Source: an uncultured Lutibacter sp. (GTDB lineage: Bacteria > Bacteroidota > Bacteroidia > Flavobacteriales > Flavobacteriaceae). Taken from it: 64,000 nucleotides of DNA. The DNA lies in NCBI RefSeq assembly GCF_947495725.1, contig NZ_CANLZZ010000002.1:761315-825314 (forward strand), read 5' to 3'. Position 1 is the stretch's first letter, and each line of letters starts with the position of its first letter. A model generated the notes under the pieces. It did not search any database. It saw only the letters and a program-made list of their open reading frames with translations, and was not told where the DNA came from. This document shows positions 1 to 64,000 of the stretch, piece after piece. The position numbers were made by a program, and so were the translations under genes.

Positions 1-1002
1 TGTTTCTTGCCATTTCCAAGCAGAAAGTAAAGCGTCATCTAAAGATAATTCAGTTTTCCAACCTAATTCATCATTTGCATAATTGGTATCCGCATAGGCA
101 GCAGTAATATCACCTGCTCTTCTATCTACCAATTTGTAATTTACTTTTTTACCAGTAACTTTTTCAAAAGATTGAATAACTTCTAATACAGAATTTCCTT
201 TTCCAGTTCCTAAATTAAAAATTTCGAATTGGGCTTTATTATTATTTTCAATTAAGCGTCTTAAAGCAACAATATGAGCTTTTGCCAAATCTACAACGTG
301 AATGTAATCGCGAACAGCAGTTCCATCAGGAGTGTCATAATCACTACCAAAAACAGATAATTCTTCACGAATTCCTGCAGCGGTTTGAACCACAAATGGA
401 ATTAAATTTTGAGGAACTCCAATTGGTAATTCACCAATTTTAGCAGATTCATGTGCCCCAATTGGATTGAAATAACGTAAAGCAATTGCCTTTAAATTAG
501 ATACTTTTGTAGCATCTTTTATAATTTCTTCTCCTATTTGCTTTGTGTTTCCGTATGGAGATTCTGCAGGTTTAATAGGAGCATTTTCGGTAATTGGCAA
601 TTCGTCAGCTTGTCCATAAACTGTACAGGAAGAACTAAATATAAAATTATTTAGGTTGTTAGCTTTTAATTCTTGTAATATATACACTAAACTTCCAATG
701 TTGTTTTCGTAATATTCTAGTGGCATTTGAACACTTTCTCCAACAGCTTTAGAGGCTGCAAAGTGAATAATTCCATCAACTGGGTGGTGTTCAAAAAATA
801 TTTTTACAGCTAGTTTATCTTTTAAATCAATATTATGGTATTCAGGTTTAATGCCTGTAATTGATGTAATTTTATCTAAAACTTCAATACTTGAGTTAGA
901 TAAATTATCAATAATAATAACCTCAAAACCTTCGTTTTGCAATTCAACTACGGTATGAGATCCAATAAATCCTAAACCTCCTGTTACTAATACTTTTTTC
1001 AT
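1..1002 (-). CDS. galE: UDP-glucose 4-epimerase (3' end cut by window edge)
   Basis: This gene interconverts UDP-glucose and UDP-galactose (or the N-acetyl forms) with a bound NAD, supplying sugar nucleotides for surface polysaccharides. It is absent from the ORF track because its stop lies outside the window. The minus-strand frame opens with an ATG at 1000-1002 and stays open to base 1. The protein starts MKKVLVTGGLGFIGSH, an extended-SDR Rossmann loop (GGxGFIG). Further on are a SSSCTVYG stretch and the SPYGNTK catalytic YxxxK motif. The 334 codons visible are close to the usual ~338, so only a few residues are missing. The start lies 2 bases after the stop of the DegT aminotransferase, so the two are probably cotranscribed. 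Family assignment is firm; substrate preference is not. Confidence 0.93.
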   Translation of the reverse strand, partial: MKKVLVTGGLGFIGSHTVVELQNEGFEVIIIDNLSNSSIEVLDKITSITGIKPEYHNIDLKDKLAVKIFFEHHPVDGIIHFAASKAVGESVQMPLEYYENNIGSLVYILQELKANNLNNFIFSSSCTVYGQADELPITENAPIKPAESPYGNTKQIGEEIIKDATKVSNLKAIALRYFNPIGAHESAKIGELPIGVPQNLIPFVVQTAAGIREELSVFGSDYDTPDGTAVRDYIHVVDLAKAHIVALRRLIENNNKAQFEIFNLGTGKGNSVLEVIQSFEKVTGKKVNYKLVDRRAGDITAAYADTNYANDELGWKTELSLDDALLSAWKWQET

Positions 1003-1004
1003 GA

Positions 1005-2159
1005 CTATTTATTTATGAATTCTTTTACTGTTTTTGTAATAAATTCTAGTTGCTCCTCATCCAATTCGGTATGCATTGGTAATGAAATAACCGTGTTTTT
1101 TAACTCGTTAGTTACTTCAAAATCGGCTTCGTTATAGCGTTCATCGGCATACGCTTTTTGACTATGTAATGGAACAGGATAATAGATTGCATTTGGAATT
1201 CCATTATCTAATAAATGTTGGTGTAACTCGTTACGTTTTCCATTTAAAATTTGTAATGTGTATTGATGAAATACGTGGCAATCACAATTATCACAAACAA
1301 ATTCGCAACCATTACCCAATTTAGGTGTAATAATATTTTGTTCGTTTTTAAATGCATTATTATAATAACGTGCTGCCGTTCTTCTAGCGTCACAATATTC
1401 ATTTAAATGCGGTAATTTAATGCGGAGGATTGCTGCTTGAACGCTGTCTAATCTCGAATTTACCCCAACTACATCGTGGTAATAGCGTTCGTACATTCCA
1501 TGGTTTACCATACCTCTAATAATATGTGCAAGATCATCATCATCGGTAAAAATAGCTCCACCATCACCATAACATCCTAAATTTTTGGAAGGGAAAAATG
1601 AAGTTGTTCCAATATTTCCTATCGTACCAGCTTTCTTTTTAGAGCCATCTTTAAAAGTGTAATTGGCTCCAATTGCTTGTGCCGTATCCTCAATTACAAA
1701 TAAATTATGTTCTTTAGCAATTTCTAAAACAGCTTCCATATTTGCACATTGCCCATATAAATGAACAGGTACAATTGCTTTGGTTTTAGGTGTAATAGCT
1801 TTTTTAATTGCTTCAATATCTATGTTAAAAGTATCCTTTTCAACATCAACTAAAACAGGAGTTAAATTTAGTAAGGCAATAACTTCTACTGTTGCTGCAA
1901 AGGTAAAATCGGCAGTAATAACTTCATCGCCAGGTTTTAAACCTAATCCCATCATTGCAATTTGTAAAGCATCAGTTCCATTTGCGCAAGGAATCACATT
2001 TTTTACTCCTAAATATTCTTCTAATTCTTTTTGAAACGAATGGACTTCTGGTCCGTTTATATAAGCAGTAGATTTTAATACTTCTAATACTTTTTGATCG
2101 ATTTGTTTTTCGATTTTGCTGTATTGACCTTTAAGATCAACCATTTGTATTTTTCTCAT
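1005..2159 (-). CDS. DegT/DnrJ/EryC1-family PLP sugar aminotransferase (WbpE-like)
   Basis: This is a PLP-dependent aminotransferase that would transfer an amino group to a keto sugar nucleotide for O-antigen or capsule sugars. The 384 residues are full length. The ANGTDALQ phosphate-binding stretch is at about 59-66, the PLP-contacting Asp of FVIEDTAQ at about 159, and the Schiff-base lysine lies in PSKNLGCYGDGG (K192). Overall it resembles WbpE, the UDP-2-acetamido-3-oxo-glucuronate aminotransferase. A Cys-rich insertion (CEFVCDNCDCH) precedes the conserved HVFHQYTL motif. It sits 2 bases upstream of galE, which supports a role in surface sugar synthesis. The exact sugar substrate cannot be read from the sequence. 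Confidence 0.88.
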   Translation of the reverse strand: MRKIQMVDLKGQYSKIEKQIDQKVLEVLKSTAYINGPEVHSFQKELEEYLGVKNVIPCANGTDALQIAMMGLGLKPGDEVITADFTFAATVEVIALLNLTPVLVDVEKDTFNIDIEAIKKAITPKTKAIVPVHLYGQCANMEAVLEIAKEHNLFVIEDTAQAIGANYTFKDGSKKKAGTIGNIGTTSFFPSKNLGCYGDGGAIFTDDDDLAHIIRGMVNHGMYERYYHDVVGVNSRLDSVQAAILRIKLPHLNEYCDARRTAARYYNNAFKNEQNIITPKLGNGCEFVCDNCDCHVFHQYTLQILNGKRNELHQHLLDNGIPNAIYYPVPLHSQKAYADERYNEADFEVTNELKNTVISLPMHTELDEEQLEFITKTVKEFINK

Positions 2160-2241
2160 TGTATGTACAATTAATGAGATGTAAAATTACAATAAAAGCG
2201 TATTTAATACAATTATTAATACAATTATATGCTACAACGTT

Positions 2242-3126
2242 TTATTCGAATAAGTCAGAAGACAAATAACGATCTCCACGATCTGGTATAATGGCAACTA
2301 TAAGTCCATTTTCAATATTTTTTGAAAGTTTAACAGCAGCAGTTACAGCGCCTCCAGCACTCATTCCGGCAAAAATCCCTTCTTCTCGTGCTAATTTTTT
2401 TGTCATTGCTCTGGCTTCATCTTCACTTACCTCAATAACTAAATCTACTTTTTTGGGATTAAATATTTTTGGTACAAACTCTGGTGACCATTTTCTAATT
2501 CCTGGTATTTTAGAGCCATCCATTGGTTGTGCACCTATGATTTGAATTTCAGAATTTTGTTCTTTTAAATACGTTGAGGTTCCCATTATGGTTCCTGTAG
2601 TTCCCATAGCCGAAACAAAATGGGTAATTTTTCCGCTGGTATCATTCCAAATTTCAGGCCCTGTAGTTTTATAGTGTGCTTTCCAATTGTCATCATTTGC
2701 AAATTGATCGAGCATTGTATATCCTTTTTCTTTGACCATTTTGTTGGCATAGGTACGTGAGCCTTCAATACCAACATCACTAGGCGTTAAGGTAACCTTT
2801 GCTCCATAAGCTCGCATTGTTTGAACACGTTCAACAGTAGAGTTTTCGGGCATTACCAATTCCATTTGAAGTCCAAATTGTTGTGCAATCATTGCTAAAG
2901 CAATTCCTGTATTTCCACTAGTTGCTTCAATTAAATAATCTCCTTTTTTTATGTCGCCACGTTCAATTGCCGACGCAATCATATTATAGGCGGGTTTGTC
3001 TTTTACACTTCCAGCTGGATTGTTTCCTTCGAGTTTTAATAATAACGTAATTCCTTCTTTTTTTATAATCGAAGACGTTTTTACTAATGGAGTTTTTCCT
3101 ATTAAATTAGCTATACGTTGCGCCAT
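2242..3126 (-). CDS. cysM: Cysteine synthase B (O-acetylserine sulfhydrylase)
   Basis: This PLP enzyme condenses O-acetylserine with sulfide (or thiosulfate in CysM types) to make cysteine. The 294-residue protein follows the E. coli CysM pattern closely: KLEGNNPAGSVKD with PLP lysine K42, EATSGNTGIALAMI for substrate and phosphate binding, and AHYTTTGPEIW-like and SxMGTTGTI motifs. The C-terminal IIPDRGDRYLS matches CysM rather than CysK. The start ATG overlaps the cysE stop by one base (TAATG), indicating translational coupling. The residue after the active-site lysine motif is K-P rather than the common R-x, a small variation. Confidence in the enzyme is high. Confidence 0.95.
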   Translation of the reverse strand: MAQRIANLIGKTPLVKTSSIIKKEGITLLLKLEGNNPAGSVKDKPAYNMIASAIERGDIKKGDYLIEATSGNTGIALAMIAQQFGLQMELVMPENSTVERVQTMRAYGAKVTLTPSDVGIEGSRTYANKMVKEKGYTMLDQFANDDNWKAHYKTTGPEIWNDTSGKITHFVSAMGTTGTIMGTSTYLKEQNSEIQIIGAQPMDGSKIPGIRKWSPEFVPKIFNPKKVDLVIEVSEDEARAMTKKLAREEGIFAGMSAGGAVTAAVKLSKNIENGLIVAIIPDRGDRYLSSDLFE

Positions 3127-3911
3127 TATCTTTTTTGTTTTAATATGGTTTCAGGTTTGTGATACACTAAAGAGTTTGGAGGAACCGACTCTGTAATCCA
3201 AACGTTACCACCAATAATAGTATTTTCTCCAATTACAGTTTCTCCACCTAAAATAGTTGCATTTGCATATATAGTTACGTTATTTTCAACCGTTGGATGA
3301 CGTTTTGTATTTTTTAATTCTTTTGATACTTGTAAGGCTCCTAAAGTTACTCCTTGATAAATTTTTACGTGGTCTTTAATAATGCATGTTTCACCAATTA
3401 CCGTTCCGGTGGCGTGATCAATAAAAAATGATTTTCCTATAGTAGCTCCTGGATGAATATCGGTTCCTGTTTTGCTATGTGCGTATTCACTCATTAACCT
3501 TGGAATTAAAGGCGCCTTTAATTTAAATAACTCATGGCTAAAACGGTAAATGGCAATAGCATAAAATCCAGGATAGGCCAAATAAACTTCTTCTATATTG
3601 TTTGATGCGGGATCTCCGTTTACCAACTCTTGTGCATCTAAGTTTAAGTTTTCAAAAATTTCAGGTAATGTGTTTAAAAATTTATCCCAAATTTCATCAC
3701 AAGAAGATTGAATGTTGCAAGCGAGTTTATAAATTTCTTTGAAATCAGCCTCCAATTGTTCTATGTTTTGTTCTATGCAAGCATTTGAATCGAATAATGT
3801 ATAAAACAAATTTGTTGTAAAAGCTTCAGTTTTTCTTTTTAAGCTAAAATTTAACTGAGGTTTATTTTTGCTTGAAATTATTTTATTTATAATGCTTTGT
3901 TTTGCGGTCAT
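3126..3911 (-). CDS. cysE: Serine O-acetyltransferase
   Basis: It acetylates L-serine with acetyl-CoA to give O-acetylserine, the substrate of the downstream cysM product. The 261-residue protein has a helical N-terminal half and a C-terminal left-handed beta-helix of hexapeptide repeats from about residue 150. Catalytic-type Asp and His residues are seen in TGTDIHPGA (D151, H153) and FIDHATGTVIGE (H166). The layout matches serine acetyltransferases of the EpsC/SAT group. It is the first gene of a two-gene operon, overlapping cysM by one base. A perfect 8-bp inverted repeat lies 40-62 bases upstream of the ATG and may be its operator. Confidence 0.93.
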   Translation of the reverse strand: MTAKQSIINKIISSKNKPQLNFSLKRKTEAFTTNLFYTLFDSNACIEQNIEQLEADFKEIYKLACNIQSSCDEIWDKFLNTLPEIFENLNLDAQELVNGDPASNNIEEVYLAYPGFYAIAIYRFSHELFKLKAPLIPRLMSEYAHSKTGTDIHPGATIGKSFFIDHATGTVIGETCIIKDHVKIYQGVTLGALQVSKELKNTKRHPTVENNVTIYANATILGGETVIGENTIIGGNVWITESVPPNSLVYHKPETILKQKR

Positions 3912-3950
3912 TGTTTTACCATTTTTATAAACTTCCTAAAAAAATCCTTG

Positions 3951-3973
3951 ATTTCGTAAATATCATACGAAAT
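3951..3973. promoter_or_regulatory. Candidate operator: 8-bp inverted repeat upstream of cysE
   Basis: The sequence ATTTCGTA-AATATCA-TACGAAAT is a perfect 8-bp inverted repeat with a 7-base spacer, 40-62 bases before the cysE start. There is no T-tract after it, so it is not a terminator. Its size and symmetry fit a dimeric transcription factor site. The cognate regulator is unknown. Confidence 0.5.
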
Positions 3974-4068
3974 AACCATAATTATTTTACTTTTAAAAGT
4001 TAAATATTAATTCTTCCAAAGGTTATTTAATGTATGTTTGAGTTAAATATAGATATTTATACTTTTAG

Positions 4069-5184
4069 TTATATAATTGTTGATTGCCCTAAATCTATAT
4101 TATTTTTATTATAAAAGGTATTTTCATCATCCAAAATAAAGTCGCTTATAAAGGTTCCAACATTGGTGGTTGAAAAATGATTTGTAGAATTTAAATCGGG
4201 GGTTGTTATATTAAGTTCTATAGATTTTTCAACAGCTATTCTAATTGATTCAGCTTCCTCAAATAATTCAAAATGTTCTAATAATAATGCCGCAGATAAT
4301 ATTGCAGCTAATGGGTTTGCCATATTTTTACCTTTGGCCTTTGGGAAGGATCCGTGTACAGGTTCAAATAAAGCGGTTTTTGTTCCAACAGATGCGGAAG
4401 CTAGCAATCCAATAGAGCCAGAAATTACACTGGCCTCATCAGATAAAATATCACCAATCATATTTTCAGTTAAAATAACATCAAATTGGGTAGGCTTTAA
4501 GATTAATTGCATAGCTGCATTGTCTGCGTATAAAAAGCTTAAATCAACATTAGGATAATGATTGCTTATTTCAATTACACGATTTCTCCAAAGTTTTGAT
4601 GTTGCTAAAACATTTGATTTATCAACCAAGGTTAATTTTTTTCTTCTTGCTTTTGCAGCTTTAAATGCTAAATGGCTAATTCTGTCAATTTCTTCAGCCG
4701 AATAATTACATGTATCCGAAGCACTTAAACCATCTGAACTTATGTTTTTTTCTCCAAAGTAAATACCACCTGTTAATTCACGGTAAATTACAATGTCTAC
4801 GCCATTTATAACATGTTCTTTTAAATTAGATTTATGAATTAAAGATTCGTAAGTTATTACAGGTCTTATATTTGCATAAAGCCCTAGTTTTTTTCTTAAT
4901 TGAAGTAACCCTTGTTCTGGTCTTATTTTTATATTTGGGTTGTTGTCATATTTAGAATCTCCAATGGCTCCAAATAAAATAGCATCGGCTTCAGAGCAAA
5001 TTTTTAATGTTTCATCTGGAAGCGGATTTCCTGTTTTGTCAATGGCAATAGCTCCTACAAGAGCTTCTGTGTATTTAAATGTATGCCCATGTTTTTCGGC
5101 AATAGCATCCAATATTTTAACTGCCTGTTGAGTTACTTCTGGTCCTATACCATCTCCGGGAAGTAAAGCGATATTTAAATTCAT
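4069..5184 (-). CDS. leuB: 3-isopropylmalate dehydrogenase
   Basis: LeuB performs the third committed leucine step, oxidative decarboxylation of 3-isopropylmalate with NAD. Visible family features are the N-terminal LLPGDGIGPEV, the substrate arginines in RPEQGLLQLRKKLGLYANIRP (about 88-108), and the metal/substrate loop TENMIGDILSDEAS (about 239-252). The NAD region includes EPVHGSFPKAKGKNMANP. At 371 residues it is slightly longer than typical (about 355-360), with an unusual polar tail after about residue 350. It lies 229 bases downstream of leuA on the same strand, with a hairpin in the gap. leuC and leuD are not in the window. Confidence 0.95.
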   Translation of the reverse strand: MNLNIALLPGDGIGPEVTQQAVKILDAIAEKHGHTFKYTEALVGAIAIDKTGNPLPDETLKICSEADAILFGAIGDSKYDNNPNIKIRPEQGLLQLRKKLGLYANIRPVITYESLIHKSNLKEHVINGVDIVIYRELTGGIYFGEKNISSDGLSASDTCNYSAEEIDRISHLAFKAAKARRKKLTLVDKSNVLATSKLWRNRVIEISNHYPNVDLSFLYADNAAMQLILKPTQFDVILTENMIGDILSDEASVISGSIGLLASASVGTKTALFEPVHGSFPKAKGKNMANPLAAILSAALLLEHFELFEEAESIRIAVEKSIELNITTPDLNSTNHFSTTNVGTFISDFILDDENTFYNKNNIDLGQSTII

Positions 5185-5258
5185 ATTCTATTTGTTGTAT
5201 GATTTCACCAAGCTTTTTATGTTGTAAAATCAACTATTTATTTTCTTGTTTTTATACA

Positions 5259-5290
5259 AATCAAGCCTCTTCAAAAGAAAAGGCTTGATT
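5259..5290 (-). terminator. Hairpin between leuA and leuB (terminator or attenuator-like)
   Basis: A 10-bp perfect stem AATCAAGCCT/AGGCTTGATT extends inward, through one mismatch, to about 14 bp around an AAAA loop. Read on the minus strand it follows leuA and precedes leuB. The 3' flank (TGTATAAAA) lacks a proper T-tract, so intrinsic termination would be weak. The upstream arm can alternatively pair with a TTGATT just 5' of it, giving mutually exclusive folds. Confidence 0.45.
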
Positions 5291-5339
5291 AATAATCAAA
5301 TAAAAATAATGATTTTAGTTTGGTTTTTTTAAATAAATA

Positions 5340-5378
5340 TCAATTTTTTAATAAAACTGTAGATTTTAATTTCAGCAT
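5340..5378 (-). CDS. Possible leucine-rich leader peptide upstream of leuB (weak)
   Basis: A 12-codon minus-strand ORF in the leuA-leuB gap encodes MLKLKSTVLLKN. Four of its twelve residues are leucine, including an adjacent TTA TTA pair. It is followed after about 50 bases by the hairpin at 5259-5290. This is the geometry expected of a leucine attenuator, but the ORF is short and TTA and AAA are common codons here. Chance occurrence is a serious alternative. Confidence 0.22.
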   Translation of the reverse strand: MLKLKSTVLLKN

Positions 5379-5413
5379 CTAAATTTTATTCTAAAAAATG
5401 GATATCTTTATTT

Positions 5414-6583
5414 CTAAGGATTCGTAGCACGAATATGGTTTAGTTCCATTAAGTGATGAATATCCTCATCGTTTACTTCTTTATGGAAATCTGCGAATTT
5501 TAAAAATTGTGGATATAAATCGTCTAATTGAATTTTTGTTAAATCGTATCCAACATTTTTAGCTCTATATGCAAGTGCGGCTCTTCCGCTTCGTGCTGTT
5601 AAAACAATTGAAGATTCTGTAACTCCAACATCAGCAGGGTCCATAATTTCATAAGTTTCACGATTTTTAATTACACCATCTTGGTGAATTCCAGAACTAT
5701 GTGCAAACGCATTTTCACCAACAACAGCTTTGTTTGGTTGAACCATCATTCCCATACTATCTTGTACTAATTTACTAGTGTCATATAATAATTTGGTGTT
5801 AATTCCGGTATCTAATCCTAAATAAGGGTGTTGTTTTAGGATCATAACAACTTCTTCTAATGAAGTATTTCCAGCTCGTTCACCAATTCCATTAATAGTA
5901 CATTCAATTTGACGTGCACCATTTTGAACACCTGCAATTGCATTTGCAGTGGCTAAACCTAAATCGTTATGACAGTGACACGAAATAATTACGTTGTCAA
6001 TTCCTTTTACGTTTTCTTTTAGGTATTTAATTTTAGCACCGTACTCATCTGGTAGGCAATAACCTGTGGTGTCTGGTATGTTTAAAACAGTTGCACCTGC
6101 TTTAATTACTTCTTCTAAAACTCGGGCTAAGTACTCATTGTCTGTTCTACCAGCATCTTCGGCATAAAACTCTACATCCTCAACAAATTTCTTTGCATAA
6201 GCTACAGCTTCATAAGCACGTTTTTTAATTTCATCTTGAGTAGATTTAAACTTATAAGTAATGTGCGATTCAGAAGTTCCAATTCCAGTATGAATTCTTG
6301 GTCTTTTTGCAAGTTTTAGAGCATCAGCTGCTACTTCAATATCTTTTTTATTCGCTCGTGTAAGACCACAAACGGTTGCGTTTTGTACTAATTTAGAAAT
6401 TTCAACTACAGATATAAAATCACCTGGACTCGAAATTGGAAATCCTGCTTCAATCACATCAACACCCAATAAATCCAGGCGCTTAGCAATAACTAATTTT
6501 TGTTCAGTATTTAGTTTGCAGCCTGGGACTTGTTCACCATCTCTTAATGTTGTGTCAAAAATATGGACTTTATTTTTACTCAT
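5414..6583 (-). CDS. leuA: 2-isopropylmalate synthase, short form
   Basis: LeuA condenses acetyl-CoA with 2-ketoisovalerate, the entry into leucine synthesis. The protein shows the HMGL-like TIM barrel with [13 protein letters not shown] near the N-terminus, the metal ligands of [14 protein letters not shown], and [18 protein letters not shown]. The track gives a start at 6616. The ATG at 6583 ([12 protein letters not shown], 389 aa) is preferred because the extra residues are not family-like. The protein ends near residue 390 and so lacks the C-terminal LeuA_dimer domain that binds leucine in ~520-residue enzymes. Classic feedback inhibition is therefore unlikely. Citramalate or homocitrate synthase activity is a less likely alternative, given the adjacent leuB. 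Confidence 0.92.
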
Positions 6584-6651
6584 TATTGAATTTTTTTTAT
6601 CACATTTGAAAGTCAAAAATATACTTTAGGTTAATTAATATAATTAATGAT

Positions 6652-6659
6652 TATCTTTG
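6652..6659 (+). promoter_or_regulatory. Candidate -7 promoter box for the 6733 gene
   Basis: TATCTTTG matches the Bacteroidota -7 consensus TAnnTTTG and sits about 73 bases upstream of the ATG in the leuA/6733 divergent gap. No convincing -33 element is seen at the expected spacing, so this is only a candidate. Confidence 0.35.
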
Positions 6660-6732
6660 TTTACTATATTCAAGTAGTGGTATAGATTGTTAATATACTG
6701 ATAAGCAACATAATAAAAATATTTTAGTTACA

Positions 6733-8277
6733 ATGGCTATTGAACAAAAAGATGCACTTTTTTCTTTAATTAAATCATTAACCAAATCCGAAAAACGACA
6801 ATTTAAGCTGTATGTAGGGAGATTAGGAGGAAATATTGAAGCTAATTTTATGGTGTTGTTTAATTTATTAGATAAAGTAAGTTCTTATAATGACGAGCTT
6901 ATTTTAAAAAAAACAAACATAAAAAAGCAGCAAATATCTAATACTAAGGCGCATTTGTATAAGCAAATTTTGGTGAGTTTAAGGTTTAATCCGGTACATC
7001 AGAATATAAGATCTCAAATTAGAGAACAGTTTGATTTTGCAGCAATATTATATGGTAAAGGTTTGTATAAGCAAAGTTTAAAAATTTTAGAAAAAGCGAA
7101 AGAATTAGCCTTAAAAAATGAAGAGAGTAATTTAGCTTATGAAATTGTTCAGTTTGAAAAAGTTATAGAGTCTCAATATATAACTAGGAGTTTAAGTAAT
7201 AGAGCTGATGAGTTGGCCATACAAGCAAAAGAATTAAGTGTTAAAAATGTTAGAATTAGTAAGCTTTCAAATTTGTCGTTACAATTGTATAGCTTAATGT
7301 TGAAGGAAGGATATGTTAAGAATGATAGCACTTCTAAAGAGGTTGTAAATTATTTTGAAAAAAGGTTACCTAAATTTGAATTATCAGATTTGGGTTTTGG
7401 AGAAAAGTTGTTTTTGTATAAGGCATATTTATGGAGGAGCTTAATAATGCAAGATTTTATTTCCAGTTTTAAATATTCAAAAAAATGGGTTGATTTGTTT
7501 CAGGAAAAACCTGAAATGAAATTACAAAATCCAGTTTTTTATTTAAAAGGAGTTAATTATTTATTGGAGTCTTTGTACTTAACCAGACAAAAAACAAAGT
7601 TTAACACGGTGTTAAGTTTACTCGAAAAAGATATAGATGAAGGAAATATAGCATTAAATGCGAACACTCAAATATTAAATTTTTTATACTTAAATCAGAA
7701 TAAATTAAATTTATTTTTTTTAGAAGGACGTTTTAGTGAAGGTTTGGTTTATGTAAACGATTTATTGGATGAGTTAGAGTTATATACCACAAAAATTGAC
7801 AAGCATCATATAATGGTTTTTTACTATAAAATAGGATGTATGTACTTTGGAGCTGGAGATAATGAAATGTGTATTCATTATTTAGAAAAGATTATAAATA
7901 ATAAGGAGTTAAAAATGCGAGAAGATTTATTATGTTTTTCGCGTGTATTAAACCTAGTGGCCCATTATGAAGCCGGATTAGATTATAATATTGAGAAATT
8001 GATAGTCTCAACTTATAAATTTTTAAGAAAAATGAACGATCTAAATCAGGTGCAGGCAAAAATGATTACGTTTTTAAAAAATCTAAGTAATATTTATCCT
8101 CAAGATATTAAAAAGGAATTTATAAAACTCCACAAAGAATTAATAAAGTTTGAAAATCATCCTTATGAAAAACGCGCTTTCTTGTACTTAGATATAATAT
8201 CTTGGTTAGAAAGCAATATTCAAAACGTATCAGTTGAGAGTATAATTCAAGAAAAAGCAAAAAAAATGATTAAATAG
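6733..8277 (+). CDS. Conserved helical-repeat hypothetical protein
   Basis: I do not recognise a named family. The 514-residue protein has no signal peptide or membrane segment and appears cytoplasmic. It is almost entirely alpha-helical, rich in Leu, Lys and Glu, with successive helix pairs such as GLYKQSLKILEKAKELALKN that resemble TPR-like repeats. The N-terminus (KSLTKSEKRQFKLYVGR) is basic and could contact nucleic acid or a partner. It is transcribed divergently from leuA and lies just upstream of the ilv leader, whose ATG is about 40 bases past its stop. A scaffolding role is inference only. Long uninterrupted coding and normal codon use make it a real gene. Confidence 0.8.
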   Translation: MAIEQKDALFSLIKSLTKSEKRQFKLYVGRLGGNIEANFMVLFNLLDKVSSYNDELILKKTNIKKQQISNTKAHLYKQILVSLRFNPVHQNIRSQIREQFDFAAILYGKGLYKQSLKILEKAKELALKNEESNLAYEIVQFEKVIESQYITRSLSNRADELAIQAKELSVKNVRISKLSNLSLQLYSLMLKEGYVKNDSTSKEVVNYFEKRLPKFELSDLGFGEKLFLYKAYLWRSLIMQDFISSFKYSKKWVDLFQEKPEMKLQNPVFYLKGVNYLLESLYLTRQKTKFNTVLSLLEKDIDEGNIALNANTQILNFLYLNQNKLNLFFLEGRFSEGLVYVNDLLDELELYTTKIDKHHIMVFYYKIGCMYFGAGDNEMCIHYLEKIINNKELKMREDLLCFSRVLNLVAHYEAGLDYNIEKLIVSTYKFLRKMNDLNQVQAKMITFLKNLSNIYPQDIKKEFIKLHKELIKFENHPYEKRAFLYLDIISWLESNIQNVSVESIIQEKAKKMIK

Positions 8278-8317
8278 TTTTTTTGTACCAATTATTTTGC
8301 AATATTTGTTGAACAAA

Positions 8318-8383
8318 ATGAAACAAACTATTATCAATATTATTTCTGTCGTTGTCGTTGTGATAATTTCGCAAACCGATTAG
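8318..8383 (+). CDS. ilv leader peptide (Ile/Val-rich, 21 aa)
   Basis: This short ORF, not in the track, reads ATG to TAG and encodes a 21-residue peptide with the core IINIISVVVVVII. Eleven of 21 residues are Ile (6) or Val (5), with no Leu. That composition is the hallmark of a leader whose translation senses charged tRNA-Ile and tRNA-Val. The stop codon overlaps a segment that can pair with the 5' arm of the downstream terminator. It lies in the 381-base gap before ilvD and has no coding role beyond regulation. Leader assignment is by inference from composition, position and the linked attenuator, which together are strong. Confidence 0.88.
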   Translation: MKQTIINIISVVVVVIISQTD

Positions 8384-8426
8384 GAATAGTTGAGTAATAT
8401 CATAATATTATAGTAAACCTTCCTAA
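8380..8426 (+). promoter_or_regulatory. Antiterminator pairing of the ilv attenuator
   Basis: TTAGGAA (8380-8386), which includes the leader stop codon, is perfectly complementary to TTCCTAA (8420-8426), the loop-proximal half of the terminator's 5' arm. A ribosome stalled on Ile/Val codons leaves TTAGGAA free, so this pairing would block the terminator. A ribosome reaching the stop codon masks it and allows termination. Confidence 0.8.
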
Positions 8427-8448
8427 TTAAATTTAGGGAGGTTTTTTT
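8415..8448 (+). terminator. Intrinsic terminator (attenuator) before ilvD
   Basis: AAACCTTCCTAA pairs with TTAGGGAGGTTT across a 6-base loop. This is a 12-bp stem with one G-T wobble, directly followed by a run of seven T. It lies 31 bases after the leader stop and about 210 bases before ilvD, the position expected of a transcription attenuator. Confidence 0.9.
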
Positions 8449-8572
8449 AATTTATAATCATTGTAAAAAAAAGAGGTTTAACTGTCATAAAATCAGCGAG
8501 GTATGGGTAATAAAAGGTAAATGAGTATTGTAAAAAAAATAAAAGAATAAAGAAAATAACAAATGTGAAATT

Positions 8573-8580
8573 TACTTTTG
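8573..8580 (+). promoter_or_regulatory. Candidate internal -7 box upstream of ilvD
   Basis: TACTTTTG matches TAnnTTTG and lies 79 bases before the ilvD ATG, beyond the attenuator. A good -33 element is not visible. If real, it would give attenuator-independent basal expression. The rest of 8449-8658 is AT-rich with short AAATATTT palindromes and no ORF. Confidence 0.3.
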
Positions 8581-8658
8581 TTGTTAGTTATATAAAATTT
8601 AGAAATAAAATAAATATTTTAAATATATTTTAAAATATTTCAAAAATATTTGAGATAA

Positions 8659-10341
8659 ATGCAATTAAATAAATACAGTAAAAGAGTAACACAAGATCCA
8701 ACACAACCTGCTGCCCAAGCTATGATGTATGGAGTTGGTTTAACTGAAGAGGATATGAAAAAACCTCAAATAGGAATTGCAAGTACAGGATACGACGGTA
8801 ATCCTTGTAATATGCACCTAAATGGGTTAGCTGGTTTTATTCAAGAAGAAGTTAATAAACTGCCACTTGTTGGATTAAAATTTAATACAATTGGTGTTAG
8901 TGATGGTATTTCTATGGGAACTTCGGGAATGAATTATTCACTGCCTTCTCGTGATATTATTGCAGATTCTATTGAAATTGTAATGAACGCTCAAAGTTAT
9001 GACGGTTTAGTAACTGTTGTTGGTTGCGATAAGAATATGCCAGGAGCAATAATGGCGATGTTACGTTTAAATCGTCCCTCGTTAATGGTTTATGGAGGTA
9101 CCATAAAATCTGGAAATTATAAAGGAAGAAAATTAAATATTGTTTCTGCTTTTGAAGCATTGGGACAAAAAATTTCAGGAGAAATTACTGAAGAAGAATA
9201 TAAGGAAATTATAAAAAAATCGATTCCTGGAGCAGGAGCCTGTGGAGGAATGTATACCGCAAATACAATGGCATCTTCTATAGAGGCTATGGGGTTTGCA
9301 TTACCATATAATTCTTCAATCCCAGCCGAAAATCCACATAAAGAAAGTGAAAGCGAACGTATTGCAGCTGCAATTAATAATTTATTAGAATTAGATTTAA
9401 AACCACTAGATATAATTACCAAAAAATCATTAGAAAACGCAATTACCGTGGTGAATGCATTAGGAGGTTCTACAAATGCAGTATTGCATTATTTGGCCAT
9501 TGCACATGCAGCTGGTATTGATTTTACATTAGAAGATTTTCAAAGAGTTAGCGATAGAACACCATTAATTGGAGATTTAAAACCAAGTGGAGAATATTTA
9601 ATGGAAGATGTTCATGGTGTTGGAGGAACTCCAGCTGTTATGAAGTATTTGTTAGAAAAAGGGTTTTTACACGGAGATTGTATGACGATAACAGGAAAAA
9701 CTCTTGCTGAAAATTTAGCAGATGTTAAAGCTATTTCTTTTGAAGAAGATCAAAAAGTAATACATTCAACAGATAAGGCATTAAAATCTTCAGGAAACCT
9801 TCAAATATTGTATGGTAATTTGGCCTCAAAAGGTGCGGTTGCAAAAATAAGTGGGAATGAAGGAAGTTTGTTTGAAGGTAAAGCGGTTGTATTTAATAGC
9901 GAACAAGAAGCAAATGATGGAATAGGAGCAGGAAAGGTTTCAAGAGGAGATGTTGTTGTTATACGTTATGTAGGGCCAAAAGGAGGTCCTGGAATGCCAG
10001 AAATGTTAAAACCTACTTCAATGATAATGGGAGCTGGATTAGGAAAATCAGTGGCTTTAATTACAGACGGACGTTTTTCAGGAGGAACGCATGGTTTTGT
10101 TGTAGGGCACATTACTCCAGAAGCACAATCGGGTGGAGCTATTGGTTTAGTAGAAGATGGGGATATCATTAAAATTGATGCAACAAATAACTCTATAGAT
10201 GTTTTAATTTCAGAAGAAGAATTGGCAGAAAGAAAAGCAAAATGGGTTGAGCCTGCGCCTAAACATAAAAAAGGAATATTGTATAAATATGCTAAAACAG
10301 TTTCTTCAGCCTCAGAAGGATGTGTTACGGATAAATTTTAA
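8659..10341 (+). CDS. ilvD: Dihydroxy-acid dehydratase
   Basis: IlvD dehydrates 2,3-dihydroxy-isovalerate and -methylvalerate to the keto acids of valine and isoleucine, using an Fe-S cluster. The 560 residues are full length. Candidate cluster cysteines are C50 (DGNPCNMH), C123 (GCDKNMPGA) and C195 ([14 protein letters not shown]). The catalytic-region serine is in [15 protein letters not shown] near the C-terminus. It is the first structural gene after the Ile/Val leader and attenuator. ilvB begins 4 bases after its stop, so the whole ilv set is one transcription unit. The identification is secure. Confidence 0.97.
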
Positions 10342-10345
10342 GAGT

Positions 10346-12079
10346 ATGAAAACATTAAACAACGAAGCAAAACAAAATCAAGCGACTACATCTGTTAAAA
10401 TTTCAGGTGCCGAAGCGGTTATAAAGTGTTTGTTGGAAGAAGGTGCTGATTTAGCCTATGGATATCCAGGTGGAGCAATAATGCCTGTTTATGATGAAAT
10501 CTATAAATATCAAGATAAGTTTCACCACGTATTAACGCGTCACGAACAAGGAGCAGCACATGCTGCCCAAGGTTTTGCTCGTGTTACCGGAAAACCTGGA
10601 ATTGTTTTTGCAACTTCAGGCCCTGGAGCAACAAATTTAGTAACAGGTATTGCAGATGCCCAAATAGATTCTACACCTTTAGTATGCATTACTGGGCAAG
10701 TAGCATCTCATTTATTAGGTTCTGATGCTTTTCAAGAAACAGATATTATTGGTATTTCAACACCAGTTACAAAATGGAATTACCAAATTACAAAAGCTTC
10801 TGAAATTCCTGAAGTAATAGCAAAAGCATTTTATATTGCAAAATCTGGTAGACCGGGTCCAGTACTTATTGATATCACAAAAGATGCTCAATTTGGAGAG
10901 TTAGATTATTCATATAAAAAATGTGAAAAAATAAGAAGCTATAGGGCTACTCCTAAAATTGAAGTTGATAAAATTAAAGAAGCTGCAAAAATAATTAACA
11001 ATGCAAAAAAACCATTTATTGTATGGGGGCAAGGTGTTATTATTGGAAGTGCTGAACAAGAATTTAAAAATTTCATAGAAAAAACTGATATACCTTCAGC
11101 TTCAACGGCATTAGGTCTTTCTGCTTTAGAAACCAAACATCCTTTACATGTAGGTATGGTAGGAATGCACGGTAATTATGCACCAAATAAATTAACAAAT
11201 GAATGTGATGTTTTAATTGCTATCGGAATGCGATTTGATGATCGTGTTACAGGTAATTTAAATACCTATGCAAAGCAAGCAAAAGTTATTCATTTTGATA
11301 TTGACCCAGCTGAAATTGATAAGAATGTAAAAACAGACGTTGCAGTTTTAGGTGATGTAAAAGAAACTCTAACAGAAATTATGTCTTATGTTAACAAAGC
11401 AGAGCATAAAGAATGGATGAGTGAGTTTGACAAGCTATACGCAATAGAAAAGAATGAAGTAATAGTAGATCAATTAAACCCAACCAAGGAAGGATTAACA
11501 ATGGGTGAAGTTTTGGGTGGAATTAATAAAGTTTCTAAAGGTGAAGCTGTAGTAGTTTCAGACGTTGGTCAACACCAAATGTTTGCCTGTAGATATGCCG
11601 ATTTTGTAAAAACAAGAAGTAGTGTAACTTCCGGTGGATTAGGAACCATGGGATTTGCGTTACCAGCAGCAATAGGAGCAAAAATGGGCGTTCCTAATAG
11701 AGAAGTGGTTGCAATTATTGGTGATGGAGGATACCAAATGACTTGTAATGAGTTAGGTACCATACTTCAAACAAAAGCAGCTGTAAAAATTGTTGTTTTA
11801 AACAATAGTTATTTAGGAATGGTACGCCAATGGCAAGAACTGTTTTTTGACAAGCGTTATGCTTCCACAGAAATGATAAGTCCAGACTTTGTAAAGCTTG
11901 CAGAAGCTTATGACATTGAAGCTACTAGAGTTTCTAAAAGAGAAGATTTAGAAGGGGCTATCAAAACAATGATGGCTTCAAAAGAAGCATTTTTCTTAGA
12001 AGTTGTTATAGAACAAGAAGATAATGTATTTCCAATGATACCAACAGGAGCAAGTGTTTCAGATATAAGATTAAGTTAA
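10346..12079 (+). CDS. ilvB: Acetolactate synthase, large catalytic subunit
   Basis: A ThDP enzyme that condenses pyruvate with pyruvate or 2-ketobutyrate, the first common step of branched-chain synthesis. The track start at 10247 lies inside ilvD. The ATG at 10346 (MKTLNNEAKQ, 577 aa) follows the ilvD stop by 4 bases and is preferred. The N-terminal domain has GYPGGAIMPVYDE and the ThDP-activating glutamate in TRHEQGAAHAAQG. The central FAD/transhydrogenase-like domain follows. The C-terminal ThDP site has GDGGYQMTCNELGT and NNSYLGMVRQWQE. It pairs with the small subunit ilvN directly downstream. Confidence 0.97.
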   Translation: MKTLNNEAKQNQATTSVKISGAEAVIKCLLEEGADLAYGYPGGAIMPVYDEIYKYQDKFHHVLTRHEQGAAHAAQGFARVTGKPGIVFATSGPGATNLVTGIADAQIDSTPLVCITGQVASHLLGSDAFQETDIIGISTPVTKWNYQITKASEIPEVIAKAFYIAKSGRPGPVLIDITKDAQFGELDYSYKKCEKIRSYRATPKIEVDKIKEAAKIINNAKKPFIVWGQGVIIGSAEQEFKNFIEKTDIPSASTALGLSALETKHPLHVGMVGMHGNYAPNKLTNECDVLIAIGMRFDDRVTGNLNTYAKQAKVIHFDIDPAEIDKNVKTDVAVLGDVKETLTEIMSYVNKAEHKEWMSEFDKLYAIEKNEVIVDQLNPTKEGLTMGEVLGGINKVSKGEAVVVSDVGQHQMFACRYADFVKTRSSVTSGGLGTMGFALPAAIGAKMGVPNREVVAIIGDGGYQMTCNELGTILQTKAAVKIVVLNNSYLGMVRQWQELFFDKRYASTEMISPDFVKLAEAYDIEATRVSKREDLEGAIKTMMASKEAFFLEVVIEQEDNVFPMIPTGASVSDIRLS

Positions 12080-12080
12080 G

Positions 12081-12602
12081 ATGGAAGAAATTAAAAATTT
12101 TACAATTTCAGTTTATACTGAAAACAATGTAGGGATACTAAATCGCCTTTCGGCAATATTTTTAAAGCGTCATATAAATATTGAAAGTATGACTGTTTCA
12201 AAATCAGAAATTGAAAACGTTCATAGGTTTACCTTTGTTGTAAATATTAGTCAAGTTCAGGCACATAAAGTTGTTGGTCAATTAGAAAAACAAATTGAGG
12301 TAATTAGAGCCTTCTTTCATACAGAAGATGAAATTATTTATAATGAAACAGCTTTATTTAAAATTTCAACAGAACATTTGTATAATGAAGAAATTCAAAA
12401 AAGAATGAAGTTTAGAAGAGCTCATGTATTAACAATAACCGAACGTTATTTTGTAATTGAGGCTTCTGGATCTAAAGAGAATATTGATAAAATGTATAAA
12501 AAATTAAAGCCTTTTGGGTTGCTTCAATTTGTACGCTCGGGTCGAATAGCAATTACACGACCTAAAATGGCAATATCAGAATTATTACAAGAATTTAACT
12601 AA
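12081..12602 (+). CDS. ilvN: Acetolactate synthase, small regulatory subunit
   Basis: This 173-residue protein is the regulatory partner of ilvB and would confer valine feedback control and full activity. The N-terminal ACT domain is clear (FTISVYTENNVGILNRLSAIFLKRHINIESMTVS, about 6-40), and a second ALS small-subunit domain follows from about residue 90 (AHVLTITERYFVIEASG). It begins 1 base after the ilvB stop, typical of coupled subunits. Length and domain order match IlvH/IlvN of the ~160-180 residue class. Confidence 0.94.
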   Translation: MEEIKNFTISVYTENNVGILNRLSAIFLKRHINIESMTVSKSEIENVHRFTFVVNISQVQAHKVVGQLEKQIEVIRAFFHTEDEIIYNETALFKISTEHLYNEEIQKRMKFRRAHVLTITERYFVIEASGSKENIDKMYKKLKPFGLLQFVRSGRIAITRPKMAISELLQEFN

Positions 12603-12624
12603 AAAGAAATAAATAAATTAAAAA

Positions 12625-14097
12625 ATGGCAAATTATTTTAACACACTTTCATTAAGAGATAAATTAGATCAATTAGGAAGATGTAGATTTATGGATGCTT
12701 CCGAATTTGGGGAAGGTGTAGAGGCTTTAAAAGGAAAAAAAATAGTAATTGTTGGGTGTGGAGCTCAAGGTTTAAATCAAGGTTTAAACATGAGAGATTC
12801 AGGTTTAGATGTATCTTATACTTTAAGAGCTGCAGCTATTTCAGAAAAAAGACAATCTTTTAAAAATGCAACAGAGAATAATTTTGCTGTTGGAACGTAT
12901 GAAGAAATGATTCCTACAGCTGATTTATTGATTAACCTAACACCAGACAAACAACATACGGCAGTTGTTTCGGCAGTTATGCCTCTAATGAAAAAAGGAG
13001 CAACATTATCGTATTCTCACGGTTTCAATATTGTTGAAGAAGGAATGCAAATTCGTAAAGATATTACGGTTATTATGGTGGCTCCAAAATCACCAGGTTC
13101 TGAAGTTCGAGAAGAATATAAAAGAGGATTTGGAGTTCCAACTTTAATTGCTGTACATCCTGAGAATGATCCAGAAGGAAAAGGATGGGATCAAGCAAAA
13201 GCATATGCAGTTGCCACAGGAGGCCACACAGCAGGTGTTTTAGAGTCATCATTTGTAGCAGAGGTAAAATCAGATTTAATGGGTGAGCAAACAATTCTAT
13301 GTGGATTGTTACAAACGGGATCTATTTTATGTTTTGACAAAATGATTGAAGAAGGTGTGGATGCAGGTTATGCGTCAAAACTTATTCAATATGGTTGGGA
13401 AACTATAACCGAAGCCTTAAAACACGGAGGTATTACAAATATGATGGATCGTTTATCCAACCCAGCAAAAATTGCCGCGTTTAATGCATCTGAAGAATTA
13501 AAAGATATTATGCGTCCGTTATTCCAAAAACATATGGATGACATTATGGAAGGTGAATTTTCTAAAACAATGATGGAGGATTGGGCAAATGATGATGTAA
13601 ACCTTTTAACTTGGAGAGCAGCAACGGGAGAAACTAATTTCGAAAAAACTCCAGCTGGAGATGTTGAAATTTCGGAACAAGAATATTTCGATAACGGAGT
13701 TTTAATGGTTGCAATGGTAAAAGCAGGTGTTGAATTGGCTTTTGAAGCTATGACAGATTCTGGAATAATTGATGAATCTGCATATTATGAATCGTTACAC
13801 GAAACGCCATTAATTGCAAATACTATTGCGCGTAGAAAATTATACGAAATGAATAGTGTAATTTCTGATACAGCTGAATACGGTTGTTATTTATTTGATC
13901 ACGCTTGTAAGCCTTTAATTGCCGATTATGTTAAGAAAACACCAAGTAATTTCGTTGGTCGCCCATTTAACGACGGTTCAAACGGAGTTGATAACAAGGA
14001 GTTAATTGAAGTAAATGCAGTTATTAGAAATCACCCAGTAGAAGAAATTGGTGAATATTTAAGAGAATCAATGACTGCAATGAAAAAAATTGTTTAA
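12625..14097 (+). CDS. ilvC: Ketol-acid reductoisomerase, class II (long form)
   Basis: IlvC isomerises and reduces acetolactate/acetohydroxybutyrate with NADPH and Mg2+. The 490-residue length and duplicated C-terminal helical domain place it in the E. coli-type class II. The Rossmann motif is [22 protein letters not shown], and [14 protein letters not shown] carries the residues expected for NADPH preference. Two acidic metal-binding regions follow, including [16 protein letters not shown] (about 215-230). It starts 22 bases after ilvN within the ilv operon. Confidence 0.96.
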
Positions 14098-14109
14098 AAA
14101 GTTTAAATT

Positions 14110-15372
14110 TTGAGTGAATCTATTAAAAATAGGATTTCATTAGAAAATATTTATAAAGCTCAACAGAGCATTAAAGGAGTTGTACAAGCAACTCCTTTAA
14201 TGTTTATGAAGAATTTTTCCGACCAGTACGAGGCTAACATTTATTTTAAAAGAGAGGATGTTCAAGCTGTACGCTCGTATAAAATTCGTGGAGCTTATAA
14301 TAAAATTCAAGGATTATCTGCCAAGGAATTAAAAAATGGTATTGTTTGTGCAAGTGCAGGAAATCATGCACAAGGTGTTGCTTTTGCTTGTAAAAAACTA
14401 GAAGTTAGCGGGACTATTTTTATGCCAGTTACAACGCCACACCAAAAAATTGACCAAGTTAAAATGTTTGGAGGTGAATTTGTAGAAGTTAGACTTTTTG
14501 GTGATAGCTATGATGATAGTCAATTAGCCGCAAAAGAATTTTGTGATAAAAATCAAAGTACTTTTGTACACCCTTTTGATGATTTAGATGTAATTGCAGG
14601 TCAAGGAACTATTGGTTTAGAATTATTAAACGCTACCGACATACCTATTGATTATTTATTTTTGCCTGTTGGAGGTGGTGGTTTAGCTTCTGGAGTGGGA
14701 AGTGTATTTAAATCATTAAGTCCAGAAACAATTTTAGTTGGTGTAGAACCAAAGGGAGCGCCATCTTTAACAACTTCATTAAAAAATGGAGTGAATACTA
14801 CTTTAGATGAAATTGAAAAATTTGTTGATGGTGCTGCAGTAAAACGTATGGGGGAAATTACTTTTGAAATGTGTAAAGAATTACTTCATAAAACAGATGT
14901 TATTTGTGAAGGGTTAATTTGTTCAACCATATTAAAAGTATATAACGAAAATGCCCTAGTTGTTGAACCAGCCGGAGCATTATCTATTGCTGCACTTGAA
15001 CAACATAAAGAACAGATTAAGGGAAAAACAGTTGTTTGCATAGTTAGTGGAGGTAATAATGATATTACCCGTATGGAAGAAATGAAGGAAAGAGCTCTTT
15101 TATTTCAAGGTCTAAAGCATTATTTTATTATTAAATTTCCACAAAGAGCTGGAGCCCTAAAAGAATTTGTTGTTGAAGTGTTGGGAGAAAATGACGATAT
15201 AACTTATTTTGAGTACACCAAGAAAAATAATAGAGATAAAGGACCTGCTGTTGTAGGAATTCAGCTTGAGTCGAAAGAGGATTTTGAACCTTTATTAACT
15301 AGAATGAAACAAAAAGGATTTTTGAGAGAGTACTTAAATGAAAATCAGGAATTATTTCAATTTTTGATTTAG
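14110..15372 (+). CDS. ilvA: Threonine dehydratase (biosynthetic), TTG start
   Basis: IlvA deaminates threonine to 2-ketobutyrate, the isoleucine precursor, with PLP. The start is TTG at 14110, 12 bases after ilvC; the next ATG would remove conserved sequence, so TTG is accepted. PLP lysine K58 lies in RSYKIRGAYNKIQ, with SAGNHAQGVAF and the GGGGLASG phosphate loop following. The C-terminal ~90 residues (FIIKFPQRAGALKEFV) form a single ACT-like domain. At 420 aa it is the one-ACT form, unlike the ~514-residue E. coli enzyme with two. It closes the ilv operon. Confidence 0.95.
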   Translation: MSESIKNRISLENIYKAQQSIKGVVQATPLMFMKNFSDQYEANIYFKREDVQAVRSYKIRGAYNKIQGLSAKELKNGIVCASAGNHAQGVAFACKKLEVSGTIFMPVTTPHQKIDQVKMFGGEFVEVRLFGDSYDDSQLAAKEFCDKNQSTFVHPFDDLDVIAGQGTIGLELLNATDIPIDYLFLPVGGGGLASGVGSVFKSLSPETILVGVEPKGAPSLTTSLKNGVNTTLDEIEKFVDGAAVKRMGEITFEMCKELLHKTDVICEGLICSTILKVYNENALVVEPAGALSIAALEQHKEQIKGKTVVCIVSGGNNDITRMEEMKERALLFQGLKHYFIIKFPQRAGALKEFVVEVLGENDDITYFEYTKKNNRDKGPAVVGIQLESKEDFEPLLTRMKQKGFLREYLNENQELFQFLI

Positions 15373-15487
15373 CATATTTTTGCTTATTTCTATTAATAAT
15401 TGTTAATTATAAGGAGCGTAAATAGGAATGTTGTTAATTATTAAACAAAACTAAAATTATATTAAAAAAATGCGTAATATTGTACCA

Positions 15488-15553
15488 ATGAAAATAAGCA
15501 ATTTAAATACTTCAATTGTACGCCGCTTTTTGCGCCGCCCCTTATGGGCGTAA
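15488..15553 (+). CDS. arg leader peptide (four Arg CGC codons, 21 aa)
   Basis: This short ORF, absent from the track, runs from ATG at 15488 to TAA at 15553. It encodes a 21-residue peptide containing VRRFLRRPLW. All four arginines use CGC in two adjacent pairs, whereas genes around it favour AGA and CGT. It lies in the 264-base gap immediately before the arginine cluster, 83 bases upstream of the GNAT gene. The GC-rich codons stand out sharply from the AT-rich surroundings. By analogy with amino-acid leader peptides it should sense charged tRNA-Arg. Function is inferred, but position plus composition make chance unlikely. Confidence 0.8.
   Translation: MKISNLNTSIVRRFLRRPLWA
15536..15550 (+). 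promoter_or_regulatory. GC-rich hairpin in the arg leader ORF
   Basis: CGCCC-CTTAT-GGGCG is a perfect 5-bp GC stem over the last Arg codon and the next four codons. A competing pairing, TACGCC (15519-15524) with GGCGTA (15547-15552), would span the Arg codons instead. Ribosome position would decide between them. Confidence 0.55.
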
Positions 15554-15562
15554 TTTTCTATT

Positions 15563-15583
15563 GAAAACGATGCGTTCGTTTTC
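15563..15583 (+). promoter_or_regulatory. Second hairpin downstream of the arg leader stop
   Basis: GAAAACGA-TGCGT-TCGTTTTC is a perfect 8-bp stem with a 5-base loop, 9 bases after the leader stop. Its 5' arm can instead pair with TTTTC at 15554-15558. The flank is TTTTCGCTTCTCAT without a true T-tract, so a Rho-independent terminator is not clear. It could act through pausing, Rho, or translation. Confidence 0.55.
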
Positions 15584-15636
15584 GCTTCTCATAAAAAAAC
15601 ATAATTAAGTTAATTTTATAATTCAAAAGGTAAACA

Positions 15637-16251
15637 ATGAAAGTTGTTATTGCTAATATATCGCATATTAAATATGCTGAGATAATTTGTGAAACTATTA
15701 AAGAGTCTGCAAAAGTTAGAGGAACTGGAATTGCAGAAAGAACTCCAGAATATATTTCAAAAAAAATAAGTACGGGTGATGCTATTATTGCTATAGAAAA
15801 TGATGAGTTTGCAGGATTCTGTTATATAGAAACCTGGGATAATAAATCGTTTGTAGTAAACTCGGGTTTAATTGTACATCCAAATTTTAGAAATCAGGGT
15901 TTAGCTAAAAAAATAAAAAAGAAAATTTTAGAATATTCTCAAGAGAAATATCCTGACGCTAAAATTTTTGGAATAACTACAGGCTTGGCAGTTTTAAAAA
16001 TTAATTACGAATTAGGATATCAACCTGTAACATTTTCGGAATTAACTACCGACGAAGCTTTTTGGAATGGTTGTAGAACTTGTAAAAATTTCGATGTTTT
16101 AACGAGAACCGAACGTAAAATGTGTTTATGCACAGGAATGTTATACGATCCTAAGCACAAAAAAATTATAAAAGAGCATAAATACGATTCTAAAGTATTA
16201 AGTAGATTAAAAAAGATTAAACAAGCATTATTTCTAAAGAAGAAAAAATAA
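15637..16251 (+). CDS. GNAT-family acyltransferase, probable first enzyme of arginine synthesis
   Basis: This 204-residue protein has a GNAT fold with the acyl-CoA loop HPNFRNQGLAKKI at about 81-93. It heads the arginine cluster, where an N-acylglutamate synthase is expected, and no argA or argJ is present. I infer it acylates glutamate with acetyl- or succinyl-CoA. A C-terminal cysteine set, CRTC (146-149) and CLC (163-165), looks like a small metal knuckle, unusual for a GNAT. The last 20 residues are very lysine-rich. argG starts 5 bases after its stop. Family is firm; substrate is inference from context. Confidence 0.75.
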   Translation: MKVVIANISHIKYAEIICETIKESAKVRGTGIAERTPEYISKKISTGDAIIAIENDEFAGFCYIETWDNKSFVVNSGLIVHPNFRNQGLAKKIKKKILEYSQEKYPDAKIFGITTGLAVLKINYELGYQPVTFSELTTDEAFWNGCRTCKNFDVLTRTERKMCLCTGMLYDPKHKKIIKEHKYDSKVLSRLKKIKQALFLKKKK

Positions 16252-16256
16252 ATATC

Positions 16257-17438
16257 ATGGAAAAAGTTGTAGTTGCATATAGCGGAGGTTTAGACACATC
16301 ATATTGTGTTAAATATTTACAAAACGAATTAAATTTAGAAGTTCACAGCGTACTTGTTAATACAGGTGGATTTTCTGAAGAAGAATTAAAAGTAGTTGAA
16401 GCAAAAGCATATGATATGGGGGTAAAATCTCATACAAATCAAAATATTTTAGATATATATTACGAAAAAGCCATAAAATTTATGGTGTATGGTAATGTGT
16501 TAAAAAATAATACATATCCATTATCTGTAAGTGCAGAGAGAGTGTTTCAGGCAATTGAAGTTGTAGAATATGCCAAAACAATAAACGCAAAATACATTGC
16601 CCACGGAAGTACTGGTGCAGGTAACGATCAGGTTAGATTTGATATGATATTTCAAACCCTAGCTCCAGAAATTGAAATTATAACACCAATTCGAGATTTA
16701 AAACTTTCCAGACAAGAAGAAATTGAATATTTAAAGAAACACGGAGTAGATTATCCTTGGTCTAAAGCAAAGTATTCCATTAATAAAGGAATTTGGGGAA
16801 CAAGTGTTGGTGGTGTTGAAACCTTAACATCTCACCAAGCCTTGCCAGAAGAAGCTTACCCAAGTCAATTAGAAAAAACCGAACCTACCGATATTAAATT
16901 ACACTTTGAAAAAGGTGAATTGGTTGGATTGAATGATGAAATAGATACTCCTGTAAATACAATTTTAAAACTTGAAGAAATAGCCTCTAAATACGCAATT
17001 GGTAGAGATATTCATGTTGGAGATACAATTGTTGGGATTAAAGGAAGAGTTGGTTTTGAAGCTGCGGCTGCAACCGTAATTATTAAAGCGCATCATTTGT
17101 TAGAAAAGCATGTACTTTCTAAATGGCAACAAAATATGAAAGAAGGATTAGGTAGTACCTACGGAATGTTATTGCACGATGGTCAGTACTTCGAACCTGC
17201 AATGAGAGACATTGAAGCTTACTTAACTAATTCTCAAAAAACAGTTACAGGAGAAGTTTTTGTAACCTTAAAACCTTATCACTTTAGTTTAAATGGAATT
17301 GAATCTAGACACGATTTAATGAAATCTAAATTTGGTGAATATGGAGAAACAAATAAGGCTTGGAGTGCAGAAGATGCAAAAGGATTTATTAAAATATTGG
17401 GAACAGCAAATAAAATTTATCACAGCGTAAATTCATAA
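16257..17438 (+). CDS. argG: Argininosuccinate synthase
   Basis: ArgG joins citrulline and aspartate using ATP, the penultimate arginine step. The PP-loop ATP motif AYSGGLDTSYCV is at about 8-19 and further conserved stretches include AHGSTGAGNDQVRFD and SKAKYSINKGIWG. The 393 residues match the usual ~400. It is second in the cluster, between the GNAT gene and argC (2-base gap), although it acts late in the pathway. Confidence 0.96.
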   Translation: MEKVVVAYSGGLDTSYCVKYLQNELNLEVHSVLVNTGGFSEEELKVVEAKAYDMGVKSHTNQNILDIYYEKAIKFMVYGNVLKNNTYPLSVSAERVFQAIEVVEYAKTINAKYIAHGSTGAGNDQVRFDMIFQTLAPEIEIITPIRDLKLSRQEEIEYLKKHGVDYPWSKAKYSINKGIWGTSVGGVETLTSHQALPEEAYPSQLEKTEPTDIKLHFEKGELVGLNDEIDTPVNTILKLEEIASKYAIGRDIHVGDTIVGIKGRVGFEAAAATVIIKAHHLLEKHVLSKWQQNMKEGLGSTYGMLLHDGQYFEPAMRDIEAYLTNSQKTVTGEVFVTLKPYHFSLNGIESRHDLMKSKFGEYGETNKAWSAEDAKGFIKILGTANKIYHSVNS

Positions 17439-17440
17439 TT

Positions 17441-18418
17441 ATGATTAAAGTAGGAATAGTTGGTGGAGCAGGATATACTGCAGGGGAATTAATTAGATTA
17501 TTGGTAAATCACCCAAAAGCAGATTTAGATTTTGTATATAGTACATCAAATGCAGGAAACTATATTTATCAAGTACATCAAGATTTATTAGGTTCTATAG
17601 ATTTAAAGTTTACTGATACAATTAATAAAAATGTTGATGTGTTATTTTTGTGTTTAGGACACGGAAATTCTACAGCCTTTTTAGAAAATAATGAATTTTC
17701 TAAATCAACAAAAGTAATTGATCTAAGTAACGATTTTAGATTAAATGCTGATGCCAATTTTAAAGGGAGAAAATTTGTTTATGGAATTCCAGAATCTCAA
17801 AAAAGTGAAATTAAAGGGGCTGCAAATATTGCCAATCCAGGATGTTTTGCAACTGCAATTCAATTGGCTTTATTGCCATTAGCAAATGCTTCAAAAATTA
17901 ACGATACTGTGCACATAAATGCTACTACAGGTTCTACAGGAGCCGGAGTTTCACCTATGGCAACAACACATTTTAGCTGGAGAGATAATAATTTTTCAGT
18001 TTATAAGGCATTTACACATCAACATTTAGGAGAAATAGGAGAGAGCATAACGGAACTTCAAAATGGTTTTAATCAAGAATTATTGTTTATACCAAATAGA
18101 GGTAACTTTAGTAGAGGAATTTTTGCAAGTATATACTTGAAATTTGATGAGAGCCTTGAAAAAGCTTTTGAGTTATTTGAAGATTTTTACAAAGATGCTG
18201 CGTTTACGCATGTTTCAAAATCACCAATTCATTTAAAACAAGTTGTAAATACTAACAATTGTTTTTTACATCTTCAAAAACACGGAAATCAATTGTTAAT
18301 TACCTCGGCAATTGATAATTTATTAAAAGGAGCTTCTGGTCAGGCTATTCAAAATATGAATTTAATGTTTGGCTTTAATGAATCAGAAGGATTAAAATTA
18401 AAAGCGAATTCATTTTAG
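17441..18418 (+). CDS. argC: N-acyl-gamma-glutamyl-phosphate reductase
   Basis: ArgC reduces the N-acylglutamyl phosphate made by ArgB to the semialdehyde with NADPH. The N-terminus has the Rossmann motif GIVGGAGYTAGELIRLL. The catalytic cysteine is C135 in NPGCFATAIQ, and the downstream ATTGSTGAG stretch fits the family. At 325 residues it is a normal-length single protein not fused to ArgB. It follows argG by 2 bases and precedes proC by 105. Confidence 0.95.
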   Translation: MIKVGIVGGAGYTAGELIRLLVNHPKADLDFVYSTSNAGNYIYQVHQDLLGSIDLKFTDTINKNVDVLFLCLGHGNSTAFLENNEFSKSTKVIDLSNDFRLNADANFKGRKFVYGIPESQKSEIKGAANIANPGCFATAIQLALLPLANASKINDTVHINATTGSTGAGVSPMATTHFSWRDNNFSVYKAFTHQHLGEIGESITELQNGFNQELLFIPNRGNFSRGIFASIYLKFDESLEKAFELFEDFYKDAAFTHVSKSPIHLKQVVNTNNCFLHLQKHGNQLLITSAIDNLLKGASGQAIQNMNLMFGFNESEGLKLKANSF

Positions 18419-18523
18419 AATTCACAAAAAAAAGTAAACAAATGAACTAAGCAAATAATAATTTATATTGAATTTGAATTTTGCGAGCTCGTTTGACCAA
18501 ATTGAAAAAATAAAACCGAACAA

Positions 18524-19318
18524 ATGAAAATAGCGATTTTAGGAACAGGAAATTTAGGATATTCAATAGCAATTGGTATTTTAACTCAAGACAATTTTAA
18601 GTTTAAAAATTTGTATTTAACAAAACGAAATACATCATCTTTAGATTCTTGGTCAAAACTACCCAATGTTAAAATTTCAACAGATAATAAAAAAGCTGTT
18701 CGTTTTTCGGATGTTATTATTATTGCTGTACAGCCAAATCAACTTCGTGATGTTTTGGAAGAAATTAAAGATGTGGTTAATCCTAAAAGACATACCGTTA
18801 TTTCAGTTGTTACAGGTAGAAAAATAAATGAAATAGAAAATATTTTAGAAAAAGATATTGCTATTGTTAGAAGCATGCCAAATACAGCTATTTCGGTTGG
18901 GCAATCTATGACTTGTTTAAGTGCAAATAAGAAAGGAAGTGAGAATGTTGAATTGGCTAAAATGATATTCAATTCTTTAGGGAAAACAATGTGTATTGAA
19001 GAAAAGTTAATGCAAGCTGCCACAGTTATTTGCGCAAGTGGAATTGCTTTTTGGATGCGTTTAATTCGTGCAACAACACAAGGTGCAGTTCAATTAGGTT
19101 TTGATGCAGAAGAGGCACAAGAATTATCGATGCAAACTGCATTGGGTGCTGCAAGTTTATTAATAAAATCGGGTAATCACCCAGAAGAAGAAATTGATAA
19201 AGTTACAACTCCAAGTGGTTGCACAATTGAAGGTTTAAATGAAATGGAACATCAAGGACTAAGTTCGTCTTTAATAAAAGGTCTTGTAACATCTTTCGAA
19301 AAAATTAATCAAATTTAA
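18524..19318 (+). CDS. proC: Pyrroline-5-carboxylate reductase
   Basis: ProC reduces pyrroline-5-carboxylate to proline. The 264-residue protein opens with ILGTGNLGYSIAIGIL (Rossmann NAD(P) loop) and has VRSMPNTAISVGQSMT, the strongly conserved proC segment, and the C-terminal TTPSGCTIEGLNEME resembling the family signature. It lies inside the arginine cluster, showing that glutamate-derived proline and arginine genes are co-organised here. The 105-base gap before it holds no clear signal. Confidence 0.93.
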   Translation: MKIAILGTGNLGYSIAIGILTQDNFKFKNLYLTKRNTSSLDSWSKLPNVKISTDNKKAVRFSDVIIIAVQPNQLRDVLEEIKDVVNPKRHTVISVVTGRKINEIENILEKDIAIVRSMPNTAISVGQSMTCLSANKKGSENVELAKMIFNSLGKTMCIEEKLMQAATVICASGIAFWMRLIRATTQGAVQLGFDAEEAQELSMQTALGAASLLIKSGNHPEEEIDKVTTPSGCTIEGLNEMEHQGLSSSLIKGLVTSFEKINQI

Positions 19319-19328
19319 AATTATTGTT

Positions 19329-20453
19329 ATGGAATTATTTGATGTTTACCCGTTGTATAATGTAACACCTGTAAAAGCAGAAGGTGCTTATGTATGGGAT
19401 GAAAATAACAGAAAATATTTGGATTTATATGGTGGTCATGGAGTAATTTCAGTTGGCCATACACACCCAAAGTATGTAAATGATATTACTAGCCAATTAA
19501 ATAATTTAGGATTTTATTCTAATTCAATTCAAAACCCATTACAAAAAGAGTTGGCTAATAAATTAGGGAAGTTATCTAATTGTGAAAATTATAATTTGTT
19601 TTTATGTAATTCTGGAGCAGAGGCAAATGAAAATGCCTTAAAATTAGCTTCTTTTAAAACAGGTAAAAGTAGAATTATTTCTTTTAATAATTCTTTTCAC
19701 GGAAGAACTTCGGCTGCAGTTGCGGCAACTGATAATAAAAATATAAATGCACCAATTAATTTACAGCAAGAAGTTACATTTTTACCTTTAAATAATATTA
19801 AATTGGTAATTCACGAAATTGGAAAGGGAGATGTTGCTGCAGTTATTATTGAAGGAATTCAAGGTGTTGGAGGGTTGGATGAAGGTACTACCGAGTTTTT
19901 TCAAGAAGTTGAAAAATTTTGCAAAAAACATGGAGTATTTCTAATTTTAGATGAAATTCAGTCTGGTTATGGAAGAAGCGGAAAGTTTTTTGCGTTTCAA
20001 CATCATATTATTAAACCAGATATTATTACAACGGCAAAAGGAATGGGAAATGGATTTCCAATTGGAGGTGTTTTAATTTTGGATAAACATGAGGCTAAAT
20101 ATGGAATGTTAGGTACTACATTTGGAGGGAATCATTTGGCTTGTGCAGCAGCAATTTCAGTATTAGATATTATCAAAGAGGAAGAATTAATAGAGAATGT
20201 TAATAAAACTTCAGCATACCTTTTAGAGCAAATTAAAACCATTTCGCAAGTAAAAAAAGTGAAAGGAAAAGGTTTAATGTTAGGTGTTGAATTCGATTTT
20301 GAAGTTGGAGAGTTACGTAAAAAACTAATTTTTGAAAAACAGATTTTTACAGGTGGATCAATGAATAAGAATCTGCTAAGAATATTACCTCCTTTAACAA
20401 TGAATACAGATCAAGTAGATGTTTTTATAAATGCATTACAAGAAGTTTTATAA
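19329..20453 (+). CDS. argD: N-acylornithine aminotransferase
   Basis: A class-III PLP aminotransferase that converts the N-acylglutamate semialdehyde to N-acylornithine using glutamate. Visible motifs are CNSGAEANENALKLA (about 93-107), HGRTSA, ILDEIQSGYGRSGKFFA with PLP-contacting D208, and the lysine K237 in TTAKGMGNGFPIGG. The 374 residues are full length. Its stop overlaps the proA start by one base (TAATG). Given the transcarbamylase specificity next door, the natural substrate may be the succinyl form. Confidence 0.94.
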   Translation: MELFDVYPLYNVTPVKAEGAYVWDENNRKYLDLYGGHGVISVGHTHPKYVNDITSQLNNLGFYSNSIQNPLQKELANKLGKLSNCENYNLFLCNSGAEANENALKLASFKTGKSRIISFNNSFHGRTSAAVAATDNKNINAPINLQQEVTFLPLNNIKLVIHEIGKGDVAAVIIEGIQGVGGLDEGTTEFFQEVEKFCKKHGVFLILDEIQSGYGRSGKFFAFQHHIIKPDIITTAKGMGNGFPIGGVLILDKHEAKYGMLGTTFGGNHLACAAAISVLDIIKEEELIENVNKTSAYLLEQIKTISQVKKVKGKGLMLGVEFDFEVGELRKKLIFEKQIFTGGSMNKNLLRILPPLTMNTDQVDVFINALQEVL

Positions 20454-21649
20454 TGAATGCACTATTAACAACTCAACAAAAAAATGATGTTTTGAGCACA
20501 ATGGCTCAATTAATCAATTCAGAACAAGCGTCAATAGTTTCAGCCAATACTCTAGATGTAGAAGGTTACAATGGAGATGATTTGGCAATGGAAAAAAGGC
20601 TAAAAGTTGATGATGCTAAAATTGCAGGGATGATTTTATCATTAAAACAATTAGTAGCAGATTCTGAGCCAATTGGTAAAGAGTTATTTAACTTTATTCA
20701 CGAAAACGGTATTAAAATAGTTAATAAAACAGCTCCTTTTGGAACCGTTTTAATTATATACGAATCTAGGCCAGATGTTACTGTTGAAGCTGCAGGTATT
20801 GCTTTTAAATCTGGTAATAAAATTTTATTAAAAGGAGGGAAGGAGTCGTTAAATTCGAACTTAAAAATTGTGGAATTATGGCACAAAGCTTTAAAGCAAC
20901 ACAATATTTCTACAGATTGGGTAGAGTATCTAAATTACGATAGGGTTAAAACACAAGAATTTCTTGAAAATCCTACGCAACAATTAGATTTAATTGTTCC
21001 ACGTGGTGGAGAAAAATTGATTGAATTTGTTAAGAAAAATGCTAAATGTCCTGTAATTGTAAGTGGGAGAGGAAACAACTTTGTGTATGTAGATTCTGAA
21101 GCAGATATTGATATGGCGTTGAATATTATCAATAACGGGAAAACATCAAATATATCTGTTTGTAATGCAGTAGATAAAGTGTTAATTAATTCAAATTTGG
21201 AAAACAAAGATCAATTTATAAAAGCATTGGTTGATAAATTGTTAAAGTCTAATGTTGAGATTTTTGGTGATGCTGTTTTATCGAAATTTGATAATATTTC
21301 AGCTTATGAAAATGAATCAATTTGGTATCAAGAGTTTTTAGATTATAAGATTGTTATTGGTAGTGTGGATTCCACTGAAGAGGCAATTTCTAAATCAAAC
21401 AAGTATAGTGGAGGACATTCTGCAGTTATTATTACAAAAAATGATGAAACAGCAGAAACCTTTATGGAAAATACGGATTGTGCTGCAGTATATCAAAACG
21501 CATCTTCTAGATTCACCGATGGTGGTCAGTTTGGATTAGGAGGAGAGTTGGCAATTAGTACAGATAAATTACATCATAGAGGTCCAATGGGCTTACATCA
21601 TTTGGTTACTAATAAATGGTACGTAAAAGGAAATGGGCAAATTAGATAA
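20453..21649 (+). CDS. proA: Gamma-glutamyl phosphate reductase
   Basis: ProA reduces glutamyl-5-phosphate to the semialdehyde that cyclises to pyrroline-5-carboxylate. The aldehyde dehydrogenase-like fold is seen in PFGTVLIIYESRPDVTVEAAG and LKGGKESLNSN. The likely catalytic cysteine is in SNISVCNAVDKVLI, and the C-terminus has SSRFTDGGQFGLGGELAIST. The 398 residues are standard. It overlaps argD by 1 base and proB by 17, tightly coupled in the order proA-proB, the reverse of E. coli. Confidence 0.95.
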   Translation: MNALLTTQQKNDVLSTMAQLINSEQASIVSANTLDVEGYNGDDLAMEKRLKVDDAKIAGMILSLKQLVADSEPIGKELFNFIHENGIKIVNKTAPFGTVLIIYESRPDVTVEAAGIAFKSGNKILLKGGKESLNSNLKIVELWHKALKQHNISTDWVEYLNYDRVKTQEFLENPTQQLDLIVPRGGEKLIEFVKKNAKCPVIVSGRGNNFVYVDSEADIDMALNIINNGKTSNISVCNAVDKVLINSNLENKDQFIKALVDKLLKSNVEIFGDAVLSKFDNISAYENESIWYQEFLDYKIVIGSVDSTEEAISKSNKYSGGHSAVIITKNDETAETFMENTDCAAVYQNASSRFTDGGQFGLGGELAISTDKLHHRGPMGLHHLVTNKWYVKGNGQIR

Positions 21650-22412
21650 AAAAAGAATTTTATTAAAAATTGGTTCTAATGTTTTAACAAAAGAAACCAA
21701 TCAAATTTCTAGAGGTAAACTTGAGGATATTGCACGTCAAATAGCTCAATTAAAAGATAAATACGAATTTGTTATCGTAAGTTCGGGTGCAATAGCTGTA
21801 GCTAAACAATTTGTTGAGCTAGAAAGCAATGGTAAACTAATTAATGTTAAACAAGCTTTGGCATCAATAGGTCAACCGCATTTAATGCGAATTTTTCATG
21901 AGAATTTTTGGGAGCTTGGCTTGTTTACTTCTCAATGTTTATTGTCGTATTCCGATTTCAAAAAAGAAAAATCTAGAACCAATATTAAAAACACTATAAA
22001 TGTGTTGGTTGAAAATAATTACATACCCATTATTAATGAAAATGATACTGTTGCAACAGATGAAATTAAGTTTGGAGATAATGATAAATTATCGGCATTA
22101 ACAGCTTCATTATTAAATGTCGATTTGTTAATTATTGCAACAAATACAAACGGTATTTATACCAAAGCTTCAATAGAGGCTGACAAATTAAAAACTATAA
22201 AAGAAACTTCGGAAATTGAACCATTAAAAAATCAAATAAATAGTAATTCAATATCTAAGCATGGTACAGGTGGTATGGCTACAAAAATTGCTGCTGCCGA
22301 AATTGCTCAAAATGCAAAAATAGAAACTTGGATTGTTAATGGGTTAAAAGATAATTTTATTATTGATGCAATTAATAATACTTCGGAGTTTACTAAAATA
22401 ATTACAAAATAA
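21633..22412 (+). CDS. proB: Glutamate 5-kinase without PUA domain
   Basis: ProB phosphorylates glutamate, the first proline step. The amino-acid-kinase fold is visible in RILLKIGSNVL, VIVSSGAIAVAKQ, NENDTVATDEIKFGDNDKLSALTA and KHGTGGMATKIAAAEIA. At 259 residues it ends where the kinase domain ends and lacks the C-terminal PUA domain of the 367-residue E. coli enzyme. The ATG at 21633 lies inside proA and gives a 17-base overlap. argF' begins 1 base after its stop. Confidence 0.93.
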   Translation: MGKLDKKRILLKIGSNVLTKETNQISRGKLEDIARQIAQLKDKYEFVIVSSGAIAVAKQFVELESNGKLINVKQALASIGQPHLMRIFHENFWELGLFTSQCLLSYSDFKKEKSRTNIKNTINVLVENNYIPIINENDTVATDEIKFGDNDKLSALTASLLNVDLLIIATNTNGIYTKASIEADKLKTIKETSEIEPLKNQINSNSISKHGTGGMATKIAAAEIAQNAKIETWIVNGLKDNFIIDAINNTSEFTKIITK

Positions 22413-22413
22413 A

Positions 22414-23361
22414 ATGAATCATTATTTAAGTATTAACGATTTAGATAATTTGCAAAACACAGTGCAAGAGGCTATTGAGTTAAAAAAACAACCATTAAAG
22501 TTTGAAAGTTTAGGGAAAGATAAAACAATATGTTTATTGTTCTTTAACAACAGTTTACGTACCCGTTTGAGCACTCAAAAGGCAGCTCAAAATTTAGGTA
22601 TGAATCCGATTGTTATGAATTTCGGAGCAGAAGGGTGGCAGTTGGAATATGAAGATGGTGTTATAATGAATGAAAATAAATCGGAACACGTAAAAGAAGC
22701 CGCTGAGGTAATTGCACAGTATTGCGATATTGTTGCAATAAGAGCTTTTGCAAGTTTAACAGATAAAGAAAAAGATTTAGCAGAGGTTGTATTAAACAAC
22801 TTTGAAAAATACGCAGGCATTCCTGTGGTGAATATGGAAAGTGCTGTTGGTCACCCTTTACAAGCTTTAGCAGATGCTATTACGTTAGAGGAAAACAAAG
22901 TTAATCATAAGCCAAAAGTAGTATTAAGTTGGGCACCGCATCCAAAAGCATTACCACATGCGGTTGCAAATTCTTTTGTTGAAATGATGCAATTACAAGA
23001 TGCTGATTTTGTTATTACACATCCTGAAGGCTATGAGTTAGATCCAGAAATAACAAAAGATTCAACTATTGAATATGACCAGAAGAAAGCTTTTGAAAAT
23101 GCAGATTTCGTATATGTAAAAAATTGGAGCAGTTTTAAAGAATATGGTAAAGTTGTAAATACCGACTCTAATTGGATGATAACCGGTGATAAAATGAGGG
23201 CAACAAACAATGGTAAATTTATGCATTGTTTACCAGTAAGACGAAATGTTGTAGTTGCGGATGAAGTTATCGATTCTGAAAATTCAATTGTAATTGAACA
23301 AGCAAATAATAGAACATATTCTGCTCAAATAGTTTTGAAAAAAATATTGGAGAATATGTAA
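22414..23361 (+). CDS. N-acylornithine carbamoyltransferase, probably N-succinyl-specific
   Basis: This is a transcarbamylase that makes N-acylcitrulline from N-acylornithine and carbamoyl phosphate. The carbamoyl phosphate loop reads FNNSLRTRLS (44-53), with the leucine-containing variant seen in Bacteroides fragilis SOTCase instead of STRTR of classical OTCase. HPLQALAD and HCLPVRR complete the site. In the family, a single residue separates acetyl (Glu92) from succinyl (Pro90) specificity. Here the aligned residue is Ser90 in NENKSEHV, and I recall Ser being among the substitutions that favour succinylornithine. The 315 residues are typical. Confidence 0.88.
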   Translation: MNHYLSINDLDNLQNTVQEAIELKKQPLKFESLGKDKTICLLFFNNSLRTRLSTQKAAQNLGMNPIVMNFGAEGWQLEYEDGVIMNENKSEHVKEAAEVIAQYCDIVAIRAFASLTDKEKDLAEVVLNNFEKYAGIPVVNMESAVGHPLQALADAITLEENKVNHKPKVVLSWAPHPKALPHAVANSFVEMMQLQDADFVITHPEGYELDPEITKDSTIEYDQKKAFENADFVYVKNWSSFKEYGKVVNTDSNWMITGDKMRATNNGKFMHCLPVRRNVVVADEVIDSENSIVIEQANNRTYSAQIVLKKILENM

Positions 23362-23371
23362 TTATAGTAAT

Positions 23372-23451
23372 TGTCATTCTGAATGAAGAGATCGCCAAAT
23401 GAAGAATCTCATATCATTATTTGAGATATTTCACCTTAGCTCAATATGACA
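23372..23451. repeat. Palindromic intergenic repeat, copy 1
   Basis: An 80-base element starting TGTCATTCTGAATGAA and ending CTCAATATGACA, with near-complementary ends and an internal AATCTC/GAGATAT arm that could form a long hairpin. It fills the argF'-argB gap. The same sequence recurs at 25366 and, in part, at 26842. Confidence 0.8.
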
Positions 23452-23470
23452 TAAAGAACAAATTTAAACA

Positions 23471-24253
23471 ATGACTAAACAAACACTACAAATTATAAAA
23501 ATAGGAGGTAATGTAATTAACAATGAAGAAGCATTATTTTCTTTTTTAAAGGATTTTTCAGAATTGAAGGGACCTAAAATTTTAGTTCATGGTGGAGGTA
23601 AAAAGGCCACTGAAGTTTCCTCTGCAATGGGTTTACAACCTAAAATGATAAACGGTAGGAGAGTAACAGATGAAGCAACAGTTGAAGTAGTAACAATGGT
23701 ATATGCTGGTTTATTAAATAAGAAAATAACAGCAAAGTTGCAAGGTTTTGGGTGCAATGCAATGGGACTTTCAGGCACCGATGCCAACTGTATTTTGGCA
23801 CATAAACGTATTGTAAAAGATATCGATTATGGTTTTGCGGGTGATGTTGATGCCGTTAATTCGGAAATTATAAATGTGCTATTACAAAATAATGTAACAC
23901 CAGTTTTTTGTGCAATTACTCATGATAAAAAGGGGCAATTATTAAATACAAATGCAGATACAATAGCTTCTGAAGTATCAATAGGTATGAGTTCAATGTA
24001 TAATACAGAATTAAATTTTGTGTTTGAATTAAAGGGTGTTTTAGAAAACATTGAAGATAAAGATTCTGTTATTAAAGAAATTAATTCTGAAAAATATGAA
24101 GAGTTAGTAGCTCGTGGAATTATTGCAGACGGAATGCTTCCAAAAATGCATAATTGTTTTAATTCATTAAAAAAAGGAGTAAGTAAAGTGAAAATTGGAG
24201 ATGCTTCTTTAATAAAAAATTCAACAAAATTATATACAACATTAACAATATAA
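23471..24253 (+). CDS. argB: N-acylglutamate kinase
   Basis: ArgB phosphorylates N-acylglutamate, the second acyl-route step. It is an amino-acid kinase with QIIKIGGNVINN at the N-terminus, VHGGGKKATEVS, GRRVTDEATVEVVTMVYAG and NTNADTIASEVSI. The 260 residues are within family range. The kinase may accept N-succinylglutamate, as suggested for other Bacteroidota, but this cannot be read directly. It is separated from argF' by a repeat element and from argE by 51 bases. Confidence 0.93.
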   Translation: MTKQTLQIIKIGGNVINNEEALFSFLKDFSELKGPKILVHGGGKKATEVSSAMGLQPKMINGRRVTDEATVEVVTMVYAGLLNKKITAKLQGFGCNAMGLSGTDANCILAHKRIVKDIDYGFAGDVDAVNSEIINVLLQNNVTPVFCAITHDKKGQLLNTNADTIASEVSIGMSSMYNTELNFVFELKGVLENIEDKDSVIKEINSEKYEELVARGIIADGMLPKMHNCFNSLKKGVSKVKIGDASLIKNSTKLYTTLTI

Positions 24254-24304
24254 AACTTCGTTAAGTTAATATAGACGAAAATTTAAAGTAATTAACAATT
24301 AAAA

Positions 24305-25363
24305 ATGATTGATCAATTAACAAAACAGGCTATTGAATTACTTAAAAAGTTGATTTCAAAGCAATCTTTTTCTGGAGAAGAAAATGAAACTGCATTATTG
24401 ATTATGCAATGGTTTTCGCATCATGACATTAAGTTTGAAAGTGAAAAACACAATGTTTGGGCAATTAATAAATACTTCGACCCTTCTAAAAAAACAATAT
24501 TACTAAATTCACATCACGATACGGTAAAACCAAATAAAGGGTATACGCGTGATCCTTTAAAAGCGGAAGTTTTAGATGGTAAGTTATATGGATTAGGAAG
24601 TAATGATGCCGGAGGATGTTTGGTTTCGTTGCTAGCAACCTTTACCTATTTTTATAATAGAGAAGATTTAAAATACAATTTTTTAATGGTTGCTTCAGCT
24701 GAAGAAGAAAATACGGGACCAAATGGATTACATAGTATTATACCCATATTGCCAGAAATTGATTTTGCTATTGTGGGCGAACCTACTTTAATGAATTTGG
24801 CTATCGCCGAAAAAGGTTTAATGGTACTAAATTGCGAAGCAAAAGGAACTTCGGGGCACGCAGCTCACGGTAATGCAGATAACGCCATTTATAACGCTAT
24901 AGAAGATATTAATTGGTTTAAAACCTATGAATTTCCTAAAGTATCTGAAACACTTGGTAAAGTAAGAATGACAGTTACTCAAATAGAAGCAGGAAGTCAA
25001 CACAACGTAATACCATCGAGCTGTAAATTTGTGGTAGATGTAAGAGTTACTGATGCATATAGCAACCAAGAGGTGTTTGAAATTGTTGAATCTAAGGTTA
25101 AATCAGAAGTTTGCCCAAGATCACAACGCTTAAACTCTTCGTCAATTCCAAAAGACCATCCAATTGTGTTGGCAGGCGTTAAATTAGGTAGAGAAACATA
25201 TGGATCGCCAACCATTTCAGATCAAGCAATATTAACGTGTCCTTCATTAAAATTGGGGCCAGGAGAAAGTTTACGTTCGCATACGGCAGATGAGTTTATC
25301 TATGTTAGAGAAATTGAAGAAGGTGTGGATTTATATATTAAAATATTAGAAGAAATAGTATAA
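24305..25363 (+). CDS. argE: N-acylcitrulline/N-acylornithine deacylase (M20 family)
   Basis: A zinc hydrolase of the ArgE/DapE (M20) family that would remove the acyl group from N-acylcitrulline. Zinc ligands and catalytic residues are visible: H70 and D72 in NSHHDTV, D101 in GSNDAGG, and the Glu pair at about 133-134 in ASAEEENTGP. VGEPT and the dimerisation insert follow. At 352 residues it is slightly shorter than E. coli ArgE. Its presence with no argJ implies a linear, deacylating pathway. The argE-argH gap carries repeat copy 2. Confidence 0.9.
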   Translation: MIDQLTKQAIELLKKLISKQSFSGEENETALLIMQWFSHHDIKFESEKHNVWAINKYFDPSKKTILLNSHHDTVKPNKGYTRDPLKAEVLDGKLYGLGSNDAGGCLVSLLATFTYFYNREDLKYNFLMVASAEEENTGPNGLHSIIPILPEIDFAIVGEPTLMNLAIAEKGLMVLNCEAKGTSGHAAHGNADNAIYNAIEDINWFKTYEFPKVSETLGKVRMTVTQIEAGSQHNVIPSSCKFVVDVRVTDAYSNQEVFEIVESKVKSEVCPRSQRLNSSSIPKDHPIVLAGVKLGRETYGSPTISDQAILTCPSLKLGPGESLRSHTADEFIYVREIEEGVDLYIKILEEIV

Positions 25364-25365
25364 TA

Positions 25366-25438
25366 ATTGTTATTCTGAATGAAATGAATAATCTCCTCGG
25401 TTTGAGTGAGATATTTCACAATTGCTCAATATGACAAT
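25366..25438. repeat. Palindromic intergenic repeat, copy 2
   Basis: A 73-base element beginning ATTGTTATTCTGAATGAA and ending CTCAATATGACAAT. Its ends are inverted repeats with one mismatch over 8 bases. It shares TTCTGAATGAA, GAGATATTTCAC and CTCAATATGACA with copy 1. It sits between argE and argH. Confidence 0.8.
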
Positions 25439-25478
25439 CAATAAAAACTAAACACAACAACTTAATACAATAATAATT

Positions 25479-26756
25479 ATGAAACTTTGGGATAAGGGAT
25501 TTTCAACCGATAAAAAAATAGATATTTTTACAGTTGGTAATGATAGGGAGTTAGATTTAATTTTGGCAAAGTATGATGTAATTGGAAATTTGGCTCATGC
25601 TAAAATGCTCCATAAAATAGGATTGCTTTCAAAGGAAGAAATTAATGCTTTGGAAGTTGAATTGAATGCAATTTTAAAAACTATTGAAGCTGGAGAGTTT
25701 ACTATTGAAGATTCGTTTGAAGACGTGCACTCAAAAGTTGAGTTTATGCTAACTGAAAAGTTAGGTGATACCGGTAAAAAAATTCATACAGCACGTTCTA
25801 GAAACGACCAAGTTTTAGTTGATGTTCATTTGTATTTAAAAGATGCTTTAACTGAAATTAATGATGGTGTTGATGAATTATTTGATTTGTTAATTAAGTT
25901 AGCAGAACAATATAAAAATGTGCTATTACCGGGTTATACGCATTTACAAGTAGCAATGCCATCATCTTTTGGAATGTGGTTTTCAGCTTATGCAGAAACG
26001 TTGATTGATGATATTTACTTTTTAAAAGCGGCTTACAAAGTAGCAGATCAAAATCCGTTAGGTTCAGCTGCAGGTTATGGAAGTTCTTTTCCTATTGATA
26101 GAGATGAAACTACTAAATTATTAAATTTTGAAACATTGAAATTTAACTCGGTTGCGGCTCAAATGGGACGTGGGAAATTAGAAAAATCAGTTTCATTTGG
26201 TTTGAGTTCTGTTGCTGCTACGTTAGCAAAAATGAGTATGGATATTTGTTTGTATATGAGTCAGAATTTTAATTTCATTTCTTTTCCAGATGAATTAACA
26301 ACTGGTTCTAGTATTATGCCACATAAAAAGAATCCAGATGTTTTTGAATTGATTCGAGGAAAGTGTAATAAACTTCAAGCCTTACCGATGGAATTTACAA
26401 TGATTACCAATAATTTACCTAGTGGTTATCACAGAGATTTACAATTGTTAAAAGAGGGTTTAATTCCTTCATTTTCAACATTAAAAGCTTGTTTAGAAAT
26501 GTTAACCTATTCGTTAAAAAATATTAAAGTTAGGGAAGATATTGTTGAAGAAGATAAATACTTGTATTTGTTTAGCGTTGAGGTAGTAAATGAACTAGTG
26601 CAAAACGGAACACCGTTTAGAGATGCTTATAAAATTGTTGGTAAAGATATTAACGATGGTAAATTTAATCCAGATAAAAAAGTAAAACATACGCATAAAG
26701 GAAGTGTAGGGAACTTATGTTTGGATGAAATTGTTGCCAAGAAAAATAAAGCATAA
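25479..26756 (+). CDS. argH: Argininosuccinate lyase
   Basis: ArgH cleaves argininosuccinate to arginine and fumarate, the last step. The 425-residue protein belongs to the fumarase/aspartase superfamily: SRNDQVLVDVHLYL, H155 in GYTHLQVAMPSS, and the signature loop GSSIMPHKKNPD at 276-287 with the catalytic serine. It is somewhat shorter than the usual ~450-460, as the C-terminal helix is brief. It closes the arginine cluster, followed at once by a strong terminator. Confidence 0.95.
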   Translation: MKLWDKGFSTDKKIDIFTVGNDRELDLILAKYDVIGNLAHAKMLHKIGLLSKEEINALEVELNAILKTIEAGEFTIEDSFEDVHSKVEFMLTEKLGDTGKKIHTARSRNDQVLVDVHLYLKDALTEINDGVDELFDLLIKLAEQYKNVLLPGYTHLQVAMPSSFGMWFSAYAETLIDDIYFLKAAYKVADQNPLGSAAGYGSSFPIDRDETTKLLNFETLKFNSVAAQMGRGKLEKSVSFGLSSVAATLAKMSMDICLYMSQNFNFISFPDELTTGSSIMPHKKNPDVFELIRGKCNKLQALPMEFTMITNNLPSGYHRDLQLLKEGLIPSFSTLKACLEMLTYSLKNIKVREDIVEEDKYLYLFSVEVVNELVQNGTPFRDAYKIVGKDINDGKFNPDKKVKHTHKGSVGNLCLDEIVAKKNKA

Positions 26757-26760
26757 ACAA

Positions 26761-26791
26761 AAAAGAGCCTAATTTAATTAGGCTCTTTTTT
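26761..26791 (+). terminator. Intrinsic terminator of the arg cluster
   Basis: AAAAGAGCCTAAT/ATTAGGCTCTTTT is a perfect 13-bp stem with a 3-base loop and T-run, starting 5 bases after the argH stop. Because A-rich and T-rich flanks mirror each other, it could also work from the minus strand. Confidence 0.93.
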
Positions 26792-26841
26792 GTTTATTAA
26801 TCAACTTTGAATAAATTTAAGTTGACGTAATTATTAATTTT

Positions 26842-26872
26842 ATTGTCATTCTGAATGATAATGAAGAATCTC
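26842..26872. repeat. Palindromic intergenic repeat, copy 3 (left half only)
   Basis: ATTGTCATTCTGAATGATAATGAAGAATCTC matches the left part of copies 1 and 2. The right half (GAGATATTTCAC to ATGACA) is missing, so this copy is truncated. It lies between the arg terminator and the DUF3570 gene. Confidence 0.7.
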
Positions 26873-26926
26873 AAGTTAGTTAAACATAAATATTCTTTAT
26901 TCAGTGTTAGTCCATTTTGAATAGCT

Positions 26927-28381
26927 TTAATCTGCGATAAACTTAAATCCTAAAGAAACAATACTAGAGCTTAATCCTGTATTTCTTTCGTAATTACTAT
27001 ATTTCAAGTCAACACTTTTTAAACCAAGTTTCCAAATTCTACGTTTTGTAAAAATATCAGTATAAGAAATTCCTAAACTATATTGGTTTGAATTAAATTC
27101 GGATAAATCGTAATCTGAAGTATAAAATTCATTCGTAGAAACTAATTCTTCATAAGGTGCAAAATAATCTGCAGCAGTTTGATTGTAATATCTATATGAA
27201 GGATAAATAGTAAACTTATCACTTAGTTTTATAGGCACTTCAAGACTAGCTGTATGAGATGAAATTCCCCAATCATCATAATAATAACGGTAATATGTTC
27301 TTAAAGAAACTACTTCATTTATATAATAATTAAAACGTGCTCCAACAGGTATTTTAAAACGAGTATCTGGCAAACGTTCAATATCATCAGCTAATTGAAA
27401 AACATCTGTATTCTCCTTTGAAGTGTAGTTAGAAATACTTGAAGCATTGCCTATATAATAATTATCTCTGTCTGAAAAATAAACACGTTGCATAGGGTTT
27501 GCTAACCAACCATCTTGTTGAATAATATCTGCAAAAATTGAAAATTGAGCTTTTTCACTAATAATTTGAGAAAAACTTAATGATAAAGAATACGTGTTTC
27601 TAGATTCATCTTCAATAAGTGTATTGTTTAAAGGACTCCATACATTTGAGCCGTTTTTATTAACTATATCTCCATCTTGGTCTAATATTTCAATACCACT
27701 AAAAAAGCCGTTATTTAAGTTTTGGTTAGCTTCTAAATATGAATCTATTTCGGTTGGAAAAACTGGTTGCCAAGAATCGAAATAGACATTTGCTTTCACT
27801 CCAATTTCGGTGTTTTTTTCGTTAAATAGCTTTGTTAAACTACCTCCAAATCCAAAAGATGTATAATCATATTCTTTAGAAACGCTTATATTTCCGTCTA
27901 AAATTGTATTTCTGTCATCAGAAGAATGACTGTAATTTGCAGTTAAATTAACCCAAGCATCAGATTGTGATGCTCCAGAAGATTCTACCCAAGGGCTTCC
28001 TCCACTTCCTGAACTATTATTATCATCATCGTGATCATCGTCATCATGTCCGTTATTATTTGAAGCTCCAGAAGCATCAAACGGATCTAAATTACTTGAA
28101 GACGCTGAACTATATGCTGAAATTGTTGCATCAATAGTTAAAACATCGTCATCATTTAAAGGAATAGAAACTGTTAAAGTACTTGCAATGTCTGTTAATT
28201 CTTCAGTCCCAATTCCACCTGTTACAGCGGCATTGTCTCCGTCTTGAGAATAGTAACTAGAAATAAAATCAACTTCGGTGTTTTCTAAAACCCTTTTTTT
28301 ATAAGTTTTCTCTGCAGTTTTTTCTTGTGAGTAAGATGCAATTGAGAAAAGTGTAATTAAAATTAGTGTTATTTTTTTCAT
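26927..28381 (-). CDS. DUF3570-type outer-membrane beta-barrel protein
   Basis: The 484-residue protein begins with a signal peptide (MKKITLILITLFSIASYSQ) and then shows alternating aromatic/polar strands ending in LGFKFIAD, typical of an outer-membrane barrel. It matches the DUF3570 type, found next to DUF4266 genes; the function is unknown. Residues about 101-125 form an acidic, His-containing loop (NNNGHDDDDHDDDNN) that looks suited to divalent metals. It is the last gene of the thioredoxin-ApbE-DUF4266-DUF3570 unit, 12 bases after the lipoprotein. A transport or surface-scaffold role is inference. Confidence 0.82.
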   Translation of the reverse strand: MKKITLILITLFSIASYSQEKTAEKTYKKRVLENTEVDFISSYYSQDGDNAAVTGGIGTEELTDIASTLTVSIPLNDDDVLTIDATISAYSSASSSNLDPFDASGASNNNGHDDDDHDDDNNSSGSGGSPWVESSGASQSDAWVNLTANYSHSSDDRNTILDGNISVSKEYDYTSFGFGGSLTKLFNEKNTEIGVKANVYFDSWQPVFPTEIDSYLEANQNLNNGFFSGIEILDQDGDIVNKNGSNVWSPLNNTLIEDESRNTYSLSLSFSQIISEKAQFSIFADIIQQDGWLANPMQRVYFSDRDNYYIGNASSISNYTSKENTDVFQLADDIERLPDTRFKIPVGARFNYYINEVVSLRTYYRYYYDDWGISSHTASLEVPIKLSDKFTIYPSYRYYNQTAADYFAPYEELVSTNEFYTSDYDLSEFNSNQYSLGISYTDIFTKRRIWKLGLKSVDLKYSNYERNTGLSSSIVSLGFKFIAD

Positions 28382-28393
28382 TATAAATATTTT

Positions 28394-28606
28394 TTAATTA
28401 CAGCCGCAGCCTCCACCAGATTTTCCTCCGTTCGCACCAGAAGCAGCTTCACGATATACTTGTGCACTTGTTTCAAACTTCTCAATTTTTCTAGATGAAA
28501 GCACCATATCAGGATCGTTAATATATACTTTTTCATATTCTTTAACAGCAACACACGATGTTAAAGAAGTAATAGCTAATGCCATTAATCCCATTTTTTT
28601 TATCAT
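28394..28606 (-). CDS. DUF4266-type small lipoprotein with Gly-Cys tail
   Basis: A 70-residue protein with a lipoprotein signal peptide; the lipobox is LTSC with lipidated C18, so it is membrane-anchored outside the cytoplasm. The mature part is about 50 residues with a conserved-looking KIEKFETSAQVYREA helix. It ends in GGKSGGGCGCN, putting two cysteines (C67, C69) on a flexible glycine tail. It overlaps apbE by 4 bases and precedes the DUF3570 barrel, the usual partner. The tail could bind metal, form disulfides with the nearby thioredoxin-like protein, or be modified. Function is unknown. Confidence 0.82.
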   Translation of the reverse strand: MIKKMGLMALAITSLTSCVAVKEYEKVYINDPDMVLSSRKIEKFETSAQVYREAASGANGGKSGGGCGCN

Positions 28607-29586
28607 ATTTTATTTATATTAATATTGTTAGAGTAGTGAATGTTTCCTGTACCGTCTATAATAATACATTCAACTCCTTTTAGTTGATTTATTCTGTTTA
28701 ATCCAACTTCTGTTCCCATAACAAAAATTGAAGTTGCTAGTGCGTCTGCAAGTTCAGCTTTAGGAGCAAAAACGGATGCGCTTATAATATTTATAGCTGG
28801 ATAACCGGTTCTTGGATCAATAATATGTGTGTATCTAATATTGTTAAACGTTACATATTTCTCATAATTACCAGATGTAACAACCGCTTTATTGCTAATT
28901 GGTAAAGTAGCAAATGCAATGTTTTTATTCATAGGGTTGGTAATTGCAACCATCCATTCTTTTCCATTCGGCTGCTTTCCCCAAGTATTCATATCGCCAG
29001 AAGCATTTATAATTCCTGCTTTTACACCTTTTGAAATTAGTAGTTGTTTGGCTTTATCAGCTGCGTAACCCTTTCCAATTCCACCAAAACCGATTTTCAT
29101 TCCTTTTTGTTTTAGAAAAACAGTTTTATTTTCTTTATTGAGAATTATATTCTGAAAACCAACTTTAGCAATAGAGTTTTTAATTTTATTTTCTGAAGGC
29201 ATTGTTTTCATACTGCCATCAAACTTCCATATTTTATCCATAGAAGCGTAACTAATATCAAAAGCTCCGTCAGTTAATTTTGAAATAGCTATGGCACGTT
29301 CAATTAAATAAAATAATTCGTTACTAACTTTAATTGGTTTAATGCCTGCATTTTTATTTATTGCTGAAGTTTCAGAATTAGAATCCCAAGAGGAGATTTT
29401 TTTTTCAATTCGTGTTATTTCAGAAATAGCAGTGTTAATATGCATTGCAGCTTTGGCAGAATCACTTGCTACTACTGTAATATCAAATCTGCTTCCCATC
29501 AATTTTAAGGTGCGTTTTTGAGTGTGCTGTCCTAAAATAACGGTTGAAACTAATAAAGCAATATTTAATAGAAAACATTTTTTCAT
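28603..29586 (-). CDS. FAD:protein FMN transferase (ApbE family)
   Basis: ApbE enzymes transfer FMN from FAD onto Ser/Thr of extracytoplasmic redox proteins. The 327-residue protein has an N-terminal export signal (MKKCFLLNIALLVSTVILGQ), then GSRFDITV, KIGFGGIGKGYAADKA, ASGDMNTWG, YTHIIDPRTGYPA and the metal/FAD-binding ELADALATSIFVMG. All family motifs are present, so it is probably active in the periplasm. No obvious FMN-acceptor protein is encoded beside it, which is unusual. It overlaps the DUF4266 gene by 4 bases and lies 4 bases after the thioredoxin-like gene. Confidence 0.92.
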   Translation of the reverse strand: MKKCFLLNIALLVSTVILGQHTQKRTLKLMGSRFDITVVASDSAKAAMHINTAISEITRIEKKISSWDSNSETSAINKNAGIKPIKVSNELFYLIERAIAISKLTDGAFDISYASMDKIWKFDGSMKTMPSENKIKNSIAKVGFQNIILNKENKTVFLKQKGMKIGFGGIGKGYAADKAKQLLISKGVKAGIINASGDMNTWGKQPNGKEWMVAITNPMNKNIAFATLPISNKAVVTSGNYEKYVTFNNIRYTHIIDPRTGYPAINIISASVFAPKAELADALATSIFVMGTEVGLNRINQLKGVECIIIDGTGNIHYSNNININKI

Positions 29587-29590
29587 TTCT

Positions 29591-30022
29591 TTAGAACGAA
29601 GAAAGAGTGTTTATATATTCTTTTGGAGTCGTTTTTTTGTAACCTGTATTTCCTAAAACCTTTCCATTTTTATCAAGTACAACAACAAACGGAAAATAAC
29701 CATTTAGATTATATTTTTCCATTAATTCTTTGTTGCTTTTAATTTGAGTTTCTGTGAGTTTGTTTTTCTTTTTTCTTGGAAAATCGGCCCTAAGCATTAC
29801 AAAATTCTTATCGGCATATTTTTTAAATTCTTGTGTACTCCATATTTCTCTATCTAATTTAATACAGGGAGCGCACCAATCTGAACCCTGAAAAACTAAG
29901 ACTATATTTTTATTTTCATTTGCAGAAATTTCTTTGGCTTCCTCCAAATTTGTTAGCCAATTTTGGGAAAACCCAGAAAAAGTAATTAAGACTAAAGCGT
30001 AGCTTAAAAATATTTTTTTCAT
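29591..30022 (-). CDS. Periplasmic thioredoxin-like protein
   Basis: The 143-residue protein has a signal peptide (MKKIFLSYALVLITFSGFSQ) and a thioredoxin fold with active-site GSDWCAPCIKL (C50, C53). The cis-proline region (NGYFPFVVVLD) and the C-terminal GYKKTTPKEYI follow. It resembles the thioredoxin_7/DsbD-gamma type acting as a thiol reductase or oxidase in the periplasm. It leads the ApbE-DUF4266-DUF3570 unit, and the lipoprotein's C-terminal Cys pair is a plausible client. That pairing is inference from neighbourhood. Confidence 0.88.
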   Translation of the reverse strand: MKKIFLSYALVLITFSGFSQNWLTNLEEAKEISANENKNIVLVFQGSDWCAPCIKLDREIWSTQEFKKYADKNFVMLRADFPRKKKNKLTETQIKSNKELMEKYNLNGYFPFVVVLDKNGKVLGNTGYKKTTPKEYINTLSSF

Positions 30023-30121
30023 ATAAATGTATTTGTTGCTGAGATAGTTAAATGCTATTTTACCCCGCTTTTATGTTTAAGTAGTGTTATTTAACGAAAA
30101 AAAGATGGGAAAAGTATATTA

Positions 30122-30808
30122 TTAATTACATAAATTCCATATAACTTCATTTGGAGTTGGTGCTGTAATTTCAATTTCTTCTTTACTAACGGGGTGTGTA
30201 AATTTAATTTTACGTGCATGTAAATGTATACTTGCATCTTTATTGCTTCTATTAAAACCGTATTTTAAATCACCTTTAATTGGACAACCAATGGAAGCTA
30301 ATTGACAACGAATTTGATGATGTCTTCCAGTTTCTAAATCAACTTCTAATAAGTGATAATTGTCTAAGGATTTTAGTATTTTATAATGAAGAATTGCTTT
30401 TTTACTTCCTTCAATTTCAGAAGAATATGAAGTTGACTTATTGTTCTTTGGGTTCTTTCTTAAATATCCAATTAAAGTGTCTTGTTTCTTTTTTGGTTTC
30501 TGTTTTACAATGGCCCAATATGTTTTGTTAACAGTTTTATCGCGCAGCATTTTATTAAATCGTTCAAGCGATTTTGAAGTGCGAGCAAAAACTATAATTC
30601 CCGTTGTTGGTCGGTCCAATCGATGTACAACACCTAAAAAAACATTTCCAGGTTTGTTGTATTTGTTTTTTATGTATTCTTTAACAATTTCACTTAAAGG
30701 TTTGTCTCCAGTTTTATCGCCTTGAACAATATCTCCAGATTGTTTATTTACAACTATAAGATGATTATCTTCAAATAAGATGTTTAAGTTAGTTGCAGTT
30801 GAAGCCAT
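30122..30808 (-). CDS. RluA-family RNA pseudouridine synthase
   Basis: This enzyme converts a uridine in rRNA or tRNA to pseudouridine. The 228-residue protein lacks the N-terminal S4 domain of RluC/RluD and starts directly with the catalytic domain. The catalytic aspartate is D65 in GVVHRLDRPTTGIIVFA. LETGRHHQIRCQLA and HARKIKFTHP complete the RluA signature. It lies 1 base after engB in a three-gene minus-strand run. Target site cannot be determined from sequence. Confidence 0.92.
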   Translation of the reverse strand: MASTATNLNILFEDNHLIVVNKQSGDIVQGDKTGDKPLSEIVKEYIKNKYNKPGNVFLGVVHRLDRPTTGIIVFARTSKSLERFNKMLRDKTVNKTYWAIVKQKPKKKQDTLIGYLRKNPKNNKSTSYSSEIEGSKKAILHYKILKSLDNYHLLEVDLETGRHHQIRCQLASIGCPIKGDLKYGFNRSNKDASIHLHARKIKFTHPVSKEEIEITAPTPNEVIWNLCN

Positions 30809-30809
30809 T

Positions 30810-31421
30810 TTAAGAATTTAAATCTAAACCAGCGTTTATTTCATCAATATAATTAAGTAAATCTTCTTTTCCATTCGATGAAGTTGCAGAGGTAATAAAA
30901 TATTTAGGCATTTCCTCCCAAACTGTACTGGTCATTATTTTTACATAGTTTTTTATGTTTCTATTTAGTTCAGAAATTTTCAACTTATCAGATTTTGTAA
31001 AAATAATACAAAAAGGAATTTCATTTTCGCCTAAAAACTCCATAAATTCCAAATCTATTTTTTGTGGTTCATGTCTGCAATCGACAAGTATAAAAGAGCA
31101 AATTAATTGTTCCCTTTGTAAAAAATAATTCTTTATAAAACTTTGAAATGTTTTTTTTACGCTTTTAGAAACTTTAGCATAACCGTAACCTGGTAAATCT
31201 ACTAAAAACCAATTATTATTAATTTTAAAATGGTTTATAAGTTGTGTTTTACCGGGTCTTCCAGATGTTTTTGCTAACTTATTTTGTCCTGTTAGCATAT
31301 TTATTAAAGAAGACTTCCCAACATTTGAACGTCCAATAAAAGCATACTCAGGTATTCTTTCTTTTGGGCATTTTGCCACGTCGGAATTGCTAATTACAAA
31401 ACTAGCGGTATTTATTTTCAT
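30810..31421 (-). CDS. engB: Ribosome biogenesis GTPase EngB/YihA
   Basis: A small TRAFAC-class GTPase needed for large ribosomal subunit assembly. The P-loop is GRSNVGKSSLIN (30-41), followed by KTSGRPGKTQ (switch I), DLPGYGYAKVS (G3, from 75) and TKSDK (G4). The 203 residues and the GRPGKTQ signature are characteristic of EngB. It lies between an alpha/beta hydrolase (3-base gap) and the pseudouridine synthase (1-base gap). Confidence 0.95.
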   Translation of the reverse strand: MKINTASFVISNSDVAKCPKERIPEYAFIGRSNVGKSSLINMLTGQNKLAKTSGRPGKTQLINHFKINNNWFLVDLPGYGYAKVSKSVKKTFQSFIKNYFLQREQLICSFILVDCRHEPQKIDLEFMEFLGENEIPFCIIFTKSDKLKISELNRNIKNYVKIMTSTVWEEMPKYFITSATSSNGKEDLLNYIDEINAGLDLNS

Positions 31422-31424
31422 TGT

Positions 31425-32189
31425 TTAAAGATTTCGCTCTTTTAACCAGTTCTGAAGAATTTTATTAAACTCTTCTGGATGTTCCATCATTGGAACATGT
31501 CCACATTTATCAATCCAAAATAAATTTGCATCTGGTAAAAGTTTTTCAAAGTCAATTGCAACTTCAGGAGGTGTTACCGAATCATTTTTACCCCAAATAA
31601 TGCAAGTTGGAACATTCATATCAGCTAAATCATTAGCCATATTATGTCTTATGGCACTTTTTGCAATGGCAAGTGTTCTAATAACTTTATGCCTGTCATT
31701 TACAGTGCTAAATACTTCGTCAACCATTTCTTTTGATGCAACTTGTGGATCGTAAAATACTTCTTGAGTTTTGGTTTCAATATATTCAAAGTTACTTCGC
31801 TTAGGAAACGTATCTCCCATAGATTTTTCATATAAGCCAGAGCTACCTGCAAGGACTAATCCCGCAACATTTTTCAAATTTAGTTTTGTAAAGTACAGAG
31901 CAATATGGCCACCTAATGAGTTTCCTAGAAGAATTGCTTTTTCAATTTTCTTGAACTCCATAAATTCTTTTAAAAACTTAGATAAGTTTCTAACATTTGT
32001 TTTTAAAAGAGGAAGCGTATAAATTGGAAGTTCAGGTATAATTACTTTGTAACCATTTTTTGAAAAATGATCTAATACACTATCAAAATTACTTAAGGTA
32101 CCCATTAAGCCATGCAGCAATATTATTGGCTGTCCTTCACCGGCTTCAATGTAACTGAATTTCCCTTCTTTTTTAAGATTACTGCTCAT
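31425..32189 (-). CDS. Alpha/beta hydrolase
   Basis: A cytoplasmic alpha/beta-fold hydrolase of 254 residues. The oxyanion region is ILLHGLMG (24-30), the nucleophile elbow is LGNSLGGHIA with S91, the acid is in WGKNDSVTPP, and the histidine is in KCGHVPMMEHP. All triad elements are present, so it should be active on an ester or similar bond. The substrate is unknown. It is transcribed divergently from mraZ and is first in a unit with engB and the pseudouridine synthase. Confidence 0.88.
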   Translation of the reverse strand: MSSNLKKEGKFSYIEAGEGQPIILLHGLMGTLSNFDSVLDHFSKNGYKVIIPELPIYTLPLLKTNVRNLSKFLKEFMEFKKIEKAILLGNSLGGHIALYFTKLNLKNVAGLVLAGSSGLYEKSMGDTFPKRSNFEYIETKTQEVFYDPQVASKEMVDEVFSTVNDRHKVIRTLAIAKSAIRHNMANDLADMNVPTCIIWGKNDSVTPPEVAIDFEKLLPDANLFWIDKCGHVPMMEHPEEFNKILQNWLKERNL

Positions 32190-32214
32190 TAAATTTTAAA
32201 TTTTAAGCTTAGTG

Positions 32215-32222
32215 CAAAGGTA
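32215..32222 (-). promoter_or_regulatory. Candidate -7 box for the hydrolase-engB-rluA unit
   Basis: On the minus strand TACCTTTG matches TAnnTTTG, 26 bases upstream of the hydrolase ATG. The -33 element is not clear, so this is a moderate candidate. Confidence 0.4.
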
Positions 32223-32337
32223 ACTTTTTTTTCCAAAATACGACTTTTTTATCAATGTCTGAAATTAATTATTTAAAAACCTGGAAGTCAAAAAAATAAC
32301 TATGAAATGGTATTGTGTGGTAAAAGTTATTAACAAA

Positions 32338-32362
32338 GTGGGTAAAAGTGGTTAAATGTGGG
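32338..32362 (+). promoter_or_regulatory. MraZ-type operator: three GTGG repeats at 10-bp spacing
   Basis: GTGGG, GTGGT and GTGGG begin at 32338, 32348 and 32358, each followed by an A/T-rich pentamer; a further GTGG lies at 32317. MraZ is known in other bacteria to bind TGGG-like direct repeats with a 10-bp period upstream of its own gene. The repeats end 11 bases before a -7-like box, so binding would overlap the promoter and allow autorepression. Confidence 0.75.
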
Positions 32363-32372
32363 AAAAAATTTA

Positions 32373-32380
32373 TATTTTTG
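32373..32380 (+). promoter_or_regulatory. Candidate -7 box of the dcw cluster promoter
   Basis: TATTTTTG matches TAnnTTTG, 19 bases before the mraZ ATG, directly downstream of the GTGG repeats. The expected -33 region falls within the repeats. The transcript leader would be only about a dozen bases. Confidence 0.5.
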
Positions 32381-32399
32381 AATTCATACTGAAACTATT

Positions 32400-32876
32400 A
32401 TGGTAAATCTAATTGGAACATACGAAGGTAAAGCAGATGCTAAGGGCAGAATGCTTTTATCGGCTGCTTTAAAAAAGCAGTTGGCTCCGGTTTTGCAAGA
32501 TGGTTTTGTGATCAAACGTTCTGTGTTTCAGCCTTGTTTGGAATTGTATCCAATGTCTGAGTGGAATATTTTAATGGCAAAGGTAAACAAGTTAAATAGG
32601 TTTGTGAAAAAAAATAATGACTTTATTAGAAGGTTTACTGCAGGTGTTAAAGTTGTAGAATTGGATGCTTCTGGAAGGTTATTAATTCCGAAAGATTTAC
32701 AAGCATTTGCTGGTATTTCTAAAAATGTAGTTTTATCAACAGCGGTAAACATTGTTGAGATTTGGGATAAGGATAATTATGAAAATGTTATAGATAACTC
32801 AACTGATGATTTTGCCGATTTGGCGGAAGAAGTAATGGGTAATGAATCTGAAATTGATGTAAATGGAATATCATAA
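32400..32876 (+). CDS. mraZ: MraZ, transcriptional regulator of the division cluster
   Basis: MraZ is a ring-forming AbrB-fold DNA-binding protein that represses its own dcw promoter. The 158-residue protein has two MraZ repeats; the first contains GTYEGKADAKGRMLLSAALKKQ (about 5-27) and the second VVELDASGRLLIPKDLQAFAG (about 85-105). Both carry the DxxGR core. The acidic C-terminal tail (about 130-158) extends beyond the usual ~145 residues. GTGG repeats lie immediately upstream. It overlaps rsmH by 14 bases. Confidence 0.95.
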   Translation: MVNLIGTYEGKADAKGRMLLSAALKKQLAPVLQDGFVIKRSVFQPCLELYPMSEWNILMAKVNKLNRFVKKNNDFIRRFTAGVKVVELDASGRLLIPKDLQAFAGISKNVVLSTAVNIVEIWDKDNYENVIDNSTDDFADLAEEVMGNESEIDVNGIS

Positions 32877-33759
32877 TCCAGTATTATTGAAAGAAAGTGT
32901 TGATGGTTTAAATATTAAACCAAACGGAGTGTATGTAGATGTTACATTTGGTGGTGGTGGTCACTCTAGAGAGATTTTGAGTAGGCTTGGTGAAGAAGGT
33001 AGATTGTTTGCTTTTGATCAGGACGAAGATGCGCAAAGAAATAAAATTGAAGATTCAAGATTTACCTTAATTCCTCAAAATTTCAGATTTATAAAAAGGT
33101 ATTTAAGGTTTTATGGAGTTAAAAAGGTTGATGGAATATTAGCTGATTTAGGTGTTTCCTCTCATCAATTTGATGAGGCTGAAAGAGGTTTTTCAACAAG
33201 GTTTGATGCAGATTTGGATATGAGAATGAATCAATCTGGTAAGTTATCGGCTTTTGAAGTTATTAACAATTACACGGAAGAGCAAATTAGTGCAATTCTG
33301 TTTCAATACAGTGAAATGAGAAATGCCCGTGCTATTGCTAAAAAAATTGTTGAAGCGAGAGATGAAAAAGAAATAAAAACAAGTTTTGAGTTAAAAGAGG
33401 TGTTAAGCCAATTTGTTCCGAAAGCTGTTGAGCATAAAATTTTAGCTCAAATATTCCAAGGAATTAGAATAGAGGTAAATCAAGAAATAGAAGTCTTAAA
33501 AGAGTTTTTACTTCAGGTGCCTGAATTATTAAATGAGCAAGGAAGGTTGAGTGTAATTTCATATCACTCCCTTGAAGATAGGCTTGTAAAGCGTTTTATT
33601 AGAAGTGGTTTGTTTGAAGGTGATCCAGAGAAGGATATGTTTGGGAATGTGGATGTGCCTATGAAAAAGGTGGGTAAATTGATTATTCCAAAAGCAGCAG
33701 AGGTAAAGTTAAATAATAGAGCTAGAAGTGCAAAACTTAGAATAGCAACTGTTGTATAA
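32863..33759 (+). CDS. rsmH: 16S rRNA (cytosine-1402-N4) methyltransferase
   Basis: RsmH (MraW) methylates C1402 of 16S rRNA with SAM. The 298-residue protein starts MEYHNPVLLKESVDGL and has the SAM site VDVTFGGGGHSREIL, GILADLGVSSHQFD, RGFS and the late VISYHSLEDRLVKRF. All are family hallmarks. It is second in the dcw cluster, overlapping mraZ by 14 bases and sharing a TAATG with ftsL. Confidence 0.96.
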   Translation: MEYHNPVLLKESVDGLNIKPNGVYVDVTFGGGGHSREILSRLGEEGRLFAFDQDEDAQRNKIEDSRFTLIPQNFRFIKRYLRFYGVKKVDGILADLGVSSHQFDEAERGFSTRFDADLDMRMNQSGKLSAFEVINNYTEEQISAILFQYSEMRNARAIAKKIVEARDEKEIKTSFELKEVLSQFVPKAVEHKILAQIFQGIRIEVNQEIEVLKEFLLQVPELLNEQGRLSVISYHSLEDRLVKRFIRSGLFEGDPEKDMFGNVDVPMKKVGKLIIPKAAEVKLNNRARSAKLRIATVV

Positions 33760-34088
33760 TGTCAATAATTAAAACGAGCATATATAATTTATTGAAAGGT
33801 GAATTTTTAATAAGTAAAGATTCATTTAAGAATTGGAGATTTATCTTATTCGTAGTTGGCTTAATGTTAATGATGATTGCGAGTTCTCATAGTTCGGATA
33901 AAAAAGTGATGCAAATTGCGAAGCTTAAAAATGAGTTGAAAGAGTTAAGAGCAGAGTTTCTTGATACTAGGTCAATTTCAATGAAAATGAGATTAGAATC
34001 AACGGTTAGGGGTAAGGTTTTAGAATCAGGTATTAAACCTAGTGAAAAACCTCCACAAGTAATAAAAGTAATTACAAGTAAAAAATAG
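33759..34088 (+). CDS. ftsL: FtsL-like divisome membrane protein
   Basis: A 109-residue bitopic protein in the ftsL position between rsmH and ftsI. One transmembrane segment (FILFVVGLMLMMIAS, about 28-42) is followed by a charged heptad-like helix (KLKNELKELRAEFLD), as expected for the periplasmic coiled coil that binds FtsB and FtsI partners. Primary sequence is poorly conserved in this family, so the call rests on topology and synteny. It shares one base with rsmH. Confidence 0.8.
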   Translation: MSIIKTSIYNLLKGEFLISKDSFKNWRFILFVVGLMLMMIASSHSSDKKVMQIAKLKNELKELRAEFLDTRSISMKMRLESTVRGKVLESGIKPSEKPPQVIKVITSKK

Positions 34089-34092
34089 AAAG

Positions 34093-36084
34093 TTGGGAGT
34101 AACTAAAAAAGGTATTTTAAATAAATTGTACGTGGTGTGTTTTTGCATTGCGCTTTTTTTAGTTGCAATAATTTTAAGACTTACTAATATTCAATTTTCT
34201 GAAGGAGATAAATATAGAAATCTTTCTGAAAAATTAACTTTAAGGAATGACACCATATATGCAAATAGAGGTAGTGTTTTTGCGGCGGACGGTAGTTTAT
34301 TGGCTACTTCAATGTCTCAATATGAAATTCGAATGGATGCTTATACTGTTGATGGTGAAGTTTTTGAGAAGAATATAAGAAGTTTATCCAATGAGTTAGC
34401 AAAAATGCTAGGTAATTCTAGTGCAGCTTGGGAGCGCAAAATTAGAAAAGCAAGAAATTCAAAAAATAGGTATTTGTTTATTGCCAGGAAATTGGGGTAT
34501 TCTGAGTATATAAAAATAAAAAGTTTTCCAATTTTTAATTTGGGAATGTATAAAGGTGGTTTTATTGCGGAGCAGTCTACAGTTAGAGCGCATCCATTAG
34601 GAAAGGTTGCAGAAAGAACTATTGGCTATGATGATTATAGAGGTGCTCCTGGAATTGAAGGTGCTTATAGAAAATTTTTGATAGGGAAGAATGGGTTAAG
34701 AATGAAGCAAAAAATTGCAAAAGGACAATGGAAACCTATTAATGATAGAAATGAAAAAGAGCCAATCAATGGTAAAGATATTGTTACTACAATTGATGTT
34801 AATATACAAGATATAGCTCATCATTCGTTATTGAGACAGTTAGAATATTACAACGCCGAGCACGGTTGCGTTGTTGTTATGGAAACTAAAACGGGTGAGA
34901 TTAAGGCTATTTCAAACTTAGGAAGAAGCAGCGAGGGAAAGTATTACGAAAAACGAAATTATGCTGTATATGAATCTCACGAACCGGGTTCAGCATTTAA
35001 ATTAATGTCTATGGTTGCAGCTTTGGAGGCTAAAGTAATTGATACAAGTACTATTGTAGATACAGGTAATGGAAGGTATAGGTTGTATGGAAGGTATATT
35101 AATGATTCTAAGAGAGGTGGTTATGGTAAAATTTCAGCTGCAAGAGCTTTGGAGGTGTCTTCAAATATTGCTTTTGCGCGGTTAATAGAAGAAAATTTTG
35201 GCGAAAAACCAGAGAGATTTATTAATTCATTGTATGCAATGAATTTAAATGAGAAATTAGGTTTGCCAATAAAAGGAGAGGGAGAGCCATTGATTCCAGG
35301 CCCTAATCATAGTTTATGGAGTAAAAATGCATTGCCTTCTATTGCGTATGGATATAATTTAAAATTAACTCCGTTGCAAACCTTAACTTTTTATAACGCT
35401 ATTGCAAATAATGGTGAAATGGTTAAGCCAAGATTTGTTAAAGAAATTAGATCGTGGAATAAACATGTTAAATCTTTTGATAAAGAAGTTATCAATAAGT
35501 CTATTTGCTCAAAAGAGACTGTTAGTAAGATACAAGAGATTTTAAAAAATGTTGTTTATAGGGGTACTGGTAGAAAGTTGTATTCAGAAGATTTTTCAAT
35601 GGCAGGTAAAACAGGGACAGCACGTGTTGAGTATGGAAATTATTCCGAATGGCTTAAAGATAAAAAATACATTTCATCGTTTACTGGATATTTTCCTGCT
35701 GAAAGCCCTAAGTATTCTTGCATTGTGGTGATTCATAAACCAGATACCAAAACTGGATTTTATGGTGCAGATGTTTCTGGACCTGTTTTTAAAGATATAG
35801 CTCAGAAAATATATTCAAACAATCATATAATTAATAAGATTGATAACGTTGCGCCTAATTTTGAAAGTGTAAAATCAAACTTTGAGGCATATTATGCAAA
35901 ATCTAATAAAGAATTTAATTCAATCCCAAATGTAAAAGGAATGGCGGCTATGGACGCCATTTCTTTACTTGAAAATATGGGTTTAAAAGTCAATTTTTCA
36001 GGAGTTGGAAAAGTGGTAGAACAATCTCAAAAAGAGGGTGAAAAATTAGTAAAAGGATCAACAATAGTAATAAAGTTATCTTAA
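34093..36084 (+). CDS. ftsI: Division transpeptidase PBP3 with PASTA domain, TTG start
   Basis: FtsI cross-links septal peptidoglycan. The start is TTG at 34093, 4 bases after ftsL. After one N-terminal membrane anchor (about 11-30) comes the PBP dimerisation domain, then the transpeptidase with S300-A-F-K303 (SxxK), a SSN motif in EVSSNIAFA and K506-T-G. A C-terminal PASTA domain (about 610-663, NVKGMAAMDAISLLENMGL) is present, absent from E. coli FtsI but known in Bacteroidota. At 663 residues it is full length. murE follows with no gap. Confidence 0.94.
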   Translation: MGVTKKGILNKLYVVCFCIALFLVAIILRLTNIQFSEGDKYRNLSEKLTLRNDTIYANRGSVFAADGSLLATSMSQYEIRMDAYTVDGEVFEKNIRSLSNELAKMLGNSSAAWERKIRKARNSKNRYLFIARKLGYSEYIKIKSFPIFNLGMYKGGFIAEQSTVRAHPLGKVAERTIGYDDYRGAPGIEGAYRKFLIGKNGLRMKQKIAKGQWKPINDRNEKEPINGKDIVTTIDVNIQDIAHHSLLRQLEYYNAEHGCVVVMETKTGEIKAISNLGRSSEGKYYEKRNYAVYESHEPGSAFKLMSMVAALEAKVIDTSTIVDTGNGRYRLYGRYINDSKRGGYGKISAARALEVSSNIAFARLIEENFGEKPERFINSLYAMNLNEKLGLPIKGEGEPLIPGPNHSLWSKNALPSIAYGYNLKLTPLQTLTFYNAIANNGEMVKPRFVKEIRSWNKHVKSFDKEVINKSICSKETVSKIQEILKNVVYRGTGRKLYSEDFSMAGKTGTARVEYGNYSEWLKDKKYISSFTGYFPAESPKYSCIVVIHKPDTKTGFYGADVSGPVFKDIAQKIYSNNHIINKIDNVAPNFESVKSNFEAYYAKSNKEFNSIPNVKGMAAMDAISLLENMGLKVNFSGVGKVVEQSQKEGEKLVKGSTIVIKLS

Positions 36085-37548
36085 TTGAAAATAGTTAAAG
36101 ACATATTATATAAGGTTTCAATTAAAGCGGTGCACGGCAGCACGGATAGAGCTTTTAATGAAATCCAATTCGACTCTCGAAAGGTGGGTAACAATGATTT
36201 GTTTCTTGCTCAAAAAGGTGTTGTTTTTGATGGGCATAAATTTATTGAAAAGGCAATAGAGTTAGGTGCAAATACTATTGTTTGTGAAGTTTTACCTGAG
36301 AATATTAATAAAAACATAGTTTATATTCAAGTTAAAGATTCTGATGAAGCACTAGCTATTATGGCTTCTAATTTTTATGATAATCCTTCTGCTAATTTAA
36401 CATTGGTTGGGGTTACTGGTACAAATGGAAAAACTACAATTGCTACTTTATTATATAATTTATTTCAAAAAGCAGGATATAAAGTTGGTCTTTTGTCTAC
36501 AGTAAAAGTTTTAGTAGATAAATTACAATTTGAGGCCACACATACTACACCAAATTCGTTGGTTATTAATAGGTATTTAAAACAGATGGTAGAAACTGGT
36601 GTGGATTACTGTTTTATGGAGGTTAGTTCACATGGTATTCATCAAAAAAGAACTGAAGGATTAAAATTTAACGGAGGTGTCTTTACAAATTTAACACATG
36701 ACCATTTAGATTATCATAATTCTTTTAAGGAGTATAGAGACGTAAAAAAATCATTTTTTGATAATTTATCTAAAGATGCATTTGCGCTTGTAAATGTTGA
36801 TGATAAAAATGGTTCGGTTATGGTCCAAAACTCATCAGCCAAAAAGTATACATATGCTCAAAAAACAATGGCCGATTTTAAAGTTAGGATTCTTGAAAAT
36901 CAATTTTCTGGATTGCTATTAAGTATAAATAATAATGAAGTTTGGACAAAGCTTATAGGGAGTTTTAACGCATATAACTTGGTGGCAGTTTTTGGGGTTT
37001 CTCAAATTTTAGGATTGGAGGAAGTAGAAGCATTAAGAATTATAAGTGAGTTAGAGAATGTAAGTGGTAGGTTTCAACATTTTATTTCAGAAGAAGGTGT
37101 AACAGCAATAATTGATTATGCACATACACCAGACGCTTTAAAAAATGTGTTAGAAACAATAAATGATATTAGAACCGGAAACGAACAAGTTATTACCGTT
37201 GTGGGATGCGGTGGAGATCGAGATAAAGCTAAACGTCCTATTATGGGACGTATAGCATCTCAATTAAGTTCTCAAGTTGTATTTACTTCAGATAATCCTA
37301 GGTCTGAAGATCCTCAAGTGATATTAAATGAAATAGAAGTGGGAGTTGATGCTGAAAATTATAAGAAAACCCTAACAGTATTAGATAGAGAGCAAGCTAT
37401 AAAAACTGCTGCTAAACTAGCTAAAAGAGGTGATATTATTTTAATTGCTGGTAAAGGGCACGAAACATATCAAGAAGTAAAAGGAATTCGTTCAAATTTT
37501 GACGATTTTGAAAAGGTATCACAATTTTTAAATGCTATAGAAAAATAA
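36085..37548 (+). CDS. murE: UDP-MurNAc-tripeptide ligase (meso-diaminopimelate adding), TTG start
   Basis: MurE adds the third stem amino acid. The ATP loop is [10 protein letters not shown] (109-118), and DNPRSEDP (403-410) is the DNPRxEDP motif that specifies meso-diaminopimelate rather than lysine. The TTG start directly abuts the ftsI stop. The carbamylated-lysine region and HDHLDYH substrate motif are present. The 487 residues are standard. The peptidoglycan of this organism should therefore be meso-DAP type. Confidence 0.95.
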
Positions 37549-37552
37549 AGAG

Positions 37553-38779
37553 ATGTTATATTATTTATTTGATTTTTTAGAAAGACAGTACGATTTAGCA
37601 GGAGCAGGATTGTTTCAGTATATCTCTTTTCGTTCAGCGTTGGCTTTTATTGGATCTTTGTTAATTTCTACTATATATGGAAAACAGATAATTAGTTTTT
37701 TACAGCGTAAGCAAGTTGGTGAGTCTGTAAGAGATTTAGGGTTAGATGGTCAAGTTGAAAAAGCAGGAACTCCTACAATGGGTGGAGTTATCATTATTCT
37801 GGCAACTTTAATTCCGGTATTATTATTATCTAAATTAGATAATGTTTATATCATAATTTTATTAGTTACAACAGTTTGGATGGGGGCTATTGGATTTGTA
37901 GATGATTATATAAAAATATTCAAGAAAAATAAAGATGGTTTAAAAGGAAGGTTTAAAGTGTTGGGTCAAGTAACTCTTGGATTGTTTGTAGGAGCTATGT
38001 TATTTTTTCATCCAGATGTAACAATGAAGGAAAAACTACCAGAAAAATTGCAATATGTTACAGAAGAAGGTGTTCCAGTTTTATTTGGAGAGGCTGAGAA
38101 ATCGACTAAAACAACCATTCCGTTTTTAAAAAATAACGAACTCGATTATGCAGCAGCTTTTGATTGGATTGGAGATGGTTTAAGAGATTATGCTTGGTTG
38201 TTATTTATACCAATTGTAATATTTATTATAACAGCGGTTTCAAATGGAGCAAATTTAACTGATGGAATAGATGGTTTGGCGGCTGGGACTTCAGCAATAA
38301 TTGTGCTCACTTTGGGGATTTTTGCTTGGGTGTCTGGAAATATCATTTTTGCAGATTATTTAGATGTTATGTATATACCAAACTCTGGAGAAATGACCAT
38401 TTTTATTGCGGGTTTTGTAGGTGCTTTAGTTGGGTTTTTATGGTATAATACGTATCCGGCACAAGTGTTTATGGGTGATACCGGAAGTTTAACAATAGGA
38501 GGAATAATTGCAGTATTGGCCATATCGGTTAGAAAAGAGTTGTTAATTCCAATTTTGGCAGGAATATTTTTAATTGAAAATTTATCTGTGATTATGCAAG
38601 TAAGTTATTTTAAATATACAAAAAAAAGATTTGGTGAAGGAAGGCGAATTTTTAAAATGTCACCGTTACATCATCATTATCAAAAATCGGGCTATCATGA
38701 GAGTAAAATTGTAACTCGATTTTGGATTGTTGGTATTATGTTGGCTGTGTTTACAATAGTAACATTAAAGTTGAGATAA
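37553..38779 (+). CDS. mraY: Phospho-MurNAc-pentapeptide transferase
   Basis: MraY transfers phospho-MurNAc-pentapeptide to undecaprenyl phosphate to make lipid I. It is a polytopic membrane protein of 408 residues with [29 protein letters not shown], the catalytic-region [24 protein letters not shown] and [10 protein letters not shown]. It is longer than the usual ~360 because of a hydrophilic insertion (about 150-205) between membrane helices, a feature I associate with Bacteroidota MraY. It lies between murE and murD with short gaps. Confidence 0.95.
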
Positions 38780-40111
38780 ATGAAGCTAGTTGTGCTTGGA
38801 GCGGGAGAAAGCGGTGTAGGAACTGCTATTTTGGGTAAACAAAAAGGATATAAAGTTTTTGTTTCGGATAAAGGTACAATTGCTGAAAAATATAAAAAAG
38901 TTCTTTTAAATAATAATATTTCTTTTGAAGAAGGAATACATACTGAAGCCAAAATATTTGATTCGGATGTGGTTATGAAAAGTCCAGGAATACCAGACAA
39001 AGCTCCTTTAATAGTTGAGTTAAAACAAAAAGGTATTCGAGTAATTTCAGAGATTGAGTTTGCATCTAAATATACGAACGGAATAATAGTAGGTATAACG
39101 GGTTCAAATGGTAAAACAACCACAACAATGTTGGTGAATCATATTCTAACTCAAGCCAATTTAAACGTTGGAATGGGAGGAAATATTGGAGAAAGTTTTG
39201 CAGAACAAGTTGCGGAACATCATTTTGATATTCATGTATTGGAACTGAGTAGTTTTCAATTAGATGGCATCGAAAAGTTTGCGCCACATATAGCGATAAT
39301 CACAAACATTTCTCCAGATCATTTGGATAGATATGAGTATAAGTATGAAAATTACATCAATTCTAAATTTAGAATAACCGAAAATCAGACAGAAAATGAT
39401 TTTTTGATTTATGATGCTGATGATGAAGAGATTATAAAATATTTGAGTAAAAATAAAGTGAAAGCGACTTTGCTGCCTTTTTCATTAACAAAAAAAGTAA
39501 AGCAAGGAGCCTATATAAAAGATAAAAACATAATAATAAAATATAAAAACGAAGAAACAATAATGGGTATATCAACTTTAGCATTAAAGGGTAAACATAA
39601 TACAAAAAATGCAATGGCAGCAGCCATGACTGCCTCGTTATTAAAGGTTAGAAAAGACTTAATTAGAGAAAGTTTGGAAGATTTTGAAGGTGCAGAACAT
39701 AGACTTGAACCTGTTTTGAAAATAAATGGTGTGCATTACATTAATGATTCGAAAGCGACAAATGTTAATGCAACATATTATGCACTTGATAGTGTAAAAA
39801 CTCCTACAGTTTGGATTGTAGGTGGTGTGGATAAAGGAAATGATTATTTGGATTTAATGCCAATGGTTAGAGAGAAAGTGAAAGCAATTATTTGTTTGGG
39901 TGTTGAAAATAAGAAAATAATTCAAACATTTAATAATGTAGTTGATCTAATTGTTGAAACAGCAGGAGCCGAAGAAGCTGTTAAGGTTGCGTATAAAATT
40001 GCTGAAAAAGGAGATACTGTTTTATTATCTCCAGCTTGTGCAAGTTTTGATTTATTTGAAAATTACGAAGATAGAGGTAATCAATTTAAAAAGGCTGTAA
40101 GAGAGCTATAA
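38780..40111 (+). CDS. murD: UDP-MurNAc-L-alanine:D-glutamate ligase
   Basis: MurD adds D-glutamate to UDP-MurNAc-L-Ala. It has an N-terminal Rossmann start (LVVLGAGESGVGTAILG), ATP loop GITGSNGKTTTTML, the ELSSFQLD stretch, NISPDHLDRY and the C-terminal DSKATN. The 443 residues match the family. Its ATG follows the mraY stop directly and ftsW follows without a gap. Confidence 0.95.
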   Translation: MKLVVLGAGESGVGTAILGKQKGYKVFVSDKGTIAEKYKKVLLNNNISFEEGIHTEAKIFDSDVVMKSPGIPDKAPLIVELKQKGIRVISEIEFASKYTNGIIVGITGSNGKTTTTMLVNHILTQANLNVGMGGNIGESFAEQVAEHHFDIHVLELSSFQLDGIEKFAPHIAIITNISPDHLDRYEYKYENYINSKFRITENQTENDFLIYDADDEEIIKYLSKNKVKATLLPFSLTKKVKQGAYIKDKNIIIKYKNEETIMGISTLALKGKHNTKNAMAAAMTASLLKVRKDLIRESLEDFEGAEHRLEPVLKINGVHYINDSKATNVNATYYALDSVKTPTVWIVGGVDKGNDYLDLMPMVREKVKAIICLGVENKKIIQTFNNVVDLIVETAGAEEAVKVAYKIAEKGDTVLLSPACASFDLFENYEDRGNQFKKAVREL

Positions 40112-41305
40112 ATGAAAAGTATATTAAAAAATATTGAAGGAGATCGCACTATTTGGGCTATTGTAGGATTTATGGCTATTTTGTCATTTATGCCTGTATA
40201 TAGTGCAAGTACAAATTTAGTGTATGTTGCAAATTCAGGAACAACAACATATCACCTAATTAAACATGTAGTGCTACTTTTTTTTGGTTTTTTAATTATA
40301 TACGGAGTTCATAAAATACCATATCGTTTTTTTAGTGGAGGATCGGTTTTAATGTTACCAATAGTAATTGTTTTATTAATTGTTACATTGGCTAAAGGAA
40401 CAACAATTGGAGGTGCCAACGCAAGTAGATGGATTCAGATTCCAATTATTGGAATCGGATTTCAAACATCTACATTGGCAGGCTTAGTGCTAATGGTTTA
40501 TGTTTCAAGATATTTAGCTAGAAATAAAGATAAAATAATAATTTTTAAAGAAAGTTTGTGGCAATTGTGGTTGCCCGTTGCGGTTACTTTAGCATTTATT
40601 TTACCAGCAAACTTTTCAACAACAGCCATAATATTTACTATGATTTTGTTGTTAACATTTATTGGTGGGTACCCATTTAAATACTTGGCTTCAATTTTAG
40701 GTTTAGGAATTGTTGCCTTGGCTTTGTTTATTCTAACAGCAAAAGCATTTCCTAACGTAATGCCAAACCGTGTTGATACTTGGATTAGTAGAATAGAAAA
40801 CTTTTCAGATAAAAATGCTGAAGAGGGCTATCAGGTAGAAAAAGCCAAAATAGCAATAGCAAGTGGAGGTTTGCAAGGACGTGGCCCAGGAAAAAGTGTT
40901 CAAAAAAACTTTTTACCGCAATCATCATCCGATTTTATTTTTGCAATTATAGTAGAAGAGTATGGATTAATATTTGGAGCACTAACAGTAATTTTAATGT
41001 ATTTTTTATTGCTATTTAGAATTTTAGTAGCTGCAAAAAAAGCAACAACAATATTTGCAACTTTACTAATAATTGGAGTTGGCTTACCTATTATTTTTCA
41101 AGCAATTATTAATATGGCTGTAGCGGTAAATTTATTTCCAGTAACTGGCCAAACATTGCCATTAATAAGTAGTGGAGGAACATCCATTTGGATGACATGT
41201 TTTGCAATAGGAATTATTTTAAGTGTAACAGCCGATAAAGAGAAAATTATAAATTCAGAAACTGAAGAAAATCCTTTAGATATTTTACATGAAGCAATCG
41301 ATTAA
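40112..41305 (+). CDS. ftsW: FtsW, SEDS-family septal glycosyltransferase
   Basis: FtsW polymerises glycan at the septum together with FtsI. The 397-residue protein has about ten membrane segments and SEDS hallmarks: [34 protein letters not shown]-like cytoplasmic/periplasmic loop, EEYGL, and [17 protein letters not shown] near the end. Position between murD and murG confirms FtsW rather than RodA. It overlaps murG by 17 bases. Confidence 0.95.
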
Positions 41306-42383
41306 CATAATATTGAGTGGTGGTGGTACCGGAGGTCACATTTATCCGGCTGTTTCAATAGCTAATGAGCTAAAGGAAAAATACCCTAATGCAAAATTTT
41401 TATTTGTTGGAGCTAAGGATAGAATGGAAATGGAGAAAGTACCGCAAGCTGGTTATGAAATAGAAGGTTTATGGATTTCTGGACTACAAAGAAAATTAAC
41501 ATTAAAAAACTTGGCCTTTCCATTTAAATTATTGAGTAGTTTGTGGAATGCTTTTAAAATTATAAAAAAGTTTAAACCAACTGTGGTAATTGGAACTGGT
41601 GGATTTGCAAGTGGACCAACACTTTATGCAGCAAGTATAAAGGGCGTAAAAACATTAATTCAGGAGCAAAATTCATATCCAGGAATTACAAATAAATTAC
41701 TTAGTAAAAAAGCCAATAAAATATGTGTTGCTTATGAAGGTCTTGAACGCTTTTTCCCATCGGATAAGATTATTAAAACAGGTAATCCAGTTCGTCAAGA
41801 TTTGTTAAAAGTCGATAATTTAAGAGACGAAGCTATTTCATTTTTTGGATTGAATTCAGCTAAAAAAACCTTAGTTATAATTGGAGGGAGTTTAGGAGCA
41901 CGTGCCGTTAATAATTTAATTGAAAAGCATATTAAATGGTTAGTTGAAAATGAAATTCAGGTTATTTGGCAAACGGGGAAATTATATTATGAAGAGTTTA
42001 AAAAATATGATGATTTAGAAGGTGTGAAAACATATGCTTTTTTAAATAGAATGGACTTAACTTATGCAGCTGCGGATATTTTAATAAGTAGAGCAGGAGC
42101 TAGTTCAATTTCCGAATTATGCATTGTTGGTAAACCAGTAATTTTTATTCCGTCGCCAAATGTTGCCGAAGATCACCAAACAAAAAATGCCTTATCTGTG
42201 GTAAATAAAAATGCGGCATTATTATTAAGGGAGTCGGAATTAGAAATGTTTAAAACTATGTTTTCTGAATTGATTAATGACGAAATTTTGAGCGAAAAAT
42301 TAAGTAAAAACATAAAGAAATTGGCGTTGCCAAATGCAACAAAGGATATTGTAAAAGAAATTGAAAAATTAATTATTAGTTAG
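41289..42383 (+). CDS. murG: Lipid II synthase (UDP-GlcNAc transferase)
   Basis: MurG adds GlcNAc to lipid I to form lipid II on the inner face of the membrane. The GT28-fold protein of 364 residues has [18 protein letters not shown] near the N-terminus, [14 protein letters not shown], and the donor-binding region [24 protein letters not shown]. The 17-base overlap with ftsW implies coupling. murC follows directly. Confidence 0.96.
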
Positions 42384-43730
42384 TTGAATTTAAATAATAT
42401 ACATAACGTTTATTTTGTTGGAGTCGGAGGAATCGGAATGAGTGCTATTGCCATTTATTTTAATAGTTGTGGGAAAAATGTCGCTGGATACGACAAAACA
42501 CCTAGCGAAATCACTACTAATTTACAAAACAAAGGGATTGTAATTCATTTTGAAGATTCAATAGATTTTATTCCCGAATCATTTAAAAATAAAGAACAAA
42601 CAATTGTTGTTTATACTCCAGCAATTCCAAACAACCATAAAGAGTTAAATTATTTTATAGATAATAATTTTAAAGTTCTAAAGCGTTCAGAAATTTTAGG
42701 CGAAATAACTAAAAATACAATTTGTTTAGCCGTTGCAGGAACTCATGGTAAAACAACTACATCAACAATTTTAGGGCATATTTTAAAAGAAGCCAATGTG
42801 AAATCAACTTCTTTTTTAGGAGGTATTTCTGAAAATTATAATTCAAATTTAATTCTTGGAGGTGATGAGGTTTCCGTTGTTGAAGCCGATGAATTTGATC
42901 GATCGTTTTTAAAGCTCTCTCCAAATATTGCTTGCATTACCTCAATGGATGCAGATCATTTGGATATTTACGGTGAGCATTCTGAATTAGAAAAATCATT
43001 TAAAGAATTTGCAAATAAAGTTTCAGACAAATTAATAGTAAAAAAAGGACTTCCAATTAAAGGGCAAACTTTTGGTTTGGAAGAAGGAGCCGATTTTGAC
43101 GCTTACAATATTAGAATAGAAAATGGAGCGTATATTTTTGATGTTAAAACACCTATTGAAGATTTTAAAAATGCGAAGATATATTTACCAGGAAAACATA
43201 ATGTGCTAAATGCGGTGGCAGCTTTGGCAATGGCAAATAGTTACGGTATAACATTACCTGTCATTGCTAAAGCTTTACTTTCATTTAAGGGAATAAAAAG
43301 ACGTTTTTCATATAAAATTAACACTCCAAATTTAGTTTTAATTGATGATTATGCGCATCATCCAACAGAAATAAATGCAGTAGTTGATTCTGTAAAAGAA
43401 ATGTACCCAAATAAAAAGGTTTTAGGTGTGTTTCAACCACATTTATATAGCAGAACAAGAGATTTTATTAATGACTTTGCTAAGAGTTTATCTAGGTTTA
43501 ATGAATTAATATTACTCGATATTTACCCTGCAAGAGAATTGCCAATAAAAGATGTTAATTCTAATTGGTTACTAGAGAAAATATCTATTAAAAATAAACA
43601 AATATCTTCTAAAGAAAATTTAGTAGAAAATATATTAAAATCGAAATCGGAAATTGTCGTTGTAATAGGAGCAGGTGACATTGGAGAAATGGTAGAATCA
43701 ATTAAAAATAGTTTAACAATTGAAAATTAA
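42384..43730 (+). CDS. murC: UDP-MurNAc:L-alanine ligase, TTG start
   Basis: MurC attaches L-Ala, the first peptide residue. Start is TTG at 42384, one base after murG's stop. It opens with FVGVGGIGMSAIAIYF, then AGTHGKTTTSTILGHIL (ATP loop), EADEFDRSFL, SMDADHLDIY and DDYAHHPTEI. The 448 residues are normal; the protein is not fused to Ddl. ftsQ begins within its last codons (11-base overlap), and no ddl gene is found here. Confidence 0.95.
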   Translation: MNLNNIHNVYFVGVGGIGMSAIAIYFNSCGKNVAGYDKTPSEITTNLQNKGIVIHFEDSIDFIPESFKNKEQTIVVYTPAIPNNHKELNYFIDNNFKVLKRSEILGEITKNTICLAVAGTHGKTTTSTILGHILKEANVKSTSFLGGISENYNSNLILGGDEVSVVEADEFDRSFLKLSPNIACITSMDADHLDIYGEHSELEKSFKEFANKVSDKLIVKKGLPIKGQTFGLEEGADFDAYNIRIENGAYIFDVKTPIEDFKNAKIYLPGKHNVLNAVAALAMANSYGITLPVIAKALLSFKGIKRRFSYKINTPNLVLIDDYAHHPTEINAVVDSVKEMYPNKKVLGVFQPHLYSRTRDFINDFAKSLSRFNELILLDIYPARELPIKDVNSNWLLEKISIKNKQISSKENLVENILKSKSEIVVVIGAGDIGEMVESIKNSLTIEN

Positions 43731-44442
43731 TTGGAATTACATAAAGGGCTTATTTCTACTGGGTTTAGTAGTGTTTTTATATGGGTTTGCTCATCATAAA
43801 CATAGTGGTAAAAAAGTAACGGATATTAACGTGGAATTTAAGCAAGGAGATAACCTTTTTATGAATTATGAAATGGTTAATAAATTGTTAATACAAAATG
43901 GAAAGTCGGTTAAAAATGAAGCAAAAACTGTTATAGATTTACAAAAACTGGAAAATAATGTGCGATCACATTCAATGGTGGAAAACGCATCGGTTTTTTT
44001 AACGGTTGATGGTTTGTTGAAAACTGTAATAAAACAACGAACTCCAATAGCAAGAGTCATATCTAATAATAGAAGTTATTATATTGATAAACAGGCAAAA
44101 AAAATGCCATTATCAAATAATCACTCGGCCAGAGTTATGTTAATTTCTGGAGATATTAATGATAATGATATTGCTCAAATTTATGTGTTGGTTTCAAAAA
44201 TTTTAAGCGATGATTTTTTGAAAAAACAAATAATTGGAGGTCGAAAAACAGCTAACAACGAGTATGTTTTAAGTATGCGAGTTGGAGAACAGGAAATTGA
44301 AATAGGCGAAATTGAGAATTTAGATTCAAAATTTAAAAACTTAAAAGCCTTTTTTAATAAAACCATGACAGATAAAACTATAGATAGTTATACATCAATA
44401 AATTTAAAATACAACAACCAGGTTGTTTGCACAAAAAAGTAA
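43720..44442 (+). CDS. ftsQ: FtsQ/DivIB-like division protein, TTG start
   Basis: FtsQ links early and late divisome components. The 240-residue protein has one N-terminal membrane segment (GLFLLGLVVFLYGFAHH, about 11-27) and a periplasmic part with the POTRA-like beginning TDINVEFKQGDNLFMNY. The start TTG at 43720 overlaps murC by 11 bases. Sequence similarity to enterobacterial FtsQ is low, so the assignment depends on topology and position before ftsA. Confidence 0.85.
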   Translation: MKINWNYIKGLFLLGLVVFLYGFAHHKHSGKKVTDINVEFKQGDNLFMNYEMVNKLLIQNGKSVKNEAKTVIDLQKLENNVRSHSMVENASVFLTVDGLLKTVIKQRTPIARVISNNRSYYIDKQAKKMPLSNNHSARVMLISGDINDNDIAQIYVLVSKILSDDFLKKQIIGGRKTANNEYVLSMRVGEQEIEIGEIENLDSKFKNLKAFFNKTMTDKTIDSYTSINLKYNNQVVCTKK

Positions 44443-44445
44443 GGT

Positions 44446-45780
44446 ATGGAACATAATGATATTTCAGTTGGATTAGATATAGGAACAACAAAAATTGTTG
44501 CTATGATAGGTCGTAGAAATGAATATGGGAAGATTGAATTACTCGGTACAGGAAAAGCCAAAAGTTTGGGAGTGCATAGAGGAGTTGTAAATAATATAAC
44601 TCAAACCATACAGTCCATACAAATGGCAGTTGATGAAGCTATAGCGGTTTCTGGTATCGCAATAAAGGAGGCTGTTGTTGGTATTGCAGGTCAACACATT
44701 AGAAGTTTACAACATAGTGATTACATTACTAGAGCTAATTCTGAAGAAGTAATTAGCGATGACGATCTAGATAAACTTGAAAAGCAAGTGCATAAATTAG
44801 TTATGCTTCCAGGTGAAGAAATTATTCACGTATTACCGCAAGAGTTTAAGGTTGATGGACAAGCAGAAATTACTGAGCCAGTTGGAATGTATGGAGGTAG
44901 ATTGGAAGCCAATTTTCATGTAGTTGTTGGCCAGGTTTCATCAATAAGAAATATAGGGCGTTGTATTAAAAGCGCTGGTTTAAATTTAGCAGGAATAACT
45001 CTAGAACCTTTGGCGTCTGCAGAAGCAGTATTAAGTAATGAAGAAAAAGAAGCAGGTGTAGCTTTAATTGATATTGGTGGAGGAACAACGGATTTAGCAA
45101 TTTTTAAAAATGGAATTATTCGTCATACAGCAGTTATCCCTTTTGGAGGGAATGTTATAACTGAAGACATTAAGGAAGGATGTTCAATAATTGAAAAACA
45201 AGCAGAATTGCTTAAAACAAAATTTGGATCTGCTTGGCCAGGAGAAAATAAGGACAATGAAATTGTATCAATTCCTGGATTGCGAGGAAGAGATCCAAAG
45301 GAAATTACCCTTAAAAATCTTTCAAGAATTATCCATGCTCGTGTAGTCGAAATTATAGAACAAGTTTTTTTAGAAATAAAAAACTATGGACACGAGGAAC
45401 CAAAGAAAAAATTAATAGCCGGAATAGTTTTAACGGGAGGAGGAGCACAACTAAAGCATTTAAAACAGCTTGTAGAGTATATTACAGGAATGGATACAAG
45501 AATAGGATATCCAAATGAAAATTTAGCAGGAGATTCAGACGAAAGCCTTTCAAGTCCGCAATATGCAACGGCTGTTGGGTTATTAATGAATGGATTAAAT
45601 AGGCTAGATAAACAAAAAGAAAAAATTGCTCAACAACAAATTACAGAAGAGCAAGTTGAAAATAAGAATGAAGTAGAAAATGAAGTAGAAGAAAAACCAG
45701 AGGAATTCAAAGAGCCTAAAAAATCCATTTTTGAGAAATGGGGAGATAAGTTTAGAGATTTTTTAGACAACGCAGAATAA
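44446..45780 (+). CDS. ftsA: Cell division actin homologue FtsA
   Basis: FtsA tethers the Z-ring to the membrane. The actin-fold protein has GLDIGTTKIVAMIG at the N-terminus (phosphate 1), the SHS2/1C region, ALIDIGGGTTDLAIF (phosphate 2) and VLTGGGAQLKHL (adenosine). A Glu-rich linker (about 395-425) leads to an amphipathic C-terminal helix, SIFEKWGDKFRDFLDN, the membrane-targeting sequence. The 444 residues are slightly longer than usual because of the linker. Confidence 0.95.
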   Translation: MEHNDISVGLDIGTTKIVAMIGRRNEYGKIELLGTGKAKSLGVHRGVVNNITQTIQSIQMAVDEAIAVSGIAIKEAVVGIAGQHIRSLQHSDYITRANSEEVISDDDLDKLEKQVHKLVMLPGEEIIHVLPQEFKVDGQAEITEPVGMYGGRLEANFHVVVGQVSSIRNIGRCIKSAGLNLAGITLEPLASAEAVLSNEEKEAGVALIDIGGGTTDLAIFKNGIIRHTAVIPFGGNVITEDIKEGCSIIEKQAELLKTKFGSAWPGENKDNEIVSIPGLRGRDPKEITLKNLSRIIHARVVEIIEQVFLEIKNYGHEEPKKKLIAGIVLTGGGAQLKHLKQLVEYITGMDTRIGYPNENLAGDSDESLSSPQYATAVGLLMNGLNRLDKQKEKIAQQQITEEQVENKNEVENEVEEKPEEFKEPKKSIFEKWGDKFRDFLDNAE

Positions 45781-45820
45781 ATTAAAAAGAAAAAGACCAA
45801 TAACACCAAAAAGTCATATT

Positions 45821-47749
45821 ATGAGCAGTTCAGATTTTAGCAACATTTCATTCGATTTACCAAAGAATCAATCAAACGTAATAAAAGTCATTGGAGTAGG
45901 TGGCGGAGGTAGTAATGCCGTAAACCATATGTACTCTCAGGGAATTAACGGAGTTGATTTTGTTATTTGTAATACCGATGCTCAGGCATTGCAAAATAGC
46001 CCTATTCCAACCAAAATTCAATTGGGAGTTTCCTTAACCGAAGGTTTGGGAGCGGGTGCCAACCCAGAAGTTGGTGAACAGGCTGCAATGGAAAGTATTC
46101 AGGAAATTAAGGATATGTTATCTTCTAACTCAAAAATGGTGTTTATAAATGTTGGAATGGGTGGAGGAACAGGAACTGGTGCAGCTCCAATAATTGCAAA
46201 GGTTGCACGAGAATTAGATTTATTAACAATTGGTATTGTTACAATTCCTTTTTCTTTTGAAGGAAAAATGAGAAATGATCAAGCTCAAAAAGGAATAGAG
46301 CGTTTGCGTCAGTATGTAGATTCTTTAGTTGTAATTAACAATAATAAATTACGTGAAGTTTATGGGAATTTAGGATTTAAAGCTGGTTTCTCAAAAGCAG
46401 ATGAAGTATTATCAACTGCATCTAGAGGAATTGCAGAGGTAATTACACATCATTACACTCAAAATATTGATTTAAAAGATGCTAAAACAGTACTTTCGAA
46501 TAGTGGTACCGCAATTATGGGCTCGGCTACGGCATCTGGACAAAACAGGTCTGAAGAAGCAATTTCAAAAGCCTTAGATTCTCCCTTATTAAATGATAAT
46601 AAAATAATGGGAGCTAAAAATGTGTTACTTCTAATTGTTTCTGGAACCGAAGAAATTACAATTGATGAAATTGGAGAAATTAACGATTTTATTCAGGCCG
46701 AAGCTAAGTCTGACGTTAATATTATAATGGGTGTTGGAGAAGATGAAAAATTAGGAGATGCTATTGCTGTTACAATTGTAGCAACGGGTTTTAATAAAGA
46801 TCAACAACATGAAATTTCGAATACTGAGGCAAAGAAAATTATTCACACTTTAGGAGAAGAGCAAGAAGCTTCATTTGATTTTGCAGATAAAAAATTAACA
46901 AAAACAATTCAAAAGCCAGAAGTTGCTTCGGAAATAGAAAGTATTCCAGAAGAAGAAGAGAAAATTGTATTTGATTTAGGAGAGGAAGAAGAGGATGATT
47001 TTAAAATTATTCCAACTACCGAATTTATTAAAAATATAGACGTTGTTTATGAAGAGATTTCTGAAGAAAAAATAAATGAAGACGATTTTGTTATAACTCC
47101 AATGAATGAGGTGGTTGAAGAAAAACCAATGGAAGTTGAAGAGAAGCAAATTGAATTTACATTTGATATTCCAATTTCTCAATTAAAAAATAAACCTAAA
47201 GTTGAAGAACCTAAGATTAAGGTAGAAGAAATTGAGGTTGTAGATCATAAAGTTGTAGAGGTTGATCAGCCTATTAAGAAAGAAGAGGACGTTTATTTCA
47301 CTCTTGAAGATTATACAGAACTTGAACAGAACTTAACACAGGCAACTAAAAAAGATGTTGAAAAACCTGAAAAAAAGGTTCAAGAAGAGTTGCAAATTAC
47401 ATTGCGTGCAGAGGTTGAGGAAAGTAAAAACGAGATTGATATTAATGAACAAATAGTAATTGATCATAAAGAAGTTTCTCCTCTCGATTTAACTATTGCA
47501 GAGTTACAAGCAAGAGCAGCCGAAAGAAGAGAGAAAATGAAAAACTTTAATTACAAGTTTGTAAACAAAGTAAATCAAAATATTGATGAAATTGAAAAAG
47601 AACCTGCTTACAAGCGTATGGGAGTTCAATTAGATGAGACTGCTCATTCATCAGAAAATAGTCAATCTAGAACAACTTTAGATATAGATGATAATGATGA
47701 TATAAAATTTAGATCAAATAATTCATTTTTACATGATAATGTAGATTAA
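45821..47749 (+). CDS. ftsZ: Cell division tubulin FtsZ with long acidic C-terminal extension
   Basis: FtsZ polymerises with GTP into the division ring. The GTPase core (about 15-330) has GVGGGGSNAVNHM and the tubulin signature GGGTGTGAAP at 114-123. Beyond it lies an unusually long, Glu-rich linker of about 250 residues, giving 642 in total against ~380 for E. coli. A basic helix (ELQARAAERREKMKNFNYKF) and a terminal peptide ending NNSFLHDNVD would be the partner-binding tail. It ends the dcw cluster before a terminator. Confidence 0.96.
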   Translation: MSSSDFSNISFDLPKNQSNVIKVIGVGGGGSNAVNHMYSQGINGVDFVICNTDAQALQNSPIPTKIQLGVSLTEGLGAGANPEVGEQAAMESIQEIKDMLSSNSKMVFINVGMGGGTGTGAAPIIAKVARELDLLTIGIVTIPFSFEGKMRNDQAQKGIERLRQYVDSLVVINNNKLREVYGNLGFKAGFSKADEVLSTASRGIAEVITHHYTQNIDLKDAKTVLSNSGTAIMGSATASGQNRSEEAISKALDSPLLNDNKIMGAKNVLLLIVSGTEEITIDEIGEINDFIQAEAKSDVNIIMGVGEDEKLGDAIAVTIVATGFNKDQQHEISNTEAKKIIHTLGEEQEASFDFADKKLTKTIQKPEVASEIESIPEEEEKIVFDLGEEEEDDFKIIPTTEFIKNIDVVYEEISEEKINEDDFVITPMNEVVEEKPMEVEEKQIEFTFDIPISQLKNKPKVEEPKIKVEEIEVVDHKVVEVDQPIKKEEDVYFTLEDYTELEQNLTQATKKDVEKPEKKVQEELQITLRAEVEESKNEIDINEQIVIDHKEVSPLDLTIAELQARAAERREKMKNFNYKFVNKVNQNIDEIEKEPAYKRMGVQLDETAHSSENSQSRTTLDIDDNDDIKFRSNNSFLHDNVD

Positions 47750-47799
47750 AAATATTGCCCAAAGACTGGAACCCTTAGATTTATATTCTAAGTTTTGGA

Positions 47800-47846
47800 C
47801 CTGGAAATCTTTATAATATTTAGAGATTTTCGGGTTCTTTTTTTTT
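47800..47846 (+). terminator. Intrinsic terminator after ftsZ
   Basis: CCTGGAAATCT pairs with AGATTTTCGGG (11 bp with two G-T wobbles) and is followed by TTCTTTTTTTTTT. It lies 51 bases after ftsZ and before yqeY. The T-tract runs into TATCTTCG, a possible -7 box for the next gene. Confidence 0.8.
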
Positions 47847-47871
47847 ATCTTCGCAGTCAAATAATATAATT

Positions 47872-48321
47872 ATGAGTTTACAGCAAAAAATAATGGTAAA
47901 ATTAAAAGAAGCAATGAAATCGAAAGATGCTGTTGCTTTAGAATCATTAAGAGCAATAAAATCGGAACTATTGTTAGCTAAAACAAAAAGTGGAGCTTCG
48001 GAAGAATTAACAGCTGAAGAAGAGATAAAAATTGTGCAAAAATTAGTTAAGCAAAGAAAAGATAGTGCAGCGTTGTATAAAGAGCAAGGCAGGGAGGATT
48101 TGGCAGATCCAGAATTGGCACAAGTTGAAATTATTGCGCAGTTTTTACCAAAACAATTAGGTGAAGAAGAATTGAAAAATTTTATTGCAGAAATAATAAA
48201 AAAAGTTGGAGCTTCATCAATGAAAGATATGGGTAAAGTAATGGGAATGGCTTCTAAACAACTGGCGGGTAAAGCAGATGGTAAAGCAATTTCAGTGGTA
48301 GTAAAACAATTGTTGTCTTAA
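47872..48321 (+). CDS. GatB/YqeY domain protein
   Basis: A 149-residue cytoplasmic protein of the YqeY family, related to the C-terminal tRNA-binding domain of GatB. It begins SLQQKIMVKLKEAMKSKDAVALESLRAIKSELLLAK and continues with LTAEEEIKIVQKLVKQRKDSAALYKEQGR, both typical. The C-terminus has the helical MKDMGKVMGMASKQLAGKADGK motif. Its role may be in tRNA amidation or quality control but is not established. It sits just upstream of tRNA-Arg. Confidence 0.92.
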   Translation: MSLQQKIMVKLKEAMKSKDAVALESLRAIKSELLLAKTKSGASEELTAEEEIKIVQKLVKQRKDSAALYKEQGREDLADPELAQVEIIAQFLPKQLGEEELKNFIAEIIKKVGASSMKDMGKVMGMASKQLAGKADGKAISVVVKQLLS

Positions 48322-48328
48322 TAAAATA

Positions 48329-48402
48329 GGCCTCGTGGCGCAACTGAATAGCGCACTGGATTTCGGCTCCAGCGGTTGCAGGTTTGAATCCTGCCGGGGT
48401 CA
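48329..48402 (+). tRNA. tRNA-Arg (anticodon TCG)
   Basis: A complete 74-base cloverleaf: acceptor GGCCTCG/CGGGGTC (two G-T wobbles), D stem GCGC/GCGC, anticodon stem CTGGA/TCCAG around TTTCGGC giving anticodon TCG, variable CGGTT, T stem GCAGG/CCTGC with loop TTTGAAT, and discriminator A. No CCA is encoded. It would read CGA (Arg). It is followed by its own terminator and a gene-poor, decayed stretch. Confidence 0.96.
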
Positions 48403-48416
48403 CAAAATTTCTTAAA

Positions 48417-48449
48417 AGAGAATCTATAATTTAGATTCTCTTTTTTTTT
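48417..48449 (+). terminator. Intrinsic terminator of tRNA-Arg
   Basis: AGAGAATCTA/TAGATTCTCT, a perfect 10-bp stem with a 5-base loop, is followed by a T-run of nine. It begins 15 bases after the tRNA. Confidence 0.93.
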
Positions 48450-48724
48450 GTTCGTCATAAATTTTAAACCAAATGAATCTATAATTGATAGAGGGTTTAT
48501 GTTATTGTTACTAAGTGGAGTTAAAGGTGAAAATTCCAATGGAAATTTAATATGTAGGTTTTTAACAGGTTGTACTATTAGAAATATTGGTGATGAAGAT
48601 TGGGCAAAGAAAAAGCGAATGGTTAAATATGGGCTACTGTTGAAAAGGGAAGGTATTCTTATTCCGGGCTTTTTATAATTAAAGAGGAGTCTGAAGTTGA
48701 GGATTTTGTTAAAAAAAAACTATA
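48450..48724. other. Gene-poor stretch with unrecognised ORF fragments
   Basis: The track shows a 76-codon ORF with a TTG start (48448-48678), but it begins inside the tRNA terminator and resembles no family I know. A second fragment in another frame (IIKEESEVEDFVKKKL, about 48672-48722) follows directly. Together they may be remnants of one or more dead genes. I see no RNA gene or intact coding region. Confidence 0.4.
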
Positions 48725-49010
48725 AGTGCAAAATCAAATTCTTGTCTAGGAGCAAAAAATGGAATTATTAAAATTTCTCCTTAAGAAACCAAAGATTTTA
48801 AGCTTGCTATTACTGGGAATGGAATCAATTGAACCTATGATTTTTCTTCTGAATTGAAAAATTAAAAACTTGAAATCTGAAGATTATAACCTTGTTATAA
48901 CTAGAGATGATGTTGATGAATTAAAATTCTTCGTTTTTAGGTTTGGTGTGTATATTTTGTCTGTAAAAACTTCAAACACAGTCAAAAACCTTAAAATTAT
49001 TAAGAATTAG
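48725..49010 (+). pseudogene. Decayed gene for a type IX secretion (T9SS)-sorted protein, C-terminal part
   Basis: Reading from 48725, CLGAKNGIIKISP, ETKDFKLAITGNGIN and TYDFSSELKN appear in one frame but are broken by three stop codons (TAA, TGA, TAA). After a frameshift the sequence continues NLKSEDYNLVITRDD and ends FGVYILSVKTSNTVKNLKIIKN-stop. The Gly-hydrophobic-YILxV...KIIK ending matches the type A T9SS C-terminal sorting domain, and the preceding repeats resemble those found before it in flavobacterial secreted proteins. The N-terminal catalytic part is absent. This is a dead remnant, perhaps of a secreted polysaccharide-degrading enzyme beside the xylose genes. Confidence 0.6.
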
Positions 49011-49128
49011 TTCATTTTTTATGATGAAAGTTTAATTATTAACAGGTGTTTATAATTAAAATAGATGTGAAATTTGGTAATATAAGAAATGTTATATATT
49101 TTTACCTACCGGAACAGAACAGTACGAT

Positions 49129-50130
49129 ATGGGTTCGACAATTTTCACATTAACTATTAACCACAAAAGTGATATTCCAAAATATCAACAAATAGTTAAT
49201 AGTATAACCAATGGTATTTCTAAAAAACATCTATTAGTTGGTGATGCTCTGCCTTCGGTAAATAAAATTTGTAAATCCAATAAAGTATCTAGAGATACGG
49301 TTTTTAAAGCATATTCAATTTTAAAAGACCAAGGTATTATTGATGCGGTTCCAAATAAAGGATATTATGTAGCTGATGATACTAGAAAAGTACTTTTAGT
49401 ATTGGATACTTTCAAGGCTTATAAAGAGGTTTTGTATCATTCATTTATAAATAATTTACCCGATAACGTTGTAACTGATGTTCAATTTCATCATTATAAT
49501 ATTGATAATTTTAAAACAATACTAAATAATAGTCAAGGCCAGTATTACAAGTATATTGTGATGAATTTTGATCATGCAGAAGTTCCATTCATTATTTCGA
49601 AAATTTCAAATGAAAAATTATTATTAATCGACTGGAATATTCATTGTACACCAGATAATAATTATTTGTTTCAGGATTTTGGGAATGCTTTTTACGAATC
49701 ATTGAAAGTTGCTGTAACATCGTTTAAAAAATATAAAGAAATCAATTTTTTATATCCAGAATATACAAATCATCCTATTGAAACAATTAAGTTTTTTAAG
49801 AAATTTTGTAGAAAATATAAGTTTAAATATAAAATTCTAAAAAATTCTAAAGAATTCAATATAGAAAAAGAGATTGCTTATATAAGTGTAAGTGATCGAG
49901 TTTTAGGGGTATTTCTAGAGCAATGTCGCGAAAAGAATTTTGAACCAGGGGTTGATGTTGGTTTTTTATCCTATAACGAAACTCCAATGAAAAAATTTAT
50001 ATACAAAGGAATTTCTGTGGTTTCAACAGATTTTAAAGAATTAGGAACAAAGGCCGCTGAATTTATTACAAAAGATGAGCCAATGCAACATTATATACCA
50101 ACAAAATTAATAGTTAGAGAATCATTATAA
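49129..50130 (+). CDS. GntR-type HTH / LacI-type sugar-binding transcriptional regulator
   Basis: A 333-residue regulator with an N-terminal GntR winged helix (about 12-78; IPKYQQIVNSITNGI, LPSVNKICKSNKVSRDTVFKAYSILKDQG) and a C-terminal periplasmic-binding-protein-like domain as in LacI regulators (GVDVGFLSYNETP, GISVVSTDF). It lies 4 bases upstream of xylB, so it probably controls the xylose operon in response to xylose or a derivative. A TATATTTT box preceded by TTG about 18 bases upstream lies near 49093 and could be its promoter. The precise effector is inferred. Confidence 0.88.
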   Translation: MGSTIFTLTINHKSDIPKYQQIVNSITNGISKKHLLVGDALPSVNKICKSNKVSRDTVFKAYSILKDQGIIDAVPNKGYYVADDTRKVLLVLDTFKAYKEVLYHSFINNLPDNVVTDVQFHHYNIDNFKTILNNSQGQYYKYIVMNFDHAEVPFIISKISNEKLLLIDWNIHCTPDNNYLFQDFGNAFYESLKVAVTSFKKYKEINFLYPEYTNHPIETIKFFKKFCRKYKFKYKILKNSKEFNIEKEIAYISVSDRVLGVFLEQCREKNFEPGVDVGFLSYNETPMKKFIYKGISVVSTDFKELGTKAAEFITKDEPMQHYIPTKLIVRESL

Positions 50131-50134
50131 AATT

Positions 50135-51622
50135 ATGTATTATTATATAGGATTTGATTTAGGAAGTTCATCAGTCAAAGCAGCTTTGATTGAGTCGAGT
50201 ACAGGAAAATCGGTAGGAGTTACACAATACCCAGAAGCTGAAATGGCGATAGTAGCCGAGCAAATAGGTTGGGCAGAACAAGATCCAAATTTATGGTGGA
50301 AAAACATTGGTGAAGTAACTAAAAAGTTATTAGCTCAAACTGGAATTTTGTCGAAACAAGTAAAGGGAATTGGAATAGCTTATCAAATGCACGGAATGGT
50401 TGTGGTTGATAAAAACCAAGAAGTTTTACGTCCATCCATTATTTGGTGTGATAGCAGAGCAGTAGCAATTGGAAACGAAGCTTTTATTGGAGTAGGAGAA
50501 GATAAATGTGTATCTAATCTTTTAAATTCACCAGGAAACTTTACACTTTCAAAATTAAAATGGGTAAAGGAAAACGAACCTGAAATATTTGAAAAAGTAG
50601 ATAAGTTATTATTGCCAGGAGATTTTATAGCAATGAAATTAACAGGTGAAGCTACCACTACAATTTCTGGACTTTCAGAAGGAATTATGTGGGATTTCAA
50701 ACAAAATAAACTAGCAGATTGGTTGTTTGATTATATGGGAATTTCAACCGATGTAATTCCAACCATTGTTCCAACATTTTCAAATCAAGGAACGGTTAGT
50801 AAAAAAGTTGCAGAAGAAATAGGTTTACCAGAAGGAATCCCAGTTTTGTATAGAGCAGGAGATCAACCAAACAATGCATTGTCATTAAACGCTTTTCACC
50901 CAGGTGAAATTGCTGCAACAGGAGGAACTTCAGGAGTTGTATATGCAATTACCGATAGTACAAACACAAAAGAAAGTTCTAGAATCAACAATTTTGCACA
51001 CGTAAATTATACAACTGAAGCACCAAGAATAGGTAAATTACTATGTATCAATGGAGCAGGAATCCAATATAGCTGGATGAAACAAAATGTAGTTGCTACT
51101 GAAGATTCATATAATGATATGAATAATTTGGCGGCATCTATTCCTGTAGGATCCGATGGTTTAAGAATATTGCCATTTGGAAACGGAGCAGAACGTATGC
51201 TAAATAGTCAAAACACAGGAGCAAGCACTTTTAATTTAAATTTCAATAAACATAACAAAGCACATTTATTAAGAGCATCTTTAGAAGGCATTGCTTTTAG
51301 TTTTGTGTATGGAATAGAAATTTTAAAAAACGATGGCGTTGATTTATCGGCCATAAGAGCAGGAAACGATAATTTATTCCGTTCAGAAATATTTTCAAAC
51401 ACCATTGCAACATTAGTGGGAACCGATATTAATATTATTGATACAACAGGAGCTGTGGGGGCAGCAAGAGCCGCAGGAGTTAGCACAGGAGATTTTAAAA
51501 CATTAAACGATGCTTTTTCAGACAATGAACACGTAATGACGTATCATCCATTAAAAGACAAAAAAATGTATGAGGATGCTTACCAAGATTGGAAACAAGA
51601 TTTAGAAAAACTTTATAAATAA
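50135..51622 (+). CDS. xylB: Xylulokinase
   Basis: XylB phosphorylates D-xylulose to xylulose 5-phosphate. The FGGY-family protein of 495 residues starts YIGFDLGSSSVKAALI, has IAYQMHGMVVVD, the catalytic aspartate in YRAGDQPNNALSLNAF and GGTSGVVYAIT in the ATP domain. Context is decisive for xylulose: xylA follows 28 bases later and a sugar symporter after that. It lies downstream of its likely regulator in a six-gene operon. Confidence 0.93.
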   Translation: MYYYIGFDLGSSSVKAALIESSTGKSVGVTQYPEAEMAIVAEQIGWAEQDPNLWWKNIGEVTKKLLAQTGILSKQVKGIGIAYQMHGMVVVDKNQEVLRPSIIWCDSRAVAIGNEAFIGVGEDKCVSNLLNSPGNFTLSKLKWVKENEPEIFEKVDKLLLPGDFIAMKLTGEATTTISGLSEGIMWDFKQNKLADWLFDYMGISTDVIPTIVPTFSNQGTVSKKVAEEIGLPEGIPVLYRAGDQPNNALSLNAFHPGEIAATGGTSGVVYAITDSTNTKESSRINNFAHVNYTTEAPRIGKLLCINGAGIQYSWMKQNVVATEDSYNDMNNLAASIPVGSDGLRILPFGNGAERMLNSQNTGASTFNLNFNKHNKAHLLRASLEGIAFSFVYGIEILKNDGVDLSAIRAGNDNLFRSEIFSNTIATLVGTDINIIDTTGAVGAARAAGVSTGDFKTLNDAFSDNEHVMTYHPLKDKKMYEDAYQDWKQDLEKLYK

Positions 51623-51650
51623 AAAATAACACATAAAAAATTAGAATAAA

Positions 51651-52976
51651 ATGGCACTTATAGGAAGTAAAGAGTACTACAAAGGAATTGGAGAAATTAA
51701 GTTTGAAGGAAAAGAATCAGACAATCCATTAGCATTTAAATATTACAATCCAGAACAAGTTGTAGCAGGAAAAACAATGCGTGAGCATTTTAAATTTGCG
51801 GTAGCATACTGGCATACATTCTGCGGACAAGGAGGAGATCCTTTTGGACCAGGAACACAAAGTTTTGAGTGGGATAAATCATCAGATCCAATTCAAGCGG
51901 CTAAAGACAAAGCCGATGCAGCATTTGAATTTATTACAAAAATGGGATTCGATTATTTCTGTTTCCACGATTATGATTTAATTCAAGAAGGAGCAACATT
52001 TGCAGAATCAGAAGCAAGATTAGCTACTATTACAGAGTATATTAAAGGTAAACAAGCTGAAAGTGGAGTTAAATTATTATGGGGAACAGCTAACTGTTTT
52101 TCAAACCCACGTTATATGAATGGAGCTTCAACCAATCCAGATTTTGATGTTGTAGCGCGTGCAGGAGGGCAAATAAAATTAGCTTTAGATGCAACCATAG
52201 CAATGGGTGGTGAAAACTACGTATTCTGGGGAGGTAGAGAAGGTTATATGTCTTTACTAAACACAGATATGGGACGTGAGTTAGACCATATGGGACGCTT
52301 TTTAGGAATGGCAAGAGATTACGCAAGAGCGCAAGGATTTAAAGGAAACTTCTTTATTGAGCCAAAACCAATGGAGCCAATGAAGCACCAATATGATTTC
52401 GATTCAGCTACAGCAATTGGATTTTTAAAAGAATATGGTTTAGACAAAGATTTCAAAATGAATATTGAAGTAAACCACGCAACATTAGCACAACATACAT
52501 TCCAACACGAATTAGAAGTTGCTGCAAAAGCAGGAATGTTAGGAAGTTTAGATGCAAACCGAGGAGATTACCAAAACGGATGGGATACAGATCAGTTCCC
52601 AAATAATATTCAAGAAACTACAGAAGCAATGTTAGTTTTCTTAAAAGCAGGAGGATTACAAGGAGGAGGAATTAATTTTGATGCAAAAATCAGAAGAAAT
52701 TCAACAGATTTAGAGGATGTATTCCATGCACATATTGGAGGAGCTGATACATTTGCTAGAGCATTATTAATTGCAGATAAAATTATCACTTCATCTCCTT
52801 ATGAAAAATTAAGAACTAATCGTTATGCTTCATTTGATGCTGGAAAAGGTAAAGACTTTGAGAACGGAAAATTGTCAATGGAAGACTTGTACAAAATAGC
52901 TCAAGAAAATGGCGAACTAACTCCAACTAGTGGAAAGCAAGAACTATTCGAAAACATTATTAACCAATATATATAA
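51651..52976 (+). CDS. xylA: Xylose isomerase
   Basis: XylA converts D-xylose to D-xylulose with divalent metals. The 441-residue protein is a TIM barrel with [26 protein letters not shown] (active-site His), [35 protein letters not shown] (metal ligand Glu) and [15 protein letters not shown]. Length is typical of class II enzymes. The order xylB-xylA-transporter is common in Bacteroidota. Confidence 0.96.
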
Positions 52977-52987
52977 TATTTAAAATT

Positions 52988-54403
52988 ATGGCGGCAACAA
53001 CAAATTCTAGTTATTTATTAAAACTAACAATAGTGGCAACTCTAGGAGGGCTTCTCTTTGGGTATGATACAGCGGTAATTTCCGGTACAGTTAGTTCACT
53101 TGAAAGTTTTTTTGTTCTTCCTTTTGGATTGGATGAATTAGGAGCAAATGCCCGACTGGGATTTGTTGTTTCCAGTGCATTAATTGGTTGTATTATAGGG
53201 GGTATTTCTGGTGGGCTAATTAGCAAAAAGTTAGGGCGTAAAAATGGATTAATACTTGCAGCATTATTATTTTTGTTCTCTGCATTAGGATCAGCAATGC
53301 CTGAAATGCTTTTAAAGCCAGTTGGAGAAGCGGACCATACTTTTATATACATTTTTATTGTATATAGAATTATTGGTGGTATTGGGGTTGGATTAGCGTC
53401 AATGCTTTCGCCACTTTATATAGCAGAAATAGCACCTGCAAAAATAAGAGGTAAATTGGTTTCAATGAATCAATTTGCCATTATTTTTGGTATGCTTGTA
53501 GTTTATTTTGTTAACTATTATATAGCAAGACAAGGGGATGATTCTTGGTTGAATACCGTAGGTTGGCGTTGGATGTTTGCTTCTGAAACAATACCTGCCG
53601 GATTATTTTTAATTATGTTGTTCTTTGTTCCCGATACACCAAGATCTTTAGTGTTAAAATCGCAACCTGAAAAGGCTTTAGATGTTCTTATCAAAGTAAA
53701 TGGATTAGAAGAAGGTAAAAAAATCTTAGCGGAAATTCAAAATACAGTAGTAAGTCATTCAGGAAAATTATTTTCTTTTGGGATTACAGTAATAGTTATT
53801 GGAGTATTACTTTCGGTCTTTCAACAGTTTGTAGGAATTAATGTAGTGTTGTATTACGCTCCTGAGATTTTTAAAAGTATGGGGTCAGGAACAGATGCTG
53901 CATTGCTACAGACTATTATAGTTGGTGCCGTAAATTTATTGTTTACCGTTTTGGCTATTATGACGGTTGATAAATTTGGAAGAAAACCGCTAATGATAAT
54001 TGGAGCATTGGGAATGGCGTTTGCAATGTTTGCCTTGGGTACAACTTTCTTTATGGAATCTGTAGGAATGGGAGCGCTAATTTTTATGCTAATCTACGTA
54101 GCGAGTTTTGCAATGAGTTGGGGACCGGTTTGCTGGGTGTTGTTGTCAGAGATTTTTCCAAATAAAATTAGAGGGAGAGCTTTAGCGGTTGCTGTTGCAG
54201 CACAATGGATTTCAAATTATCTAGTCTCCTGGACATTCCCAATGATGGACAAAAACACTTATTTATTAGAAACGTTTAATCACGGTTTCGCATATTGGAT
54301 TTATGGAGTAATGGGTGTGTTAGCAACAATACTAGTTTGGAAATTTGTTCCAGAAACAAAGGGAAAAACGTTAGAGGAAATGGAAAAAATTTGGGAAAAA
54401 TAG
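52988..54403 (+). CDS. Sugar/H+ symporter, XylE-like (MFS)
   Basis: A 471-residue major facilitator with 12 predicted membrane helices and sugar-porter signatures: GGLLFGYDTAVISGT in helix 1, GRKNGLI loop between helices 2 and 3, PDTPRSLV before the central loop, QQFVGINVVLYYAPEIF in helix 7, KFGRKPL, and PETKGKTLEEME at the C-terminus. These match XylE-type D-xylose:proton symporters. It lies 11 bases downstream of xylA, which supports xylose as substrate, although other pentoses or glucose are possible. Confidence 0.92.
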   Translation: MAATTNSSYLLKLTIVATLGGLLFGYDTAVISGTVSSLESFFVLPFGLDELGANARLGFVVSSALIGCIIGGISGGLISKKLGRKNGLILAALLFLFSALGSAMPEMLLKPVGEADHTFIYIFIVYRIIGGIGVGLASMLSPLYIAEIAPAKIRGKLVSMNQFAIIFGMLVVYFVNYYIARQGDDSWLNTVGWRWMFASETIPAGLFLIMLFFVPDTPRSLVLKSQPEKALDVLIKVNGLEEGKKILAEIQNTVVSHSGKLFSFGITVIVIGVLLSVFQQFVGINVVLYYAPEIFKSMGSGTDAALLQTIIVGAVNLLFTVLAIMTVDKFGRKPLMIIGALGMAFAMFALGTTFFMESVGMGALIFMLIYVASFAMSWGPVCWVLLSEIFPNKIRGRALAVAVAAQWISNYLVSWTFPMMDKNTYLLETFNHGFAYWIYGVMGVLATILVWKFVPETKGKTLEEMEKIWEK

Positions 54404-54453
54404 AATTCCACCTTAATTCGCTATTTTAGCAAGATATATTAAATAACAAAAAA

Positions 54454-56481
54454 ATGAGTAACATTAATTTAAGAGCAGCAGATAATATTAGAGCTTTAGC
54501 CATTTCTATGGTTGAGCAAGCAAATTCTGGACACCCTGGTGGACCAATGGGAGGAGCTGACTTTATGCATATTTTATATTCAGAATTTTTAAATTTTGAT
54601 CCAAGTGATATGTCTTGGCCATTTAGAGATCGATTCTTTATGGATGCAGGGCATTTATCAACCTTATTATACGCACAGTATTATTTATTGGGTAATTATA
54701 AAAAAGAAGATATAAAAAACTTTAGACAATGGGGTTCTGTAACTCCAGGTCATCCAGAGGTTGATGTGGAAAGAGGTATTGAAAATACTTCAGGGCCACT
54801 AGGTCAAGGTCATACAATGGGTGTTGGAGCAGCTATTGCAGCTAAATTTTTAGCATCACGTTTTGGAGATTGGATGAACCATAAAGTTTATGGATTTATT
54901 TCGGATGGAGGAGTTCAAGAAGAGATTTCACAAGGCGCAGGAAGAATTGCAGGACATTTGGGATTAAACAATTTTATTATGTTCTATGATGCAAATGATG
55001 TACAATTATCAACAATGACGGATGAAGTAACTTCTGAAGACACGGCAAAGAAATACGAAGCTTGGGGTTGGAAAGTAGTAACTATTGATGGTCATAATCA
55101 TGATGAAATTAGAAAAGCATTAACTGATGCCAATAATGAGCAAGAAAAACCAACCTTAATAATTGGTAAAACAATTATGGGTAAAGGTTGTGTTACAGAA
55201 ACTGGCGCAAATTGGGAAGGACATTGTGAACTTCACGGTCAACCTATTGGACATACAGGAGCCGATTTTAATGAAACCTTAAAAAACTTAGGTGCAGATG
55301 TTAATGATCCATTTGCAAAATATGCAGATGTTCAAGCATTTTACGCATCACTTTTAGAAAATAAAAAAGCAGCCGCAACAACAAAAAAAGCGGAAATTTC
55401 TGCTTGGAAAGCTTCAAACCCGGAGTTGTCAGCTAAACTTGACGGCTTTTTAGCAGGTAAATTACCAGATTTAAATTTTGAATCTGTAGTTAATAAGCCA
55501 GGTTTGGCAACAAGAGCAGCTTCAGCAAACGTATTGGGTTATTTAGCTCAAAATGTAGAGAATATGATTGTTTCTTCAGCCGATTTATCTAACAGTGATA
55601 AAACAGATGGATTTTTAAAGCAAACACAAGCCATTAAAAAGAACGATTTTTCCGGAGCCTTTTTACAAGCAGGTGTTGCTGAATTAACAATGGCAGCAAT
55701 AGCAAATGGTATTGCATTACACGGTGGAGTTATTCCAGTAGTAGCAACATTCTTTGTGTTTTCAGATTATATGAAACCAGCGATAAGAATGAGTGCTATT
55801 CAAGAATTACCGGTGAAATATGTTTGGACGCACGATGCATTTAGAGTAGGAGAAGATGGACCAACGCATCAACCAGTAGAACAAGAAGCCCAAATTAGAT
55901 TGTTAGAAAAATTAAAAAATCATAGTGGAAATCCTTGTTTTACAGCATTACGTCCTGCGGATTCTGCAGAAACAAATGTAGCTTGGAAAATGGCAATGGA
56001 AAATAATAAAGTACCAACAGGGTTGATTTTATCTCGTCAAGGTATTAAAGACTTACCGGCAATTGCTGAATCAAGATATCAAGAAGCATTGGAGGCTGAA
56101 AAAGGAGGTTATACTGTTTTAGGAACTGAAAATCCGGATGTTGTTTTAATAGCAAACGGGTCGGAAGTTGCAACTTTAATTGAAGGAGCTAAATTATTAG
56201 CAGAAAGAGAAAACATAAAAGCAAAAATAGTTTCTGTTCCTTCAGAAGGAATTTTTAGATTACAAACAAAAGCATATCAAGAAAGTATTATTCCATCAAA
56301 TAAACCCGCATTTGGATTAACAGCCGGTTTACCGGTTAATTTAGAAGGTTTGGTTGGAAACAACGGAAAAGTATTTGGATTGGATCATTTTGGATATTCA
56401 GCACCGGCAACAGTGTTGGATGAGAAATTCGGATTTACAGGCGAAAATGTGTTTAATCAAGTTATAGAATTATTAAAATAA
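54454..56481 (+). CDS. tkt: Transketolase
   Basis: A ThDP enzyme that exchanges two-carbon units between pentose and other sugar phosphates, using the xylulose 5-phosphate from XylB. It is full length at 675 residues, with [30 protein letters not shown] and [19 protein letters not shown]. The usual GDG ThDP motif reads [18 protein letters not shown] here. The pyrimidine and C-terminal domains follow, with [19 protein letters not shown]. Its placement in the xylose operon links xylose directly to the pentose phosphate pathway. Confidence 0.95.
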
Positions 56482-56492
56482 AAATAGAAACA

Positions 56493-57146
56493 ATGAAATT
56501 TTTTATAGATACCGCAAATTTAGAACAGATTAAGGAAGCGCAGGCTTTAGGAATCTTAGATGGAGTTACAACAAATCCATCATTAATGGCAAAAGAAGGA
56601 ATTACAGGAGCTGAAAACATTTTAAAACATTATGTAGATATTTGTAATATTGTTGAAGGTGATGTTTCAGCGGAGGTTATTGCTACAGATTTTGATGGAA
56701 TGGTAAAAGAAGGTGAAGCTTTAGCAGCTTTACATCCACAAATTGTGGTAAAATTACCTATGATTGCAGATGGTGTAAAAGCGTGTAAATATTTTTCAGA
56801 TAAAGGAATTAGAACTAACGTAACTTTAGTTTTTTCGGCAGGACAAGCATTGTTAGCTGCAAAAGCTGGAGCAACTTACGTTTCTCCATTTTTAGGTCGT
56901 TTAGATGATATTTCAACAGATGGATTACACCTTATTTCTGAAATCAGACAAATTTATGATAACTACGAATTTGAAACCCAAATATTAGCAGCTTCAATTC
57001 GTCATACAATGCACGTAATTGACTGTGCAAAAATTGGTTCAGATGTTATGACAGGTCCTTTAAGTTCAATCACAGGATTGTTAAAACACCCATTAACTGA
57101 TAGTGGTTTAGCGCAGTTTTTAGCTGATTACGCGAAAGGAAATTAA
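56493..57146 (+). CDS. Transaldolase (small TalC/FSA-like class)
   Basis: A 217-residue single TIM-barrel transaldolase. It starts [16 protein letters not shown], the Schiff-base lysine is K87 in QIVVKLPM, and [28 protein letters not shown] is highly characteristic. It is the short class, which includes both true transaldolases and fructose-6-phosphate aldolases; the operon with transketolase favours transaldolase activity. It is the last gene before a strong bidirectional terminator. Confidence 0.93.
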
Positions 57147-57170
57147 TTGCCAATTAATTATTTTTACATA

Positions 57171-57206
57171 AAAAAAGCCGATCTAAAATTTTAGATCGGC
57201 TTTTTT
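57171..57206. terminator. Bidirectional terminator between xylose and fucose/uronate operons
   Basis: A 36-base perfect palindrome, AAAAAAGCCGATCTAAAA/TTTTAGATCGGCTTTTTT, lies between the convergent transaldolase and mutarotase genes. The GC core with A-tract and T-tract on opposite sides fits termination of both transcripts. Confidence 0.95.
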
Positions 57207-57222
57207 ATGCTTTATAGTAATA

Positions 57223-57567
57223 TTAGCCTAGTTTGAATACTTGTTCTAAGGCTATCCATTTTTCGCCATCTTTAGCCCAAGGTAATTCTTGTTGGTAGTC
57301 CCACATTAGGTTTTCCCATTCTTGAACTTTTGGATTATTAGCATCCATTTCGGCTTTTTTAACAGGGTCAAAAGTTTCATCAACTTCCATTATCATAAAC
57401 ATTCTGTTTCCCGTTAAGTAAATTTCCATATCTACAATTCCAGCATCTTTAATACTTTTTGTAATTTCTGGCCACGCATTTCCAGCAGCGTGGTATTCTT
57501 TATATTCTGCAATTAATTTAGAGTCGTCTTTTAAATCACAAGAATAACAATATCTTTTTGTACTCAT
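57223..57567 (-). CDS. RhaM-family sugar mutarotase (L-rhamnose/L-fucose type)
   Basis: A 114-residue ferredoxin-like-fold mutarotase of the RhaM (DUF718) family, interconverting anomers of a 6-deoxy sugar. Family traits include EYKEYHAAGNAWPEI with the conserved His, IYLTGNRMFMIMEVD, and a Trp-rich C-terminal region. It is the last gene of the deoxy-sugar/uronate unit, 3 bases after the FucP-like transporter, so L-fucose is the likely substrate, with L-rhamnose the alternative. Confidence 0.82.
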   Translation of the reverse strand: MSTKRYCYSCDLKDDSKLIAEYKEYHAAGNAWPEITKSIKDAGIVDMEIYLTGNRMFMIMEVDETFDPVKKAEMDANNPKVQEWENLMWDYQQELPWAKDGEKWIALEQVFKLG

Positions 57568-57570
57568 TTT

Positions 57571-58893
57571 TTATTTTTTAGATAATTTAAATGTTGTATA
57601 TCCATAAAGTGAAACCACAGCTAAACAGATAAGAGGTAAGATAAATGAGAAGTTAACTTCAGGAATAAAACCTAAAACCTTTACATCTGAAAATCCTGAT
57701 CCACCCCAATCTAAAATACTTCCTTGTAAAACTGGCATTAAAGCACCACCAACAATTGCCATAACCAATCCGGCAGAACCAATTTTAGCTTCATCGCCCA
57801 TATTTTTTAATGCGATACCATAAATAGTAGGGAACATAATAGACATAAATACTGAAATAGCAACTAATGAAATTAAACCAGCCATTCCTGATAAAACAAC
57901 TGCACCGGCAGCACAAATAACGCCTCCTATTCCAAATAACATAAGTAGTTTTGAAGGGTTTATAGTTTTCATTAAAGCGGTACCTATCCATCTTCCAACT
58001 AAGAAGGAAACCATTGCTGCTACATTAAAATATGTTGCGGTTAATTCCATTCCATAGGTTTCATTAATATTATCTACATATTGAAAAATATATGTCCAGC
58101 ACATAATTTGAGCGCCAACATAAAATGCCTGAGCAATTACACCATAAATATAATTTTTATTAGCAAATAATTTTTTAAATGATTCAGATAAAGACATTTT
58201 ATCTTCCTCTGCAGTTTTAGGCATTTTAGTTACTATTATAATTGCCATAATGGCCAAAACCAATACTCCTAATGCAATATAGGGAACACTAATAACACTA
58301 AGGTCATTTTCTCTAATTGCAGCTAATTCTTCAGAAGTAAGTGCGTTATAGGCTTCAGTTGTGTAATCATCAGAACGTAAAGCTCCAATTACAAATACTT
58401 GAGCTATTATCATACCAGATAATGATCCAATAGGGTTGAAGGCTTGAGCTAAATTTAAACGCTGTGTTGCAGTTTCTTTATCACCCATCATTAATATTAA
58501 TGGGTTTGATGTTGTTTCTAAGAAAGCTAAACCGCAAGTAATTACCCATAATGAAATTAAGAAATAGTTAAACTCTTCGTTCGCAGCTGCAGGGTAGAAT
58601 AAAAAAGCACCAGTAGCATAAAGGACTAATCCAAGTATAATTCCTGATTTATAGCTGTATTTTCTAATGAATAAAGCAGCTGGTAAGGCCATAAAAAAGT
58701 AACCAAAATAAAATGCAAATTGTACTAAAGATGCTTGAACATTTGAAAGTTCGGGCATTACTTTTTTAAATGCAGATACCATTGGATTTGTTAAATCATT
58801 TGCTATTCCCCATAAAGCGAATAATGATGTTATAATTATAAAAGGAAATAATAATTCCTTTCTAACAACTGGGATATTTTTTAGTTTATTCAT
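57571..58893 (-). CDS. fucP: L-fucose:H+ symporter-like MFS transporter
   Basis: A polytopic FucP-type major facilitator. The track start (58950) gives a 459-residue form, but the ATG at 58893 (MNKLKNIPVVRKELLFP, 440 aa) fits better, because FucP proteins begin shortly before the first helix FPFIIITSLFALWGIANDLTNP. QFAFYFGYFFMALPAAL and NPLILMMGDKETATQRLNLAQAFNPIGS are typical. About 12 membrane helices are visible. Neighbouring mutarotase, dehydrogenase and lactonase suggest L-fucose. A hairpin lies just upstream, so its expression may be separated from the genes before it. Confidence 0.88.
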   Translation of the reverse strand: MNKLKNIPVVRKELLFPFIIITSLFALWGIANDLTNPMVSAFKKVMPELSNVQASLVQFAFYFGYFFMALPAALFIRKYSYKSGIILGLVLYATGAFLFYPAAANEEFNYFLISLWVITCGLAFLETTSNPLILMMGDKETATQRLNLAQAFNPIGSLSGMIIAQVFVIGALRSDDYTTEAYNALTSEELAAIRENDLSVISVPYIALGVLVLAIMAIIIVTKMPKTAEEDKMSLSESFKKLFANKNYIYGVIAQAFYVGAQIMCWTYIFQYVDNINETYGMELTATYFNVAAMVSFLVGRWIGTALMKTINPSKLLMLFGIGGVICAAGAVVLSGMAGLISLVAISVFMSIMFPTIYGIALKNMGDEAKIGSAGLVMAIVGGALMPVLQGSILDWGGSGFSDVKVLGFIPEVNFSFILPLICLAVVSLYGYTTFKLSKK

Positions 58894-58942
58894 GAAGTTT
58901 AATTTATAATTTGGTTGTCTTATTTTATAGGTGCAAAATAGA

Positions 58943-58977
58943 AAAGACAAAACATATTTATAGTATGTTTTGTCTTT
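58943..58977 (-). terminator. Hairpin between the dehydrogenase and fucP genes
   Basis: AAAGACAAAACATA/TATGTTTTGTCTTT is a perfect 14-bp stem with a 7-base loop. On the minus strand it is followed by TCTATTTTGC, a weak T-rich tail that resembles a promoter box (TATTTTG). It may end part of the upstream transcription. Confidence 0.6.
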
Positions 58978-58995
58978 AATAATAGAACAAATGAT

Positions 58996-59787
58996 TTATT
59001 CTGATAATAATGATCTGTCTAAATGAACGTAACCACCGTCAACAGTAATAAATTGTCCTGTTGTATGTGATGATTTTTCTGAAATTGTGAATAAACAAGT
59101 ATCAGCAATTTCATCGGGTGTTGTCATTCTATTTTCTAAAGGAATTTTCTTTACAATAGATTTTAATTTTTCTTCACCATTTTCTAAAGTTTTAATCCAA
59201 GCATCGTATGCAGGTGTCCAACTTTCAGCAATAATAATTGCGTTAGAACGAATACCGTACTTAATTAAATCTACAGCCCATTCTCTAGTTAAACCTAAAA
59301 CTCCACCTTTTGAAGCAGCGTATCCAGAAGTTCCTCCTTGACCAGTTAAGCCAACTTTAGAACCAATGTTTAAAATGTTTCCTTTTGATGCTTTTAAAAA
59401 CGGTAAACAGTGTTTTACAACTAAAAAGTAGCTTACCATATTTAATTTTAATGAATTCATAAATTCATCATAAGAAGCATCTAATCCAACGCCATCGTTT
59501 ACACCAACATTGTTAATTACGGCATCAATTTTTCCGTACTTATCAGTAATGGTTTTAACTGCGTTTTCAATTTCAACAGGATTTGTAACGTCTGTTTGGC
59601 AGAAGGTTGCATCAATTCCTTTATCTTGAAGTTCTTTTACATATTCAAAACCTCTTGCGTTTCTGTCAATAATTGCAGGAACTGCACCTTCTTCAGCTAA
59701 ATGTTGAAGAATTGTTTCTCCGATACTTCCTTTGATACCTGCGGCACCTGAAATAACAACTACTTTTCCTTTTAAATTTAAGTCCAT
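58996..59787 (-). CDS. SDR-family dehydrogenase, probable L-fucose (deoxy-sugar) dehydrogenase
   Basis: A 263-residue classical short-chain dehydrogenase. The NAD loop is a variant, SGAAGIKGSIGE; the catalytic triad is S143 (NIGSKVG), Y156 and K160 (YAASKGG), and NNVG is in place of the usual NNAG. It lies between an amidohydrolase of the fuconolactonase type and the FucP-like transporter, so I infer oxidation of L-fucose or a related sugar to its lactone. Other alcohol substrates remain possible. Confidence 0.8.
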   Translation of the reverse strand: MDLNLKGKVVVISGAAGIKGSIGETILQHLAEEGAVPAIIDRNARGFEYVKELQDKGIDATFCQTDVTNPVEIENAVKTITDKYGKIDAVINNVGVNDGVGLDASYDEFMNSLKLNMVSYFLVVKHCLPFLKASKGNILNIGSKVGLTGQGGTSGYAASKGGVLGLTREWAVDLIKYGIRSNAIIIAESWTPAYDAWIKTLENGEEKLKSIVKKIPLENRMTTPDEIADTCLFTISEKSSHTTGQFITVDGGYVHLDRSLLSE

Positions 59788-59790
59788 TGT

Positions 59791-60621
59791 TTATTTTATA
59801 TTGTAGAATATTGTAGCATTTTCACCCATAATTGAGGCTTGTTCTGTAGAACTAAATTGTGCTATAAATTCTGTTACTAATTCTTTTATTTTTTTATAAT
59901 TTCCTGCAACCAAACAAACTGGCCAATCTGAACCGAACATAATTCTTTTCCAACCGAAAGAAGCGTAAACCAATTTCATATATGGTAGAATTTGTTCTGG
60001 CGTCCAAGTTGTATAATCAGCTTCGGTAACCATACCTGAAAGTTTGCAATATACATTATCGCATTTACCAATTTCAAACATTAAAGCTGCCCAACCATCA
60101 TAAAAACCATCTTTAATATATGGTTTAGCAATATGGTCTATCACAAATTTTTGATTTGGAAATCTTTTTACTAACTCCAAAACAGCTCCCAATTGATGTG
60201 GAAATACTAAAATATCGTAGGTGAAATTATACTTTTCTAAAGCGGCAATTCCTCTTAAAAAATCTGGACGTAATAAAAAGTTATGATCAGGTTCACCTTG
60301 TACAACGTGTCTAAAACCTTTCAGTTTTGGATACTTGCTGTATGTTTCTAACACTTCTTCAATATTTTCAGCTCTTAAATCTACCCAACCAACAATTCCT
60401 TTTATAAAATCGTTTTTATCGGCTAAATCTAGAAGGAAATCTGTTTCTTCTAATGTTTGATCTGCTTGCACAGCAACACAACCATCAATTCCATTTTCAG
60501 CATATACCTTTTGTAAATCCGAAGGCATAAAATCTTTACGAATTACCGACATATCATCGTCAATCCATTCGTGTTTTACAGGTTCGTATTTCCAAAAGTG
60601 TTGATGTGAATCAATAATCAT
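59791..60621 (-). CDS. Amidohydrolase_2-family lactonase, probable L-fuconolactonase
   Basis: A 276-residue TIM-barrel amidohydrolase starting MIIDSHQHFWKYEPVKHEW, with the HxH pair at positions 6 and 8, GFRHVVQGEPDHNFL in the middle and FGSDWPV near 231. This set matches sugar-acid lactonases related to L-fucono-1,5-lactonase and L-rhamnonolactonase. It starts 8 bases after uxaB and 3 bases before the SDR gene, consistent with the hydrolysis of the lactone made by that dehydrogenase. Confidence 0.83.
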   Translation of the reverse strand: MIIDSHQHFWKYEPVKHEWIDDDMSVIRKDFMPSDLQKVYAENGIDGCVAVQADQTLEETDFLLDLADKNDFIKGIVGWVDLRAENIEEVLETYSKYPKLKGFRHVVQGEPDHNFLLRPDFLRGIAALEKYNFTYDILVFPHQLGAVLELVKRFPNQKFVIDHIAKPYIKDGFYDGWAALMFEIGKCDNVYCKLSGMVTEADYTTWTPEQILPYMKLVYASFGWKRIMFGSDWPVCLVAGNYKKIKELVTEFIAQFSSTEQASIMGENATIFYNIK

Positions 60622-60629
60622 AGTAGAAA

Positions 60630-62066
60630 TTATTTTACAAAAGCGTCTAAAGTCGCTTTCATTCCATTATTTAAAATTGCTTCTAAATGTGTTGTAACTT
60701 CTTCTTGAAGACCATCAATTTCAGTTAAATCTGTTCCCCAGAAATCTTTATTTGATAACGTTTTTTCAGCAACTTCAACAAAATTATTACTAGCCCAAGC
60801 TTCTTTAAAGAAATCTAAAACAGCAGCATCATCTTTTAATGCAATTGCAGTTCCGTTTCTGTCGCCTTTATAAAAAGCAATTAAAGCAGCTAAAGAGAAT
60901 AATAAGTTTTTAGGTAACTCATTTTTACGTTTTACAAATTCTAAAACTGAAGGTAAAACTCTTGTTTTATATTTTGAAACTGAATTTAATGAAATACTCA
61001 TTAATTCGTGCGCTAAATAAGGGTTTCTGAAACGATCTAAAACATCTGCAGAAAACTGACTTAATTCTTCAGCAGGTAAATCTAGAGTAGGAGAGATGTC
61101 ATTAAATAAAGCATTCTTTAAGAATTTACCTACAACTTCATCTTCTAAAGATTCACGAACTCTATCAATTCCATATAAATAACCAACAGGAACTAGGGTA
61201 GTGTGAGCACCATTTAAAATACGCACTTTACGAGTTCTGTAAGGTTCCATATTGTCTGTAAATACAACATTTAATCCACAAGCTTCAGAAGGAAATTCAT
61301 CTTTTACAGATTCAGGTCCTTCAATAACCCATAAATGGAATTGTTCACCTTCAACAACTAAATTATCTTTATAACCTAGCTCTTTTGTAATAGCATCCAT
61401 TTTATCTCTTGGGTAACCTGGTACAATTCTATCAACTAAAGTGTTACAGAAAATATTATCTTCATTAATCCATTCAACAAACTCGTCACCTAAATTCCAG
61501 TCAGCAGCATATTGAAGGATAATTTTCTTTAAGTTATCTCCGTTACGGTCAATTAATTCACAAGGAATTACAATTAATCCTTTATCTGAAGCACCTCCAA
61601 AAGTTTGGAATCTTTTATACATTAAAGCAGTTAATTTCCCAGGGAAACTACTTTGAGGAGCATCATCTAATTTATCGTTAGCATTGTAAGAAATACCAGC
61701 TTCAGTTGTATTAGAAATAATAAAACGTAAATCAGGGTTTTCAGCATTTGCTAAATAATCAGCATTGTTTTCGTAAGGGTTAATTCCTCTTGTAATACAA
61801 TCAATAACTTCTTTTTCACTTAAAACTTCGCCGTTTTTAATTCCGTTTAAGTATAAAGTGTATAAACCATCTTGATCGTTTAACATTTTAACTAAACCTT
61901 GATCAATTGGTTGTACTACTACAACTCCAGCATCAAAGTCTGCTTTTTTGTTCATTTCGTGAATCATCCAGTTTGCAAAGGCTCTTAAAAAGTTTCCTTC
62001 GCCAAATTGTAAAATTCTTTCAGTATAAGTGTTTGCCTCTACTGTTGTTCTATTTAAATTTTTCAT
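60630..62066 (-). CDS. uxaB: Tagaturonate reductase
   Basis: UxaB reduces D-tagaturonate to D-altronate with NADH in galacturonate catabolism. The ATG at 62066 (MKNLNRTTVEANTYTERI, 478 aa) is preferred over the track start at 62102, which would overlap uxaA by 25 bases. ILQFGEGNFLRAFANWMI is the nucleotide-binding start of the mannitol dehydrogenase superfamily, and LNGAHTTLVPVGYLYG and VRILNG lie in the catalytic domain. It follows uxaA by 11 bases. Confidence 0.92.
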   Translation of the reverse strand: MKNLNRTTVEANTYTERILQFGEGNFLRAFANWMIHEMNKKADFDAGVVVVQPIDQGLVKMLNDQDGLYTLYLNGIKNGEVLSEKEVIDCITRGINPYENNADYLANAENPDLRFIISNTTEAGISYNANDKLDDAPQSSFPGKLTALMYKRFQTFGGASDKGLIVIPCELIDRNGDNLKKIILQYAADWNLGDEFVEWINEDNIFCNTLVDRIVPGYPRDKMDAITKELGYKDNLVVEGEQFHLWVIEGPESVKDEFPSEACGLNVVFTDNMEPYRTRKVRILNGAHTTLVPVGYLYGIDRVRESLEDEVVGKFLKNALFNDISPTLDLPAEELSQFSADVLDRFRNPYLAHELMSISLNSVSKYKTRVLPSVLEFVKRKNELPKNLLFSLAALIAFYKGDRNGTAIALKDDAAVLDFFKEAWASNNFVEVAEKTLSNKDFWGTDLTEIDGLQEEVTTHLEAILNNGMKATLDAFVK

Positions 62067-62077
62067 TTTTAAATTTA

Positions 62078-63730
62078 TTATAATGAAATTCCTCTTTTCC
62101 AAGGAATAAAATCGTTGTGTCCTTTTACTACTGCTTTTGATGGAGTTTCACCACTTGCCACTCTAATAACGTGGTCTAATATTTTTTCTCCCATTGTTTG
62201 GATAGTGTCTTCACCAGTAATTACCGTTCCTGCATTAATATCAATAATGTCATTCATTTTTTCATACAATTCTGTATTACTAGACATTTTTAAAACAGGT
62301 GTAATAGGGTTTCCTGTTGGTGTACCTAAACCTGTTGTAAATACAATAACGTTACAACCTGAACCAGCTAAACCGGTAGTACTCTCAACATCATTACCAG
62401 GCGTACATAATAAGTTTAAACCTGGTTTTGTAATTTTTTCTGCATAGTCTAATACTTCAACAACTGGAGATGTACCACCTTTTTTAGCGGCACCTGCCGA
62501 TTTCATTGCATCGGTAATTAAACCATCTTTAATGTTTCCCGGAGAAGGATTAGCTTCAAATCCAGAACCTACAGCAACTGCAGCTGCAGAGTAAGAACGC
62601 ATCAATGAAGAGAATTTTTTAGCATCTTCTTCATTTACACATCTGTTAATAATATTTTGTTCAACTCCGTTTAATTCTGGAAATTCAGATAAAACAGGTG
62701 AACCTCCAAGTGCAGCTAATAAATCTGCTGCATAACCTAATGAAGGATTTGCAGAAATACCTGAAAAACCATCAGAGCCACCACATTCTAACCCTAAAAC
62801 TAGTTTGCTTAATGGAGCAGGTTTGCGTTCTACTTTATTTGCTTCAACTAAACCAACGAAAGTGTGTTTTACTGCTTCTTCAATTAAAGCTCTTTCGCTT
62901 GCGCTTTTTTGTTGTTCTAAATAATGAACTGTTTTGTAACCGTTTGGATCTTTGATTTTTAATGCTTTTTGAAGCATTTCAATTTGTGCATTTTGGCAAC
63001 CTAAACTAAAAATAGTAGCACCTGCAACATTTGGGTTTGAGATATAGCCAGCTAATAAGTTACATAGAACTTCAGAATCTTGACGAATTCCTCCGCAACC
63101 ACCATCATGTTTTAAAAACTTAATACCATCTACATTTGGAAATAATCTGTTTTTAGCTATTTCCTCTTTTGTAGCAATAATTGGAGTATCGTATATTTCT
63201 TCAGTTGAAGCACCTGCTTTGTACTGTGCGATTAAAGCATCAGTATCCACAGCAAAGTCTTTTTTAGTTTCGTATCCTAATTTTTCAGAAAGTGCACCTT
63301 CTAAAACATCAATATTTCTGTTTTCACAAAAAGTTAAAGGAATAACTAACCAATAATTTCCAGTTCCTACGCTATCATCTTCACGGTGATAACCGTTAAA
63401 AGTTCGTCCTTCAAAATTAGAAGTGTCTGGAGCAGTCCAAACAAATTTTTCATTTGAATCATTAAAATCAGCAGAAGCATGTTTAATGTTTTCGGTTGTA
63501 ATAGCTTCACCTTGTTGAATTGGAAGCACAGCTTTACCAACCAACACACCATACATGAAAATTTCATCACCAACAGCGAAATCTTTTACGGCAAATTTAT
63601 GTTTGCTTTTAATGTTTTCTTTTAAAATGATTTCTTCACCATTTATAACCGTTTTTAAACCTTTTGGGAGATTATCAATAGCAACAATTAAATTGTCTAT
63701 TGGGTCTATTTGAGCGTAATTTGCAGACAT
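62078..63730 (-). CDS. uxaA: Altronate dehydratase
   Basis: UxaA dehydrates D-altronate to 2-keto-3-deoxygluconate. The 550-residue protein has an N-terminal SAF domain (about 1-100) and a large C-terminal catalytic domain with KHDGGCGGIRQDSEVL, GLECGGSDGFSGISANPSLG, and CTPGNDVESTTGLAGSGCNVIVFTTGLGTPTG, the characteristic metal-site region. It is a single fused protein as in E. coli (~495). A related activity on L-fuconate is conceivable given the neighbouring genes but is unproven. Confidence 0.94.
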   Translation of the reverse strand: MSANYAQIDPIDNLIVAIDNLPKGLKTVINGEEIILKENIKSKHKFAVKDFAVGDEIFMYGVLVGKAVLPIQQGEAITTENIKHASADFNDSNEKFVWTAPDTSNFEGRTFNGYHREDDSVGTGNYWLVIPLTFCENRNIDVLEGALSEKLGYETKKDFAVDTDALIAQYKAGASTEEIYDTPIIATKEEIAKNRLFPNVDGIKFLKHDGGCGGIRQDSEVLCNLLAGYISNPNVAGATIFSLGCQNAQIEMLQKALKIKDPNGYKTVHYLEQQKSASERALIEEAVKHTFVGLVEANKVERKPAPLSKLVLGLECGGSDGFSGISANPSLGYAADLLAALGGSPVLSEFPELNGVEQNIINRCVNEEDAKKFSSLMRSYSAAAVAVGSGFEANPSPGNIKDGLITDAMKSAGAAKKGGTSPVVEVLDYAEKITKPGLNLLCTPGNDVESTTGLAGSGCNVIVFTTGLGTPTGNPITPVLKMSSNTELYEKMNDIIDINAGTVITGEDTIQTMGEKILDHVIRVASGETPSKAVVKGHNDFIPWKRGISL

Positions 63731-63760
63731 ATATTAGTTAGTTATTTATTATAATTATAA

Positions 63761-64000
63761 TTATGCTCTTACTTCTTTTACTAAAGCTATTGCATTTTTA
63801 ACATCTTGTTCTAGTTTAGCATAATCTTTATTAGCTAAAATCTCTTTTGAAATTAATTGAGATCCCATTCCAACACAAGTTACACCTGCATTAAACCAAC
63901 CTGTTAAGTTTTCTTTTGTTGGTGAAACTCCTCCGGTTGGCATAACACTTGTCCAAGGTTGAGGTCCTTTTATTCCTTTTACAAACTGAGGTCCGTAAAT
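63761..64000 (-). CDS. KDPG/KHG aldolase, C-terminal part (5' end cut by window edge)
   Basis: The reading frame runs from the window edge to a TAA at 63761 and gives about 79 residues, from YGPQFVKGIKGPQPW to KNAIALVKEVRA. VMPTGGVSP is the phosphate-binding loop and GVTCVGMGSQLISKE is the C-terminal helix region of Eda-type aldolases, which split 2-keto-3-deoxy-6-phosphogluconate into pyruvate and glyceraldehyde 3-phosphate. The track shows only an internal start at 63943. The lysine of the Schiff base lies outside the window. It lies 30 bases upstream of uxaA in the same operon. Confidence 0.9.
   Translation of the reverse strand: MYGPQFVKGIKGPQPWTSVMPTGGVSPTKENLTGWFNAGVTCVGMGSQLISKEILANKDYAKLEQDVKNAIALVKEVRA

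Follow-up and report, generated by a model that had tools for sequence, protein, structure and literature searches.

A probable arginine-sensing leader with two conserved hairpins ahead of the arginine operon of Flavobacteriaceae

The trp, his and ilv leaders of Proteobacteria consist of an ORF rich in cognate codons that stands before the cognate operon, with hairpins overlapping or following it, and the same arrangement was found at the locus described here. However, the amino acid is in this case arginine, the hosts form an ArgR-less group, the ORF is predicted to be almost leaderless, no conserved terminator/antiterminator switch was found, and the second of the two hairpins (Y and T) carries a conserved tip and is often devoid of a U-tract. 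Bacteroid-trp RNA involves a Trp leader peptide. Likewise structured and found in Bacteroidetes, it was judged cis-regulatory and named for trp in its published description (RF01692, PMC2864571), but its Rfam model had no match here, either in the window (the whole 64,000-nt stretch of Lutibacter DNA analysed) at the gathering threshold or in nine leader loci at E 1. A study of Flavobacterium psychrophilum, a member of the same family as Lutibacter, describes strong indications that leader peptides attenuate amino-acid operons, together with 5' elements that are conserved at pheA and hisG (PMC9723704); its main text names no arginine operons. Among mycobacteria, where leaderless transcripts are common, Cys-rich uORFs of leaderless type likewise precede cognate genes and attenuation has been proposed (PMC4633059); they differ from the present leader in phylum and amino acid, and hairpins such as Y and T do not figure in the description of these uORFs. 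The rbfL leader of Staphylococcus aureus, too, uses pausing at Arg codons to sense when arginine is limiting, and this has been tested experimentally (PMC13009471). It differs in relying on the rare codons AGG and AGA and in its target, a biofilm regulator and not an arginine-biosynthesis operon; the ribosome binding site of this regulator is blocked, with repression at low arginine. A targeted search of the open-access literature, with older comparative attenuation surveys outside its scope, returned no arginine-biosynthesis leader peptide in Bacteroidota.

The features of the locus are collected in Table 1. The initial annotation had described an ATG-to-TAA ORF with two CGC pairs, which was present in the sequence exactly as stated; its length of 21 codons was common to 10 of 10 short-form Lutibacter genomes. 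An in-frame ATG at 15470, which would add six codons upstream of 15488, was rejected as the leader start: this codon overlaps with the promoter box and has not been kept across the genus, where 15488 is the start that is conserved. The reported scarcity of CGC in the vicinity was borne out as well, since 7 of the 137 Arg codons (5%) counted in the 15 genes nearby were CGC, versus 4 of 4 in the leader. AGA represented 58% of the Arg codons of these genes. Among the 529 ATG ORFs of 10-40 codons on both strands of the window, seven contained at least four Arg codons and the leader ORF was the only one with four CGC.

Table 1. Features of the Lutibacter arginine leader and of the downstream operon (positions within the window).
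Feature	Position	Strand	Remarks
Sigma-A -7 box	15475-15482	+	TAATATTG; 7/8 match to consensus TAnnTTTG
Leader ORF	15488-15553	+	21 sense codons, MKISNLNTSIVRRFLRRPLWA; ATG 15488-15490, TAA 15551-15553
CGC-CGC pair 1 (Arg12-Arg13)	15521-15526	+	Candidate stall site
Match to covariance model R1 (Y + T)	15523-15589	+	59.1 bits, E 3.8e-14 over loci searched
CGC-CGC pair 2 (Arg16-Arg17)	15533-15538	+	Overlaps Y 5' arm
Hairpin Y	15536-15550	+	Stem CGCCC/GGGCG (15536-15540/15546-15550, five GC pairs), loop CUUAU, U-rich tail UAAUUUUCUAUU; fold -7.5 kcal/mol
Hairpin T	15563-15583	+	Perfect, 8 bp; loop UGCGU at 15571-15575
Spacer from T to first gene	15584-15636	+	G-poor, A/U-rich; length near constant, mostly 46-52 nt in relatives
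argA-like GNAT N-acetyltransferase	15637-16251	+	First gene of operon; weak NCBIfam PRK07757 match, below cut-off; conserved
argG, argininosuccinate synthase	16257-17438	+	
argC	17441-18418	+	
proC	18524-19318	+	
argD-type aminotransferase	19329-20453	+	
proA	20453-21649	+	
proB	21633-22412	+	
argF' (N-acetylornithine carbamoyltransferase)	22414-23361	+	Above curated cut-off
argB	23471-24253	+	
M20-type peptidase/deacylase, argE-like	24305-25363	+	ORF; name inferred from position

Conservation of the Arg codons in relatives held across Flavobacteriaceae (123 loci) and supports the claim of an unannotated Arg-codon leader peptide ahead of the arginine operon. At these loci 38% of the codons in the last nine leader positions specified arginine, compared with 2.5% of the codons of the neighbouring genes; this share is somewhat inflated because the reading frame was picked by Arg content, the excess still being fifteen-fold. 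In these last nine positions CGC (230) and CGT (165) dominated over AGG (19), CGG (6), CGA (5) and AGA (1), so that the leaders appear to sample CGY codons and to avoid AGA, the dominant codon in the genes, a bias that may partly be imposed by the hairpins. In most genera besides Lutibacter the ORF ends in CGT CGT CGC CCG TAA or alike and its stop codon lies inside the GUAA loop of Y (CGT CGC CCG TAA GGGTG), an arrangement that links Y with translation. As judged by codon content, the predicted leader is thus a short ORF rich in codons for the pathway product, a feature of ribosome-mediated attenuators.

In F. psychrophilum the -7 box is reported to span -12 to -5 and leaderless transcripts represent only 5.5% of mapped mRNAs (PMC9723704). 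From the -7 box of the window, the transcription start was predicted at ~15487, 0-2 or at most 4 nt ahead of the leader ATG, and the leader ORF is therefore probably leaderless or nearly so; the predicted start is upstream of the ORF and not downstream of 15553, a location that the initial annotation had considered incompatible with a leader. At 126 of 136 loci a TAnnTTTG box stood ahead of the leader ATG, in most cases at a distance of 4-8 nt; this is an upper figure since the best-scoring candidate was taken at each locus, the spacing itself being evident in the sequences; for comparison, 8.9% of all ATGs in the window are preceded by such a box. Shine-Dalgarno initiation is largely absent from Bacteroidota, and the locus is an example from this phylum of a leader peptide whose ORF is probably leaderless.

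The predicted leader is on the same strand as its cognate operon and directly upstream of it, as in known attenuators, and would be co-transcribed with it. ArgR is the usual bacterial repressor of arginine genes. Its model (PF01316) had no match in the Lutibacter genome, detected ArgR in nine control genomes including a Bacteroides, and gave a single marginal match across 148 Flavobacteriales genomes. The Flavobacteriaceae are a large and ecologically important family, and the leader offers a concrete, testable answer to the question of how its ArgR-less members could control arginine synthesis. The only tRNA gene of the window is a tRNA-Arg with anticodon TCG (48329-48403).

Compensatory change supports both hairpins, T far more than Y, for which it consists of one pair that has gone from C-G to A-U in relatives, both sides having changed. 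As for the pairings proposed earlier as alternatives over the Arg codons, CGCCC/GGGCG, i.e. Y, was predicted and conserved, whereas TACGCC/GGCGTA, whose arms are present in the window (15519-15524/15547-15552), was not predicted to form and was lost in relatives (GGCTTAA in L002-L004). Terminator prediction flagged Y with UAAUUUUCUA as terminator-like in the window and left T unflagged. The 8 nt following Y are only moderately U-rich, with a mean of 4.1 U in Lutibacter and 3.3 elsewhere. The second perfect hairpin announced 9 nt past the leader stop was recovered as T; the competing partner attributed to it found no support, T being predicted folded at most ribosome positions. With a bulge of 0-3 nt allowed on the 5' side, the lower stem of T was paired in 714 of 738 cells over 123 loci, compared with 610 (sd 6.6, maximum 629) when 3' arms were shuffled among sequences; the shuffles overstate the significance because the sequences are related, but double changes were nonetheless many, and 38 different arm combinations occurred among the loci. 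In the window no T-tract follows T beyond UUUUC-GCUUCUC, and the 8 nt after T contain a mean of 2.1 U in relatives beyond Lutibacter and 1.0 in the ATTTCC-type (47 loci). With the U-tract after T missing in many relatives, among them most of these 47, simple intrinsic termination indeed appears improbable, as the initial annotation had suggested. At positions 6-14 past T the spacer comprises about 50-65% A and 20% C, with scant G.

Several other identities were considered for T and rejected. A coding segment was discarded because the frame that is open in the ATTTCC group (ATG GAA ATA GGT GAG TCC) is closed in genera of the GGTTCC-type (AGG TGA), and because the changes are non-synonymous; a DNA operator was discarded because the variation of the arms is compensatory. 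A general attenuator part was not retained either, the search with the Y+T model having given no second strong copy in any genome. Identity by name with the GUCCY-hairpin, as it is presented in PMC2864571, was set aside since T mostly reads GUCC followed by A or G, a comparison made by name. Finally, GGUGAGUCC, by eye complementary to the 3' end of 16S rRNA, is not retained in Lutibacter (GAUGCGUUC).

A covariance model of Y and T was used to evaluate the distribution of the element. In the own genome its single strong place was the arginine operon (E 4e-13, the next match having E 9.3). Of 35 Flavobacteriaceae genomes sampled that have the argA-like gene, genus g21 (probably Flavobacterium) left out, 34 had the element ahead of the argA-like/argG operon, and the genomes searched had one strong site each, always at the arginine operon. 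Besides Lutibacter, over 30 genera of the family have kept it, including Flagellimonas, Maribacter, Zobellia, Arenibacter, Winogradskyella, Salinimicrobium, Gillisia and Gelidibacter. No convincing match was obtained outside Flavobacteriaceae in a phylum-wide genome sample, and no strong match in the sampled genomes of g21. Rfam gave no match in the window at the gathering threshold and none at E 1 in the nine leader loci, and its T-box models were without match in both sets; Y+T therefore represents a family-wide RNA element missing from Rfam.

We consider it likely that the leader is a ribosome-mediated arginine attenuator in which ribosomes stalled at CGY codons occlude Y. Transcription would begin at or beside the leader ATG, and the RNA on which the ORF is translated would be nearly leaderless. 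A shortage of charged tRNA-Arg for CGY codons would stall the ribosome at the CGC pairs; as the second pair belongs to Y, the stalled ribosome would hold Y open and the operon would be expressed. With ample arginine, the ribosome would complete the leader and depart, Y would fold beside T, and expression would be lower. Both the stalling and the direction of control are what we infer. In a folding model that represents the ribosome as an unpaired footprint on the leader RNA, Y was formed at 0.94 when ribosome-free and at 0.96 with the A site on the first Arg codon (15521), versus at most 0.06 for A-site positions 15524, 15533 and 15536 and for the stop codon (15524-15551). T reached 0.89-0.99 in transcripts to 15600 or 15640, and about 0.3 with the ribosome at the stop. 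In the model, Y thus depends on ribosome position and T mostly does not, so that Y, and not T, would be switchable by a stalled ribosome. Since Y is predicted to be switchable and is terminator-like, and T lacks a U-tract in many relatives, attenuation through Y is favoured. Against the proposal stand the folding of Y with the A site at 15521, the modest U content of its tail, the missing U-tract after T in the ATTTCC-type loci and the failure to find a conserved terminator/antiterminator pair. We give roughly even odds that Y and T together act by ending transcription prematurely, and not through Rho or a T-binding factor. As far as its sequence indicates, the arginine leader resembles an attenuator in all features that precede the output step, and it probably senses arginine shortage via stalled ribosomes, in place of ArgR, across the family.

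A classical attenuator of trp type would have T as terminator, a stall freeing the 3' arm of Y or the post-stop UUUUC to pair with the 5' part of T. The order leader-Y-T recalls the 1:2 and 3:4 pairings, UUUUC:GAAAA reached 0.56 in the folding model (shortest transcript, A site at 15524), and downstream of T the window has UUUUCGCUUCUC and some relatives have T-runs. However, T stayed at 0.95 or above with the A site on any tested Arg codon once 15600 was transcribed, neither antiterminator pairing is conserved, and no U-tract follows T in a large group of loci, unlike in the ilv attenuator found in the same window; all this makes such an attenuator unlikely. The candidate antiterminator GGGCGUA:UGCGUUC amounts to 7 bp in the window and was rejected, as it was not predicted and is absent with Y of the GCAC/GUGC-type although T is unchanged. 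No conserved pairing among relatives formed a mutually exclusive terminator/antiterminator pair, and since this feature was looked for and not found, we refrain from placing the leader among the classical attenuators. The ilvD leader MKQTIINIISVVVVVIISQTD (8318-8383, region 8318-8460) is of the canonical branched-chain type. Its segments ATTAGGAA (8379-8386) and TTCCTAAT (8420-8427) can pair with each other, and seven T follow a terminator of 12 bp (8415-8444); it thus possesses the antiterminator/terminator pair and T run, in contrast to the arginine leader, which has no such conserved pair.

Other explanations concern what T or the spacer may recruit. T could be the site for a protein or RNA specific to the arginine operon, leader translation deciding on its binding or action, a possibility that we hold to be somewhat doubtful. 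Its tip, G(G/A)-UGNG(U/C)-(C/U)C, is conserved while the stem drifts, the bulged A below the tip is conserved outside Lutibacter, the distance from T to the first gene is near-fixed, and the Y+T model finds no other strong match in the genomes searched. However, the invariance of the tip is overstated as loci were gathered by this very motif, the tip being absent in 27 loci (mostly from g21 or other families) and replaced by a different hairpin in Wenyingzhuangia and Ochrovirga (L082, L091); the bulged A is moreover missing in most Lutibacter, and we know of no candidate binder. Conservation of the tip is puzzling in itself, since a plain terminator would suffice there. With similarly low confidence, a leader without intrinsic terminator can be envisaged, in which T with its conserved UGNGY tip would be recognised by an arginine-operon-specific factor, and in which the leaderless CGY ORF would be the family-wide arginine sensor replacing ArgR. 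Rho-dependent attenuation, with the 50-nt G-poor spacer as a Rho loading site governed by the leader ribosome, would agree with the A-rich, G-poor composition of this spacer and with the many relatives without a canonical terminator; G-poor, A/U-rich sequence is however probably usual before flavobacterial start codons too, and we find this mechanism quite improbable. Finally, the conserved position of the ORF could reflect a small protein, rich in Arg, that has a function by itself and no regulatory role, but it is chiefly the Arg codons and the Pro after them that are kept while length and remaining sequence drift, and a conserved hairpin overlaps the coding end, which leaves this explanation hardly credible.

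Besides the loci that support the arginine attenuator proposed above, other arrangements were encountered. In Wenyingzhuangia and Ochrovirga the hairpin present instead of T is GGAATAGCCTG...CAGGGTATTCC, with a more U-rich stretch a few bases on. Five g21 loci (L140, L142, L143, L144 and L158) carry leader ORFs with CGG/AGA Arg codons (SRTNRPTTSPEVRML) and are devoid of Y+T; by their sequence, they represent another variety of arginine leader. Leader ORFs with Arg codons were also present in other families of the same order (L149, L154, L155, L156 and L157), where they come with different hairpins and in several cases follow a TAnnTTTG box, which suggests that arginine leaders reach beyond Flavobacteriaceae.

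Two forms of the leader were distinguished. In the tandem form (L007, L012, L064, L065, L117, L126 and some 45 further loci), an extra Arg-rich ORF1, e.g. MLSQRNKIERPTRLLSRRRRR, precedes ORF2, which ends in Y. A long-range stem encloses ORF1, whose start region pairs with a stretch just ahead of ORF2, often followed by a U-rich tract; ORF1 with this stem possibly constitutes a second attenuator in series. The short form, found in the window and at the other Lutibacter loci concerned (L001-L006, L008, L009, L011 and L014 in all), corresponds to an ORF1-like start fused to an ORF2-like end. It needs four changes on the argA-argG DNA tree, of which at least three are forced by well supported branches, so that the short form arose repeatedly or was exchanged between species.
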